NCBI GenBank assembly: GCA_900073065.1
Contig: FJOG01000015.1
Span: forward strand, 1,382,119 to 1,446,118
Origin: Phialocephala subalpina
Taxonomy: Eukaryota > Ascomycota > Leotiomycetes > Helotiales > Mollisiaceae
DNA length: 64,000 nucleotides
Direction of reading: 5' to 3'
This document shows, piece after piece, positions 1 through 64,000 of this stretch. The notes under the pieces are model-generated. The model did not search any database and had not been told where the DNA came from. It saw only the letters and a program-made list of their open reading frames with translations. Numbering within the stretch: the stretch's first letter is position 1; each line of letters begins with the position of its first letter. The position numbers were made by a program, and so were the translations under genes.

Positions 1-799
1 GCAAATTTTGCACATGGGAATTGACATTCTAATCGCAGAACGGTTCTCGAATTCGATGTGTGTCTTATTCCCCATGTACTGGACTAGCTCGAAGGCCAGC
101 TTGAGGCCTCCGTGCATCCTAGACAATTGCTTTTCCCCAGGTAAATATTTCCAAATTGTGTCGCAAAGTCTTTTGTCGTAAGACGATATGCATTTATCAG
201 GATGCTCCTCGCATTTCCAGTCGGCGTAAATCTCGTTGTAGAAGGAATCGACATGCTTGCGGATGTCGTTCGCGGATTTTGTAGCAGGAAGGGTATCGAT
301 CTGTTCTTTATGTGAGGAGGGACGGGCACCAAAGAATTGTTAGTTTTTTGCTTAAAGTAGTGGAATTTATATACGCACCGCCATCGAGATTCTTCTCTTT
401 TATAAATTCGAGCAGTCCAAGCCTCTGTGCTTCAGCATGTTCGAAGCAGCCGCTACCCTCCTTGACATCTCTTCTGAGTCGTTGAACACGTTGGGTTTTG
501 TTCCGAAGCTGTTTCTCTGCAGTCTCTACACATTCAAGTAGAGCATCTTCTGATGTGGATACTGTGACCTCCGAAGGCAAATCTGCAGCATTGCCTGGTG
601 GCCCTGAAGGTAAGGCGTCCTCTGAAGCTGTGCCCTCTGATGATGAAGCTTCTTCTTCCCCAACCAAGGTAGTATCTGGGTCCAGCCTACGGAGCTTATT
701 CACGGGTTTGAATGATCCGTCCGTATCGAGTGGTCGTTTAGTTGGAGACATCGCGGTTCGCTGTGTGGAGGTTGGCATACAATTTCTTTCGAGGTGCAA
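1..799 (-). CDS. Unknown protein, 3' part missing at the window edge
   Basis: I do not recognise this protein. The first exon (about 799 to 380) encodes a low-complexity Ser/Glu-rich stretch followed by a short charged helix around the residues LLECVETAEKQLRNK. A likely intron of about 65 bp has donor GTGCGT near 379 and an AAG acceptor near 313. It joins in frame to a second exon that stays open to the left edge, is rich in Cys and aromatic residues and ends KICK-like at position 1. Possible starts are at 799, 778 and 751; the last begins MSPTKRPLD and lies beside a basic stretch. The coding assignment of exon 2 rests on the absence of stops over about 310 bases and on frame continuity, so the model is moderate only. 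The stop codon is outside the window. Confidence 0.5.
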
Positions 800-1533
800 C
801 TGATGTACATGTGAAGGCTGAAGAAGAGAGGCGTTGCGGAAAACGCGACGGACACTAAATTCTAGCGTGTTGCAGCAGCTACAGGGATGTTAATGATCAC
901 TTCAGCGACTGAGCTCGGTAAATTCAGGGGTCTCTCGCCAGAGTGAAGCGTGATGATGATGATGATGATATTGTTTTACGTCCGGCGGGTGTGAGCGAAG
1001 CCCAGCATCCTAAGAGACCTCCCGAAGGGTATAGGGACGTGCTAAGCTAAGGAGTTACATACAAGACAGCCCCAGATAGCAGATCAGTAGCGCAATTGCC
1101 GGCCAAATGGTTGTTTGACTGAGACCCCCAGAGCGAAGTGTTAAGCTACTCAAGGCATCGTAATCAATCCGCCTTCGAAATGACGAAGTCAAGCAGACTT
1201 CAAAGATTTAAATGCATTTAGCAAATGGAATGTCTCTGGAAGATGTTTCCATCACTTCAACAGGGAGCATACCTCGGGTTCCGCATCATTATCACCCGTC
1301 TGTTAGTCTTCTCTCGCGACGGCTTTGGAGATCAATCAAACAATTCACATATTGAGTTGGAGATACATTAATGGAAGAGCCTCAGGCTCGATTCATTGAC
1401 TCGCGCCAGAAATATATACAGAATCAAGCTGTGTACAGTGAAAAAATAAGTATATACAAACCCCCAAAATCTCTCCTTTTGTGTTCCCCTTCAAACCTCA
1501 ACACCAAGAAACCCCACCAGTTTCAACAACCAC
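800..1533. other. Intergenic, no gene seen
   Basis: No convincing reading frame on either strand. It contains a short GAT trinucleotide run at about 951-970. The part near 1400-1530 probably holds the 3' end of the pectate lyase transcript. Confidence 0.5.
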
Positions 1534-2608
1534 TTAGAAAGTGAGAGTGTTTCCAGCAGTGCCAACAACAGCAACCTTAACAGCCGCGCTTCCAAGAAGA
1601 GTGTACTCGTATGGAACAGTGGTCAAAGCACCAGCAAGCGCGTCATTGCTTCCATCACCAAAATCATTATCATTAGCGACAGCGTATCCATCATCAGTGC
1701 TATAAAGAGGAGAGGTAGACCCGACGAAGGTGTTTGATTCCACAAGGACTTGAGCTCCATCACGAGTGTTGATGCCATCAACAACCTCATTGTAGTAGTT
1801 GTTGAAAATGTGTCCGGTACCGAAACGAAGAGATGGGCCACGGGAGTGGATGTTGTTCCAGTAGTTGTTGTGGTATGTGACGCGGAGGTGTCCAGTGTCT
1901 TCGGCGGAGTTGGAGTCGGAGTGGCCAACGAGGGATGCCTTCCAGTGGTCGTGGATGTAGGAGTTGGAGACGGTGACAAAGTCGGCGGCGTGGGTGAGAT
2001 CGATCAGGCCATCGTAGTAGTCCTTGTCATGGTCTTGGTCGGAGGAGACGTCGACGTGGTCGATCCAGACGTTGGTGGACTTCTCTTTACGGGAATCAGT
2101 ATCTTTTCTAAGTCAAGGGAAAGAGGGGCGACTTACGGACACCTATGGCATCGCCATTGGCAGCTAGAACCTTGGCAACACCGATGTTGCGGATGATGAC
2201 GTTGGTTGCGCTCTTGACGAGGAGACCGAAGCCGGTAAAAACAACAGAGCTGCTAGCACCGATGATGCTGGTGTTGCTGCCGACTTTGACTTGGTCTGCG
2301 GTTTTGGTGATTGGGCCGCTCACAACGACAACCTTGGCATCAGAGCCAGAGACGGCTGCGGTGAATTGTGCGTAGGTCGAGACAGTAGTCGTGGTTCCGC
2401 CGGCGCCTCCAGTGGTCCCGCCATTCTGAGAAGCATAACCGATCGGAGTCTGCTGTTGTCAGTATGTTGGAATGGAAGGAAGGAGAGGAAAACTCACATC
2501 AGTGATAGTAGCACGCTTATCGACTTCTGCGACTTCGTTGATGGTTGGTGTTGGCGCAGCCACGGTGAGACCTGCCATGAGGCCGAGTGAAAGAGCTGAG
2601 AACATCAT
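1534..2608 (-). CDS. Secreted pectate lyase, polysaccharide lyase family 1
   Basis: The enzyme would cleave de-esterified pectate by beta-elimination outside the cell. Three exons (2608-2498, 2449-2137, 2084-1534) give 324 residues and keep frame. Residues 1-18 are a typical signal peptide, followed by a KR site that suggests a propeptide of about 30 residues. PL1 hallmarks are visible: the parallel beta-helix stretch with IIGASSSVVFTGFGL, the VWIDH motif followed by a YYDGLIDLTHAADFVTVS segment with the calcium-binding acids, the HDHWKASLVGHSD segment, and SRGPSLRFGTGHIFNNYY with the catalytic Arg. No linker or binding module follows. The start at 2608 is chosen because it places the signal peptide at the very N-terminus. 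Pectate and pectin lyases share this fold; the Asp-rich calcium site favours pectate lyase. Confidence 0.92.
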
Positions 2609-3544
2609 TTTGAAATTGGAAAGAAGGACTTGGAAAGAGTGTATATGCAAATGAATGGAAGTTGATGTGAAAAGAATGTGCTGAGGAGCTGAAGGATGAG
2701 ATGAAGGCCAACATTTATACAAAGAGGACTTGAAGCTACGTGAATGGCGACATAGAGCTTCCACGTAAGACTCTAGAATCCAATATATCTTCAGGGGAGC
2801 CAAGTCCTCGAATCGGCCATGTTTCTCTCAAATCAAAACGTGTGGGGTAGATCTGTGCGATCTCGAATGAGGATAGAGGACTTCCTGATTCAGTGTATCA
2901 AAGGTTGAAAGAGGTGATAGGTGGATCTTCTGGACCCCAAAGCCATGGTTCAACACGCAAGAAGGCGCACAGAGAAATGAGTTCGTCGCTATCGTGCAAT
3001 ATTCGAAGGGTAAAAATGCGGGGCAGAACATCTTGGCGGGACTCAACTCCAGACTGCTGGGCGATGGAGGCCTCGGTGCCTTCCGAGATTTCGCCTCAAT
3101 TGGAGGAGAATTGTTTCTTTGCAACAGACAAACAACGTTGATGAAATTAAGCATCATGCTCCAAGTTGCTCGGCATCGTCTCAATCTCTGGTTCGTCCGA
3201 CGTCGTGAATCGAAACATACCAAGAGATGCCACGAACGCAAAAGTGGGTGTTTGGTATAAACGAAACTTTGCCAACGCTGGCCAAGAGAGGCCAAGAAGC
3301 CAAGAAGGTGAGCGGAGTGTCTGATCGAGACCAGACGAATGTCAGTGGACGATGAGATGATCGAATGTGAACGACATGAGAACTTGGGCAAGATCACGAC
3401 TGAGCATGGCAAGGAAGGCTTCGACCGAAGGGCGCGTTGGAGTCATCGATGAAGTGCGGTTGTGATGAGAAGTTGGGGGATGAAGTGAAAGATGGAAGGA
3501 AGAAGTGGAGTGAAGTTTACGAGGGACTAGAAGCTAACCGCTTC
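2609..3544. other. Intergenic, no gene seen
   Basis: Upstream region of the pectate lyase. Overlapping open frames on both strands at about 2830-3410 have no recognisable domain, and the longer one (194 codons, minus) reads like a chance frame. Confidence 0.4.
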
Positions 3545-3850
3545 TGTTGTAGCCTGAGGCTTACGCGCCACTGGTGGCGCGGAAGGCCCTGGATGGGCCT
3601 GGAGAGCCTATTGCCACAGGGTAACGTAAGCTGTGGAAGGCCCTGGAAGGCCCTGGGAGGGCCTATTACCACAGGCCCTACAGGGCCCTGAGGCCTATAA
3701 ATTCAGCGTACCTGTCCACTGTAGAGTTAGAAGAGACAGTCTTTATAGCACACTTCAATTTATCACGTGCACACTAGTCTAAATTTATCCGCAACAGCTT
3801 CAGTGTTAAGCTGAAGATCACGTGCTGTCTTCTAGACCTGTCTCACATCC
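3545..3850. repeat. GC-rich palindromic block, possibly a decayed LTR
   Basis: The block begins TGTTGTAGCC and carries several copies of GGCCCTGG/CCAGGGCC-type half-palindromes between 3580 and 3695, then a TATA-like CCTATAAATT near 3695-3704, and can be closed at CTCACA near 3846. TG...CA ends, a palindrome-rich U3-like part and an internal TATA box fit an LTR of a fungal retrotransposon. I see no matching second copy in the window and no clear target-site duplication, so this could also be a MITE or unrelated repeat. Confidence 0.35.
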
Positions 3851-4953
3851 TCGTGACTCTTCTTCTCTTCTTCCCTTTGCCCTTGCTATCAGTCTCACCG
3901 AATACTCACTCTCAGCCATCAGCCAAAGTAATCAATTGTTGGTTTTATATTTAAAAGCACAAGCCTTCGACTCGACAAGTGTCGACACATCACTTTGACA
4001 GAGGAAATTTTTGACGCCCCAAGGACAAGGATGCTCTTGACGTGATCAAGTCCAACAGCGAAACTCCCAAGACCAAGGACCAGAGAAAGATGCCACTGTG
4101 CCACTTCCACAACCACAAGGAAGGAGAGTACTACCTGAGTAAGAAGGTTGGGCAATAACGCAAGCTAATGATAGTACGGGTGTAGGTTCTTACCAATAAG
4201 TGGGGGTTAGTAGGGTATGCGACTTGCTTGTCTCTGTGCCTAGTTGTGGCACATATGTTTGTCTGTAGCGCTTGTGACTTAGAGACTATGGAGGATGGCA
4301 TATGCTGCTTACTTGAGACCATGCGTCTAGTATGGGTGGAGTGGTACTCGCTATTGGCCTGCTGTCCTAGACTCTCGATTTTTACAGCAGAACCTTCATA
4401 CATGCGTCAATAGAAAGATCTTGCAAATCAATGGAAGGAGTGACCTGGTGACTGGTCATATGCTGCAACGAAGAATGAAGCAGAATGCTTGCGACTAAAA
4501 TGACAATGCATATCAAAGAAGCATGAGCTCCTGCGGAGATATAGCTTCTGTGTTTGCTCAGACCTCAAGTTGATTGCATGGCCGGTGAACTCCCAAGTGG
4601 AAAACGAGCAACGAGAACTTGGAAAAGTATCCTACAAAAGGGCTATATATTTTTCTTTCAACTGTGGTTCACTTTTAGCTCTTCTGTCTTCGCCTTAGCC
4701 AAAACTGTTCAGTGGATGCTCATGTGGCTGGATTACTGATAAATAATAGGCCTCTTCAAGCGGACATTTTTTCTGGATCATGGAGCCGCTGAATTTCCAA
4801 CTCAGCCGTCTTTCAGCCAGGAAATCAGCTTCAAGCCCACGCCCCAGTACCTTCGCAATCTCTAAGAGTGCGTTGCAAGCACTCAGTCGTATGACCAGAG
4901 CAGAGTCAACAAGGTTGAGGTGACGAAGGAGATTTCATATGCAGAATATATTT
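3851..4953. other. Gene-free stretch with possible coding relics
   Basis: At about 4018-4158 (+) a 45-codon open stretch with a CHFH...KEGEYYL segment vaguely recalls a retroelement gag knuckle, but the match is weak. At about 4720-4935 (-), just after the stop codon of the NLR gene, roughly 70 codons are open in one frame and read like a helical repeat (ALVIRLSACNALLEIAKVLG). It resembles the last residues of the NLR itself and may be an eroded duplicate or a lost exon. No intact gene is present. Confidence 0.3.
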
Positions 4954-7900
4954 TCAACCACTGGCGGGTCCTTTACGCTGCGATACTTTCCGCTCCTCCT
5001 TAGTTAAAATCTCTACCAAGAATTCCAGCTCTAGTACGCTCGCGACGTCCAACGGTGTTTGACACACAGCCAATCTGGTGCTGAGTGGTGGGAGTACATC
5101 TTTGACCTCATCATCTGTGGTGACAGTTTCTTGGAGCTCCGCCACAGAAGAATCCTCTTTGTCAATATTTGAAAGATCTTCCACTTCTAATAACTCGTAC
5201 TCTGCTGAAGTGTCCATCTCTTGAAGATATTCTTGTTCCGATGTTGAATGATCTTCGTCCTTCGCCCGAGACGTGGCGATGGACTTGGAAAGCTCAACAT
5301 ATTCGAGAATTTGTATCCAAGATTCATATTTCTTCTTGGACTTCAAGAACTCCAGGATTTGGTCGTTGTCCATAAAAGGTTCGTTGGCTTCCGCATGTGA
5401 TGGCCAAAATTCAGCCGCGTAGAGAGCGAAAGGATATTCCAACACCCGATCCCGAAGCTTTTTTTGGAGACAAGGCCCTGACGCAAATGGCTCCAAAGAC
5501 AAGTATGATAGGCAGGCATGCATAAGCCGGGTCTGAGGGAATGAAAAGTTTTGAAGCAGGGCGCTCCTGGAACGTAGCCAATCAATCAATGAGAAGTGAC
5601 GGAGTTGGAAAAAATCATTCTGGTGATCGACCACCACGAAGCCATTACCGAGGCGTATTATTTGGTCGATGTCGACGAGTCCCTCTTGGTCAAACTCGAT
5701 ATCTTGAGGCTCAATTTCAGTAGCAGCAAGCGCGTGCTGGAACTCTCGGCGGCTCATGGATCGGCCCGAAAAAGCGAGCCACGCCAGAATACGATATGAC
5801 AAGGCTGCAGTTGAAGCAGGTTGGTCTGAGATTCGAATGAATATTTCCTGATAAATATCATTCAAGGAATCCGGTGAATTAAGACACGCTTTGCGAAGAT
5901 GCTGCCGGCTGCGGGTAGTAGAAAGACGTTCCAGGAATAATACCGCGAAAAAGAATCTGCGCAGCAATTAGCTCCAAGGAGAGATCTATTTCTGTCGAGT
6001 ATGGTAGATACGTACATTCCCTGAGATTTCCTAACTACTAGTTCCTCAATTTCCAACCTCAGAGGATCATCAGTTGGGTCAAGCTGTGGGAACGCCGAAA
6101 AATTCTTCAAATTTTGTCGGACGAAAGTTCGTATGTCGTTATCAATTCTCCCAATCTGACCGTCGATACTTATTGTCAATGTGTCCGGAGTCTGAAGATT
6201 GACGATGTCAGTTTCACGCCTCGATGTTACCATCACTCTCGCGGGCTGAAATCCGGCTGTTAACTTGCGGAGCACTTCAAGGATTTTCGTTCTTGGCCCG
6301 GGCAACTCGTCCAATCCGTCGATGATTGTGTATACGGCTCTTTTGGTACTACGGAGCGTCTCAAAGAACATCCTTTCAATCTCTGAGAGAGCCGGCGGAA
6401 GATTTAATGATTGTAAACGTTTAAAACACTCTCTGACCTGAGCTGGAACGACTCCAGTGTGCTGGATGGCTTGCCTAAGCAGACTCTTGATAATATCTAG
6501 GATCTGTTGTTCATTGTTGACCTTGAAGTCGCAGTATACTAGAAGTACCAACGCCAAAGGCATGGACTTCGAGAGATACTCTGCCGCCAGGGATCTATGC
6601 GAAGACATTAGTGCGTGTGCAATCCATGAGACATCGCACGCTTACGCTAGGACCGTTTTGCCACTGCCCGCTGAAAATAGTCAACTCTGTTTTGATCAAT
6701 CCTTCAAGTATAACTTACCTCGTCCGAAGCACCACAGCTCACTATCTTTGCCTTGTGCCCATTGCTGAAAAACGGCATGATTAATAAACCATGCTCCAGT
6801 ACCCATAGCCGCGAGACGCAAATTATCGAGTAACTTGTCCGAGTTGTCTGGGGCCAGCCATTCTAAGACTGCCTTGTCGTATTGCAGGTCTTTGTTATCA
6901 AGTAGTAGTTGTACTTGATCAGAGACTTTGGAAGTGTCATTCTGAATAGTTCTGATTATTTCGTTTTTGCCAACATCAGCGCTACTTTGAGGCTCGTTAG
7001 CTTCACCAAAAGGCTGTAGGTCGCTCAAAAAGCTGCTATCTCGTCTCTGTATCTCTTGCAGATTCTGGACGCACGAAACCTTATGCCGAAGAAATTGTTG
7101 CTCGGCGTCATCTGACAGCAAATGTCGCTCAAGCGTGAGTAGCTTCGCGTGGAGACACACATTGACAGTAATGATAGCTTGGAGGAGACATTCTCTCTTC
7201 GTCTGGATATCAGAGCGGTATTTGATCCATTCGGATACTAGAGGGTGCATCGATAGCCGAAGCGTCCTAGGACCTAGGCCAGAAATTTGAAGCAAGGAGA
7301 GATCCCTGAAGTCAAGAAAAAGGTCTTCGAGCTTGAGCCAGTCCCAATCCCCATTCTGCGCAAGCAAATTCTGCAGCCATTTGGGACTTGCAATGCCATC
7401 GACAGCACCGGAAGTGGGCAAAAAGCTTAGGTCGCGTGGAACCTCGAATATTTCCTGCGATATGCTTCTGAAATCGAGGAATGACAGCATGGTGAGTAAA
7501 TTCCCCTTCTGACTTCTTGCTTCTTCAAGCTCATCTATCAACTGGAACGACATCTCCCATGTGGTGTAGACAACTCCTTTATAGTCCCACGCCCTTGGCG
7601 CCTTGGACCAAATCAGCTCTTTCCTGTCATTGTACTCTTCAATGAACCTGGAGAGCGTGAAATTGACTCGTCGTTGAATGTAAGCTCCGGCTTGGTCAAT
7701 GGCGAGTGGAAGATAGCCAAGAAGATCCACTATTCTTATCGCATCTTCCTCCTGATTCGGAAACTTTTCAACTCCACCAATCCTGTCGTAAAGCAGAGCG
7801 TGGGCCTCTGCTAAAGACATCGGAGGTACCTCGAGAACGGTACCAAGTCGAGCAAGATTGGAATTGCGGCTAGTGACTAACACTGAACCTTGAGAGGTTG

Positions 7901-9529
7901 ATGGTATATATCTGTTCAAGTCTCTAAAACCGTCAGGGTTGTCGTAGTTGTCAAAAATAAGAAGCCATGGACGGTTCCAACTCTCGATCATCTGTAACGC
8001 AAAGTCGACTCTCTCCTCGTTCGAGCCAAATGTTTGATCAGGGCTTCGTTTGATGATATCAGAGATGGCAATTAAACCCTTCTTCAATGCCTCTTCGGTA
8101 GAAGCATCCATCCAAAAAATCGCAAGAAAGAGGTGCTTTGTTTCAGCTTGTCGGCAAAAATCGATGGCAAGAGCTGTCTTGCCCTGTCCGCCCATGCCGT
8201 GGAGAATACAAACACTTGGGGTATCCTGACCCCTTTGTGACGAGAGATTTGTAATCTTGGATATCAGGTCAGGACGATGAATAAATTTAGTGGCTTGCCT
8301 GGGATAGCGATAGTATTTTCTACTACCTAACTTCGGGTCGTGCATGGCTTCTTCAACAGTGGGATCGTTGGCAGTATGTCTTCGAATCAGAATTCTTTTG
8401 ATGCCATCTACAGGATAAATTAACATCCTTACATAGCAAAGACTGCAATGGATCAGGTACCGCTTGCATCTTCAATTCTTGCAATCCAATCCATTAATCT
8501 TCCCAGAACCCTTTCATAGCCAATCTCGTTCCTAGATGAAAATTTCGTCATGTTCATATGATTTGCCGGGATTGTTGTTGAATTGTAGCCAGGTATGACA
8601 GCAGAGTCCGGAGTTACGACGCGCTGGCAAGAGTCAATTTCATTTGGTATTAAACGGAAAGAATCATACTTGCATGGCCAGTCGCAGTGACGGGTAGCTC
8701 CTCCACGAAGGCGTGTATCTTGATCTCAGGGTACCCCCTCTGCAATCGTCCTCGTACCATTGTGAGGAAACCGTTTTTTATATTTGCGAGTACCTGCGAA
8801 CGCGCATTCAAGACTTCCAAGAGTTGAGTGGTTGGTAACTTGACAATAGTGAGGCTGATGATATTCGCGACTGCAGATGCAAACTTCTGATAATCGGAGC
8901 CAGCGTTCGGGGTTCCCATGAAGGCAACACCGCGAACAGCGTCGAGAAGCTTTGCTTGAGCCTCTTCGTTGGGATTGACGCAGAGAAGCAAAGCATCCTG
9001 ACACACAAGGCCACCTAGACTATGTACCACGAAGAGAATAGGTTGTTTTGTGGTTTTCGTCCTCGCCCGCAAGCCACACATATCGTTGACAAGATTCTGC
9101 GCATGCTCCCTCACCGTATTCTGGCCGGCAGGCTTCAGCCAATGTACAACGTCAGCATCGTAGCCGTATGTGATGATTCGAGCATTCGGAATATCTGTGG
9201 CTAGCAGTGTCTTTGGCCATGGCTCAGCCGGCTTATCCGCCGTCCATGTCTTCTCTCGATGACCCGTTAGGCCGTGCAGAAACACAATACTAATACAAAC
9301 CCTATCAGCAGACGTTCAGGGCTTCTTGCATCACCAGGGCTGTGTACTCAACTACAGGAGACTCTCCTCCGCTCCAAACGTTGATGCCCAAAGGCTTCTC
9401 TGTCTCCGCGACAGCTGGCAGCGAAAGATCTTGTGAAGATCCAGCAGCAGTGGTGACTGTGCTTCCAAATGATGCTGGTGGTGTCTCTTTGGGCATCTTT
9501 TTCCTCTTAAGATTATCGAGTAGGCCCAT
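4954..9529 (-). CDS. NLR (STAND) protein: SesB hydrolase, NB-ARC and NACHT in tandem
   Basis: Seven exons (9529-9348, 9289-8674, 8623-8461, 8407-6719, 6670-6646, 6594-6016, 5956-4954) total 4257 nt and encode 1418 residues without an internal stop. Residues about 55-310 are a SesB-type alpha/beta hydrolase: VFLHGLTG oxyanion loop, VVHSLGG with nucleophile Ser151, and the SAVIPGYNS and NHM...MTKF segments typical of this NLR N-terminal domain. An NB-ARC module follows, with GMGGQGKT at 391-398, WLLIFDN at 468-474, a TSR sensor and LGYLPLAIDQAGAYI. Where TPRs usually start, a second NTPase of the NACHT type begins: AGSGKT at 884-889 and IIDGLDEL at 982-989. The C-terminus has a winged-helix-like part and stops after one ankyrin-like helix pair (TPLDVASVLELEFLVEIL), with no repeat array. 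Intron 2 (8673-8624) is GC-AG. Such proteins act in cytosolic recognition and incompatibility; the ligand is unknown. Confidence 0.88.
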
Positions 9530-9859
9530 TGTCGCATGAAAGCGCCGGAATTTGGAGCCCCAAAGTAGCCCACGACCAAATGTGTTTGCTTATACTGCGG
9601 GGTAATCTCGATGTTTTGTCTGAAACCAGTGTTAAGGTTAAGCCTATCTCGGTGGTGCCGAGCGCCTTCGGAAGAGAACTTTGGGACAGCCTTGCAGGGG
9701 TGCGCCACCACCCCCGGATCTTTTAAATTAGCTTGAACCAATAATCCATTCATCACCGCGACAATAGATCGACCGCAAGCTAGTTCACAACTTTCTCACG
9801 TCTTCAACTGCTCGACTTGACAACCTCTTCAACGCCTCTGGGTCAACCACACTCTCTCA
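9530..9859. promoter_or_regulatory. Upstream region of the NLR gene
   Basis: About 330 bases between the NLR start and the decayed GH7 gene. No clear TATA box; pyrimidine-rich on the plus strand toward 9840. It probably holds the NLR promoter. Confidence 0.3.
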
Positions 9860-10860
9860 TTTCCCTCCCCCGAATTCCCAAACGTACTTCCCATATCTCC
9901 AACCTTAATCGCCGAAAACGTAACCCTTGCACCCGGATACATCTCCATCAACATCGTATTATTTCTCACTACTCTACGAGCAAGGTCCTCTAACACTCCC
10001 AGGCTCTATCCCATTGCTTGTCAGAGGAAACGTGCCCTCAAGCCACAACATTCCACTCTCCTTATGATCTATCCAGATACTAAATACCAATACTATCCCT
10101 CAATCAAGAGATTCGCCTATCTGCGTCATGCCTCCTTGTCTCTAGAACGCGCCTGCACCATCGAGAGTAGACAGCTCGGCGTCGCAGTAAGTGTCATTAA
10201 TCAGCGTCTCAGCTTCCATGCCTGCAATGGCGATCTTCGAGTTTTCAATCACGATGCCGTCTTGCATATACTTTCTCCAAATGGAAGACAGCATGCCACG
10301 AGATATGTTGTCTGAGGTGTGGAATTGCGTCACAACAGTAAACTTCCTGCTAGTATCAACTGTTTCTTTGCTCCTAGTCCATAGAAATCTGTGTTGCCCA
10401 TGCGATGAGGATTAAAGTCACACCCAGCTTAGTCGCAGACGCCAGTACAAGAGCATAGATCACCTTCGCAGGCGTAGGTGCCGGCTACGTTGCAGGAGTG
10501 AGGCGTGTATGCTGTTGCTGCGTTTTTGGATTCCCAGATGTCCATTTCGTTGCAGCAAGCACCGAAGGTACCGTTGAGGTTTGCCCGTGATGATCAGTAA
10601 TGGTCGTGAGATTCGAAGGAAAGGACGTATCTGGCCACTGATAAAAGCTTGTTTGGGACCTTGGGCATCGCAATAGCTAGTTCTGTATTTGGCACCGGCG
10701 ATATTAAGATCGCTCGATGCACTAACAGCGTTCATTTCTAAGAAGTAGAGAGCGCTGTTCGTGCCGCACAGCACATTTACTATGTCGATGTCGAATGAAA
10801 CAGCAGCAAACCCTTCTCCTTAAATAAGACATTCATACTCTACCGCCGTAGGCGATTATC
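9860..10860 (-). pseudogene. GH7 cellobiohydrolase pseudogene
   Basis: On the minus strand the region reads as successive pieces of a family 7 glycoside hydrolase. These are CGTNSALYFLEMNA, AGAKYRTSYCDAQ, CNEMDIWES with both catalytic Glu still present, a TPHSCNVAGTYACEG stretch, AGCDFNPHRMGN, KFTVVTQFHTSDN, the DTYCDAE region, IVLVFSIWIDH and SGMLWLEGTFPL. In-frame stops lie at 10431-10429 (TAA), 10144-10142 (TAG) and 10102-10100 (TGA). Several pieces sit in different frames, for example between NTDFYGLG and KETVDTS, so frameshifts are also present. The N-terminal part with the signal peptide is missing or too eroded to read. It cannot make a functional enzyme. It was a secreted exo-cellulase acting on crystalline cellulose. 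Confidence 0.88.
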
Positions 10861-11295
10861 CATAGCATAACGTGGATCTATTTTCATGAGGGTCTAGTTC
10901 GGGATCCTTGGGAGCTTGTTTGGGCTTCTAGGGATTATCGTCAAAACTTGACAAGAATGAGATGACAAAGTCCCTAGTTTACATGCGGCCTAATTAAAAA
11001 CCAAATACACGAGTGAGAAGCAGGGACTGCTCAGGTTGCTCAAGCAGCTCAAGTGAGCTGGGTGAAGAGAGGGTGAGCCGAGGGTGATTAGCGGTTGAGT
11101 AGAAGCGGCCAGCTTACTAACTACCTTGGGACAAAGAGAAAAAAAAGTTGTGCTCAACTGCCTCAGCAGACAAGTCGCTCAATCTCTCAGACAAAGCAAT
11201 GGTTATAAAGTGACGATATTTCCCCAGCTTTTCATCAAACCAAATTGTCTTGCTCTTCAACACTGACCGATTAGATTTCCAGAACAACCTTCACG
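10861..11295. other. Between the two pseudogenes, no gene seen
   Basis: Likely holds the eroded 5' end of the GH7 gene and the former promoter of the transporter. A short CAG/CTC-rich stretch with repeated CTCAAGCAGCTCAAG-like units lies near 11035-11065. Confidence 0.35.
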
Positions 11296-12353
11296 ATGGA
11301 AAACAATCACGAGTCCTCGGACAATGACTACAAGGTCGTTGAGACCAAGATCGAAGATACAAATGACGTCGAACCACCTGTGCCATTCTCGGAAGCAAGA
11401 ACCAAGTCTCTTCTCTAGAAGCTTGATTGGAACCTTGTCCCCTTCCTTTCCCTGCTCTACTTGTACGTCGCAATCAGGTTCCATCAACTATGTATTAAGC
11501 AAATATGCTAACGAATCAACAGGCTCTCTTTCCTTGATCGAAGGAACATCGGAAATGCCAAGCTCTTCGGTCTACAGAAAGCTTTGGGTATGCCTACTAT
11601 AGGTCCTAAGGCTATACAGTAAAACGTTGCCTTGGCTATCTTCTTCCCATTCTACGTCGCTGCCGAGATTCCATCCAACATGATGATGAAGCGACTTTGT
11701 CCCAGTCTTTGGCTGACGATTATCATGCTGTTTGTTCTCCCAACCGTCTGAAGATCTCAATGTTGACTGTTTCCAGGGCATGGGTGTCATCAAGAAATAC
11801 CAGGGCCTCCTCGCCGTTCATGCTTTGTTGGGTGTGTTTGAAGGTGGACTCTTCCCAGGTGTCACATATTACATCACCATGTGGTGAGTCTCTCGATACC
11901 CAAGTATTCAATCAACAACAACATCTAACACGCAATAGGTATGCTCGTCACGAATGCGGTCTCCGAATGGCCCTGTTCTTCTCAGCCGCAACTGCAACTA
12001 GAGCCTCCGGTGGACTCTTGGTCTTCGCAATCGACAAGATGAACGGTGTCGGTGGCTCCCTCAAACGAGGCGTCGGTATCGCTATGCATGTTGGGTTCGG
12101 AAACTTGGGAGGAGCTATCAGCGCTTTCTGCTTCTTGCCAAAATACTCGCCACGATTCATCCCAGGACATATTACGCTGGCATGTACGGTGGCTATGTCT
12201 GCGATTCTGACGATCTTGATGAGTGTGTATTTGAGGCTTGAGAATAATAAGAGGAATTTGAACGAGTTGGCGCCGGAGGATCATACTGAGGACCAGAAGA
12301 CGGAGCGGGCTCACGGAGGTGATTATGCTACTCATGTTCGATACACGGTCTAG
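11296..12353 (+). pseudogene. MFS transporter pseudogene, anion:cation symporter family
   Basis: The reading starts with a hydrophilic N-terminus and RTKSLL, then meets TAG at 11416-11418 exactly where the family has the residue before KLDWNLVPFLSLLYL. It continues with FLDRRNIGNAKL, meets TAA at 11620-11622 before NVALAIFFPFYVAAEIPSN, and goes on through LLGVFEGGLFPGVTYYITMW and YARHECGLRMALFFSAAT. Near 12055 the text jumps from the end of helix 5 (IDKMNGVGG) to the penultimate helices (GVGIAMHVGFGNLGGAI), so roughly helices 6-10 are deleted. The C-terminal tail is intact to the stop at 12353. The ancestor resembled the Dal5/Tna1-like allantoate, nicotinate and related anion symporters. With two nonsense codons and a large internal deletion it is not functional. 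Confidence 0.88.
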
Positions 12354-13038
12354 ATCATCTGAATGCTAGTACGCGTGGAGATAGTAGTACTAGTGGTTAC
12401 TTGAGACAGAGAATCCTGCATTTGAGAGCTAGCATAGAGTTTTATTCAGAGAGCTCGAGAATGGTACCATCAGCGCATAGCTGCTTCGAAAGGAATTGAT
12501 CAGTCGATTCAGTCCACATAACCCTCCCTCTGAAGTTTCCGGAACCTTGCATGGTGTTTGCTGAAAGTTCAATGAATTTAAGAAGCATGTAGTTCCGTTC
12601 CGCGGTTTCAGGCCACTTCTCAGTGTCCCAGGTGTGAAGGTAGATTGAACCTTCTGTTTGGCAAGAAAGCCACAGCAGAGTTGCAACTCAGACAGAAATA
12701 CACAGCTTGACCTATAATGTCCCTGTTGGCGAGAATCAATATCAGGTTCAAACACACCAATTCATAGCTTAAAATTGGTGCTGGAGAGCATTTAGGCGTC
12801 AAGCCAAAACGCTAAGCGGACCCCTTTCGTGCTAAGCGACCCCACTAGTCCCCCCTCATTCGACGCCAACCATCTTGCAGGATTTTACATCTACCTCCAA
12901 CTCCCACTCCATCTCCCCATATCCATCACATCTCCCAGCCCTGTGGTTTCTACCACCCACCCCATAAAGTACGTATCGCCCATCCCGTCCTCCCATTCAA
13001 AATCTTCGTCTCCAACGCGCTGACATACCATAGCAGCC
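12354..13038. other. Intergenic, no gene seen
   Basis: A 108-codon minus-strand frame at 12429-12755 has no recognisable feature. The plus strand becomes pyrimidine-rich from about 12830, as expected for the promoter and 5' leader of the next gene. Confidence 0.4.
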
Positions 13039-13915
13039 ATGGCGCCCAACTTCGAAAACCCAGAAGCAATGCTAATAGGCAACTACTTCCGCGCCATCCG
13101 CGACACCCTCATCTCCCCCATCCACCGCGATTCCTACCTCAACGGCGCACTCAAAGACCGCGTCCTCCCCAGCACCCATGTGGTCGACATCTATACCATG
13201 CTCATCGAGTCCGAGCTCGTTGATGATAGTATCAAGCCCGCCTTAATCACTTGTCGAAAAGAGTTTATTCAAGGAAGAGCTAGGTATCAGAAGACGAATA
13301 GCGCGACGGAGGCGGCGTTGATTGCTTGTTCGACGAGCCTGAGGGAGGTGGAGATGCATATGGAGGATGAGGCGAAGGGGAGGGGATTGTGGTTCCCGGA
13401 TGATAGGGGTGCGGATGGACATGGACAGTTTATGGGTGAGAATCAAGGGAATACTCTCCAATTTGTTTCTCTCATCGAGGAAGGATACCCCAAGGGCGCG
13501 ACGGAGGAGTTTAAGAAGAGGGATGAGGCGTATAAGAAGTATCGGAAGGAGAATCCTGTTTCTGATGACACCTTTTCCTACCGACCCGAGGACGAGAAGA
13601 TGCTTGCTGGAGAAGAAAAGAAGAGTGAAGGTGAGCATGATATCGTGGTAGTGTGGGATGTTGGTTAATGGTGTGATAGGTGATGATGCTGGAGTTCATT
13701 TCGGGAGGGGTTTTGGCAAGAAGTTGGGTCAGGCGTTTGGGGATGATGAGGTTGGGAAGGCTGCCAAGTTTATGTTTGAGGGTGGCAAGTTGAAGAAGAA
13801 GCAGACGAAAGGTGAGATCTCCGCGAGGGAAATGGAGGACGGAAGCTGACATGGTGTAGCTGAGAGTGAATGGGGTACAAAGTTTACTAGGAACTTGCAG
13901 GGTGCTTTCAATTGA
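13039..13915 (+). CDS. Conserved unknown protein, 259 residues
   Basis: Three exons (13039-13630, 13680-13811, 13860-13915) give 259 residues in frame, with introns of 49 and 48 bp. The protein is soluble, with no signal peptide or membrane segment. The N-terminal half is helical and begins with a region around AMLIGNYFRAIRDTLI. The middle contains a Cys/Thr pair of helices (LITCRKEFIQ, ALIACSTSLREVE), and the C-terminus is Lys-rich (GGKLKKKQTK) and ends FTRNLQGAFN. I recognise no family. Codon use changes from C-rich to G-rich within exon 1, a pattern also seen in other genes of this window. The model is supported by clean splice sites and a continuous frame across three exons. Confidence 0.75.
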
Positions 13916-14193
13916 TTGTCGTGTGTCTTGAAGTCATCTAGAAGTCCCATCTCCTCTGAGACATTCTTTGCCATCTGGAGGATACGTCAGTTTCCTTGGG
14001 TTTGTCTGAGGGATGCTGCTATGATTCTGGGCGAAGATATACTCCTGAATGTCCCAGCTCGAGAAGGACATCGCATGCCTCATTCTAGCATATGCATGGA
14101 TTTCCTTTGATGGACCATATCTTGAGCTCTTCCGCAAACTCCTTTGAGTGGTGCGCGTCTCCATGAGCTTGCTTGATGTGCGTGTGCCCTCTT

Positions 14194-16572
14194 TCATTCC
14201 CCACGAAAGTTCCTCAAAGCATGCATAAGAAATTGAGTCACCATAGGCCTCCCATTCTGAGTACTCAACAATTCCCACGGCACCACATTCCGAAATCTCC
14301 CTTGCCTACCCAACATCTTTACAAAAACTTCCGGCATACCATCTTGATGCTTCAAGTCCTCCAACTGCTCAATCAACACACTCTCCGGGTCATTCTGCAG
14401 CACAAATTCCAATACCAGCGCCGCTACACCTGCCATCATCGGTGTCGCAACTGATGTCCCGGTCATTACCCTCTCCACATTCGGATCAGACTCATAATTG
14501 TTGGGATGTCGAGTCCAAGCTCCTTTGATGTTCTCTCCTAAAATGCTAAAATTTTGCAGAGGCTTGGGGTCAGGGTTGAAACCGGACGGTCGTCCGTCCG
14601 CTGCCGCCGAGTTGACACAAATTACTCCAGATAGCCAAGCAGGGAAGGTGACCCTCTTCATCGTTCCATTGTTGCTTGCTGCTGCGAATAATAGCACTGG
14701 TTTTGCAAGGGCTTCTGTGATTGCGGTTTGCACTGCTTTCGAGTACCCATAGAAACCAAAGGACATGCTGATGATATCCACACCCCAGTTTTTCTTCCCT
14801 TCCTCATCCTTCCCGGTTCTGCATGCTCTCAAGATGGCTTTCGCAACAACATCTGCACTCAAATCTGCATCAAAATCCTTGGCGACTCGAGCAATGTAAA
14901 TATCGGCTTCCGGAGCAATGCGACGGAAGAGGGACGCGCAATGAGTTCCGTGTCCACATATATCATGCGCATTTCCCCCCGGGTCGAGGAAGTCTTCTCG
15001 GCTCTTTATCCGTCGAGAGGAGAAGTCTCCAGCTTGGTCCGCAGCAAAAGAAGGATGTCCGATATCGATGCCTGTATCCAAGACGGCAATTTTCACACGC
15101 TTGCAGCGAGTGCGCCGGAGTGGAGAGAGAAGCCCTTGAGTTTCTTCTTTAAGGAGGTAGAACCAGTGGTTCACAGCATTTGTGCTACCCTCATCGGTCC
15201 TACCCGGTCCGGCATCACTGAGTTGGCGAAATTGTTTGCCATCTTTAGGAGGAGAGGCTGATCTTGCTCGTCGATGGGGCGGTGTTTTGGAGTTCTCGTT
15301 GCCATTGCCTCTATCAGTGGAGTGGGCCCGTGGTCGTCCTTCCTTTATTGGATTGTTGTCTGTGGGTTTGAGATAATCTGATGGGGTCTGAGGAGTTGCC
15401 TGCGATTCTTGATAGCGCTGTGCCCATGTACTTCCAGGCCGGAATCCGCTTGGTCCCTGGTCTGGGTCAGCATCTACGATGTGTGGTGTTGGTGGACGGT
15501 TCCTTGGTCCTGATCCTATGCGAAAGGACATGGGTGGAGACTTGGAGCCATCACTGCCTGATTTGATGGACGACGTGTCGGAGCCAGCTTGGTTGATGCC
15601 GGATGCTCTCGGATCCACGTATTTGTAGGGGATTTCTAAGAGTTGGGCGGGGGTGGTAGTGTCTGTCTTGGCTGCTGGGTTGAACCCTCTGCCTCTACCT
15701 CTACCTCCTTGGCTGTTGTTCTGAGTTAAATCATTCCCTTGCGGAGGTCTCCAAGCAGGCGGCTTTACCGCGCCAGGACCGTTCCTTCCCCCTGCGGGTT
15801 GGTCGTTCTTTCCAGGACCCTTGTCATTGTCCTTCGCTCCTGAGGATTTCACTTTTCCCCCTTCTGCAGCCTTCTTATCCGCTTGCTCTCGTTTCTTCTT
15901 CCTCTCTTCTATCCTCTTGTTGTTCAGCTGTACTGCGTTCCGACTCTTGCCAATGTCTGCCTCGGGCTTGCCCAAACGAATCCTTGCATCCAAAATTTTC
16001 TGGTTGAGCGCTCTCGCCATTTCGTATTTCCAGAGCTTATTCCAGCATCCAGCAAGATCGTATCCGGCTTGAAGAGTCTCCTCGTGATCCTCTCCAAACT
16101 CAGGATGATTTCGTCGTGCATCATAATTCTTCCGGAGCAGTTCAGCAGCTTTGTTGTACTCCTCTAGAACCATATAATCACTTGCCAGACTCCGCTGGGT
16201 CTCAAGGGCACCCTTGGACGTCCCTTCGATTCGGAGTCTTGTCTCTAGAGCTTTCTCATCCAGGTCCCGTGCCTCCTGGTACAGAACCTTGACGCGTAGC
16301 TTGGCTTCTGGATTATTCTTCCCTCGATTCTTGGCCTCGTTCAAAGCTGCCAACTGACAGACAGCGGAGGCCAGAGTCTCTTGATCATACACTGTCGTCG
16401 CATGGTCTTGTCCGAAATTCGCTAGGCTCCACTCGAGATTCTCTCGGAATAGCTGCACAGCCTGGAAAAACTTCTTTTCGTCGACCAGAACTTGAGCTTT
16501 ATCGTGCCTCTCCTTGTGAGTCTCATAGTCTTTGAGCTTGCCCAAAGCAATGGATTTGTTGAGTTCGCCCAT
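14194..16572 (-). CDS. TPR-subtilase (S8 serine protease), HET-Q2-like candidate
   Basis: A single exon encodes 792 residues. Residues about 1-230 form TPR-like helix pairs (AQVLVDEKKFFQAVQLFREN, VLEEYNKAAELLRKNY, KYEMARALNQKIL), ending in a basic coiled stretch. Residues 235-470 are a disordered linker with an RGRGRG run. Residues about 490-740 are a subtilase with a complete triad: Asp499 in VLDTGID, His541 in GHGTHCAS, Ser707 in GTSVATP, and Asn634/635 in AASNNG for the oxyanion hole. No signal peptide is present, so a cytosolic protease is likely. No NB-ARC or NACHT is fused to it. The gene diverges from the gasdermin-like gene at 17812, with one small membrane protein between. In Podospora the subtilase HET-Q2 cleaves gasdermin HET-Q1; by position and type this is a candidate equivalent. 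The substrate is inferred, not shown. Confidence 0.9.
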   Translation of the reverse strand: MGELNKSIALGKLKDYETHKERHDKAQVLVDEKKFFQAVQLFRENLEWSLANFGQDHATTVYDQETLASAVCQLAALNEAKNRGKNNPEAKLRVKVLYQEARDLDEKALETRLRIEGTSKGALETQRSLASDYMVLEEYNKAAELLRKNYDARRNHPEFGEDHEETLQAGYDLAGCWNKLWKYEMARALNQKILDARIRLGKPEADIGKSRNAVQLNNKRIEERKKKREQADKKAAEGGKVKSSGAKDNDKGPGKNDQPAGGRNGPGAVKPPAWRPPQGNDLTQNNSQGGRGRGRGFNPAAKTDTTTPAQLLEIPYKYVDPRASGINQAGSDTSSIKSGSDGSKSPPMSFRIGSGPRNRPPTPHIVDADPDQGPSGFRPGSTWAQRYQESQATPQTPSDYLKPTDNNPIKEGRPRAHSTDRGNGNENSKTPPHRRARSASPPKDGKQFRQLSDAGPGRTDEGSTNAVNHWFYLLKEETQGLLSPLRRTRCKRVKIAVLDTGIDIGHPSFAADQAGDFSSRRIKSREDFLDPGGNAHDICGHGTHCASLFRRIAPEADIYIARVAKDFDADLSADVVAKAILRACRTGKDEEGKKNWGVDIISMSFGFYGYSKAVQTAITEALAKPVLLFAAASNNGTMKRVTFPAWLSGVICVNSAAADGRPSGFNPDPKPLQNFSILGENIKGAWTRHPNNYESDPNVERVMTGTSVATPMMAGVAALVLEFVLQNDPESVLIEQLEDLKHQDGMPEVFVKMLGRQGRFRNVVPWELLSTQNGRPMVTQFLMHALRNFRGE

Positions 16573-17106
16573 GTCTCACGTTCGTGGTTTGAAGGTTGAG
16601 ATGTGTCAGCGGCGATGATGCTGGATGAGAAGATGGAGGTCTTGGCCAAATTGTCCCGCTGATCCTCAGGTTGATCGTCCCCCCTGTAACGTCTCGGCTA
16701 ATGGCGGGATGCGCCTCAGTGCCCGTTCGGGCCACGAGTGGGCCTAACCTTTGCTGGTCCAGGCCAACTTTTTGATGCTATTCAGACTTCTCTTCTATCA
16801 GTGAACTCATCATAAAGATATACTTCTCTTCCTTCACGATTCACACCTCCCCTCTTGGATTCTGAGCTTCCATTCAAGCTGCAGATAAATTTCTTTTTCC
16901 GACGGTGATTTCCTGTCCTCAGCCGTCACTAGGGAAACGCCCACTGCATGAAGCCCCTGCGAATCAATATTGAGCTCACCCTTGCTACCTGTGCACCGCC
17001 CTACAAATGCACGATGACACCCCGCATCACTCTTCGACAAAACTCCCGAATCCACCAACACAGCCGCCCTTTATTGCCCAATTGCTGAGGCAATTGCGCA
17101 TTTTCA
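16573..17106. promoter_or_regulatory. Divergent intergenic region
   Basis: It separates the subtilase start at 16572 from the membrane-protein start at 17107 and should hold both promoters. The frame of the downstream gene has a TGA 18 bases upstream of its ATG. A Cys-containing open stretch at 17000-17105 in another frame could be an older exon, but I could not splice it in. Confidence 0.35.
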
Positions 17107-17598
17107 ATGCCAAACTTCCCTTTAACACCGAGAGCAGATCCGACCGACGCTGTATATAGAACTCTCACCCAAGTCTTTCCTTCCTCGACGGTTATCACGA
17201 CGATTCTGCTTGGAGACAGTAGCCCCTCATCTGCGACATCAGCACCAAGCTCGAGCTCATCGGATACACCCTCCAACGGGGTCGTCATAGGAGCAGTCAT
17301 CGGGTCGATCTTTGGCTTCTTGCTGATATTGCTGCTGATATCGTACTGTGTGCGAAGAACTCCAGATTGGGCTCCATATTTCTCAGACAGAAGTTCGTTC
17401 TCGTCTGTTTACGTTCATAATCCAAACGCCGTACCAACCCAAGCACATGTCACCGATACGACTGCGACGACGAGATTAGGCTTCAATAGGGATAAGAGAC
17501 AATTCTACTTTGAGAGGGAGAGCACGAGGGGGAATTCGATACGGCCTGTTAGCACGGAATACACGGATACTTCAGCATCTTCTGAGAGTTCGACGTGA
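17107..17598 (+). CDS. Small single-pass membrane protein with Ser-rich ectodomain
   Basis: The gene encodes 163 residues in one exon. Residues 1-56 are Ser/Thr/Pro-rich and likely O-glycosylated. One hydrophobic segment (GVVIGAVIGSIFGFLLILLLISY, about 58-80) carries the GxxxG spacing common in fungal cell-surface anchors. It is followed by a Cys-Val-Arg-Arg stop-transfer signal and a cytosolic tail of about 80 residues rich in Ser/Thr/Tyr. There is no cleavable signal peptide at this start, so either it is a signal-anchor protein or an upstream exon is missing; an in-frame TGA lies just upstream. It sits between the protease and the gasdermin-like gene, but nothing in the sequence links it to them. 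I do not recognise a named family; it is loosely like Mid2/Wsc-type membrane stubs. Confidence 0.65.
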   Translation: MPNFPLTPRADPTDAVYRTLTQVFPSSTVITTILLGDSSPSSATSAPSSSSSDTPSNGVVIGAVIGSIFGFLLILLLISYCVRRTPDWAPYFSDRSSFSSVYVHNPNAVPTQAHVTDTTATTRLGFNRDKRQFYFERESTRGNSIRPVSTEYTDTSASSESST

Positions 17599-17811
17599 AA
17601 GTTTATGTCACGTTACACAGCAAACGGATTTTGTACATACATTTTGAGAGAGATTTAGACATTCGCCACAATCGTTCTCCGCCAGGGGTCTTTCAAATTG
17701 GGCATCGTCACAAGCTTTCGAAGCCGGACATCGAGACGACATCCACCACCCCTCCGGGTCTCGCCTCGATCCAACCACTCGCCTCTCCACACCACGAGAC
17801 CAGCCACGGAA

Positions 17812-18684
17812 ATGCCTCCACCAAAAACATACTTCCTCGTACCAACTCGCGACTCTCCACCCTCCGGTCCCATCTTCTTAGGCTCCATCATCAAATCTCC
17901 CCGCTCCCCAGAACTCTGCATCAACTCCAAAACCTCACCACTCCTCACCTCCCTCGAAATCCACGAAAAAATAACCACAGACGAAACCCGGCACCTCTAC
18001 CGAGACAGCAAAGGCAAAGTATCCCTCTTTGCCGAATTCCTCAGCGGTTTGCCACTCGGTCTCGACGCTAGTGTTGGTACGAATTGGGACAATGGCGAAT
18101 TCGCCAAGTATGCGTTCAAAGAACTCGTCACGAAGCAAATATTTCCTTCTCAAGGAGAAATTGCGCTGATTTTCAAAGATGAGGCTATTCAGGGAGCTAT
18201 CAAGGACTCGAGGTTTAGGGATAATTTGTACATGATTACCGGAGTCAAGATTGCTCGTGGTGCAGATGTCCTGATAGGCAAACTTCGAGAACGAGGTGGG
18301 AACCTACACTTCGGCGCAGACCTCACTCCCGTCTCTGTTCCGATCAAAGTCGGACCGGATCTAGATGTGACGAGAGGGCACGGACAATCGGTTGAAGAGA
18401 AACATGCTGGCGAATTTGTGTTTGCGTACAGATTGAGAGAAATCAAATACAGGAGACGGAAAGTCGAAGAACAGAGGGAATATCTCAAAGGTGATCTGTT
18501 CGGGCATAACGAGGGCAAGGGGTGGGGAAAGGGAGAGAAGGTAGAAGTGGAGGAAGAGGCGGAGTTGATTGGATTAGGGAGTGGGGATGTTGGGGTTGAA
18601 GACTGGGATGCTGAGGATGTTGAGGCTGTGGATGATGATGGGGAGGAGGTGAGATGTGTTGTATTTGAGGATGAGATTGTGTAG
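17812..18684 (+). CDS. Gasdermin-like pore-forming protein, HET-Q1/RCD-1 type (candidate)
   Basis: One exon encodes 290 residues from MPPPKTYF. An upstream in-frame ATG at 17698 would add 38 basic residues that look like leader sequence, so I prefer 17812. Residues 1-230 show the gasdermin N-domain layout as I know it: an opening extended segment, an amphipathic strand region, the strand DNLYMITGVKIARG at 137-150, a Gly/Val/Pro-rich part (LTPVSVPIKVGPD, 171-183), and the strand FVFAYRLREI at 202-211. No signal peptide or classic membrane helix is present, as expected for a soluble pore precursor. Residues about 231-290 are very acidic and resemble the short removable tail of fungal gasdermins; Phe230-Gly231 lies near the position where HET-Q1 is cut. 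Family membership needs a profile search; the alternative is an unnamed conserved fungal family. Confidence 0.68.
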   Translation: MPPPKTYFLVPTRDSPPSGPIFLGSIIKSPRSPELCINSKTSPLLTSLEIHEKITTDETRHLYRDSKGKVSLFAEFLSGLPLGLDASVGTNWDNGEFAKYAFKELVTKQIFPSQGEIALIFKDEAIQGAIKDSRFRDNLYMITGVKIARGADVLIGKLRERGGNLHFGADLTPVSVPIKVGPDLDVTRGHGQSVEEKHAGEFVFAYRLREIKYRRRKVEEQREYLKGDLFGHNEGKGWGKGEKVEVEEEAELIGLGSGDVGVEDWDAEDVEAVDDDGEEVRCVVFEDEIV

Positions 18685-19270
18685 CTGGTTTGGATAAGTT
18701 TTGATGTACTTTGAGCGAGGGGTTTGGGTGAGCGAGCGTGGCGTTTGGGTATTTATATTGGCGATTGAATTTCAGGCACCGTTCTCTTGCTGGCTATTTT
18801 GATCGTTGTCCATATTCGCGTCGTCACTTCTACCTTGTGCTGTCAATTTTCAAGAGAAGCCTCTCTGGATCTTTGGCTGTCAAGATCTATTCAGTGATTC
18901 AAAGCAGTATCAATGACTCAAGTCCTGCCCGAGATTCGCCATTGAATCTTTCTCAAGACTCCTCGATCCGTTCACACAAGCTTTGACTCTTCAAGAGATC
19001 TCTAAATACCTACAAATCTTGCACTGTAATGTTTCCTACTTCATTACCGCACATCTTCATCTCAAAGAAACATCAACATCTTAGTTATTGATTTCGGTAC
19101 ACCAAAGCCTTTCGTCACCTTCAGCTCTACATTGCTACCAAGCGTCGACGTCAAAATCTCAAAGAGTCCCCTTCCGCTCACTTCTCATCATCAAAAATAG
19201 GCACCGGAGACTGGGTCTGCTGCAGAAAAATACCAGTAGGCTACAGACGCAAACGAAAACACAACATATT
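18685..19270. other. Intergenic, no gene seen
   Basis: Contains the 3' end of the gasdermin-like transcript and, from about 19020, pyrimidine- and A-rich sequence that could be a promoter for the small gene at 19271. Confidence 0.35.
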
Positions 19271-19576
19271 ATGTCTGTCCCCTCTATCCCTCCCCTCCCC
19301 AAGTAGCTAACACTTCCAAGCACATCACAATCCAAGACGCCAGTCCATTCATGAACGAAGACCGCTGTTCATGGCAACGCGAACCACTCGATGCAGGCGG
19401 CGAGTATACTCCGGTTAGACCCTCCAGCGATGCAGTCACATGTTCTGTCCCGAGTGCGAGGGCCCAGGTGCTAGAGAAAGGACACCCCGCCGCCAGATGT
19501 GAAGGTGACTTCTGGAGATAATATAGAGAGGGTTGGTGCTGAAGTGAGCGCGGCTCTACGTGCGATGGGGTTTTGA
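19271..19576 (+). CDS. Possible tiny gene, about 66 residues
   Basis: I do not recognise a family. A frame from 19321 reads HITIQDASPFMNEDRCSWQR and on to a Gly-Glu-Tyr-Thr-Pro stretch. A second frame reads RKDTPPPDVKVTSGD and ends VSAALRAMGF at the stop 19574-19576. They join through a 61-bp intron (19414-19474, donor GTTAGA, acceptor CTAG). The first exon could be ATGTCT at 19271 with a 44-bp intron that contains a CTAAC branch site. All three exons then total 201 nt and keep frame. The donors are weak and the first exon is uncertain, so the case rests on protein-like text in two linked frames. The product would be a small soluble protein. Alternatively the stretch is a remnant. Confidence 0.38.
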
Positions 19577-19817
19577 ATTTCTGTGGTGCGGTGATTATTT
19601 TTGGTCTCGTTGATCTCGTTGGAAATGTTAAGAAGTGACCTCGAGTCCTACATTGGTTTCTCGATGTTCTTCGGCAACAGCTGAATTATTTTGATTTCGT
19701 ATGCGCATCACCTTTCCTCCCAAGCCATTCTATCATGTCGTATATACGCCTATGTCTCCCACTAACTTCCTTAATTACAATGAAAATCCTCGCTCCTTGA
19801 GCAGTTTTGCCCAAATG

Positions 19818-20525
19818 CTAGCAACTCCTCCACAAGAATGCAAAATCCATAACACCCGAATCATACAAGGACCCAGTCCCCGTCTGCGTAACACTCAACT
19901 CATTCACAACATTGATCGGACTCGGACTCCCACACGGACTCCAAAGATCCGTTGTCTCGAGATGCGTCAATTTATACACTGTGAACTTCTCATTCAGTGT
20001 CCCTTGGAGCGTATCGTCGAAAGACTTCTGCGCATTTCCCTCTTTTCCAGCTTTAGCTATTCGGTTTTCTCCATCTGGATCCGGGGATGGAGACGAACCT
20101 GTGAAGTACACCGTCATGTTGTGCGTCCCGTTGACTCCGTATCCTAGGTTCGTGTATCCGCTGTACGTGCTGTTGACGAGTGTGTACTGGAGGTTCGCGG
20201 AGTAGTTCAGGTTGATGTTTATTTGGCAGGCTTTGCGTTGGTCTGTGACGGAGGCATTGGATCCCACGGCCGCTGTGAAGCCGTCTATGATGGCCATAAA
20301 TCTGCCATTGATGTCAAAACTTGGCGAGTTCGAGGTTGTTGAGAATTCGGCAACTCGCCTCCAAGGAGTGATCAGTTCCGCAAACTTCAACGCACCCTGA
20401 GGACACCCTGACCCCCCGTACGCAAGCTGCGTGAGAGACACACCACTCAAATCCTGTACTCCCGGAGTCTGAGCCCCTACCACCCCCAAAGAACCCAATA
20501 TCAAAAGTCCTAAAGACAGATGCAT
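19818..20525 (-). CDS. Secreted DUF4360 family protein
   Basis: The protein has 235 residues with a signal peptide (MHLSLGLLILGSLGVVGAQ). An upstream ATG at 20579 would add 18 residues before this signal and lies only about 20 bases from the TATA box, so I take 20525. After the signal come LTQLAYGGSGCP, a beta-sandwich-like core with FMAIIDGFTAAVG, the RKACQINI motif, several NxS/T glycosylation sites (NASV, NYSA, NSTY, NGTH), and a C-terminal CGSPSPINVVNELSV region ending in Cys. This order matches DUF4360, a family of secreted proteins common in ascomycetes and of unknown biochemical role. Single exon. Confidence 0.8.
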   Translation of the reverse strand: MHLSLGLLILGSLGVVGAQTPGVQDLSGVSLTQLAYGGSGCPQGALKFAELITPWRRVAEFSTTSNSPSFDINGRFMAIIDGFTAAVGSNASVTDQRKACQININLNYSANLQYTLVNSTYSGYTNLGYGVNGTHNMTVYFTGSSPSPDPDGENRIAKAGKEGNAQKSFDDTLQGTLNEKFTVYKLTHLETTDLWSPCGSPSPINVVNELSVTQTGTGSLYDSGVMDFAFLWRSC

Positions 20526-20598
20526 CGTCTGAAACAAGATTCCGTGCAAAAGGAGAAAATCCAAACGTAAAATCGACAAGTTTCGTGTTTGGCTTCGG

Positions 20599-20607
20599 TA
20601 TATATAT
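20599..20607 (-). promoter_or_regulatory. TATA box of the DUF4360 gene
   Basis: An alternating TATATATAT run lies about 75 bases upstream of the ATG at 20525, a normal distance for a fungal core promoter with a short 5' leader. Confidence 0.5.
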
Positions 20608-20999
20608 TCTCTCGGAAGATTACCCTCGGATCACGTCAACCGCTGTCAAATCTGATCAAGTTAGGCCATTTCCAATATGGAGTTTATGAGATACGCGTGG
20701 TAAATGTTTTAGCCTGAGATGATGGATCCTTGTGGGACGTCGAATGTAGGCACGGAAGTGAAAAACTCTCCGTCGTATGAATAGAACTGCCCTGCATGTC
20801 CGGAAAGAGGCACGATATATTTGAGTTGGTGGCGTTGATGTGGAGAGCAGAAGGAGGTCGGTGCATGTGACTCGGTCTTGTACCTGGTCCATCCTCTTCC
20901 CTTCCGCCCTCGCTTCTCCTGGAATCCTGGCGTTCGATATGTCTTCTCAACATGATGCTCCGTATTTCTCATCTACATCTCCTTGACAGAGGAATCATG
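20608..20999. other. Intergenic, no gene seen
   Basis: Short overlapping minus-strand frames at 20656-20972 show no domain. This is upstream sequence of the DUF4360 gene and 3' sequence of the second NLR. Confidence 0.4.
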
Positions 21000-23707
21000 C
21001 TAATTGTCCAAAGTAAAATCAACTTCCGGTACAGTCATCGGAAATTCGCTAACCTCGTCGAAGATGAGATAATCCTTTCCTTGGGAAGTTGTAAGGAAGT
21101 TAAATTCGTCAACATTGTCATAAAACCTATTCCCACCACCGTCAACGACTATTTCACCCCACCAATGCGAACCGATGACTCGATCAAGCTCCAGATTCAG
21201 TGAGAGGCAGGGCTCGGATGCTGGTATTTTCAGGTGTTCCACTTTGATCGAGATTTCAGTACATCGAGATAATTTTTTGGATCGACAGAAACTTTTGCTC
21301 GATGGTGGTTCTGAAAGACCCCATTGTTTCAACTCCGTGATATAGCTCATGAGAAGTGCTACGCAAGGGTCAAAGCACAAAGCTTTAGCTAGCAAGCCTT
21401 CCCATACCTTCGGCTGCTCTAGGTAGTCCCGGACAGTTCGGTGCAAGTAGAATATTTTGAGCGGTTCAGTTTCCGGGCCAGTCTCTTCGCTGTACTTGGA
21501 GATCTTGCCGGGAGGGGGTACATTCTTGTCCAGGTTATTGCGGGTAACAGTAGGAGCCGGATTTGGTACATCTAGGACTGTCGTCTCGGAATGGTAGAAG
21601 CCCCCACCGTGCTTCCTCCTGTGTCTGAGTTTCAGAGGCTTAGGGGCAAGGTGGTGTTGTTCCTCGCATTTTCTCTTATTGTTCTGGCCGTTGGAAGCGC
21701 GGGAATCTTCCTTGGATGACTCCTCTGAAAGCATGTCCTGCTCAAGGCTTGGCGTTGGATCGTTCCTCAAAACTTCAAGCAGTCCCTTGCATCTGCTGTT
21801 GAGCCGTGCATTCATCCTCTTCAAAGTCGCTTTCTGCTTGGCTTCGGTAGAGTCTGTTACTGCAGCAGAGATCGTCATTTCCATGTCTATCACAGCTTGA
21901 TGATCCAAAGTTCGCAGGGCGCGCTCGAGTGTTGCAAGATCTAGATCGTAGCCGCTCCTCCGGAAAATCTGGATCATTTGAGAGGCCTCCTCAGCGTCCA
22001 ATGGATCAATACTATTCAGCATATGATCATACAGGGTTTCGAGGTCTGATGGGATCGCTTCCAGCCGCCTGCGTAAATGGACGATGCCGTCGCCGTTGCG
22101 AAGGCCGTTGATGAGAGACTTGACGACCAATACCACCCATAGAAACACACCATCCGCCTTGTTAACCAGTTCTTCGATCAACCCTGACGCGCCCCCGGGA
22201 TCTTCATCAAGAAGATCCTGCAAGACAGGGTTCCTCTCCAATCTGTCCTCAACATAAAGCTTTATATCGTCGTGCGTCATATCCTGCACTTTCAACCCGG
22301 GGGCGTCGTGATAGATGGTTTGGAAGGTGGGCCAGGGTCTGCTGGAAAGACAGAACTTCGCGTGCGCCGAAATTTCGGACAGATCCTTAAAATATTGGGC
22401 AATTTCTTCAGGGTCTCCTTCGTATTCATCTAAACCATCAATAAAGAAGCACATCTTCAGTTGCTGGCTTGCACATAAGGCGAGCCGAGTGAAAGCCTTC
22501 TGCAGCTGCGCCAATGACCATGTCATGGTGCCGATGGGCAGATCGTTAGCAGCCAATTCGGATTTATTTTTCCACTCCTCTGGAAAGACATGAGAAACAA
22601 GAGTTCTATGATCCTGGAGCACACTGAAGAGCAGAGACCGAAGCAGCCCAAGTTGCGATCGCTGCTCTGGGACACCACTGTTCCAGAAGAAGAACGCGGC
22701 CACCACGAGCTGTGAATGTCCGGACCACAACTCGAGATTGCGTTGAGTGAGATCATTATGCCAAATAAACCTCATGAGAGTCGATTTTCCAGATGCAGCT
22801 TTGCCTTGTATCCAATAGATTCCATTCCTTTTTGATAGCCATTCGATAAAGTTGTCCCATGGCTTCTCGACAGATCTTGGATCGCGGAACGCCCAAAGGA
22901 AAGTTTCCTTGTGTGCCTCGGCGACTCTTTCATGTCGATGATTCATCTCGGGGAACCGAAGACTTTCTAGAAGAGCGAGATCAACCCGAAGGCGACGTTT
23001 CTCCCCATCCTTTGCGACAAATGCAGCACGACTCTTCGCGTGCTCGGCCTTGTCAGATTCTCTGAGTGACTCAAACCCCCTTCGAAGATATTCTCTTGTT
23101 TCGCTACTGGATATGACGACGGAATCGATGATCTTTCGAGTATTCTTGTCGAGCTTCTCAAAGCGGGAGTGTTGTTGTATGGACAAATTATCGAGTTTCT
23201 GGCTGTTCGAACATCGTGCGTTAGAATGGAGCAAAAGTCTGCACGGTAAATAGCCACGAACCTTAGAATCTCCAGTATATGAGTATCAAGCTCTGCTCTC
23301 AGGGCCTGCAGTCGTTTTGCCATTTCGTCAATTGCCTGCTTCGACCAGACAGTCTTCAAAGCCTGCCGAAAGCTTTTCCATTTTCGCTTGTCCGACCATG
23401 TCGGAACTTCCAATTTTCCTAACCGGCGTATCAGTTCATCGGATGCCTCTGCACACTCTTTGCAAATGTCCCCCAGTCGAGAGTATGCTTCCTTATTTTC
23501 AGCACTCTGGCTCTTGTTTGCCTGTTTCAACCTGCCAGTCATCTGCTTGAGACGAGTTGTAACGGTTTCTGCTTTTGCATTTTCCTCGAGAATGCCATTA
23601 TTGGATCTGTACAGTTCTTTGCTCTTGGAGACAATCTTGAGAGAAAAGTCAACAAGCTGGATAACAGAGCCTGCAACAGACAAGGCTGTGAGTGGGTCGA
23701 TGGGCAT
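21000..23707 (-). CDS. NLR (STAND) protein: Helo-like N-terminus and NACHT, no repeats
   Basis: Two exons (23707-23262 and 23202-21000) total 2649 nt and encode 882 residues. Residues 1-150 match the fungal STAND N-terminal type (opening MPIDPLTALSVAGSVIQLVDF, then coiled helices), a Helo-like signalling domain. Residues about 270-440 are the NACHT NTPase, with Walker A GKAASGKST at 282-290, an FFIDGLDEYEG Walker B and an SSRPW sensor. A winged-helix-like segment follows (IFRRSGYDLDLATLERAL). Residues about 620-700 are a charged, low-complexity insert with an RHRRKHGGG patch, after which the conserved FYLHRTVRDYLEQP motif resumes. The protein ends about 170 residues later without ankyrin, WD40 or TPR repeats, so no usual ligand-sensing array is present. 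It lies about 2.3 kb beyond the gasdermin-like gene. Confidence 0.88.
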
Positions 23708-24207
23708 TTCGAGGGTAAAGAGGTGGGCTCGTATGCGTATATATGCATATATGTCAGGAGAGGAAGATCTTCAAGTGCGTCTATGATAAAGCGAACTCCT
23801 GGGCAGCATCAGGAGAAAAATTGATTTTGATGTTGTCGTGTCATTGCACAGCCGCACTTCAAGCCTCGTGAAAGTCCTACAGCCCGGAAGTCCCGTCGCG
23901 CAGGGTTTGATTCGCAGCTGCCCTTTTACCCGAGCGGCAAGGCTTGCAATGACTCGAGCTTATTGGTCGAAGTCTCTGGAACGATTTACAGCAAGATTCA
24001 AAAGCAGCAGGATGCAACGATTGCAAGAAGTGATGTTGACAGTAGGGAAGCAGATTTTAATTCCACGAAACAAAAGCAAGGATAAGTTCGAGAACGCCCG
24101 CTTGGGACATCTGGATGCTTTTGCTGCCAGATATGCCTTGGTGAAGATGGATGAAACGGAGCTGGGCAGAAACTTGCATTGGTATCCTATAACATCCTTT
24201 CCAACAA
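23708..24207. promoter_or_regulatory. Upstream region of the second NLR
   Basis: A TATATATGCATATAT stretch lies near 23738-23752, about 30-45 bases before the NLR start. The 131-codon plus-strand frame at 23838-24233 runs into the antisense of the phosphatase gene and looks like chance. Confidence 0.4.
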
Positions 24208-24960
24208 TCACCTACTCTTCTTTCCACTCGTAGCTTTCTGCTCTGATATTCTCTTCGCCTCCCACTTCTCCCAACCAGATTGGCAAAGATCCTCTTCCAC
24301 CACCAAGTCACGTATCCTGAACAGCCTTGTGGGGTACTGCTCCAGGAACCAATTCAACAGTCCGGTCTGTCTAACAACTGTCGTGATCAAGAACCACGAT
24401 ATAGCACTCACAGATCCAGCAACAATCCCAACCCAGACCTGTTTTGGGGTATGATAGCTCAAGTATGTTCTACTCCACGCAACCAACCCCGCATTCAACA
24501 ATGCCAACCCAGACAGCCCTATTCTTGCAACCAAGCTCAAAGGTGTATGCGAAGGACTCGCTTTCTTCGGGACGTGTCGAAATAGGAGGAAGAACGTCAA
24601 ACTGATCGAGAAGAACGCCACGAATTGCGCGTGTGAGGATGGCATTCCGTACCCCTTCCCATGCATCCGCTTGGGCCTCTCCTCCTTCAATATCCTCTTC
24701 AACAGGAAGTTCAAAGCTTCGCATGCCATCTGCCCAGCAAACATAAGGAGGATCTCGATTTCTCTGGTCGACCAGATCAAGGTAACATACATGACGCAAA
24801 GGCCTTGCGGTACGAGGGCCAGCCAGGCACAGAAGTAGGAGACGGGGTCATTGGGATCCTAGAGCTGTTAGCTAGGCTCGAGTAGAAGGTCTTGTAGCAC
24901 ATACATAGTGTACGTGTGTTAGGGACAGGGAGGCAAGAGTGACGGTGTCGTCTGCCATGA
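24208..24960 (-). CDS. CWH8: Dolichyl-diphosphatase
   Basis: The enzyme removes one phosphate from dolichyl diphosphate on the ER lumenal side so that the lipid carrier of N-glycosylation can be reused. Two exons (24960-24907, 24858-24208) give 234 residues. The PAP2-type acid phosphatase signature is complete: KRILKEERPKRM (KX6RP), the PSSHAQ motif and SRTYLSYHTPKQ (SRX5H). Four to five hydrophobic segments fit the known multi-pass topology. The length is close to that of yeast Cwh8/Cax4. The N-terminus encoded by exon 1 (MADDTVTLASLSLTHV) leads straight into the conserved DPNDPVSY segment, which supports the splice. It is divergently arranged with the RBR ligase gene at 25374. Confidence 0.93.
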
Positions 24961-25373
24961 TTGCTGCTCAAGGCAAACTCGGAAGAGAAGCTCCAAACAA
25001 TAGTACTTGCTCTCTTCCTATCCTGTCGTAGAATCCGTATTTGCACCGAGAATCGTCGAGCCCGTCTCCCCAAGCTGTGATTGTACGGAAAGAGGAAGGA
25101 ATTTCAAATTCCAAGACTTCGTCTGAGAGTCCGCTAAAGCGCAACACTAGAATGATAAAATCACCCTCGAAATTTATCGTCGACTTAGTCGCCTCCATGC
25201 ACCCAATATTTCTAATGACTCCTCGCCACTTCCTACCATCACGCCGATAACTTCTACTTGGTTCTCGGCCGCAGATACCCACCGACTTGCACTTATGAAG
25301 TGTATGACTATCCCTCTGTCCAAAGCAGAAGTCGTTCCTCTATCACGGATCGACCGGTGACAATCTGCCCAAG
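24961..25373. promoter_or_regulatory. Bidirectional promoter region, CWH8 and RBR ligase
   Basis: The 413 bases between two divergent starts must carry both promoters. No strong TATA box is seen, as is usual for housekeeping genes. Confidence 0.4.
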
Positions 25374-27272
25374 ATGGAGGACGAACGCGAAGTTGAAATG
25401 GAATGCATTGCTGCAATATTCCCAGAAATCTCTTTCGATCCTGCGAACCCATTCTCTGCGACCATCGAGCTCCCAGTCCATCCAACATCCTCTGTCAAAG
25501 TCGTCTTTCCAGCATCTGCAGACGGTCTTCTTCCTACCCCGCCACGCTCCACCATTTCTGGTCAAGAAGACGAATCCACCACTGGGCCTGCAAATAATGT
25601 CGAATCACATAATCTTTCATATTTACCATCCATTCAACTCCGTATAACCCTACCAGAGGGGTACCCAGAGGAAAAACCAGCGAACTTCGAACTCTCTACG
25701 ACGCCAGAATGGCTATCGCGCCCCTACCTCGACGAACTACAAAATCATGGCGAGCAGATGTGGGAGGAAGCTGGTCGCAGTCTTGTGGTCTATGGATACA
25801 TTGATTTTCTGCAGCAGAAAGCTGAGGAGGCGTTTGGATTTGCAGAAAAGGGCAAGATTTTGGAAATCCCCCAGGACTACAAAATCTCCCTACTGGACTA
25901 CGACATCAAGGCAACACAAGCTGCGTTCGAGAAGGAGACATTCGATTGCGGTGTATGCCTTGATCCAAAGAAAGGCTCTGTCTGCCACCGAATGATCGAT
26001 TGCGGTCACGTCTTCTGCGTTCAATGTTTGCAGGATTTCTACAACAATGCTATCACGGAGGGTGATTTGGCTACGGTTCGATGTCTTGCTCCGGATTGCG
26101 CCAAGAAGCGCGAGAGCGCCTCGACGAAGAAGAGCCGCAAAAACAAGACGTTGATCAGTCCCAGCGAATTGCTCCAGATCCCTCTTGAACATGAAATGGT
26201 GGCAAGATACGTGAAGTTGAAGCACAAGGCGGAATTGGAGTCGGACAAGAATACCATCTACTGCCCAAGAAAATGGTGCCAAGGTGCGGCTCGATCGAAG
26301 AAACACCGAAAGCCAGACGGATTTGAGGAGGCGGAGGATGAGGAAGACTCGGATATCGAGGACGGAAAACCCGAAAAGTTCCGGGCCGGCAAGGATCTGC
26401 TTGCCGTCTGTGAAGATTGCTCTTTCGCTTTCTGCAGCAGATGCTACCAAGGCTGGCATGGAGAATTCTTCAGCTGTGCACCAAAGACGAACACCGGGGA
26501 ACTCACGGAAGAGGATAAAGCATCATTGGAATACATGAAGCTTCATACAACGCCTTGCCCAACCTGTGCGGCTCCAGCACAGAAGACACACGGATGCAAT
26601 CATATGATTTGCTTCAAGTGCAATTCGCATTTCTGCTACCTTTGCTCGGCATGGCTATCACCAACAAATCCATACAAGCACTACAATGAGGAGAAGACAT
26701 CTTGCTATATGCGATTGTGGGAGCGTGAGGGGGGAGATGGAGACGATGTCGGAATTGGTTATGATGGTGGGGTACGTCCAGTTGAGATTCCTCCAGATCC
26801 AGAAGAGCAACAAGAGGAGATGGCTGCTGCTGCGGCCATCGAGGTTCTTCCTGATGTACCTGAGATCGTCGAGCCGGATGAAACAGATGACCCTCCAGTA
26901 CCACGGCCAGAACTGGAACGGGAGGCCCCTCTTGTTCTTAGAATCAACCAAGTTGCTCCTCGAGCACCAGCAGCCCCGGATCCTCCACCAGCAGCCAATG
27001 TTCGACGTGGAGCTCAGCACCGTCAACAACCGCATAATGGACGAGGCAACGCTGTTGCTGGCCGTGGCCGTGGACAATGGATGCCACGAAGACGGGAACC
27101 AAACGCAAGGCAACAAGCTCGAGATGCTCATGCTCGGGGTGCAGCCGAGCAGGAGGAAGCAAATCAACGATGGGTCCAGATGTTTGTGCAGATGGCCTTG
27201 AATGATGAGGAGGATCAGTTGGACAGTGATGATGAACAGGATCCTGCCGTGTGGGAGATTCCCGTGCGATAA
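25374..27272 (+). CDS. ITT1: RBR E3 ubiquitin ligase with RWD domain, ITT1/RNF14-like
   Basis: One exon encodes 632 residues. Residues 1-135 are an RWD domain (MECIAAIFPE, IQLRITLPEGYPEEKP). RING1 starts near residue 190 (FDCGVCLDPKKGSVCHRMIDCGHVFC). The IBR follows (YCPRKWCQG, CEDCSFAFCSRCYQGWHG), then RING2 (CPTCAAPAQKTHGCNHMICFKC) with the expected catalytic Cys in GCNHM. The C-terminal 160 residues are Pro/Ala/Arg-rich and disordered, with GRGRG and QQAR patches, and end in an acidic stretch. The RWD-RBR order is that of yeast Itt1 and human RNF14, which work with the ribosome and translation factors. The acidic insert between RING1 and IBR (EEAEDEEDSD) is normal for the group. The orthology call to ITT1 is by domain order only. 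Confidence 0.9.
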   Translation: MEDEREVEMECIAAIFPEISFDPANPFSATIELPVHPTSSVKVVFPASADGLLPTPPRSTISGQEDESTTGPANNVESHNLSYLPSIQLRITLPEGYPEEKPANFELSTTPEWLSRPYLDELQNHGEQMWEEAGRSLVVYGYIDFLQQKAEEAFGFAEKGKILEIPQDYKISLLDYDIKATQAAFEKETFDCGVCLDPKKGSVCHRMIDCGHVFCVQCLQDFYNNAITEGDLATVRCLAPDCAKKRESASTKKSRKNKTLISPSELLQIPLEHEMVARYVKLKHKAELESDKNTIYCPRKWCQGAARSKKHRKPDGFEEAEDEEDSDIEDGKPEKFRAGKDLLAVCEDCSFAFCSRCYQGWHGEFFSCAPKTNTGELTEEDKASLEYMKLHTTPCPTCAAPAQKTHGCNHMICFKCNSHFCYLCSAWLSPTNPYKHYNEEKTSCYMRLWEREGGDGDDVGIGYDGGVRPVEIPPDPEEQQEEMAAAAAIEVLPDVPEIVEPDETDDPPVPRPELEREAPLVLRINQVAPRAPAAPDPPPAANVRRGAQHRQQPHNGRGNAVAGRGRGQWMPRRREPNARQQARDAHARGAAEQEEANQRWVQMFVQMALNDEEDQLDSDDEQDPAVWEIPVR

Positions 27273-27784
27273 TGATAATGGTAATGGATTTTGTGCATAT
27301 GGGTTTGGTTGCATAGCGAGGCGTTTGGCTGCTGATTTCACATGCATGAGGAGCAAGAATGAGGAACGAGACAAGGCTAGAAAGAATTAGTCTAGAATTC
27401 ATTTAGATGCAGAAATGTTGAGAGCTTTCGAAGGCAATTGACCACAATTCGTGTATACACGTGATACCCCTTTTCAATGTACCACCACGGTGGGACTTTC
27501 AAAGCGCCGCAACCCAGTGTACACTCCAGGTCGTGGCTTTGAGAGATGCATGATGACCACATCTTGATTGTCTCCGATACTGAAGGACATCCAAACATCA
27601 CGCTTGTCCAACTTTTCAATGACATCACGAGTTCTACTTCTATTCCGCGACATCCAACCTACAAAATAGCTAAACATCTCTGGGACATTCAAGACTCCTC
27701 CTCCTCCTCCTCCTCTCCTCTCCATCTTCCCTATCCTTCCTTCTAACCCAAACCCAAAGATGACGACCACCAACCCCGCCTCAC
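27273..27784. other. Intergenic with polypyrimidine tract
   Basis: A CCT-repeat tract at about 27690-27720 precedes the next gene and is probably part of its promoter or leader. A 133-codon minus-strand frame over this tract is Gly/Trp-rich only because it reads the repeat backwards. Confidence 0.4.
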
Positions 27785-28410
27785 ATGAACCCCACCCCAA
27801 CCCCCAACCCCCAAGCCCTAACCTCCAACCCCGACAACAGCAAAAACTCCAGCACAGGCGTCGACTATGAACCACACCCTGAATCGTCGATCTCTTTGTC
27901 AGCTGAGAGACAGAAGATTGTGGACTCGATAATGAGGCTGTATTCTGGGAGTGCTAGTGAAGGGGATATGCAGGTGTATGCTGAGAAAGCTATCTATGAC
28001 GACCCATGGAGTTATTGTGATACCAGGTATAAGATTGCTGGGCAGTGGTACGGTGTGTACTTCTCCTCTAACCTGGTTTTGGGAAGAAGACGCTGAGATG
28101 AGGAACAGGCATCCCAAAGATCATGGCGACCTCTCACACCCTTTCAACGGAAGTGGTCTCCTCAACATCAGACGAGATCGTATTCAAGCTCAGACAAGAA
28201 TACAAACCGAAACTCAGCCCTGCTTCCAAAGCTGTAAACAGCTTGGTTAGTTTGAAACTGGAGAAGGACGGTGCTGGAGCAGAGAAGGTGGTGCACCACA
28301 AGGACATGTGGAACGAGAAGGATTACAGTCATGAATGTTTGAGTAAGGTGTTCAAAACTTTGAACGGGGACCACTTGACCAAGATCACACAGCCACCTAA
28401 GAGCTTGTGA
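27785..28410 (+). CDS. SnoaL/NTF2-like conserved fungal protein
   Basis: Two exons (27785-28052, 28109-28410) give 189 residues. The text QKIVDSIMRLYSGSASEGDM, then the AIYDDPWSYCDTRYKIAGQWYGIPKI block across the splice, EIVFKLRQEY, NSLVSLKL and HKDMWNEKDYSHE show the alpha+beta cone-like layout of SnoaL/NTF2-like proteins, with conserved Asp-Pro-Trp in the first strand. The start at 27785 is the first ATG in this frame; an ATG at 27761 is in another frame. The function is unknown; the family includes small enzymes and binding proteins. It is probably cytosolic, as no signal peptide or membrane helix is present. Confidence 0.8.
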
Positions 28411-28538
28411 TCGTACAGGATAGGATGACAGCAGGAGATTCGAAAGATAGGAGGAAAGCAGCCGTAAAATGAGACAAAAGGCAGATCAACGTGAAAGTCC
28501 GTCTATTACTAATCCCAACTCAACGTCTAAGTGTCCGT

Positions 28539-30475
28539 TCACCTCTGCCACCGTTTCCAAAACCTCCACCTATCCCCAACACTACCACTCCTCGTCCTCT
28601 GACTCGGGTTCTTATCCCGTCCCTTCACTCTCCAATAATAAATTGGCACCCCGGCCGCAATGAAAGTGACCACAAGAAGCGTCTGCAACGGCTCCGCAAA
28701 CACCGCCCTACTAACCAAAAACAAACTCACACAACAAAATATTATCGGCGTGATAATCCACGTCTTATACGGCCTCTCCAAATTCGGTTCTCTAACCCTC
28801 AAGATAATTAATCCGAGTACAGTCAGAAAGTAGAACGTGTAGCTAGCTACGCCGTAAAAGGTTACGAGGGTAGCGAACTCGCCGACAATAACGTAGCAGA
28901 GAGTTATGACGAAGTTGAGCAGCATAGCATTGACGGGAGTGTAGAAGAGGCCTGTTTCATGGTCTCCGAGCATGTGGGCTAGGCGTTTTGCCGCCCAGTT
29001 GCGGGTGTGGAGGGTTGTGGCTGCGTCTTCTCTTCCTACGCCTATTTTGCCAAATGTTGCGGGGAGGTAACCTTCTTTTCCGGCGGCGTAGACGAGTCGG
29101 CCGCTGGTGAATGTTGTAGCGTTGAGAGCTCCGAAACAAGAGGCAGAGACGACTAAGGCGAGGAGGAGAGAACCAATGGGCCCGAATACTTTGCTACCGA
29201 ACATGACTGCTACGGTGTTGGAGGCGTTGATGACGCTCATAGGGAGGACGAGGATATAAGCAAGGTTTGCAAGAACATAGGCTGAGATGACAAGCGGCAT
29301 GGCGGTATGGATGACTTTGGGGAGGTCACGGTTGGGATTGACGAATTCTCCAACCACGTAGCTCGTCTGACCTGTTAGTAATGCACATCAGACACATAGG
29401 GATTCCTTACATTGTCCCATCCATCAAACGCCCAGAGACCTGCATACAGAGCTACAGCCCAGGAACTGGCGCTCGTTTTTGTCCCTTCAAACCAATTCCC
29501 ATGCTTCCAATCCTGATTCGGTTGTCCATCATGGCTGAAACCTGTCGCCGCAACTATGATCCCGGTGATAGTTATTGCCAGCAGTGCAATGAACTTCAGA
29601 AACATAAACATATCTCCTACTCTCGTCCCAAGCCTCGTCGAAGTACAACTAATTGCAGTTGCGATAATCAAGCCCAGCACAGCCATGCTCTTGTTGATCC
29701 AAGGATTGACATTCTCCGCCTCTGCTCCAATAGCTGCTCGTACCAAATACTCTCCCATTATGATTGTAATTATGGCCGTCGACCCGGGCTTCAGCACTGT
29801 GACCGCACACCATGTGTATAGGAACCCGAACAGCTCTCCAAATATCTTAGACAGGTAGACCTGTGCCCCGCCATTCAAAGGTATAGCTCCTCCCAGCTCT
29901 GCAAAACTGGATCCACCAGTCCAGGCCAGAAATCCAGCTATTATCCAAACGATCAAAGAAGCCCCAGGAGATCCAGCATTAATGTTGACTTGACTCGGGG
30001 ACGAGAAGATCCCAGACCCAATGATCAAGCCCACTACCAACGACAGCCCATTCAAATATGTTAACGTCTTGTGCTTCTCCAGCGACCCTCCTCCCATCCC
30101 CGTCTGCTCGCTCGAGGCGCCGATTGGCGCATAGCCATTTCCTGTCGTTGAGGATAAGGGGAAGATTGTCGAGGTGAAGTCGAAGGCTGAGGAGATAGAG
30201 TAGGATCGATTCGCATGCCCTCGCGCACCTGCCGCAGGATTTCTGGCATCGAGAGGGTCGTCCCCTTCTAGTGATAGTTTTCGAGACGAGGAGATGCCGG
30301 CAGTCGAGGATGAGTCTGTCGATGTTCGAGCGCCGGGTTCGCTGGAGGCCAGACTGCCGAGCTCTAACGAGTCTCGAGGATCGGGTGGTTGCAGATTCGT
30401 ATAAGATGTTGACATGTTCTCTGTGGTACTCTCCTTGGCCTCCGCATGCTTCGGTAGGAGTTGAGTGGACGGCAT
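28539..30475 (-). CDS. Amino acid permease, MUP1-like (LAT/APC family)
   Basis: Two exons (30475-29411, 29366-28539) give 630 residues. The first 130 residues are a hydrophilic, Ser-rich cytosolic tail. Twelve hydrophobic segments follow. The first carries GLIIGSGIFSSPSQV, the APC helix-1 substrate motif. Helix 6 contains LYAGLWAFDGWDN, continued across the intron by TSYVVGEFVNP. This pattern is that of fungal high-affinity methionine and L-type permeases (Mup1, Mup3). The protein would import methionine or other neutral amino acids at the plasma membrane. A likely upstream start at 30412 (MSTSYTNL) cannot be excluded. It diverges from the LeuRS gene; the shared promoter region is 385 bp. Confidence 0.88.
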
Positions 30476-30860
30476 GGAATGTTGGTTTTGATATTGATGT
30501 GGATTAGCGTGTCGGTACTTCTAGGTCATAGCGTGTCGTGAAATCGTGATATACAATGCAGGCGATTTATACCCAGGAAGTGTGAGAACTTGAAATAACA
30601 AATAGAATAGACTTTGACAAGAAGATTAAGATGAATAGAAGACGTGGTTATGCTTGCAGCGGTGGAATCGAGTCTGACCCTTTGTCTTGCTCGTGGTCTT
30701 GGCACGCGTACAGCATGTCTCGGATTTCGAAAGCTCGGACCCGAGAAAATGTTGGAGCTTCGAAGCTCGTGTGATTGTCGAACATTGACAAACGGAACAC
30801 CAACATCAACACCACACACAATGAATTTTTGACGGTAGGACGCCATGTTGCCACGAGACA
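30476..30860. promoter_or_regulatory. Bidirectional promoter region, permease and LeuRS
   Basis: The sequence between two divergent starts shows no strong TATA box and no gene. Confidence 0.35.
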
Positions 30861-33800
30861 ATGCAGCGTGCCATTTGCAAACATGCAGGGAGAGGAATTG
30901 CTCAATATGCGCCAATTCGCGGAGGTAGCATTCAATTCCTACGTTCTGCCCATACCAAACGACAGGACGAATCCAATGTCCCTTCAAACCGAGGATATCT
31001 TACCAGCCTGTATTCGATCGACCAATACTACCGAATAAAAGAGAGTCAACGTCGACTAGAGCAGGAAAAAAATACAACATGGCCCTGGTCAATGTTCTAC
31101 GGCAAGGGGGAAGGGAAGCAGCCCAAGGAGAAGAAGTACATTTTGCCCATGTTCCCATACCCGTCAGGAGATCTCCATCTGGGCCACCTGCGAGTTTATA
31201 CCATATCCGATGTTCTGGCACGATTCCATCGAATGCAAGGCTATGATGTTATGCATCCAATTGGGTGGGATGCCTTTGGTTTACCAGCAGAGAATGCTGC
31301 CATCGAGCGCGGTATTGACCCTGCAACATGGACAAAGCAGAATATCAAGAGGATGAAGTCGCAGTTGGAGAAGATGAATGGCAAATGGGACTGGGACAAG
31401 GTGGGAACAATGGCCAGAAGAGTGGGAACAAGACTAACAGAATGTAGGAGTTTGCTACGAGCGATCCGAGCTTCTACAAGCATACTCAGCAGCTATTCCT
31501 TCTCCTCCACAAAGCCGGGCTGGCATACCAGGCAGAATCACTGGTGAACTATGATCCTGTCGATAAGACAGTTCTCGCGAACGAACAGGTGGATGCGCAC
31601 GGTTGCTCGTGGAGGTCTGGAGCCAAGGTGGAGCAGAAAATGCTGAAGCAATGGTTCTTCAAGATCACACACTTCCGACAAGAGCTCCTGGATGGCATCA
31701 AAGAATTGGAGAAGGGAGGCGCCTGGCCGGAAAGGGTTCTGGCTATGCAGAAGAATTGGCTTGGGAAATCAACGGGAGCGAAGATCAAATTCCCTGTCGT
31801 TGCGTACGACCAGCAGACACACTCGGATATTGAAGTCTTCACAACGAGACCAGATACGATATTTGGAGTCCAGTATGTTGCTCTAGCATCAACTCACCCA
31901 ATTGTCCAGAGCTTGGCAAAGACAGACGTCGAATTGCAAGCTTTTCTGGACACCATTCCTGCACTCCCAGCCGATTCGAAGGTCGGATATCTTCTTCCTC
32001 ATGTTCGAGCTCTGAATCCTCTGGCATACGAAAACTCTACACCAGATCCTACGAAAGCGTCTCTACCCATCTACGTTACACCCTACGTGCTTGGAGATTA
32101 TGGAGATGGTGCAGTGATGGGCGTTCCTGGTCACGACACTCGTGATCATGCCTTCTGGAAACACAACCGTTACGATGACCCCGTGCGCATGGTCATTTCA
32201 CAGTCTCCAGATGAATCTACCAGTGCCTTGAAGAATGCACCGTACGTTCACCACGGCCATCTTACAAAGCACAGCGGCCCCTATGCTGGTCTGACCACTG
32301 CAAAGGCGACGAAGAAGATCGTTGCTCTACTTGAGGAAAAGGGGTTAGGATCTGCTGCTGAGACCTGGCGTCTTCGAGACTGGTTGGTCAGTCGACAGAG
32401 ATACTGGGGGGCGCCAATTCCGATTATTCATTGCGACAGCTGTGGACCTGTGCCAGTACCCGAAGATCAGCTTCCTGTCAAACTCCCTCCCGTCCAGGGC
32501 CATTGGGGCAACGGCAAGGCTGGCAATCCTCTGGACCATGCCCACGACTGGGTGAACACAAAGTGCCCGAAATGTGGGGGAGCAGCCAAACGAGATACCG
32601 ATACTATGGACACTTTCGTGGACTCGAGCTGGTATTTCATGCGTTTCCCTGACGCACACAACAAGGAATTCCTGTTCTCGCCAGAGGTCGCAAATGCAAA
32701 TTTGCCTGTGGATATCTACATAGGAGGAGTCGAGCATGCCATCTTGCATCTCTTGTATGCTCGGTTCGTCTCCAAATTCCTGAGCACAACGCCATACTGG
32801 CCAGAAGGATCCAAATTTGCTGGAGAGCCATTCAAGAAGATCTTGACTCAAGGCATGGTCCATGGGAAGACGTACTCGGATCCTGCCAACGGTCGTTTCT
32901 TGAAGCCGGACGAGGTTGATTTGAGCAATGCTTCACAACCAAAGGTCGTCAGGACAGGCAAGAACGCCAACGTCAGCTTCGAGAAAATGTCAAAGTCGAA
33001 ATACAACGGTGTCGACCCAGGAACATGTATGGAGAAATATGGTGTAGATGCCACCAGAGCCCACATTCTGTTCCAGGCACCTGTCAGCGAGGTGCTGGAG
33101 TGGGACGAAGCCAAAATAGCAGGCGTTACGCGATGGCTCAATCGGCTCACCGATTTCATACACAAGAACGTCGATACACAGATGGGGCACTGGGGCTCCA
33201 TGGAACAGTCAAAACCCTTTAACGCCAAGTCATATTTTCTACAGGCATCCCAAATGATCGAAGGGCTGGAGAATGGTAACTACGCGGCGCTTGATAACGA
33301 ATCGGTTGAGAAAGCACGAAAGACATCGCGAAATGTCCAGGAGTTCAAGCAGAACGTCAAAAAACTAAGTGGCCCAATAGCTCTAAAGGTTAAGAAAGAA
33401 CTAGAGCAGAAGTTAGAAGCAGAGAAGGCCTTGTGGCGAACTGTACAAGCCACAATCACCTCTGTCACGGAGTCCTACAATACGACTCATTCTTTGAACA
33501 CAGTGATCTCGGATTTGATGTCCTTGACAAACGCCATTGTTGATCAGGAGACAATCCAACATGAAGGTTTCACGCTCCTCAAAATCAACCCTCAACTGGT
33601 TCATCATGCTGTTATGACCTTGCTCAAGCTGATGGCGCCAATCACCCCAGCGGTCGCCGAATACAATTGGGAGAATGTTCATCTCCAACCAACGAACATC
33701 CCCAACTACTACGTCAATCTAGCTATAGTGAGGTTCCTGAACTGGCTTGCTCGAATAAGGGGCAGGCCTTCAATGTACGCAATGTTCTTCCAACGAGACA

Positions 33801-34111
33801 GAGTCGGTAGCATTTTCGATCAACCTTTCCCAACAACAGATGGAACGTATGAGATGCTAAGTCCGTCGACTCAGAAATGCGCCATTCAAATCAATGGAAA
33901 GCTGAGGGTAGCTGTTGAGATCCCGAAGCCGCCAGAGGAGCTTACCGGGTATGATCTTGAAGGCTGGTTGAGGAAAGAGATTCTGAAGACGGAGGAAGGG
34001 AAAGAGAAGTTAATGGGAGAACCGAAGGGAGGAAGACCGACGGTCGATATCAGGAAGTCGAAGCGAGCGATTGTTGTAAAGCGTGGGACGACGGTGAACT
34101 TTATTGTGTAG
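30861..34111 (+). CDS. NAM2: Leucyl-tRNA synthetase, mitochondrial
   Basis: The enzyme charges mitochondrial tRNA-Leu; in some fungi it also helps splice group I introns. Two exons (30861-31400, 31448-34111) give 1067 residues. The N-terminus is basic and Ser/Arg-rich, consistent with a mitochondrial presequence. Class I signatures are present: [18 protein letters not shown] (HIGH-type HLGH) and [13 protein letters not shown] (KMSKS). The CP1 editing domain shows [11 protein letters not shown] and [12 protein letters not shown]. The [10 protein letters not shown] lead, the zinc-like CDSCGP and CPKCGG pairs, and a bacterial-type C-terminus are as in the organellar class. A Lys-rich insert at about 33330-33420 ([11 protein letters not shown]) seems extra relative to the usual length and could be an unspliced in-frame intron or a lineage insert. 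Confidence 0.92.
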
Positions 34112-34384
34112 ATGGTTGGATTGGAATGTATTATACCCTACTCTGCTGTATCAAACTTCTCGGAACGAGATGAACCTTTCATCTCTTCCCACTCCGTTCA
34201 CTCTAAGGCTTCTCCTCGGTAAACCCTCGCCAAAAGGGCGAGTGCCTCCACTTCTCGGCACACAAAATGACTGTCCAAGTGGACAAAAAAAGAACGAAAA
34301 AAAGTCTGGAATCTTACTACTTCATCTCCGGCTTCCTCCTTCCTTCTATCAAAGCCTCAAGAAACAAAAAAGATTTGACTTGGT

Positions 34385-34457
34385 GGTCCCAACGAGGGTT
34401 GAACTCGCGACCTTGGTGTTATTAGCACCACGCTCTAACCAACTGAGCTATGGGACC
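34385..34457 (-). tRNA. tRNA-Ile, anticodon AAU
   Basis: The 73-nt minus-strand sequence folds as a cloverleaf: acceptor GGTCCCA/TGGGACC, D-arm GCTC...GAGC, anticodon arm TGGTG-CTAATAA-CACCA with anticodon AAT, and T-arm GCGAG-TTCAACC-CTCGT with one G-U-type pair. No intron. The CCA end is not encoded. The loop and identity match eukaryotic tRNA-Ile(AAU). Confidence 0.95.
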
Positions 34458-34825
34458 TGATTGGCTGGTTTGATGGGAAAGCAATTCTTATTTAATTATA
34501 TCAAAGGATGTTTAGAGCGTGGAGCGGAGGGTAAAAGTCTGAGTCACAATTTTCTCGACGTCCTAGTTCGCTTGGGACTTTCACCCCACATCTCTGACTC
34601 AACCACACAGCATCAGTCAGTTTGTGGAAGTCACTCGCAGATGAGCATGATGTTTCCAAGCGGAAGAAAAAGTTCAGATGTAATGTACAATATTATTAGG
34701 TATCTCAAAGCATCGTGGTATCATCATATATATACAGGTCCATGTTTTCCTACCCGCTAACCCCGCCATCATCACCCAACAAACAAATGGAATGCTCATC
34801 CAACCTCAAGGCTCTCCTTCCCAAC
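34458..34825. other. Intergenic, no gene seen
   Basis: Lies between the tRNA and the 3' end of the MARVEL gene; AT-rich near 34680-34740. Confidence 0.4.
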
Positions 34826-35763
34826 TTAAAAGTTGGCCGTAGGATTAGCATTGTACGGCTGATGAGTCCTCGCATACCCATCATGCGGAACATGCGTCGT
34901 AGTCGTCGTCTGATACCCATTCGTTGCACCCGGCACAACACCACCCGTCTGGTTTCCATACGGAGTGTTTCCGTACTTATTATACGACGCCTCGTTTCCA
35001 ACAGCCGTAGCATCAGTAGCATAGCTCGTTCTGACATCGGCAGGTGTTGCGTGTGTTGGGAGAGCATCGGGGTTCTTCTCAACATCCATAGGGCGATTGT
35101 TCTTCGGCTTTCGCTGCCAGAACTTGCGCTTGGGTGAGCCAGCTGTGTATCCGTTATTGGGGGAGGGACCAAATGCGCGTTCCTTCTTGCGGTGGCGGAT
35201 GAGGCCCAGTTCGGCGAAGATGGAGAGGAAGAAGAAGATACTGTATTCACTATTAGCATCACGTTCAATGTCCAAAAGAGCGAGGGAACTTACAGTCCAA
35301 CAATCGCAACAGCGAAACAAGCCTTCTCCAGCTGGCATGCGGTGTACAGGCTCGGGAGACGAGTGAACCCACTACTTCCCTGCGCAACAGTGTTGCTGGT
35401 GTCCGTACTTCCAGATCCGAAAGGTGTGTTGACATTTCCTCTGCAGCTATGTGCTCCTCCTCTCGTGGCCCAAGCGACGTAGATAAAAGCTCCAGTGAAA
35501 GCAAGATCCAACAGCATGCCAATCACGGAGAAGAAAGCGAAGCCTCCGAGGCAGCAAACAAGCAGCAAAGCGAAGATGGTGTACAAAACCGCTGCTCCGG
35601 AAATACCTTCCACGGCTTTGATGTAGGTAGCGATATTGAGGTCATGGTTGTGAAGCGTTGCGAGGAAGTAGGAGAAGATTCCCAAAATGATAGCTGCGCA
35701 GCAGAACTCGATGATTCGCAAGAACCACGAGACGGATTTAAGTGCAACACCACCGAACGCCAT
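34826..35763 (-). CDS. MARVEL-domain membrane protein
   Basis: Two exons (35763-35294, 35240-34826) give 294 residues. Four hydrophobic segments are visible (FLRIIEFCCAAIILGIFSYFL, GISGAAVLYTIFALLLVCC, FFSVIGMLLDLAFTGAFIYVAW, and ACFAVAIVGLIFFFLSIFAELGL, the last across the splice). Between the third and fourth is a lumenal loop with Cys residues (GGAHSCRGN, YTACQLEKACF). This is the MARVEL layout of fungal proteins linked to eisosomes and membrane traffic. The C-terminal 110 residues are cytosolic and disordered, with a basic start (RHRKKER, KRKFWQRKPKN) and a Tyr/Thr/Asn-rich tail. Substrate or partner unknown. Confidence 0.85.
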
Positions 35764-36683
35764 CTTGTCTTATTTCGTTGATGAATTGTTTGGTGGTAAA
35801 GTGCTGAGTGAGAAACTTGAAACTGAAAATCTGGGGACGAAGGCAATACGAGGGATGATATATGATTGTGGGACATCACTCGGCGAGCAGCATAGCCAAG
35901 CACATGTCATCACCCACACACCAGAAACAGGGTTATTAGCTCCATTCCATCGAATCGAAACCACAGAAGAAACTTGGGACAACTGCAAACGAGAAATTCG
36001 GGTCCTGGTCCACCAACCGGCTACCCGCAGTAATCGAGGGGCATTTCATCATGGTTTCTCCACAGGAACCCAGATTTTCGACGGGAGGAAGCTCTAGCTT
36101 GCGATCCGTCTCCAATCCACGAATCTAGTCATGGAAAAGCGAAAATCTTATTCGATGAAATGGAGGTCTAGTTGTGGTCTGGTGGGTTGAAGTTTGAGAC
36201 TGCCGAGTATCAAAAAGCCAGGGCTTTCGTCATGCATCGAAGCCACGATCGGAAAAGGACCCTGCTTCTCGAGGGGTGGTCTACTTTACGTCACTGTGGC
36301 TGCGACAGTGGCCAATTAAACGCCATTGAAAGGATGATCTTCAGCGTTGCGGTTGTGGCTGTGGTCTGGGATGTTCTGGTTTAGCCACTGACACGTGCGT
36401 GCGACTTTAGGCTTGCGACGATTTGAGTTTCTTCATCATAGCTTTCAGCGGTCTGGAAGTTCTCTAGTTGAAGAGAAGCAGACTTTTGTAGTTGTTAAAG
36501 TTTCAGCGTGGGAGATCTTTGATTCTGTACATTTAGTTGAAGAAAATCCTTTGAATTGATTTTTGCGATTTTGTCTATCTTCTATTGCTGTCTATCATGC
36601 TTGCTGGAATGCGACAGACGAAGCCGGATAATTATACACTATTGGTTGACACTACTACGTCTCGTTGCGCATTCATCCATCGT
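35764..36683. other. Intergenic, no gene seen
   Basis: Promoter of the MARVEL gene on the left and the 3' end of the dehydrogenase gene on the right. Short plus-strand frames at 35687-36097 and 36172-36384 show no domain. Confidence 0.4.
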
Positions 36684-37943
36684 CTAGTTCTTGCCGGTAC
36701 CGAATGCCTTGTGGAAGCCGGTCAAAGTAACGCGGTATCGGACCTTGTTGGTCTTGACCTTCTGAACTGCCTCGCTGCAGCCCTTCTCGGAGATGTCAAT
36801 GGTCTCAATCATTGGCTTGACGCCTTTCTCGTAAATCTTGCTTGCCAAGTCCAACATCTCTAGCATTTCCTTCTTGCTGCCGATGTGAGATCCTCCCATC
36901 TTAGCACCGTTGGAAGCGAAAACTTGAGCTTTGAATTGAGGAAGTGGTTGATCAGGGAGACCGACGTTGTGGAACTCGCCATTGATGTTACACATGCTCA
37001 TATACTGCGCGATGTCGAATTCGTTCGTCATGTCTGCTGCATTGAGGATGAAGTCGTACTCGAAAGCGTGGGGCTTTGCAAAGTTCTTGTCTCCGGAAGA
37101 GACGAAGTGGTCAGCACCAAGTTGAAGTGCAGTATCTTTCTTGTTCGGGCTGTGTGAAATGGCGGTGACTTCAGCTCCCATAGCCTTGGCCCAGATGAGT
37201 GCGAAATGTCCGAGGCCACCAATTCCAACAATTGCGACCTTCTTGCCTGGTCCGACACCTGCACGCTTCAAGGGAGAGTAGACAGTCAGACCAGCGCACA
37301 TCATTGGCGCAACGATTTCTGAGGGTAGATTGTCTGGAATTGGGAAGACGAATTGTTCGTGAACACGGGAGTGTGAGGAGTAGCCGCCTTGTGAGAATAT
37401 CTGGTTTCCCTTGCTATCCTTCATAGGCTTTTGGTCGTCTATTTTGACACTTGGGTTGCCGCCGTTGATGTTGTATGGGGCCATGTAGGTATCTGGCTGA
37501 ATCAGCAGGGCGTTGCGAAATTGACAAGTTGTTACGAACCAACCATGTGGGGGCAATAGTTCTCGTTGTTGCTTTTGCACATTCTGCACTGCATGCAAGA
37601 TTGCACCTGAGCACCGACACCAACGCGTTGACCTGGCTTGAAGCTCTTGACTTTCGATCCTACTCGCAGAACTTTGCCAATAATTTCATGTCCAACGCAG
37701 ATAGGACTTGTAGCCAACTCTCCCCATCCTCCAGTGATTGTGTGAACATCGGAGCCGCAGACACCGCAGCATTCGTTCTCGATATCGACATCGTAGTCCT
37801 CGAAGTTCTTGGGAGTGAACTGGCAGATGGTCAGCAGATGCTAGGCAAGCTTCGGATGCTAGCCGTACCTTCTCCTTGGTGAATTCAGTCCACTTCTTGG
37901 TGTCGTGGATCATGAATCCTTCGAATTGCTCCGGGGCTGCCAT
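36684..37943 (-). CDS. Zinc-dependent NADP alcohol dehydrogenase, ADH6/cinnamyl type
   Basis: Three exons (37943-37869, 37819-37540, 37492-36684) give 387 residues. The enzyme would reduce aldehydes with NADPH in the cytosol. The catalytic zinc ligands are seen in CGVCGSD and GHEIIG. The structural zinc site is the four-Cys run CMQCRMCKSNNENYC. The Rossmann signature GIGGLGHFALIWAKAMGAEV and the DTYMAPY...SQGGYSSH loop after the second splice are typical of the Adh6/CAD class. The substrate cannot be fixed from sequence; cinnamaldehyde-like and branched aldehydes are usual for the family. The C-terminus is about 25 residues longer than the family core. Confidence 0.9.
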
Positions 37944-40780
37944 ATTGTCTGGATGACTGGTCTTGCGTTTCTTGGTTGGGGACTCTGGCTCTCCGTAATC
38001 GAGGGAATCGTGAGGGTAGTGTGCTATCTTGAACGGTGGTGGGGTTGATATTGTTTTGTAGATGAAGAGTGGAGACGCTGAGTCTTGGTTCCACTTCGGG
38101 TTCTGCGGAAGGAAGATGTCTAGGAGGAAGGTCCGAAAGTGATCTCACTGTTCCTTCCTCAAAATGTCACCAATGATGATACCCTACCATATTGCTGAAA
38201 TGACATTCCAAAGATTCACCTCCATCGCGGATTCGTCCAATTGTCGTTCTCATGTTGTTCGCTAAACAAAGGGATGGTCGCTTAACTTGGTGACCTCACA
38301 AAAGACTTTCCCGATCGAAGTTTCCAGCTTGCCTTCGAGAACGTCGACACCGACAATTTCAGACGCCTAAGCTGGGCCTAGACAGCACCAAGTTTGATCG
38401 CGGGAAATTTTTTGATAGAATTCCGAGCAACACTCCACCTACCTTTACGAGCATGACATCAAGAAACCGTGACGTCGTCGGACTTTGAGAAACCACTCGC
38501 TTAAAAGGGGGCATGCAGACGACCTCGCAAAAGTTCTAGACACCATCGACCTCAAGTGCGGTGCCCAAGGTGAAAGGACCACCGGAGAAAGGCATCAGCT
38601 TTGAAGCCGAAATGAAACTTAAAAGAACCAACTTGACACAACGAAGCGATCTCAAAAGATGTTTTCTCCTCAAAGTCCCGACGAACCTGGAGACCCCACA
38701 CCCCGAGTTTTCTTCGCGTTTTCCCCACGTTTCACTTTTCAACTTCTTTCGATCATGTCATGTCCTTGCCATGGCTGATGATGGTTGCATGATGAAAATA
38801 ATGTTACAGTAAGAGGACGCCACTTTCAGGGCTGAAGAGACGCAACAAAAGACGGAATAACCCCGCACTTCTCAGTCGTATGATCGATGTTTGAGAGACC
38901 AGTAAGCAGTTCTGCAGGAAGTCTTGGGCTCATATACTTTCCAGACAGGTGAGGACCTTGATGGCCATTCCAAATTAGGCCCCTCATCCACGATCCGGCA
39001 CCTCGTCGCCATCGCGATCACGGCATCCGGTGAACCGTCTCACGGACTCATCGGTGCAACGCAGCTTCCGTTCCAGTGACTCGAAAACTCCGATGTTTGC
39101 TAAATCATGGGAGGAAGTTGACTCGACCGCTCCGATATAATTTGGCCTTGACCGGCCGGGGCCTCCGGACGTCTTCAAGTCTTTTTAACGGCCGCAATCA
39201 CATGAAGAAACTTCACGTGCAGCTGATCTTGGTGTAGAAACCACTCATGCACGTCCCTTTTGTCCGGTTGTGCTCGGTTATTGCCTCCCAACGCACGCAA
39301 TTTTAGGAATGCCGTCAACAAAGCCGAGTCACGCTGACCCCACTAATCCAAGAAACCTTATGGAATGCACGACTCGCGTACACAATGGGAAGGAGTTTAC
39401 CGGGACCAACAGCTCGGATGAGGTTCTTCGAGATCTCGAGCTTCGAGATTTGATATCGGCCGCTTGAATAGCTTCATGAGCACTTGACACTGCCAACTGT
39501 CAACAGCGGTGTGATATTTGACATGTGAATCAACTCTTGCGACTCAAGCCATCTTCGTGACCTTCCCCTGGATTGCAGTCTCATCTCAGCGGGCATGACG
39601 ACGTTTCTGTACAATCCCAGAACTGGCGGGGCAAAATATTGAGCCGTCTCTCCGACCTCCTTTCGCATTTATACCTCAAGATCCCGTATCCAACCGAGAA
39701 CGAGATCCTTCAACGCCTTCAAGCTGCGAACACGGATGTAATGCCTCTATTCTGGCGAATCTACCCGGTGGCTGCGTGTCGACACGGTCGGTCTTCAATT
39801 TTTATGCCGCTGTTGAAACCGCGAAGGCGAATGCTCCGCACCAGCTCCAGCTTTTGATACAGACTTCTGGAGAAGTGGGCTACATCCCTGTACAAATGTG
39901 TCCTGCGCGCATCGAGGCGTGAATCGAGGGGTTGAGGAGAGTCCATTACAAAGTGCGGAACCGATAGAGGAATAGCGGCCAGTGGTAACAAATAAGAACA
40001 GATGATTCGTTCAATCGAGCCCAAAGTTTTGCGGAGGGATTACTGTGTAAAGCTAACAGAGTGTGGGGCTTCAGGTACTTTTTGGACCCATCTTTGAAAG
40101 ACGATGGTTTTGGAATTGTACAGACAGTCTTGAAGGTATCTCAAATGCCGTGTCTAGTTACCAAATTTCGAGTGCTGTACAGACCGGTACACAGGTCTCA
40201 GTTGTTAATATACCTATCGGCTCAAAGGACGCGGCGGCTGTACCCATCTTACACAGATATCCCGCGCGTATCTTCAGAGACGGTGGCAGGCGCACATGTC
40301 GCGTACTAAGACAACTAAGCTAACACATGCCTGCGTCTGCTGAGCACAGAAAGTAAAAATGTGAAATCAGAAAACGCCTCGGACTTGACCCTTTTTGTCA
40401 ACTCCCATTGTGAAAAGCTCCACTTGCCCGAACGTAATTTGTTACTTCGAGCCTCATACAAACTAGCTCGCACCTGCAACCCTTGCCCGTTGGTGGTATT
40501 GTTTTAGCATTCCCTTTAGTTCCCTTCTCCACACGACGCGGCCATTACGGTTTTCTCCAGAATCCAGATACCTTTTCTGACGGAACCTTTTCTACATAAG
40601 CATGAGATCACCCCTCCATTCAGATTTTCCGGCCGATTCTCGATTTTTGTTTTCAGATGTTGATATATCCAAATCTCCACTCCACCCTTTTTGTTTTCTG
40701 ACGTCGAAGTTTCTTTTCCTCGTTGAGTAAACGAGTTGTATGCAGCATCACATGCTCCATTTGAGACTCGCCTCTAAAAA
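37944..40780. other. Long intergenic stretch, no gene seen
   Basis: No frame with recognisable content was found in 2.8 kb on either strand. It may hold a long promoter for the transcription factor at 40781; the last 400 bases are pyrimidine-rich with CTCC-type runs. Short frames at 39573-39857 and 40061-40323 look random. A decayed element too eroded to recognise cannot be excluded. Confidence 0.4.
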
Positions 40781-43603
40781 ATGCCCGCCAGCATGAGTAA
40801 CGAGAAAGCCACCTCCGTCGAGCCAAATGGTTCCGACAACTCTAACGCCTCGCAATCGCCTCCTCCTTCCACGGATTCTGGTAACAAGAAACGTGGAACT
40901 TCATCAGCTGGTCTGGATAGCAATGGAAACCCAAAACCCGTCAAGAGGCGTGCGGCGAAAGCTTGCGCTGCTTGCAGGGCGAGAAAAGTTCGATGCGATG
41001 TGATGCAGAGGTATCATGTAACTCCAGAAGGAACAGTCACGTGTTCCAATTGTACGATGGACGGCATCACCTGTGTGATTGAGGAGAGCAAACGTCGGAA
41101 GTGAGTGTTGAGAAACTGGCTGTGGTGGTGGTGAGGCATTTTGCTGACTTGAAGCAGAAAAAATCTTAACGGACAACCGGCAGCTTCAGAACCCCAACCA
41201 AACGCCAATGGCATCACCCAAGCTTGGAGAAACGGACTTGTTAACCCGTCAGATATTTCGAATCCAGATGCCAGAAGATGGAGTGGATCAGTAGTGTCAA
41301 ACGAAGGAGATGATTATCCTTCCCATGTTCCGCACGCCATCTGTAAGCTGTGAACTTCTGCTGTAAACGTCCTCGTCTAACAATTGAAGATCAAAATGTG
41401 AGCAAACAGATCGATAAAGGCGAAATTCTGCGAAGAGCTGGATACATTCACCAAACGCCACAGTACGACATGGACACTATTCACTCGTTGCTCACTTCCG
41501 CAGCACCGAGTGGGGATAGAACGAGGTCGAGAGTGGAGGATTCGCCATCAATGTCGATGCCTCCTGTGCCAATGCTCAAGCATGTACTGCCAGATTATTT
41601 GAAACCACTACCACAACGAATGACCTCTGTCGACATTGACTACTTGTTTGCGAAGGGCGCGTTGTCTCTGCCGGATGTTGCGGTTCGAAATGCTCTGCTC
41701 CAAAGCTACCTCGAATATGTGCACCCATACATGCCATTGATTGAAATCCACGACCTTCTGCAGATTATCGACGATGGAACTGGAGAATCAGGGAGGATCA
41801 GCTTGTTACTGTTCCAAGCAATCATGTTTGCTGGGACTGCGTTCGTGGATATGAAATTTCTCAGAGCGGCGGGTTACTCAAATCGAAAGACTGCGAGGAA
41901 AGCATTTTTCCAGAAAGCGAGAGTATGTACATCGAAGTAACTACAACCAGACGAATCACTGACTTCTGCAGGTCCTCTACGACTTCGACTACGAAATTGA
42001 CCGCGTCTCCCTCGTCCAATCCCTCCTTCTCATGACATACTGGTACGAAACACCAGACGACCAAAAAGACACATGGCACTGGATGGGCGTTGCAATTTCG
42101 CTGGCACATACAATTGGCCTACACCGAGATCCTTCAAAGTCGAATATGGAACCGAACAAGAAGAAGCTCTGGAAGAGGATATGGTGGTCGTGTTTCATGC
42201 GAGATCGTCTGGTAGCACTCGGCATGCGCAGACCGACCAGAGTCAAGGACGAAGATTACGACGTCCCTATGCTCACAGAAGACGATTTCGAGATCCGACC
42301 CTTGTCTGAGAGCAACAGCATTATTTCTTCGGATTGTACTCTTGCCAGGGATGTGGATGCTCAGAGAGACTTGGCGCAGATGTGTATTGCGAAAGCGAAG
42401 CTTTGTCTCTGCATCAGCCAGGTTCTGAGTGCACAATATTCAGTACTTGTCAAACACCAAGGAATGCAGAGTCTGGAAGGCACCACGGCATCAAGCGTCA
42501 TGCTCATCCCAAAGAAGCTGGATCAAACGGATGAAGTCAAGAGGTGCGACGTGGAGCTTGTGAAGTGGTTCAGCGAGCTTCCAGAGTGCTGCCAGTACTC
42601 GAACGACCTGCCTGACGGGAATAGCGGACCATCTCTGTTTGTACAGCGCTCGCTATTGCATATGGTGTACTTTACCACCCTCTCAGCGCTCCATCGACCA
42701 CAAGTTCTCCCATCGGCAGCTACACCTCAGCCAGACTCCTCACGGGAGCTCCAAGACATGTCCCGCAAGAAGGTCCGCGAAGCTTCCCGAGAGATCACTC
42801 GTATTTCATCAGATCTTCACACTCGCGGACTGGAGAAGTACCTCCCTACGACCGGAGTTACTGTCCTTCTTCCCGCAATTATCATACACCTCCTCGACAT
42901 CAAATCCTGCAACGATGAAGCCCGACAAGCAGCCATGGACGGCTTCTGCGAATGCATGCGTGTCCTCGAAAAACTCCGAGACAACTACTCCTCTGCCGAC
43001 TTCGCCACTCAATTCCTCGAAGCCGCAATCCGAAAAGCAGACATCGACCTCGTGATCGGAAACAACGGACGAACAAACCAAATCAGAGAAGAAAACGTTC
43101 AAGCCATGCTCGGCAGCGAGAAAGTGCGAGAGTTGCGAGATCGTTCAAGACAAGCTGCAATGAGACGCACTCCTCCTCCCAGCGAGGCCAACACCGTGGA
43201 TGTGGGAATGGGATATGTTATGTCTACAGAACGAGACGAAGTCCACAACGCAATCTCAGCACACACCCCACCAGACAGCGACACGCACACCAATTTCGAC
43301 GCAAACGATGACTTGAAGCAAGATTTCCACATGAATCTCAACCCAGTTGATCTCAACATGACTGGATTCGATAATCCTCCAATGGACTTAAATATGACGG
43401 ATTTCATCAACTTTGATATAGGGAATGAGATGGTGTTTGATGATGGGTGGCATGGGGAAAGCGGTGGTATTATTATGGATATGGGGATGGACTGGGTGGA
43501 TCAGAGTAGGAATTGGAGTAGAATGGGGACCCCGATGTTGGAGGGGGATATGTTTGGTAATGTGAATGCGGGGACAAGTAATGAGGTTGATGCGAGAGCT
43601 TGA
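40781..43603 (+). CDS. Zn2Cys6 transcription factor, CTF1/FarA-FarB class
   Basis: Four exons (40781-41100, 41158-41342, 41390-41922, 41972-43603) give 889 residues. The binuclear zinc cluster is KRRAAKACAACRARKVRCDV followed by CSNC and GITCVIEESKRRK, with a longer spacer between the third and fourth Cys than in Gal4. The long spacer and the ESKRRK end are typical of cutinase transcription factors and the fatty-acid regulators FarA and FarB. A fungal_trans middle domain follows (YLEYVHPYMPLIEIHDLL, VSLVQSLLLMTYWYETPDD, WHWMGVAISLAHTIGLHRDP, LWKRIWWSCFMRDRLVALGMRRP). The C-terminal 130 residues are acidic and Met/Asn/Gly-rich, a likely activation region. By family it would respond to fatty acids or cutin monomers; that is inference. 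Confidence 0.9.
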
Positions 43604-44069
43604 TTGGCATCATATATGGGAGGGATTTTGATGTGGACTGGCGTTGGTGGGTTTTGGGTTAGATTTTGGTTAGATTTTGGAACGGCCTCATTGTAACCTG
43701 ATATACCCTCGTTCTTGTTCGAATAAAAGCTATCAATCATTTGTCTGCCCTTTTGTCCCGTGTTCTCCGAACCTAGTGTGTACTGCAAGTACAAGGAACG
43801 AATAATTTTGCCTTCTCAATGTTTGTGAAAAAGATCAATCTTTGCGGGGGTCGTGAAAGCCTGCAAGCTCTTGTAGGCACAGACAATATGGAATCAGTCA
43901 CCAGCTTTCAAACTATCTTGATATTCAGGAACTTTGTAGACAGTGCTTGTATTCCTCCAAATGCTCCGGCCTTGTCTCCGGCCATAAATTATTTTCCTCC
44001 CTTGCTCCAAACGCCAGCCCGGGTATCTTATCCTTGTCTCAATCGTCAGGTATTCCTCCACCACCTCCC
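43604..44069. other. Intergenic, no gene seen
   Basis: Convergent 3' regions of the transcription factor and MHF1 genes. A near-tandem GGGTTTTGG/TTAGATTTTGG pattern lies at about 43650-43680. Confidence 0.4.
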
Positions 44070-44469
44070 TCACTTCTTCGGCCTTCCCTTCGGCTTCACA
44101 GGCCCCTTCCCCTTGGTATCCTTCTTCGACTTCTCCTTATCAATAAAGTCTTTGATAATCCCTTGCAGCGCGTCATTCCGTCTCGTAATCAGCAGCACGT
44201 CGTCCGTCATGACAGTCGTCCTGCCAGCATGGTGAGAGAATGACTCGAGGTCGGTGGCAACATTTTCTGCGGGATTGTTAGCTTGAATACGGACAATGGA
44301 GGGTAGACGATGTACCAATCTGCGTCCATACCATCTCTGTCAGAGCACCGATGAATTGAGGGGTAGCGGTTGTGTTCTGGCGTAGGGTTTCTTCCTCGAC
44401 GATCTTTCCGATTGCGAACCATAACGAGGCCTTGAGGCGCTCTCGCAGAGCTTCATCTGGTTGAGACAT
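44070..44469 (-). CDS. mhf1: MHF1 / CENP-S histone-fold protein
   Basis: Two exons (44469-44316, 44266-44070) give 116 residues. The histone fold is clear: ERLKASLWFAIGKIVEEET, then TPQFIGALTEMVWTQI, then ENVATDLESFSHHAGRTTV and MTDDVLLITRRNDAL. This is the CENP-S/MHF1 pattern. With MHF2 (CENP-X) the protein stimulates the FANCM/Mph1 helicase at stalled forks and joins the inner kinetochore. The C-terminal tail is Lys/Pro-rich (KSKKDTKGKGPVKPKGRPKK) and probably binds DNA. It diverges from PGA2. Confidence 0.92.
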
Positions 44470-44836
44470 TGTGCTCGTTATTGAGGTTGTAGATGTTCAG
44501 AAGGTGGTACATTGGAGCGCGTTTGGGGTGACGCGCCTTCCAAAGCCGAAGATTCTCCGTGCCGGGCCGACCATATTTTCCAATTGTCGGTTCCTCCGAA
44601 GACAAATCTTGGGATTTTCTTGGGACCTATGATAGAATTCCCGCAAAACGACTTTCTTTTCGCCCACCACGCTTTTCCTTAATTCCTCTTCTTCTTTCCT
44701 ACCTCTGTGCTCTTCAATTCTATCCGCCAAATCCTAGCGCACACCAATTCCTATCCATCCGGTCTGCACATCTCTCCTCAACCTCCACTTTCCTCCCAAG
44801 ACATCTATCGAGAGAATACCGCAACAGCAAGCCAAG
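44470..44836. promoter_or_regulatory. Bidirectional promoter region, mhf1 and PGA2
   Basis: The 367 bases between divergent starts are C/T-rich on the plus strand toward the PGA2 start. No gene in it. Confidence 0.4.
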
Positions 44837-45328
44837 ATGGGACCACAAGACATCTACCACTTCGTCGTAGACTGGGTCTACTACTTCGCAAACAACTTCC
44901 ACCGCAACCTCTTCCACATGTTCGACGACATGAACACAACCCGCTACATCCGCCTCATCGCCTGCGTGGGCGCCTACCTCCTCGCGCGTCCCTACCTCGT
45001 CAAGCTCGGAGAGAAGATCTCGCAGAAAGAGTTGGAGAAGCAGAATAAGGCGAAAGATCCTTATGATGCGGCTACGAAGGAGAAGGGGGATAAGAAGAAG
45101 ATTGAGCCGAATGCGCTAAGAGGGGGTGGGAAGAGTGTTAGTTTCGAAGAGGTTGAGAAAGAGGAAGATGACGAGGGAGAGGCTAGTGGGTTTCAATGGG
45201 GGAAGAAAGCGAAGCAGAGGGCGAGGAAGGAGGCGGAGAAGAAGTTGGCGGCGCAGGAGAAGGTGTTACAGGATGATGATATTATGGAGCATTTGGTTGA
45301 TTACGAGCCGGGACAGGATGGCTGGTAG
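44837..45328 (+). CDS. PGA2: PGA2-like ER trafficking protein
   Basis: The gene encodes 163 residues in one exon. The N-terminus has an amphipathic start and one membrane segment (YIRLIACVGAYLLARPYLVKL, about 36-56), followed by a strongly charged helix (KLGEKISQKELEKQNKAKD) and an Arg/Lys/Glu-rich C-terminus ending LVDYEPGQDGW. This order is that of Pga2, an essential ER/nuclear-envelope protein in yeast needed for processing of Gas1 and alkaline phosphatase. The conserved ARPYLVKL segment supports the call. It is slightly longer than the yeast protein, mainly in the acidic middle. Confidence 0.82.
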   Translation: MGPQDIYHFVVDWVYYFANNFHRNLFHMFDDMNTTRYIRLIACVGAYLLARPYLVKLGEKISQKELEKQNKAKDPYDAATKEKGDKKKIEPNALRGGGKSVSFEEVEKEEDDEGEASGFQWGKKAKQRARKEAEKKLAAQEKVLQDDDIMEHLVDYEPGQDGW

Positions 45329-46489
45329 GAGACTATGCGGGTGTATAATAGGTGGTAGAGATTAATGAAGGCATCTTGTACATCTGGTTTTGTTTGGGTC
45401 TCTGTGTGCAGCTGGTTGATGTGGAGGACTGGGTGGTGATGCGAGAAGATCCCTCTGACGGGCTGGTTGAGAGGCATGGATGGATACATTGACATTGGCA
45501 CAGATTCTCATGCTTCAGCAGATGGCTACTCGGTATGGCCTGGATACATGCATACGGAAAGCTTGGGACATGATGCCAGCCTACGGCCCGTAAGACTGGT
45601 GGCAACGTGGTCAGCCGGGTTTACTTAGAAGCCTCATTAGAAGGCTGTGGTATCGATGACCTGGCCGGAAAACATACATCTTCGGAATTTCCAGACCATA
45701 TTCCGAGACCGAGTGCGATCGATACTTCAGATGGCAAATGGCCTCGTCCTTCGGAATCATTGTCGACTCACAGCAATCCACCTGGCAGATTTCTGGAGAT
45801 TTGGTATCACTACATGCTCGAACACGACTCTCTTCCTGCTGTTGTTATCGCTCCTTCGTCACAGTGGGCTCATACATCCCCTTTTTCCGTAGTTGTTAGC
45901 CTCGATCAATTGCAGAAGCAAAGGTCGAAAGCGTTGAAGGCAGTGCAGATCATCATGATTCCAGGGACCCTCGGACACTAATTCGTCAGAATCTGGGGGG
46001 CAAAGTGCTAAAAGTTTCCCAAAAGTGCCTCACGCATCACTGGAGCATTACCGCAACCACTGATATTGAAGCCTTCAGACCTCCATATGCATCTATGCGT
46101 CCCTAAAACATGATGAAGATACTCCACCGCTCTTTTGTGGATCTTTTTATAGTATCGATTCGCGAAGACTGACGCTGTTTCCGTTATTAATCGTAGTCCC
46201 CTGTTCCAGTGTGGTGACTTCTGTGAGGGGCATTTGTGAGGGGCACTTTCAGGCTCTTGACTACGACAGGCTGACGCATCTCTCGTATTTTGATCCCCAC
46301 CAAAACAACACCCTTCAACCACGCCAGCCACAAACACGAGAGCCGCTCAACGACCACTGACGACGATGATATGAGCTACGATTTAACGACTCGCACATTC
46401 GATTTTGCCTGTAATCTTCCCTTCGACCGTCGTTCGATGGCCACGCGGTTGTTCGAAGCTTTTTGCTGGGTTTAAATCAAGGATCGACC
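45329..46489. other. Intergenic, no supported gene
   Basis: A 124-codon plus-strand frame at 45607-45981 (with FLEIWYHYMLEHDS and VVVSLDQLQKQRSKAL) is the only stretch with mixed, protein-like composition, but no domain or flanking structure supports it. The rest is promoter for the gene at 46490. Confidence 0.35.
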
Positions 46490-49400
46490 ATGGAAGGACC
46501 ACAGAGACGGGATATCAATGAGCTGTTGGCAAATGGCTACTTCAAGACATCGGCCTCGACGAGTAGAGCGAAAAGCCCTTCTGGGTATGCATCGCGAGGG
46601 CAGGGTGGCACTGCTAAAGCTGACACGTACAGCTCGACGCCGACGTCTGCAAATGCCCCATCCTTTCTCCGGGCACACGATCCCGAACCTACGAGAGCGA
46701 GAAGTAGGAGTAGAGTACCGAGAGGACCACCGCCGCCGAGACCGATCGTAGAGGATGAGTTGGTTTCGTTGGAAAGAGAGAGTGCTGCTTCTCCTAGACC
46801 GTCATACGACCCCCCGCTGCGGGGTAAAATAGATCAGAATCCCATATTGCTGGAGGCAGATGTGACCGCGACGGAGGCAGCAAGGCTACAGGAAATACCA
46901 TGTCCGAGAGAGAAGAATGATAGGGATGATAGTGGGGAGAGGAGATTTGTGTTGGTACCAAAGTCCGATACTTATGAGCCGAATGACAAGGACGAGATCA
47001 TCAACAGGAAGGAGGAGATTCGAAATCATAAGGCTGCGAAACATGATGCACCACGACAAGAGCAAAGGAGAGAACCTCTGCGTCGAAGTCCAGTACGGCA
47101 GAAACCTTCAAAGGAATCATTGCGTCGAGAGTCACCAAAGCGAGAAGAGAGAAGAGATACGCGGCCAGTAATCCCAGAGCCACGAAGAGAGGAAAGAAAG
47201 GAGACGAGACCACCTCAGGAGCAACCACGGAGGGAAGAAAGACGAGATGAAAGAAGAGATCCACGACCCGTAATACACCAAGACACCAGAAGAAAAGAAG
47301 AAGAACCTCGCAGAAGGGTAGAGCGAGCCGATTCGGGAATTTCTAGTCGTCCTATAGTACACCAAGAACCACAGAGAAAGGAAGAAAGAAGAGAACCTGA
47401 GCGTCCACCAATCGCAAGACGACGGAGCAGACAAGATCTGCCAACTCTGGAGACGAAGGTTCCAAGAGAAATACCTCCACAATTCCGAAGAAGTGCCTCC
47501 GCATTTGCAGCGCTCCCCAAGGACAAGGATGAGACTCCCAAAGCTTCGACACCACGTGGATCTGCAGGAGCAGACTACTTCCTTTCGCCAGAAACTTTCA
47601 GATCGACTAAGGAAACTTCATCATCTGCTGCACCAAGACAACAAGTACACGATCTTCTTTGGGGAAAGACAGGCACGCCAGTAACAGAGAAGCGAAACAG
47701 TGGCAGTCTTTCTCGACCTGGAACTCCGAATTCGGAAAAGAGGAATAGTGGCAACTTTGACTCGGCTCGAAACGAGAAGTTGACCAGGTCACAACAATTG
47801 TCGGAGGAGTTTAATACCCGAAACTCAGACCGACATCCATCTTCGGATCATTCAGGCCGCTCGTCAAGATCATCCCGTGGCTACTACAGCAGTAGCGAAG
47901 ACGACGTTGCCCCGGAAAGTGATGTCGAGAAACATCGAAAGAAACATCATAGACGCCATCGAGACGAGCATTCACACCTGAGCTCTCCTTCAAGAGCAAA
48001 TGGTAGAAATCTTGAGCTAAGGCAAGGTTCTAGACTGAATTCTCCGTTGCCTTCTCCGAAGGTCTCACCAAGTCAAATATCTCGAGGAGACGAATTTGAG
48101 AGAAGAGAAACATTTCCATTGACTCGAGACAGGAGACCAAGCTCACGGCCAGTCTCTCCTCACTCTGCAGACAAGGAGACTCCTCGAGCAGATCTCCTGA
48201 ACCCCTTCGATGCTTCAACACGACCGAAATCTCGACCGTCAAGTGCTGCCCCCGCGCCCAAACCTCCTGCACACCATACTTCTGTACCAATCCCAATACC
48301 AACTCGAATCGATCTTTCCTCTACAGATTTGAGGAGATCTGTGCCACAATTTGATGAACATAGACCCAATGGCCCACGACCTCAACCTCAACCAGCTTCC
48401 TGGCAGCCTCCACCATTCTCACCTCCTTCGCAGAACTTGGACAAGCCTGTGGGGTCTTATCGCCGTTACTCTGAAGACATTGAACGAGGCAGCATTGCAC
48501 CACTTCCTACCTGTCCGAGAACGACGTTCAGTCGTGGCCGCAACGATTGGTTGACTCTTCCTCAGTGCCCATCATTCGACATCTGTCCTTCTTGCTTCAA
48601 CTCTACCATTGCACCAACTGAGTACCGAGATCTCTTCGTCCCTGCCCCTCGTCGTTCACCGGATACTGAAGTGCTATGTGACTTTGGTAGCTCGCCGTGG
48701 TACCGAATAGCTTGGCTCCTGACCGTGAAGGAGAGAAGGAGAGACTTGAAGCTGTTTTATGGTCTCGCAAACATCGCAGCGACAATTCAACCTTGCTTGG
48801 GAAAACATGAAGCGATCCGATCCTGGCATTCCATTGTCGACCCAAAGACTGGAGGACTGGTTCGAGGTTTTGACGTCTGCTACAGCTGTGTCAAGAGTGT
48901 TGAGACCTTGCTGCCATCCATCCGAGGCGTATTCGTCCGCTCGGAGTCACAGCACTCGACAGGATCTCCGCGAATTTGTGACCTGAGATTTGACAGCAAG
49001 CGTTTCGTTCAATACTTCGATGCTTTAGAAACAGCAGCAGATCAAGCCGACTATGACGATGGCGCTCCCGACACTCGCAACCTCGCCGGCCTAGCCAAAC
49101 ATCTCGCACTCTTCGACGAATGCCGGCAAGACACCGATATCTTCGACAAAAGATGGCACATCATAACCCAACTCCCCGAATTCACCGTCTGCGAAGAATG
49201 TTTCGACGAAGTCGTCTGGCCGGAACTAGAAGAGGGAAAAGCAATACCAATGATGTTCAACAAGACGTTGCAAAGGATACCGAAAGCGAGCTGTCAGCTT
49301 TATTCTCCGAAGATGAGGGGTATTTTCAGGTTAGCGTCTGATAGTGGGGATTATAAGATGTTAGCGAGCAAGGCGAGGGAGAGGAAGACGATTGAGTTGG

Positions 49401-49501
49401 TGCATAAGAAGGATATGGCGGAGTTGAGGAGGAGGAAAGGGGATCCGGGTGTGGAGAGGGAGATGATAAGGTTGGAGGAAGATTGGAGGAGGTGGGAATG
49501 A
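46490..49501 (+). CDS. Large disordered protein with C-terminal Cys-pair domain, unknown
   Basis: One exon gives 1003 residues from MEGPQRRDINELL; an ATG 27 bases upstream in frame would add a short leader and seems less likely. Residues 1-690 are disordered, very rich in Arg/Glu/Pro/Ser, with repeated KEERREPERP-like motifs at about 250-320. The last 310 residues are ordered and conserved-looking. They carry CPSFDICPSCFNSTIAPTEY, CDFGSSPWYRIAWLLTVKER, FDVCYSCVKSVETLLPSI and FTVCEECFDEVVWPEL, a set of CxxC pairs that suggests two or three zinc sites. I do not recognise a named family, but the pattern looks like a conserved ascomycete protein. A nuclear or RNA-related role is possible and not shown. 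Confidence 0.82.
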   Translation: MEGPQRRDINELLANGYFKTSASTSRAKSPSGYASRGQGGTAKADTYSSTPTSANAPSFLRAHDPEPTRARSRSRVPRGPPPPRPIVEDELVSLERESAASPRPSYDPPLRGKIDQNPILLEADVTATEAARLQEIPCPREKNDRDDSGERRFVLVPKSDTYEPNDKDEIINRKEEIRNHKAAKHDAPRQEQRREPLRRSPVRQKPSKESLRRESPKREERRDTRPVIPEPRREERKETRPPQEQPRREERRDERRDPRPVIHQDTRRKEEEPRRRVERADSGISSRPIVHQEPQRKEERREPERPPIARRRSRQDLPTLETKVPREIPPQFRRSASAFAALPKDKDETPKASTPRGSAGADYFLSPETFRSTKETSSSAAPRQQVHDLLWGKTGTPVTEKRNSGSLSRPGTPNSEKRNSGNFDSARNEKLTRSQQLSEEFNTRNSDRHPSSDHSGRSSRSSRGYYSSSEDDVAPESDVEKHRKKHHRRHRDEHSHLSSPSRANGRNLELRQGSRLNSPLPSPKVSPSQISRGDEFERRETFPLTRDRRPSSRPVSPHSADKETPRADLLNPFDASTRPKSRPSSAAPAPKPPAHHTSVPIPIPTRIDLSSTDLRRSVPQFDEHRPNGPRPQPQPASWQPPPFSPPSQNLDKPVGSYRRYSEDIERGSIAPLPTCPRTTFSRGRNDWLTLPQCPSFDICPSCFNSTIAPTEYRDLFVPAPRRSPDTEVLCDFGSSPWYRIAWLLTVKERRRDLKLFYGLANIAATIQPCLGKHEAIRSWHSIVDPKTGGLVRGFDVCYSCVKSVETLLPSIRGVFVRSESQHSTGSPRICDLRFDSKRFVQYFDALETAADQADYDDGAPDTRNLAGLAKHLALFDECRQDTDIFDKRWHIITQLPEFTVCEECFDEVVWPELEEGKAIPMMFNKTLQRIPKASCQLYSPKMRGIFRLASDSGDYKMLASKARERKTIELVHKKDMAELRRRKGDPGVEREMIRLEEDWRRWE

Positions 49502-49988
49502 TGATTTGATGTATGATGAATTTATGAGAATGCATGATTTATGAGGTTGGGAGGAGTGTATATTGCATTGCCGGGGGAGTGTGGGTGTGGAAGGTGAACC
49601 GTAAGAATCTCAGGTGAGCTCATTGTCCGAAGTTCACTTTTGGTGGTGAAGGTGTCAACACTGGACTTGAATGTTTGTCAAAGATGGGGACATCCAAGGC
49701 CAATGTTGAAGAAACTCTGGGACAATTGGGGAAGGAAGTCACATGCTTGCTTCCTGCAAGTGCCCGTCTTCTTCGAGTCTCGTTTCCTCTGCCCAAAAAG
49801 GTGATTTTGTTTGCCAACCTGTCGTCATTACTTGCACTAAGATCCGCGACGCGTCGGACTGCTGCATCTTGCGTATGCCCTTTTCTTTGTGCTAGCGTCG
49901 CTCTCTTGCATACTTTGCGCTCTTTACCCCTCTTGCCAAACATCAACCATTGCAAAAACACAACCCGCTTTCGCACAACTCCAGAGTC
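49502..49988. promoter_or_regulatory. Upstream region of the Arg-rich gene
   Basis: Pyrimidine-rich near 49880-49985. A 109-codon frame (49675-50004) overlaps the next start in another frame and looks random. Confidence 0.35.
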
Positions 49989-52366
49989 ATGGATATCCCA
50001 ATAGCGTACACCAGTGTCTATGAAGACATTTGGCGCGAACTTCGAAGAGGCCATCGCCACCGCATCAAGAATCGTCGTCGTCCAACCCGGGAGGATTTCG
50101 AGCGCGTTGTCGAAGCCTTCTACCAGGCGGAATGGTGTCCAGAGTCGGCGAAGACTTCATTCGAAGTCATGCGGTACAGAGCCGAGTACAATATCTGGGC
50201 TTACTACTGTATGTTCTTCCACTTGTTCGAGCAGCAAACTCTGGATTTCCTACTAATGGTTTGCAGTTAGAGAAGATGAAGAGTTTCCTGGCAGAGATCC
50301 CGCGACTTTCAATGCAAGAGGAAGACCTTTCGAACCTACCATGCCAAGCATAAAGCACGAATCCCCCTCCTCTCTATCCGAAACTCCTTGCCGCTACGGA
50401 ATGTTTGGTTTGACCTCGCCTGAAGCTCGTGCTGTCGAAGCCCAGGCCGGTTGGGTTGCTCGCGATATCGCAAATGGACGCCGAGAGCCGGATCGAGATC
50501 GGTCTGTCACGATTATCTCCAGCGAGAGACCCCTTCATCGATAGATTTGACACACAATCTCCGTCTTGCCCGCCTCTCTTGAGTCCAACCAAGCTCAGAA
50601 CCTCCAATGCTTCGACCTCTTTGCCCTACGACTCCATGTTCTCCCCATCAGAGCCCATGTCGAATACCCACGAGCGCAAGCGTCGAGACTCACATCTCTC
50701 CACGTACCCCTATCAACAAATCAACACGGGTGTTCCTCACAGATCTGCTTCTCCTTCTTTCTCCCTAGCCAGTCCCACTCCCTCTCGACGCCAGCCTGAC
50801 CATCCAGAGTCTTTCTGGAGAAGAGATCGCGAGCCCAACTCCTACCCATCAGAACGCCCCTCCAACCCCCACAAGCGCAAGCGCCTCGATGTCAATCCTC
50901 GCCCACACGAGCGGGGATCTACATACCTCCCGGACCCAATCCGAGATACCTTGCTCGTCAGCAAGCAGTCAGGTGAATCACTACCCTCCGACATGGATAT
51001 CGACGAACCTCTCGAGCCCTCCGCAGCCCTAATGCGCTTCCACCTCGAAAGCAAATGGAAGACTCGCGAAGCGTTCAAGGATTATCAACCACAACTAGGT
51101 TTCAACCCCCAAACAGGCGAACCTTGGATGGCTATCCGTTGCTACGCTGAAGATGCTTACCCCGCTCTCTCCGGTCAACGACATCGTTATCTGTTGAGTC
51201 TGAAAAAGAAGATTCCAAAATTCGAGATCCAGTATGAACGTTTTGAGGTTGAGAAGGATTGGGGACAGAAATACTTGGTGATTTGGCCTGAGTTCATGGA
51301 TCCGGATGATCTTAATAATGAGCAGCTTTGGGAGGAGTTTGGTGAGTTGAGAGCGTTTTTGGAGAGTTGGGCTGCAGGAGACAAGGCAGAAACAATCTAC
51401 CAGGCTTACAATAAGTGGTTGAAGCTGCCGAAGCACGAGAGACGAGGATTGGAGCTTCCGGAAGACTTTCCGATAGAGGACTTTCAGCTGACGACTTTCG
51501 GTGGAACCCGAGAGAGGGTATATCATGGTAGGAAGGATATGAGATTACGACGAGAAGGTAGTCGAGGAATGGAGCGGGAAGGTGGACTTGGTGGATATGT
51601 GAAAGAAGGAAGCAGAGGTCGAGAAGACAGTCGAGAGGGGAGAGACGAGCGGGATCGAGGAAGAGACGTCACCAACAGAAGAAGAGTTCCAAGTTGGGAG
51701 GAAGATCGATTTCAGGGGTTGAGAAAGCAGAGCAGTCGCCGAGATCGTATTCGAGCAGTGGAGCGAGAGGGTAGACATGGTGGGCTTCTGAGAGGACCAA
51801 GCAGAGACCGAAATCGCAGTCGAGGAAGAGAACAAGGCGCCGGACACGCGAGTCATCAAGGAAGAAACACCAGTCGAATAATGGCTGCAGGTTGGGAAGA
51901 AGGTCAATATACGGACGCGCGAGAGCGTAGCAGCCGCCGGGACCGCAGTCGAATTAAGGATCGAGAGGGCATACAAGGGCCAGAACGAAACAGGCCCTCT
52001 GGACCGAGATACTATGTTCATGGCGAGTTGGGATCAGAGCAGCGATATCGAGGAAGACAGCGAGAGGGCAGACAGGGAGAAAACATGATCATGAGAGACC
52101 GAAGCAGACCCCGAGACGATCGCCCCTACGATCGATTCGATCCCCCTTACAACCGAAGTTCAAACCCAAGATATCTATGACGATGACGCCAGTCAGGTGT
52201 TTCGAGAAAAGGCGATACCTATCGTCCTCGCTACGAATCTCGGAACGAGACAGGACCGCTAACAAAGTGGGAGCTGGAGATGACAGACGAGGAGTTCGAG
52301 CAATGGATTAACTCTTTGGAGTACTATGATATGTGCAGGGAGATCGAACGGGACGGAAGCGATTAG
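49989..52366 (+). CDS. Unknown protein with Arg-rich repeat tail
   Basis: My model has four exons (49989-50208, 50267-50449, 50523-52157, 52197-52366) giving 735 residues in frame. Without the intron at 50450-50522 the frame closes at 50544. Without the 39-bp intron at 52158-52196 it closes at 52180 and leaves out a coding-looking end (MTDEEFEQWINSLEYYDM). The N-terminus is helical (RREDFERVVEAFYQAEW-like). A folded middle block at about residues 300-470 includes GFNPQTGEPWMAIRCYAED, FEIQYERFEVEKDWGQKYL and LPKHERRGLELPEDFP. Next come about 200 residues of Arg/Gly/Glu-rich sequence in imperfect repeats containing SRRDR and a WEE motif. No family recognised; the composition suggests RNA binding. 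The third intron is shorter than usual, so the 3' end is the least certain part. Confidence 0.7.
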
Positions 52367-53497
52367 AGATCAACGCATTTCTTGAGCCATGGAGAGTCGG
52401 AGTTATGTTAGGGGTACGTTGTGTTTCTAGTTGGACTGTTTTGGAGACGTAGACAAGACAATGTATGATAACGGGGCTTGGGAGAAGTCAGAGGTTGCTT
52501 GTTGGAGATATTATGAGCTCGTAAGTCGAGAAATGTATGTTTGCTCTTACCTGAATGTCTCGAAGGGTGTGGCAGATTTCTCTGGAGTGTTGCCGCTACG
52601 TCTTGATTTCCAAGTGGGCCGTTCCTTCCTCACCATTAGTGATGCTCTTGCTTGCTACTCCTTTGGTTACACATTCCTTGACTGAAGGTGGGAATACCGC
52701 ACCTTCCCTCCCTCCATTCCATTCCATGTCAACAACGTTCCTTCCCCATCACCACAAAAGCTGTAAAGACTTCCTTCTCAACATACCTTTCAACTCCATC
52801 CATCTCTTTCAAGTATTCTTGCAACAGCACCATCAGAGATATCACAGCTTTTGGAGCATACTCACTCAATTCACCAGGCTGGGTGAGGGATGGGTCTTGG
52901 TTGAGAAAGATGTGTCATGTGATTGGAAGTGGAAAGGGCGTTTTCTCTGATCTTTAAAGGATGTGGGATAGGATGCGAAGGGAGGTGAAAGAGTCTTTTG
53001 AGCAGGGAACGTGGAGAGTGGATGTGAATAGGGAGGGGTAAGGGGGAGGGGTGCACGTGAGAGGGCTATTTCCTCTCCCGCTCTCCTCTCCAGAACTCTT
53101 ACTCGCCCCGAAAGCACACAGAAACGGGCGTTAAGTTTGAAATAAACAGCTTTTGAGATAGCCTCCAATCTTGGTTCCCACGCGCGGGAAATTCCCCCAT
53201 CAATCGGCCCCAGATCTCATTTCTCGTGGTCCAGATGAGCGGGGGGAAAGAGCGTCCATTGGAGAGTTTGGGGGTTGTGATCATGGTGTTTGAGGGCGAG
53301 TTAGTGAGATTGGGACGGCGAGTTCATTAAGCTTTTTGTAGAATGGATGGAAATTCTTTTTCAGCGCGACAATGTGAGGTGCGAATCTCGAATCTAGGCA
53401 ACGTCTTGTTGTATAGTTTTCAATTTCTTGATAGCAAGTGCTATATAATCTATGCTTACATCCTTTCCTGCCTCAAATCGTCTTTGGGACAACTACA
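52367..53497. other. Intergenic, no gene seen
   Basis: G- and A-rich near 52970-53060 (GGGAGGGG runs). Overlapping frames on both strands at 52555-52957 and 52866-53168 have low-complexity content only. Confidence 0.4.
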
Positions 53498-55293
53498 TCA
53501 CTGAGTTGGTTTTCTGCTATCCAGCCACACCTCTGCAGGTGCCCATACCGATCCTCGGTCATAATCCTTGGCGTCGTTTGTCCCGTATAGCTGCAAAAGT
53601 GGATGTACGATCAAGCTAATGGGTCTGCCTTCGAGTAGGTCCTCGAATTGCTCGAATTTCACCGAAGAATGCGGAATAAGATCTTTACTCTCTGGGTTAA
53701 AAGCCAGCGGGCCTAGATGTTTCAAAGTGTAACACCTCATAGTCGCCCTTCTCGTCCACATCATGTAAGAAATATTCGCTGCCGTCTTGTATATACTTTG
53801 AAGTTTACTACCAGAGTTTGCTTTGGCTTCGTCGCGGATCAGATGTCGAGCTGGACCTTCCAAGAAATGTGTAGCTTGCAGGTTTGCAACCTGGGAAATC
53901 AATTCAGACGTCCAACGATGCAGGTCTTTTTCTTGACTTGTTGTATCATTTCTCAGCGGAGGTAGTAAGAGTCTTAGTGTCTGAGAGCGCCAGATATGAG
54001 CCTCTTCTTGGTTTGCTGTATTGCTTAGGTTAGCTGTTTTTCACTATCTCCTAAAGTCCTGAATACACTTACCTTGTTGCGTGCGGCTGTATATTTCGTT
54101 CAGTAGGCTATCTAGCCCTGACTTAGGAAGAACATCTCCGAGCCCGTTCCCCAGAAAGAAGAATGGATTTGTAAATAAGGTCGTATACACATGGTGGGCG
54201 AGTAGGGCGTTCAGAAGAAGTGCAGGAGATTTCGAAGAGGTTAGTCCTTCTGGAAGTCCGCCATTTGTCAACACGCAGACTTCTGCAAGGTCATTCAGCA
54301 GAGCCACATGGTCAACTTCGTCAAGTTGCTGAAAGACGGACAAGTCATTTATCGACATCCCCTTTCCGAAAGCCCTCATATCCCTCTTGAGCCTATCGAG
54401 ATCACCAATAACTTTGCTTCCATCAACGGGAAGCCAAGATTCCATCTCTTTAAATTCCTCTTCTTGTTTCTGGCGAAAGAATAAGTTATATTCAGCTTCG
54501 ACCTCTTCCTTTTCGGACTTGGCTTCCTGGACCTGGGCTTCCAATATACGAGTGCGATGTTTCAGCTCATCTTGAATCTGCTGGATCCCATTTTCCAGAT
54601 GTTGATTTTGACTTTGCATACGCCCAAGCTGATCCTCGAGTTCCCTTTCCTTTACTTGCCATTCTGCTTCCTTCTTCTTCATAGCTTGATCGAATCTTTG
54701 CGCTAATTCCGCCACCTGAGCTGTTGCGCCCTTTGATATTTGTTTGCCCGTACCACCATTTTCTTGTAACTGCTCTGGGGATTGGCCTATAAGGCTAGAT
54801 TTGTGTGGTCGTTTTGGGTGTCGTTTGAAGTCCGTACTTGGCGAGTTGGATTTATCACGGGAGAAATATCTACATACCGCTCTCAAGCCGCAACCAGGAG
54901 ATTCGTTGGCGGCTAGGAAAGGATAACGTTAGCTCCTGAATTGCAGCACACATGAAAGTACACACCAGATCTGGTATACTCCTGTTCTGATGCCATCTGC
55001 TTTGCGGTTCGGACCTGTGATGGAAACTCTTCGTCTTCGCATTCGTCGGTATCCGCAGCTGAAGTGTTGGCAACGGATGCATTCTTCATGGTTTGGGATG
55101 GCTTGGATTGAGCTTCCGTTATCTGATTAGGCGATGGAAGATCTTTTTCGCTAGTTTTCTGCAAAGTGCGATGATCTTGTTGGTTCGAGTTGTTCGAAGA
55201 CATATTGTGTAGACCTTTTGCGGAGGCGGCCTTTGAATTAGCACTTGGTTTGCCGCTGCGAGACAATGTGCCTTGCTTCTGAGTGTTATGCAA
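53498..55293 (-). CDS. Coiled-coil protein of unknown function
   Basis: Three exons (55293-54966, 54912-54073, 54015-53498) give 561 residues in frame. The first 130 are Ser/Gln/Asn-rich and disordered, with an acidic patch (DECEDEEFP). A long coiled coil follows at about 185-275 (QRFDQAMKKKEAEWQVKERE, QIQDELKHRTRILEAQVQEA). The C-terminal half is helical and hydrophobic in places (HVALLNDLAEVCVLTNGG, LLLNALLAHHVYTTLFTNPFFFLG, EFMKWTSELISQVANLQATHF-like) and ends SVWAPAEVWLDSRKPTQ. I do not recognise the family; proteins of this look are common, often in many copies, in Leotiomycetes. An alternative start is the ATG at about 55203. Confidence 0.72.
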
Positions 55294-55832
55294 CTCGTCT
55301 GTCTCCTAAATGTGGACAATATAAGCTTTATGATTTTGCAAAAGTATGGAGTGAGTATCACGATCAAGGGATTGGGTATTGTGCGTCCTGCATTTGGTGG
55401 CTGGAGCCCCTGGCTGCGAGCATCCTGCGGCGACCTTGTTTCGGCCAACTGGAAATAGTCAAGCGCTTATTCAAACACTCCGTAACCGAACAGCGGGTGG
55501 AATTGATGACATACTGACGGCCCGTGAAAGATCCAACAAGACCGACATGCGGGATTGAGAAGGCGGACGTGCTGCTGAAACACTTCGTGATGCCTGCAGC
55601 CGGGGGCGGCGTGATCGTTATCTCACGCCCCTTGGGCAGGCCTGAACCCTCTGCGAGCGTTCGCATCCTTCTTCATCTACCTAATTCGTGGATGGATCGG
55701 AGACGAAACTAAATCCTTCAAGTCGTACTGTAAGACGGCCGACCTCCATATATCCGTAACATAAATTAGCATCAACCTTCGACATTGACACGGTCCTTCT
55801 TTACCTACCTATTGTCGCTTTCATTCTCTATC
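55294..55832. other. Divergent intergenic region
   Basis: Lies between the coiled-coil gene and the HSP70-like gene and should hold both promoters. Small overlapping frames, none with a domain. Confidence 0.4.
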
Positions 55833-58112
55833 ATGGGTTCTCACAGCACGAGCGACATCTTTTCCAGCATTGAGAAAAGATTGAATGCCATCTCACTCAA
55901 AAATGCGCCTAAACACAAAATCATTGTGGGGATTGATTATGGCACGACATTTTCAGGTATGCAGGTTGTGTTGTTCTGCTTGTACATTTCCATCTTTAAC
56001 ATTGTTGCAGGTGTCAGTTTCGTAACCACGGACAAAAGCGGCATAGATGATATCAAGATTATCTCAACTTGGCCCGGAGACCCCTATGGATCGTGGAAAA
56101 CACCAACGAGGATCGCGTACAGCGCGGAGAATCCAAAGATTAGTATCAACAAATGGGGCTTCGAGGTCTACCCCAAACTTAAGTCTTACTCATGGACTAA
56201 ACTCCTACTTGACAAGAACGCAGCCGTAGGCGAACATGACGACCCATCCCTTTCCGGTATAATAGGCCCTGGGATGTTCCAATTACCTTCTTTCCGTGAT
56301 GCTCCGGGGGTTTGTGAGGACTTCCTGCACGAAGTGTACTTATTTGTATCCAAAATGCTGCGCCAACAATTGTCCAATTCGACTTTTGAAAAAACACCAA
56401 TGGAGTGCTGGATCACACTGCCAGCTATTTGGTCGGATGAAGCAAAATCTGCCACTCTCACAGCTGCCAGAAATGCCGGCTTCGGTCACAAACCAAAAGA
56501 CGAGGTCTTCACCATCGCCGAACCAGAAGCCGCAGCTATTGCAACTTTGAAAAAGTATGCCGAGCCAGGTGCTTTGAATTCCATCAAGGTAATTCGTACG
56601 CCTATGTATCTGATGATAGGAGTTGCTGAACCATTTAGGAAAATGAAAACATCCTCATATGTGATTGTGGCGGTGGGACTGTTGACATAACCACATACAC
56701 AATTACGCAGGTACGGCCTTACCTAACTTTTGATGAACTTTGCGTCGGTGTGGGTACGTCAATCTGGGCTTTTCTGAGTGCCATGCTCAAGACCTGACAA
56801 ATAACATCCTGTAGGTGGTAAATGTGGCTCGACACATATTGACCGCAATTTGCATGCATTACTTTCCAAAAGATTCGGATCGGCATTCGATAATCTTCCA
56901 TTCGGGCTAAAAGGCCCTGGTGGCAAGTTAATGAGTTATTTTGAAGGGTTGAAACGAGACTTTGGGCTTAACCATAATATCGATGATCGAGAGTTAGGCC
57001 CTATCAATCTCGATGTTCCAGAATCTGAGTACTATGATCCGGATGATAGAGTTGTGAAACTCTCATAGTAAGCCCCTCACCGAATGGAGAACTAGGATCT
57101 GACGACTTTGTAGCGAGGACATGCAGAGCCTTTTCGACCCAGTCATTGACGAGATTACGAGCTTAGTGAGCCAGCAGGTGGAAGAGGCAAAAAGAGAACG
57201 AAATGCCACGATTGATGTAGGTTTTCACTGGCCATATTGACAAGAATAGAGAACTTTTGACTGATGTCCGCGAATCCTTAGCGAATTATTCTTGTTGGAG
57301 GATTTGGTGAATCATCATACCTGAACCAGGCTCTGGCAGATTGGTGCAGGAAAAATGGTGGTATTACTCTACTTCGCCCCGAGCATCCGTAAGCAGTACT
57401 ACTAATTTAACTACATCTTCCATACTAATCTGCTAAAGTCAAGCTGCTGTGGTGCAAGGTGCTGCTCTACGCGGCCTTGAAGGAATCGCGCCTCGTGTGA
57501 AGCACGCCCGACGTCACTACGGGTTCTCTATTTCGAGAACTTTCCGTGAGGGGATAGACTCAGAAGATTACGCCTTTTTTGATGAGTTCAACGAGAAGAG
57601 GAAGCTGTGCAGCAATAGAATATGGTGGCTAATTTCTAAAGTATGTCCTGTCAGAGGATTGCCAACAATTCATTATTAATTTGCTGCTAACCGTAAGCGT
57701 GCATAGGGAGATGAAATAAATAAAGACACATGCATAACAGCAGATGTTTGCAAAATCTACTCACCTGGATCGAAACTTGTTAACCGAACTCAACTGTATT
57801 CTTGTGCACTCACAGAAGCGCCCGAGTACTCAACTGATTCTAGTGTGTATTCCATCATATCCAGCTGTTAAAGGAGCAAACTAACCTTCAATAGGGGTCG
57901 ATCGTGTTGGCAGTATTGAGTCAACGTTCGATGCGGATTTTGATTTTGGCAAAAGTACTGAGTGTATGTACAATCGCAAGGACAAACGAACTGTGCATCA
58001 ATTTTTTTATGATGTACAAGTAAGGTTTGGGGACAAGGGTGATAATCTGACATTCAAGACCATTGTAAATGGCCAGGAGGCGGGCTCAGCAAACATCAAG
58101 TTCGACCGGTGA
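55833..58112 (+). CDS. HSP70-like ATPase, fungal divergent (HSPA12-like) class
   Basis: Nine exons (55833-55956, 56011-56588, 56639-56753, 56815-57067, 57114-57216, 57282-57388, 57439-57640, 57707-57842, 57895-58112) total 1836 nt and give 611 residues. The actin/HSP70 ATPase elements are in order: IIVGIDYGTTFSG (phosphate 1), then ICDCGGGTVDITTYTIT (phosphate 2), and RIILVGGFGESSYL (adenosine). The protein lacks the canonical HSP70 substrate domain and EEVD end; instead it has a short beta-rich tail (DNLTFKTIVNGQEAG). This fits the divergent, often amplified HSPA12-like proteins of filamentous fungi. Intron density is high compared with its neighbours. The next gene, on the same strand 550 bp away, is a GHKL ATPase. 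Any link between the two is inference. Confidence 0.9.
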
Positions 58113-58660
58113 TATTGTGGGACATTTCGTTTGTGCGCAATGTGTTCCATCTGCAATATGTACTGTTCAAAGATAAAGGAAAACGTAAAGAGATGAAAGT
58201 ATATTTCAAATCACGTATATTTGTGAATTGCTTTAGTGACTAGTCTATTATCACCTTGTGATCTCCCAGATTATCCTTTCGTCGTCTTCATAAATGTAAT
58301 GCAGATCTTCAAACTGCAGGAAATCCTTTCTCTAGTTTGATTATCCTTCCCCATTCTCGGTCGGGGCTGAACTTCGGCGCGTGCTGAGATATCAAAGGAG
58401 CTGCCCCTGCATGTTGGTTTCGGTGAAACGAACCGTTGAAACAAACAGGCGAAACAACACCATGTTGGAAACTGTCCTCAACCACGGCCTACGGCAGCGG
58501 TTAATCTCCCCAAAGGCACATGCAAGTCGCTAGCGATTAGAACTGCAGGGCATAGCCTCGAAAGCGACATGAGAAATGACCATTCATTCGTGTAATTTAT
58601 TAATACTGGCTTCGCTGAAGGTTATCTGGATACTATAGAGAATTCTTTTAACTTCACCCA
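58113..58660. promoter_or_regulatory. Intergenic region upstream of the GHKL gene
   Basis: No gene seen. It contains an ordinary AT-rich stretch near 58590-58640 that may include the promoter of the next gene. Confidence 0.35.
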
Positions 58661-61600
58661 ATGGCTTCTCCCCTCAACATTAGTGTCTCCGAGGCACGAG
58701 AAATTGTCCTCAGAGTTAGTCGCATGAATGGATGGCACGAGCCAGAGCTTGAAGTAACTACAGATCCTAGGGTTCTGGCATCTATTGCATATCTTCGAGG
58801 ACAGGTTGCAGATGCATTGGAGCCGTATGTATTTTTGATTCTTTTCAGTCGAATTATTTTAGCTAATCCCTTCTAGCATTGCAGAGGATATTGGTTCAGT
58901 AAGGGGTCGCTTTATTTTGGAGCTGACGCAGAACGTGGAAGATTGCTCGTTCGACCTCACCAACTCTACCCCTTGGCTCAGTTTCGAGGTACATCCAGAG
59001 AGGATCATTGTTGAATCAAACCAAGATGGATTCGATGAGAATGATGTGCGCCAAATTTGTCGTACTGGACGAAGTTGGAAAAGGCAGCAGCATGGGTTCG
59101 TCGGCGAGAAGGGGATTGGATTCAAGGCTGTGTTCCAAGTGGCGTCCAGAGTCCACATACAATCCAATGCGTTTTCTTTCTATTTCGTGTATCGGAGGGA
59201 TGGTACGGTTGAGGAGAGGTTGGGCCTGGTCACCCCGCTTCTGGCAGATGATCCTATTCCAATGGACGAGCATCCTCTGACGAGGATGACCCTGACTCCG
59301 AACAATACTAGCTACGAGAATTTGGTCGCTCACTTTGATAAAGTTCACCCCACGTTACTTCTATTCTTGTCCAAGATCCAAAAGATCAGTATCACAGTTC
59401 ACAGGCAACCGAGGGGAACCACAATCACCACTTTCAGCAAAGAGGTGCCATCGGAGGACACACCAGCCAATTTGACACTTCTCATTAAAACGGCCGAGGA
59501 AGAGGTTGAAGAAGTATCCGGCACAGACCAGGAAATCTCGCGGTACTACATTTTCAGATATCAGATAACAGGTCTGTCGGAGGATGAGGCTCGTCCAGAA
59601 AGAGATGGGTGTGAACTGGTCTTGGCATTTCAGGTGGACGAGAGTGATCACCCTATAAAACCCACTCAATATGATGTTTTTGCATATCTTCCGGTTGGAA
59701 ACTTTGGCTTCAATGTAAGTTTTATGCGCTGAGAAATGTGCCTCTGCTAAAACAGTTAGTTTCTGATCCAAGCAGATTTTATCTTGCAAGCAAGCAGAGA
59801 AGAAGTTAAGTTTGACTCTGAGTGGAACAACGACATCCTATCTGCAATTGCGGATAGCTTTTGCGATGCGGTACTCGACTTCTGCAGCAGAGATGGTCCT
59901 CTGCGGTACCGCTGGGTCGAATATTTGCCTTCCGGAACAGCACTCCAGACGCACCATTTTTGGAGAGAATTGCCTCGCAAAATTATTGACCGGCTGAAGA
60001 ATGCAAATATTCTTTACCTCCACGGAACCTCAGAGCTTCGAAAACCGGGGGATGTACGAACACTTCCTCCTGATTACTTGGATGACAATGGATCACCCCT
60101 GTTCAGAGACCGTCCGGGAAGACGTAGTAAATACCTATCGCTGGAATATGGCCCCGAAAACATCAACACCCTGAAGGAGCTATTTGACATTAGAGACATT
60201 GAGGATCTTGCGATGTGCCACAGAATCGAACATGATTTGAGATGTCCTGATTCGAGGATGAAGAGCGGCGAAACCTCTGATAACTGGCATAGTCTAGCGG
60301 CTGATCTCATAATATCTATTCTGGAACGATCTCCGGGCACTGGTATCGAGACAATGATTTTCGAGAATTTGCCGCTGATACCATTGAATGACGGACGATG
60401 GGTGACTGCTGTAGAGACCAACTCTTACTTTCCAGCAGAAACTGGGCCTGCAATACCTCAAGATATAGTCATTACGATTGATCCTGAAAGTATTGTGAAC
60501 GAGGCTCGAGAGCAACTGTTTGAAGCCCTTGGCGCCACGGAATGCCCGCCTGATGAAGTGGTTGGCAAAATGTGGGATAAGTACTCGACGCGGGACGGAG
60601 CAGCAGATCTAGCGTCGTCCAAATTGCACTTGAGTTACTTGTACTGGCATGTCGAAGATATTTCTGATCCAGGATTCTCACATTTGTGGATTTACGACGA
60701 CAGCGAAAGGAGGATCAATACTCGGAGAACTGACGTGCCGGTGTACCTGCCATCCGAAGATGAATATGGCCCTCATGCGCTGTTCAGGGGAGTATTACCT
60801 GAACTATCAGTTTCATTTCTCAACCCTGGTTATTTGGACCTGATTTCTCCTATAACTCGGCAAACCCGGCAGCATGATATGAGCTGGCTGGACTGGCTCA
60901 AACGGGCTTTGAGAGTCCGCGATGTCCCTCGCCTGAGATTCCGTGCAGGCTCACTGTCTACTGAATTCCGACACATTCTTCAACATAGGCCAAATAAGAT
61001 TGTTGGAACTTTGAAGACGCACTGGGCAATTTATAGACCACAAATGACGGTCTCAATCATTGAGGAGATTAAAACAGCGAATGTCTCATGCTGGGGTGTT
61101 TCACCTACACAACTAAAGTTCACTTACTTTCCAACAGAAGGCCTGATGAATGAGTCTGTAAACCTTGGAATAGTGTCACGATTTCCCTTTCTGGAAAGTG
61201 ATATTCTTCTTGGCTATACGGATTCGCCTGAGGATTGGGCTTTCCTTAGGCGATTTGGGGTACAATTCGAGGCAAATATTACTTTTTACTTGCAAATTCT
61301 ACGCCAGCACGAAATTCGGATACAAAAAGCTTGGAACTGGGCCCGGGCCGATATTTTGAACACATACTCATCAATCTCAGATCACTACAGTGCAAGGAAC
61401 AAGGAAATTATCGTGTAAGTCAGGCTTCCAAGTTCAGAGTATAGCCAAAATTAATAACCTACAGGGAAGCATTTCATCGAGAAAATCTGATTCTCGATCC
61501 ATCTTGTTTCCAACCAAGCTCTACTGGTCCCAGATGGATTGATATAGACAGTTGCGTTTGGGAAGGTCCCCAAGATGTACTGGATAAAACGCCCTTATAT

Positions 61601-63928
61601 TCTCTCTCGGAATACCGAACCAACCGAAGAATAGCTCGTCTCTTCCATGAAGAAATTCTGGAAATCCAAAATGCAGACTGGAACGATTACAAACGCACTT
61701 TATCGAAGCTCAGAACAGACCCGAATCCCCTATGGGATGTTGCTGATAGAGCCCAGAGGCTCTACAGGCTATTTTCAGAAAGCCAAATAAGTGATGGAGA
61801 CTGGGATTCGATACGGTAAGTGAAACCGCTCCTACAACTCGAAACAGATTCTAATGATGAATAGCAATACCTTCGAGAACGAGGGACTAATCTATGTTCC
61901 TTCTACAAACCAGTGGTATCCGCCATCACGGTGTCTCTGGAGCAGCCCAGTGCCAGTTGAAGGCATGGCAGTCATTGGTGCCGACTATCCTGAAGGGCCT
62001 ACAGACTTCTTTCTTACACATTTGAGAATCTCTCCGGCTTCATTACCAACACTTGTGGAAGCACTTTGTTCTTTGGGAGAAAGACGGTCCTCAGTGAGGA
62101 GTGTCAAGAAAATGATCAAAGCAATTAGCAGAAAGGATCCGACACGGCAAGATCTAGAGTCTCTTGCAACCTGCAATATCCTACCAATCAGAAGACACGC
62201 CTCACATGGTAATATAACTCTAGGAAACCTTCAGGAAACCTTTGCTATCATTGATAACACAAAATTTTCAGCCATCTTCTGGGACTATGTCGATCTTCTG
62301 GACTTCTCTCTGGAAGAGGTCCACGGACTGGCACCGTTTTTAGAGGGTCTGGGGCTGCAAAGCAAGTACTTGTCGCGACTATGCACAACACAAACTGCTT
62401 GTGATGAAGATGGCATGATTGATGAGAGGTTGACACGAGAATTCACAGACAGGGCATACGAGATCTTGCGGTAAGAGTTAAAGTTGTCAGTTCATAAAAT
62501 CACACTAACAGTTGTACAGCATTGCTGTCTCCCATCGAACTCCAAAGGCCCCCCGGCCGCTATATGACCGGCTTCTGGCTTCTTCAGTCCTGAAAACAGA
62601 CAGTATTTCGACAACGTACACCCTACACCATACTAATGGGGATACAACTGGACCCATACCCCGAAGTACTGGTCATGTGCACATCCGAAATCAGGAAAAT
62701 GGTTGGCAGATCTTTGTTCCGAGGCTAGGATCTAACAGGGAAGTCTGCTACAAGATGTATCTTCCGGAGGCTCTGGCTAAAGCAATCGAAATACCCACAT
62801 CTTGCAGAGAGCATATCAGCCTCGTTTTGACTAGCAGCATCTCCGTCATAGATGACCTCTTGGAAACCGTCGGCGTTGGATATGTCCCAGGCATTCAGGC
62901 AATTCCTCGAAGAGTGGTTGACGATTCGGATGAAGAGGAAGAAGAGGAAGAAGAAGTAGCAGTAATAACCCCGGAGGGAACGTCTAGAGTCATTACCAAC
63001 GAGTTCTTTGGCGTGCCCCAAGTGAGTCGAGCAAGTATCGCGATATCCGAAGGCGAGTCTACTCCGCCATCGAACGTCTCATCTCCACAGATATTCCCCG
63101 AGCCAGAGCCGGATAATATCCCAAATATACCCATCCAGGGTATATTCGGTAACGTCGACGCATACACGCAGCTTCTTGGCCATGTCATCCGCATCGCAAG
63201 ACAGACGAGCTTACCACAAAGTGATTTCCCAGCAGCACCTGGCAATGGACAATATCTTCCTGGATACGATCACCAAGCTGCATTTGGTGTTCGAGCTTTA
63301 AATCAGATGAGACATGACAGTAAGATTGGGGCTGCTGGAGAGCTATTTGTCAGTATTCCACCCAAAAAATCAATACAACAGCTTTGACATGAAACTTTGT
63401 AGGTGTATGAAATACTCCTGAGCGCCCTCGAGCCGCATTTTGGCGTAGGGAATTGGAGAAGTACAATCCGCCGCCTAGTGACAGTCCACCCCAATTACCG
63501 TGGTATGCCTTCTTGGGATGAGCGCGAGACATCCGACATCGTCTATAGAGACACCAACAGCCACTTGACAAGACTGCTTATCCATCTTGGCTACCTGGAT
63601 ATCATTTGGATTGGATCCGAACCAGAATACCTCATTGAAGTCAAAACGACTACAGGAAACTGCGCAGATCGGTTTTTCATGAGTTACAATCAGTACAATA
63701 TGGTACGTTCGACATTTTCCTATCCTTGGAATGAGCTAATGATTACAGATGCAAGAAAATGCGCTCCGGCCAGGACATACTTCTGCCCAGATTTATATTA
63801 TTTGCAGAGTATATGATCTTGGTAAGGACAGTATGAACTTGAAGATTTATGTCGATCCGGAGGCACACCGGCAAAGGAATGCATTGCTGTTTGCTCCGAG
63901 GAGTTGGACTGTGAGACCCCGTGCTTGA
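58661..63928 (+). CDS. NO VEIN/sacsin-like GHKL ATPase with C-terminal DUF3883 domain
   Basis: Eight exons (58661-58824, 58877-59714, 59760-61414, 61465-61815, 61865-62470, 62520-63348, 63403-63702, 63749-63928) total 4923 nt and give 1640 residues without a stop. Residues about 60-260 are a GHKL ATP-binding domain: N-box ELTQNVED at 70-77, NQDGFD at 103-108 (G1), and GFVGEKGIGF at 128-137 (G2 lid). A long helical middle of about 1200 residues has no named domain. A highly acidic run of Glu lies near residue 1345. The last 170 residues are DUF3883: KIGAAGELF at 1473-1481, then D1547 and EVK at 1560-1562, a PD-(D/E)XK-like set. The plant homologue NO VEIN has the same ends. In bacteria GHKL-plus-DUF3883 proteins occur in defence loci. 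The role here is unknown. Confidence 0.9.
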
Positions 63929-64000
63929 GCAGAGAATCCGATCTTGAGACAATACATGAAGTGGATTTTCCCCGATGAACATAAAGTATGCTAGAAGTCT

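Follow-up and report, generated by a model that had tools for sequence, protein, structure and literature searches.

Does a pair of divergent genes in a 64,000-nucleotide stretch of Phialocephala subalpina DNA (the window) encode a device in which a protease sets free a pore-forming protein? In Podospora anserina, the gasdermin HET-Q1 is activated by the subtilase HET-Q2. We think it quite probable that the two genes form a regulated cell-death module of this fungal gasdermin/subtilase kind, with a protease-activated gasdermin. The two genes lie where the initial annotation had placed them, as divergent neighbours about 1.2 kb apart (1,239 bp between start codons; Table 1). The open frame of the subtilase spans 14194-16575 (-), with its first Met at 16572. 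Genes of NLR type are found close by in the window, at 6696-8471 and 21000-23770.

Table 1. Features of the locus, in positions of the window (aa, amino acids)
Feature	Position	Strand	Remarks
TPR-subtilase gene	14194..16572	-	792 aa, one uninterrupted frame
Peptidase_S8 catalytic domain, residues 491-723	14404..15102	-	Pfam E 3.7e-25
Catalytic Ser707 (GTSVATP)	14452..14454	-	translation
Catalytic His541 (GHGTH)	14950..14952	-	translation
Catalytic Asp499 (VLDTG)	15076..15078	-	translation
Gly/Pro/Ser/Asn-rich long linker, about residues 230-460	15193..15885	-	read by eye; no Pfam match listed
Kinesin-light-chain-like TPR region, residues 98-209	15946..16281	-	TPR_12; kinesin light chain 1 in PDB
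Ser-rich, single-pass-membrane-like candidate open frame	17089..17598	+	between subtilase and gasdermin; weak matches only
Gasdermin gene	17812..18684	+	290 aa, one uninterrupted frame
Gasdermin pore-forming body, residues 1-230	17812..18501	+	profile, model, fold searches
Predicted cut region YLKGDLFG, including Phe230-Gly231	18481..18504	+	paralog alignment; cut inferred
Acidic C-terminal tail, residues 231-290	18502..18681	+	net charge -18, 37% Asp/Glu
Hydrophobic C-terminal strand EVRCVVF inside tail	18646..18666	+	similar ends in several paralogs

The 290-aa product belongs to the RCD-1/HET-Q1 family of fungal gasdermin-like proteins. As a single sequence, it matched one PDB entry at E<=10, namely RCD-1-1 (1.2e-4). 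The profile of nine intact paralogs matched RCD-1-1 at 1.2e-20, RCD-1-2 at 7.1e-20 and the HET-Q1 pore (9uv9) at 7.7e-17. In Pfam, the focal gasdermin had no listed family at E<=5, and its nine-member alignment just two stray ones, each matched by one member (E 0.033 and 0.067). For structure prediction, a single-sequence AlphaFold model (pLDDT 32) was dropped and fold searches used the alignment-based model alone, in which confidence is modest (mean pLDDT 55.7, pTM 0.52). With this query, gasdermins fill ranks 1-14 of Foldseek and ranks 1-15 of VIA-align, HET-Q1 (9uv9) being absent from the best 50 of either list. Foldseek TM-scores to the two best RCD-1 matches are 0.41-0.43 by query and 0.52-0.54 by target. 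Long strands are modelled at residues 57-76, 85-101, 151-171 and 178-199 (local pLDDT about 50-60). The model, modest as it is, agrees with the sequence on a predicted gasdermin N-domain fold with long beta-hairpins. The initial annotation had staked gasdermin identity beforehand on profile and structure searches, and both returned gasdermins.

Among solved structures, RCD-1-1 and RCD-1-2 of Neurospora crassa are closest to the focal gasdermin in sequence and structure. RCD-1 acts as two co-expressed alleles and is not known to need proteolysis; the focal gasdermin differs in having a partner protease and a tail that is acidic. Bacterial gasdermin operons contain an adjacent protease, and the gasdermin has a short C-terminal inhibitory peptide. 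The position of the focal gene beside a protease resembles them, and bacterial gasdermins are the next entries in both the profile and the fold lists, although sequence similarity to the focal family is below significance (7n51 E 0.11, 7n50 E 0.81).

In fungal gasdermins that are cleaved, a short C-terminal tail replaces the large C-terminal repressor domain. The focal gasdermin has an acidic tail of 60 residues, of the length first claimed for it, and its residues 1-230 bear a net charge of +4. Phe230-Gly231 (codons at 18499-18504), noticed earlier as lying near the expected cut, lies at the junction of body and tail, and the spacing of the motif from FAYR upstream is roughly that at which the deposited HET-Q1 chain stops. 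In the nine-paralog alignment, from which motif counts were read instead of from an automated tail finder, Gly227 is invariant (9/9 intact paralogs), the Phe230 position is aromatic in eight of nine, and an acidic tail follows the motif. Gly comes directly after the aromatic residue in 6/9; it is replaced by Asn in C39b, Thr in C6 and Leu in C45. The tail finder put FAYRL in the wrong place for C55 and C90, and in C45 it chose GEVYN over KGATML, so that the charge of C45 was counted from a few residues early; a test of the 22-residue ends covered paralogs other than C47, C90 and C119. Residues 231-290 are the predicted inhibitory piece that is removed by cutting, and the strand EVRCVVF might act in it as a plug.

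The protease has the complete catalytic triad ascribed to it, each residue in its canonical motif (Table 1), and an oxyanion-hole Asn within AASNNG. The N-terminal TPR-like repeats were likewise recovered. When residues 1-230 were scanned alone, TPR_12 scored 34.5 bits, above its cut-off of 30.1 (E 2.4e-8), whereas the scan of the full-length protein gave 27.6 bits, under the cut-off; kinesin light chain 1 was matched by the TPR part in PDB (E 2e-4). The long linker is probably disordered. Neither NACHT nor NB-ARC was listed in a Pfam scan of all 792 residues at E<=5, in line with the earlier view that the protease has no NOD, nor was DUF7580. By its S8 domain, intact triad and adjacency to a gasdermin, the focal subtilase is a candidate for the HET-Q2 type.

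We propose the following course of events, in which the cutting and its position, pore formation, killing and the trigger are what we infer. Gasdermin would be synthesised as an inactive precursor of 290 residues, globular to about residue 230 and held inactive by its acidic tail. The TPR end of the cytosolic subtilase would sense a trigger, perhaps an invader or, as in heterokaryon incompatibility, a fungal partner that differs genetically, and the protease would become active and cut gasdermin near Phe230-Gly231. The freed body could then oligomerise in membranes via its two long beta-hairpins, leading to cell death. Two observations suggest that the focal protease cuts the focal gasdermin: a motif is conserved at the predicted cut, and the pairing recurs, as described below. 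Several observations were counted against the module reading. Firstly, the model is modest, TM-scores are low, spacing is wide and divergent, and a frame lies between the genes. Secondly, Gly follows the aromatic residue in just 6/9 paralogs, three gasdermin copies are broken, the distance correlation is weak, and neighbouring genes have their own dN/dS values to be considered (see below).

The genome holds about 13 gasdermin-subtilase pairs. Two query searches returned the identical 12 gasdermin loci, and the 13th pair (C119) was reached from the subtilase side. Nine of about 13 pairs keep an intact gasdermin frame; in-frame stops or breaks are present in the copies C8, C87 and C90. DUF7580 is above the cut-off in 9/12 other partner proteases (C47 was outside the scan), under it in C8 (23.1 of 27 bits), and not listed by the Pfam scan for C15. 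The focal protease has TPRs in place of this domain. At least two N-terminal types, and probably three, are combined with one kind of protease and pore in a single genome.

The kind of system is already known. The focal locus resembles HET-Q1/HET-Q2 in its profile-related gasdermin body (9uv9, E 7.7e-17) with a short C-terminal tail and in the adjoining subtilase with an intact triad; it differs in its divergent gene order. TPRs and a long linker may likewise set the focal protease apart from that system, as may DUF7580 in most other partners. With its TPR end and as part of a repertoire, the focal locus is a variant. Protease-gasdermin pairing comes from a single studied system in fungi or a handful of them; here it can form a repeated, expanded repertoire, in which the N-terminal end of the protease is swapped while protease and pore are kept. 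The pairs represent a natural series for the study of protease triggers, of the keeping of a protease to its own gasdermin, and of TPRs in place of an NLR switch.

A more specific picture, which we hold tentatively and would not yet bet on, is that of some 13 locks, each a protease with a gasdermin of its own, and nine of them with the gasdermin frame intact. All would share a single design and differ in an exchangeable sensor end of the protease, be it DUF7580, a degenerate STAND-like part or, at the focal locus, TPRs of kinesin-light-chain type on a linker that is disordered. The focal protease would descend from a sub-lineage in which DUF7580 and an exon break were lost. Its TPRs would bind the triggering peptide or complex, with no nucleotide-binding switch, and the beta-strand at the tail end would plug the body until the cut.

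Within the module reading, it is a serious possibility, if somewhat short of an even one, that the pair responds to a foreign invader (virus, bacterium or competing fungus), which would make it an immune module rather than an incompatibility locus. Thirteen pairs with their N-terminal types resemble a receptor repertoire, and NLR-type genes are nearby; fungal non-self recognition genes, however, have the same repertoire-like features. It is improbable that the two genes are chance neighbours and that any activation of gasdermin proceeds without protease, as in RCD-1, or through another subtilase of the genome. The focal pair is the sole divergent and most widely spaced one of the 13, an open frame lies in its 1.24 kb interval, and related subtilases elsewhere could work in trans. 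Yet all 12 query-found gasdermin loci (the focal one and 11 others) adjoin a subtilase, while simple arithmetic gives a chance of about 0.5% per gene for a subtilase within 5 kb (from a lower-bound count of S8 loci, about 32 seen in 68.1 Mb, 28 plus 4 more). The adjacency is thus not due to chance. The initial annotation had also named, as a ground for rejection, loss of the neighbourhood in relatives that keep either gene; the equivalent comparison inside this genome upheld the neighbourhood. Still less credible is a protease that serves as an antidote degrading gasdermin, with death upon its loss by toxin-antidote logic: tight pairing is compatible with either sign of action, but a conserved motif after the pore body and ahead of the acidic tail fits inhibitor removal, the large N-terminal parts of the proteases fit regulated activation, and the known precedent is activation.

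Profile scans covered seven S8 loci that had no query-found gasdermin (C46, C64, C34, C119, C8:422593, C51:733831 and C59; 13 others were outside the scan), and C119 alone yielded one. Next to the C64 subtilase, an ORF in convergent orientation (L029:3033-3890 +) resembled by eye a very divergent gasdermin; it was not counted (profile 2.9 bits, hhalign probability 3.6%, no PDB match).

Distances of gasdermins and proteases, compared over the 11 loci other than C90 and C119, are correlated (r 0.55, p 0.006). The correlation is weak without the recent duplicate C47 (r 0.38, p 0.06; r 0.50, p 0.036 for the eight intact loci without C47) and falls to r 0.32, p 0.17 without C15 and C47. For this reason we do not claim one-to-one co-evolution of the pairs. 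Both trees are star-like, with 1 of 9 and 2 of 11 inner branches starred. The gasdermin tree was built without C119 and with C90, C87 and C8 represented by downstream pieces only; the protease trees omit the subtilases of C90, C34 and C8:422593, and the 11-row tree also those of C46, C64 and C119. For the neighbours co-duplicated with C15/C47, dN/dS is 0.31 and 0.49, and constraint is therefore not peculiar to the pair.

The candidate frame at 17089-17598 (+) is absent from the initial annotation. Its codon-bias score is about zero, but so is that of the S8 part of the subtilase.

We suggest that the focal locus is best explained as a protease-triggered gasdermin cell-death module, a kind of which HET-Q1/HET-Q2, the gasdermin and subtilase of Podospora anserina, is a known example. 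The homology, the pairing and the anatomy of the module are all in evidence; upon a trigger, the subtilase would then cut the gasdermin and a pore would form. Both genes called in the initial annotation, subtilase and gasdermin, were borne out, positions included. As a variant, the module is distinguished by a TPR end without nucleotide-binding switch and by its membership in a repertoire of 13 pairs.

The genome searched comprises 68.1 Mb in 119 contigs; its size and gene content point to a filamentous fungus as the probable source. With the focal subtilase as tblastn query, a related subtilase was seen to adjoin the gasdermin at each of the 11 other query-found loci, so that, with the focal one, all 12 gasdermin loci are paired. 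The genome yielded approximately 32 Peptidase_S8 (S8) loci (28 and four more, both lower bounds), and chance proximity within 5 kb is therefore about 0.5% per gene by simple arithmetic. On the protease side, seven stretches were sampled, five with subtilases related to the focal one and two with other S8 loci. One of the seven, on C119, has an adjoining gasdermin in two parts, matched at E 3.9e-6 and E 1.5e-5, which brings the total to 13 pairs. The focal pair is the only divergent one among them and has the widest spacing; the other 12 are convergent or tandem.

Coordinates of the focal pair, further pairs and neighbouring features (C, contigs or loci of the genome; L, stretches fetched from it)
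Place	Position (strand)	Feature
Window	C39:1382119-1446118	
Window	14194-16575 (-)	focal subtilase ORF; Met at 16572; 792 residues
Window	17812-18684 (+)	focal gasdermin, 290 aa
Window	6696-8471 (-)	NB-ARC/NACHT protein gene, NLR-type
Window	17089-17598 (+)	open frame, Ser-rich, single-pass-membrane-like
Window	19818-20630 (-)	DUF4360 protein, E 7e-28
Window	21000-23770 (-)	NPHP3_N/DUF7791 protein gene, NLR-type
C39	1448072	second pair on focal contig, one of the 12 others, 48 kb off
L017-L020, L022-L024, L026, L027	C51, C39b, C14, C55, C87, C15, C47, C6, C45	further pairs
L021; L025; L031	C8; C90; C119	further pairs
L028	C46:1795000-1804900	DUF7580-subtilase akin to focal clade
L029	3033-3890 (+)	286-aa ORF, convergent with next
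L029	4289-6455 (-)	DUF7580-subtilase
L030	1062-5526 (+)	HET, NPHP3_N and S8-like stretch

The S8 domain of the focal protease spans residues 491-723 (Pfam scan, E 3.7e-25) and contains the catalytic triad, Asp499, His541 and Ser707, together with an oxyanion Asn. Neither signal peptide nor membrane segment was apparent by eye. When residues 1-230 were scanned alone, TPR_12 matched above its cut-off (E 2.4e-8) and the nephrocystin-3 TPR model far below its own (1.8e-6); all 12 PDB sequences matching this part at E<=0.1 are kinesin light chains (best 2e-4). Residues ~230-460 form a linker rich in Gly, Pro, Ser and Asn. The TPR part has seven other genome matches at E<=0.01 (C93, C61, C108, C52), none coinciding with a listed S8 place.

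Where would the cut occur? FAYR starts at residue 204 in HET-Q1 and in the focal protein alike (HMMER alignment), and the deposited HET-Q1 pore chain has 232 residues; focal Phe230-Gly231 would therefore fall near the end of that chain, as judged from deposited length. The earlier proposal placed these residues near the expected cut, and they are the predicted site. Among nine aligned intact paralogs, focal included, Gly227 after the FAYRL strand is invariant, Phe or Tyr stands three residues further in eight and Gly next in six. The FAYRL-to-glycine distance is 16-19 residues in seven of nine, those with both marks rightly placed by script. Beyond the motif, every one of the nine has an acidic tail like that first noted in the focal protein (net -12 to -22). 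Model confidence is <50 across the whole of focal residues 232-290, and also in four short body stretches. Over their final 22 residues, 10 copies are more alike than their shuffled counterparts (best 10-mer scores averaging 15.3 versus 11.8, s.d. 0.7; 0 of 200 shuffles scored as high), chiefly due to a strand such as EVRCVVF, absent by eye from C55 and C6. We propose that this strand might serve as a plug; common descent alone could also explain the likeness.

DUF7580 lies above cut-off upstream of S8 in 9 of the 12 other partner proteases, the N-terminal domain scan covering all of the 12 but that of C47, the duplicate of C15. It scores below cut-off in C8 (23.1 of 27 bits); C15 gave a weak NPHP3_N match alone (E 0.04), and for the focal protease, with its TPRs, the Pfam scan lists no DUF7580. 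Further, in 13 of the 15 other related subtilases matched on both sides of the break (a sixteenth, C8:422593, matched in its second part only), S8 gives separate matches, parted after focal residue 564-574, likely by an intron at that place; only C15, C47 and the focal gene lack the break. These three proteases group at 92/93 in an 11-row S8 tree (not starred), and together with C46, which has DUF7580, at 98/96 in a 14-row one. The same clade of gasdermins is not rejected (p-AU 0.52), which permits rather than demonstrates it. The simplest reading would be that one sub-lineage of pairs lost both the break and DUF7580 from its proteases, which then gained differing N-terminal parts.

The duplicate pair C15/C47 gave dN/dS values, taken without significance test, of 0.29 for the gasdermin body and 0.76 for its tail; the protease frames gave 0.59 (S8) and 0.33 (N-terminal), and two co-duplicated neighbouring frames 0.31 and 0.49. 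From this one pair, constraint seems to act on both members, less tightly on tail and protease. Also in the duplicated block are an AAA ATPase, with a fungal AAA lid domain, and an uncharacterised frame of 280 aa. The gasdermin copies of C8 and C87 (one in-frame TAG each) and C90 (several stops) seem to be decaying, though each could hide an intron.

The 286-aa ORF of L029, with LGSVI start and acidic tail, had no significant match in gasdermin-profile or PDB searches; its product could be a gasdermin too divergent for the profile to pick up. The profile found no gasdermin in the 9.9-kb L028 stretch, nor in L030, where a HET match (weak, below cut-off), NPHP3_N and the S8-like stretch follow one another on the same strand; this could be an NLR-like subtilase or what remains of one. 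The frame between the focal genes has weak matches only, to membrane-segment families, and a frame upstream of the NPHP3_N/DUF7791 gene is SesA-like, with its match below cut-off.
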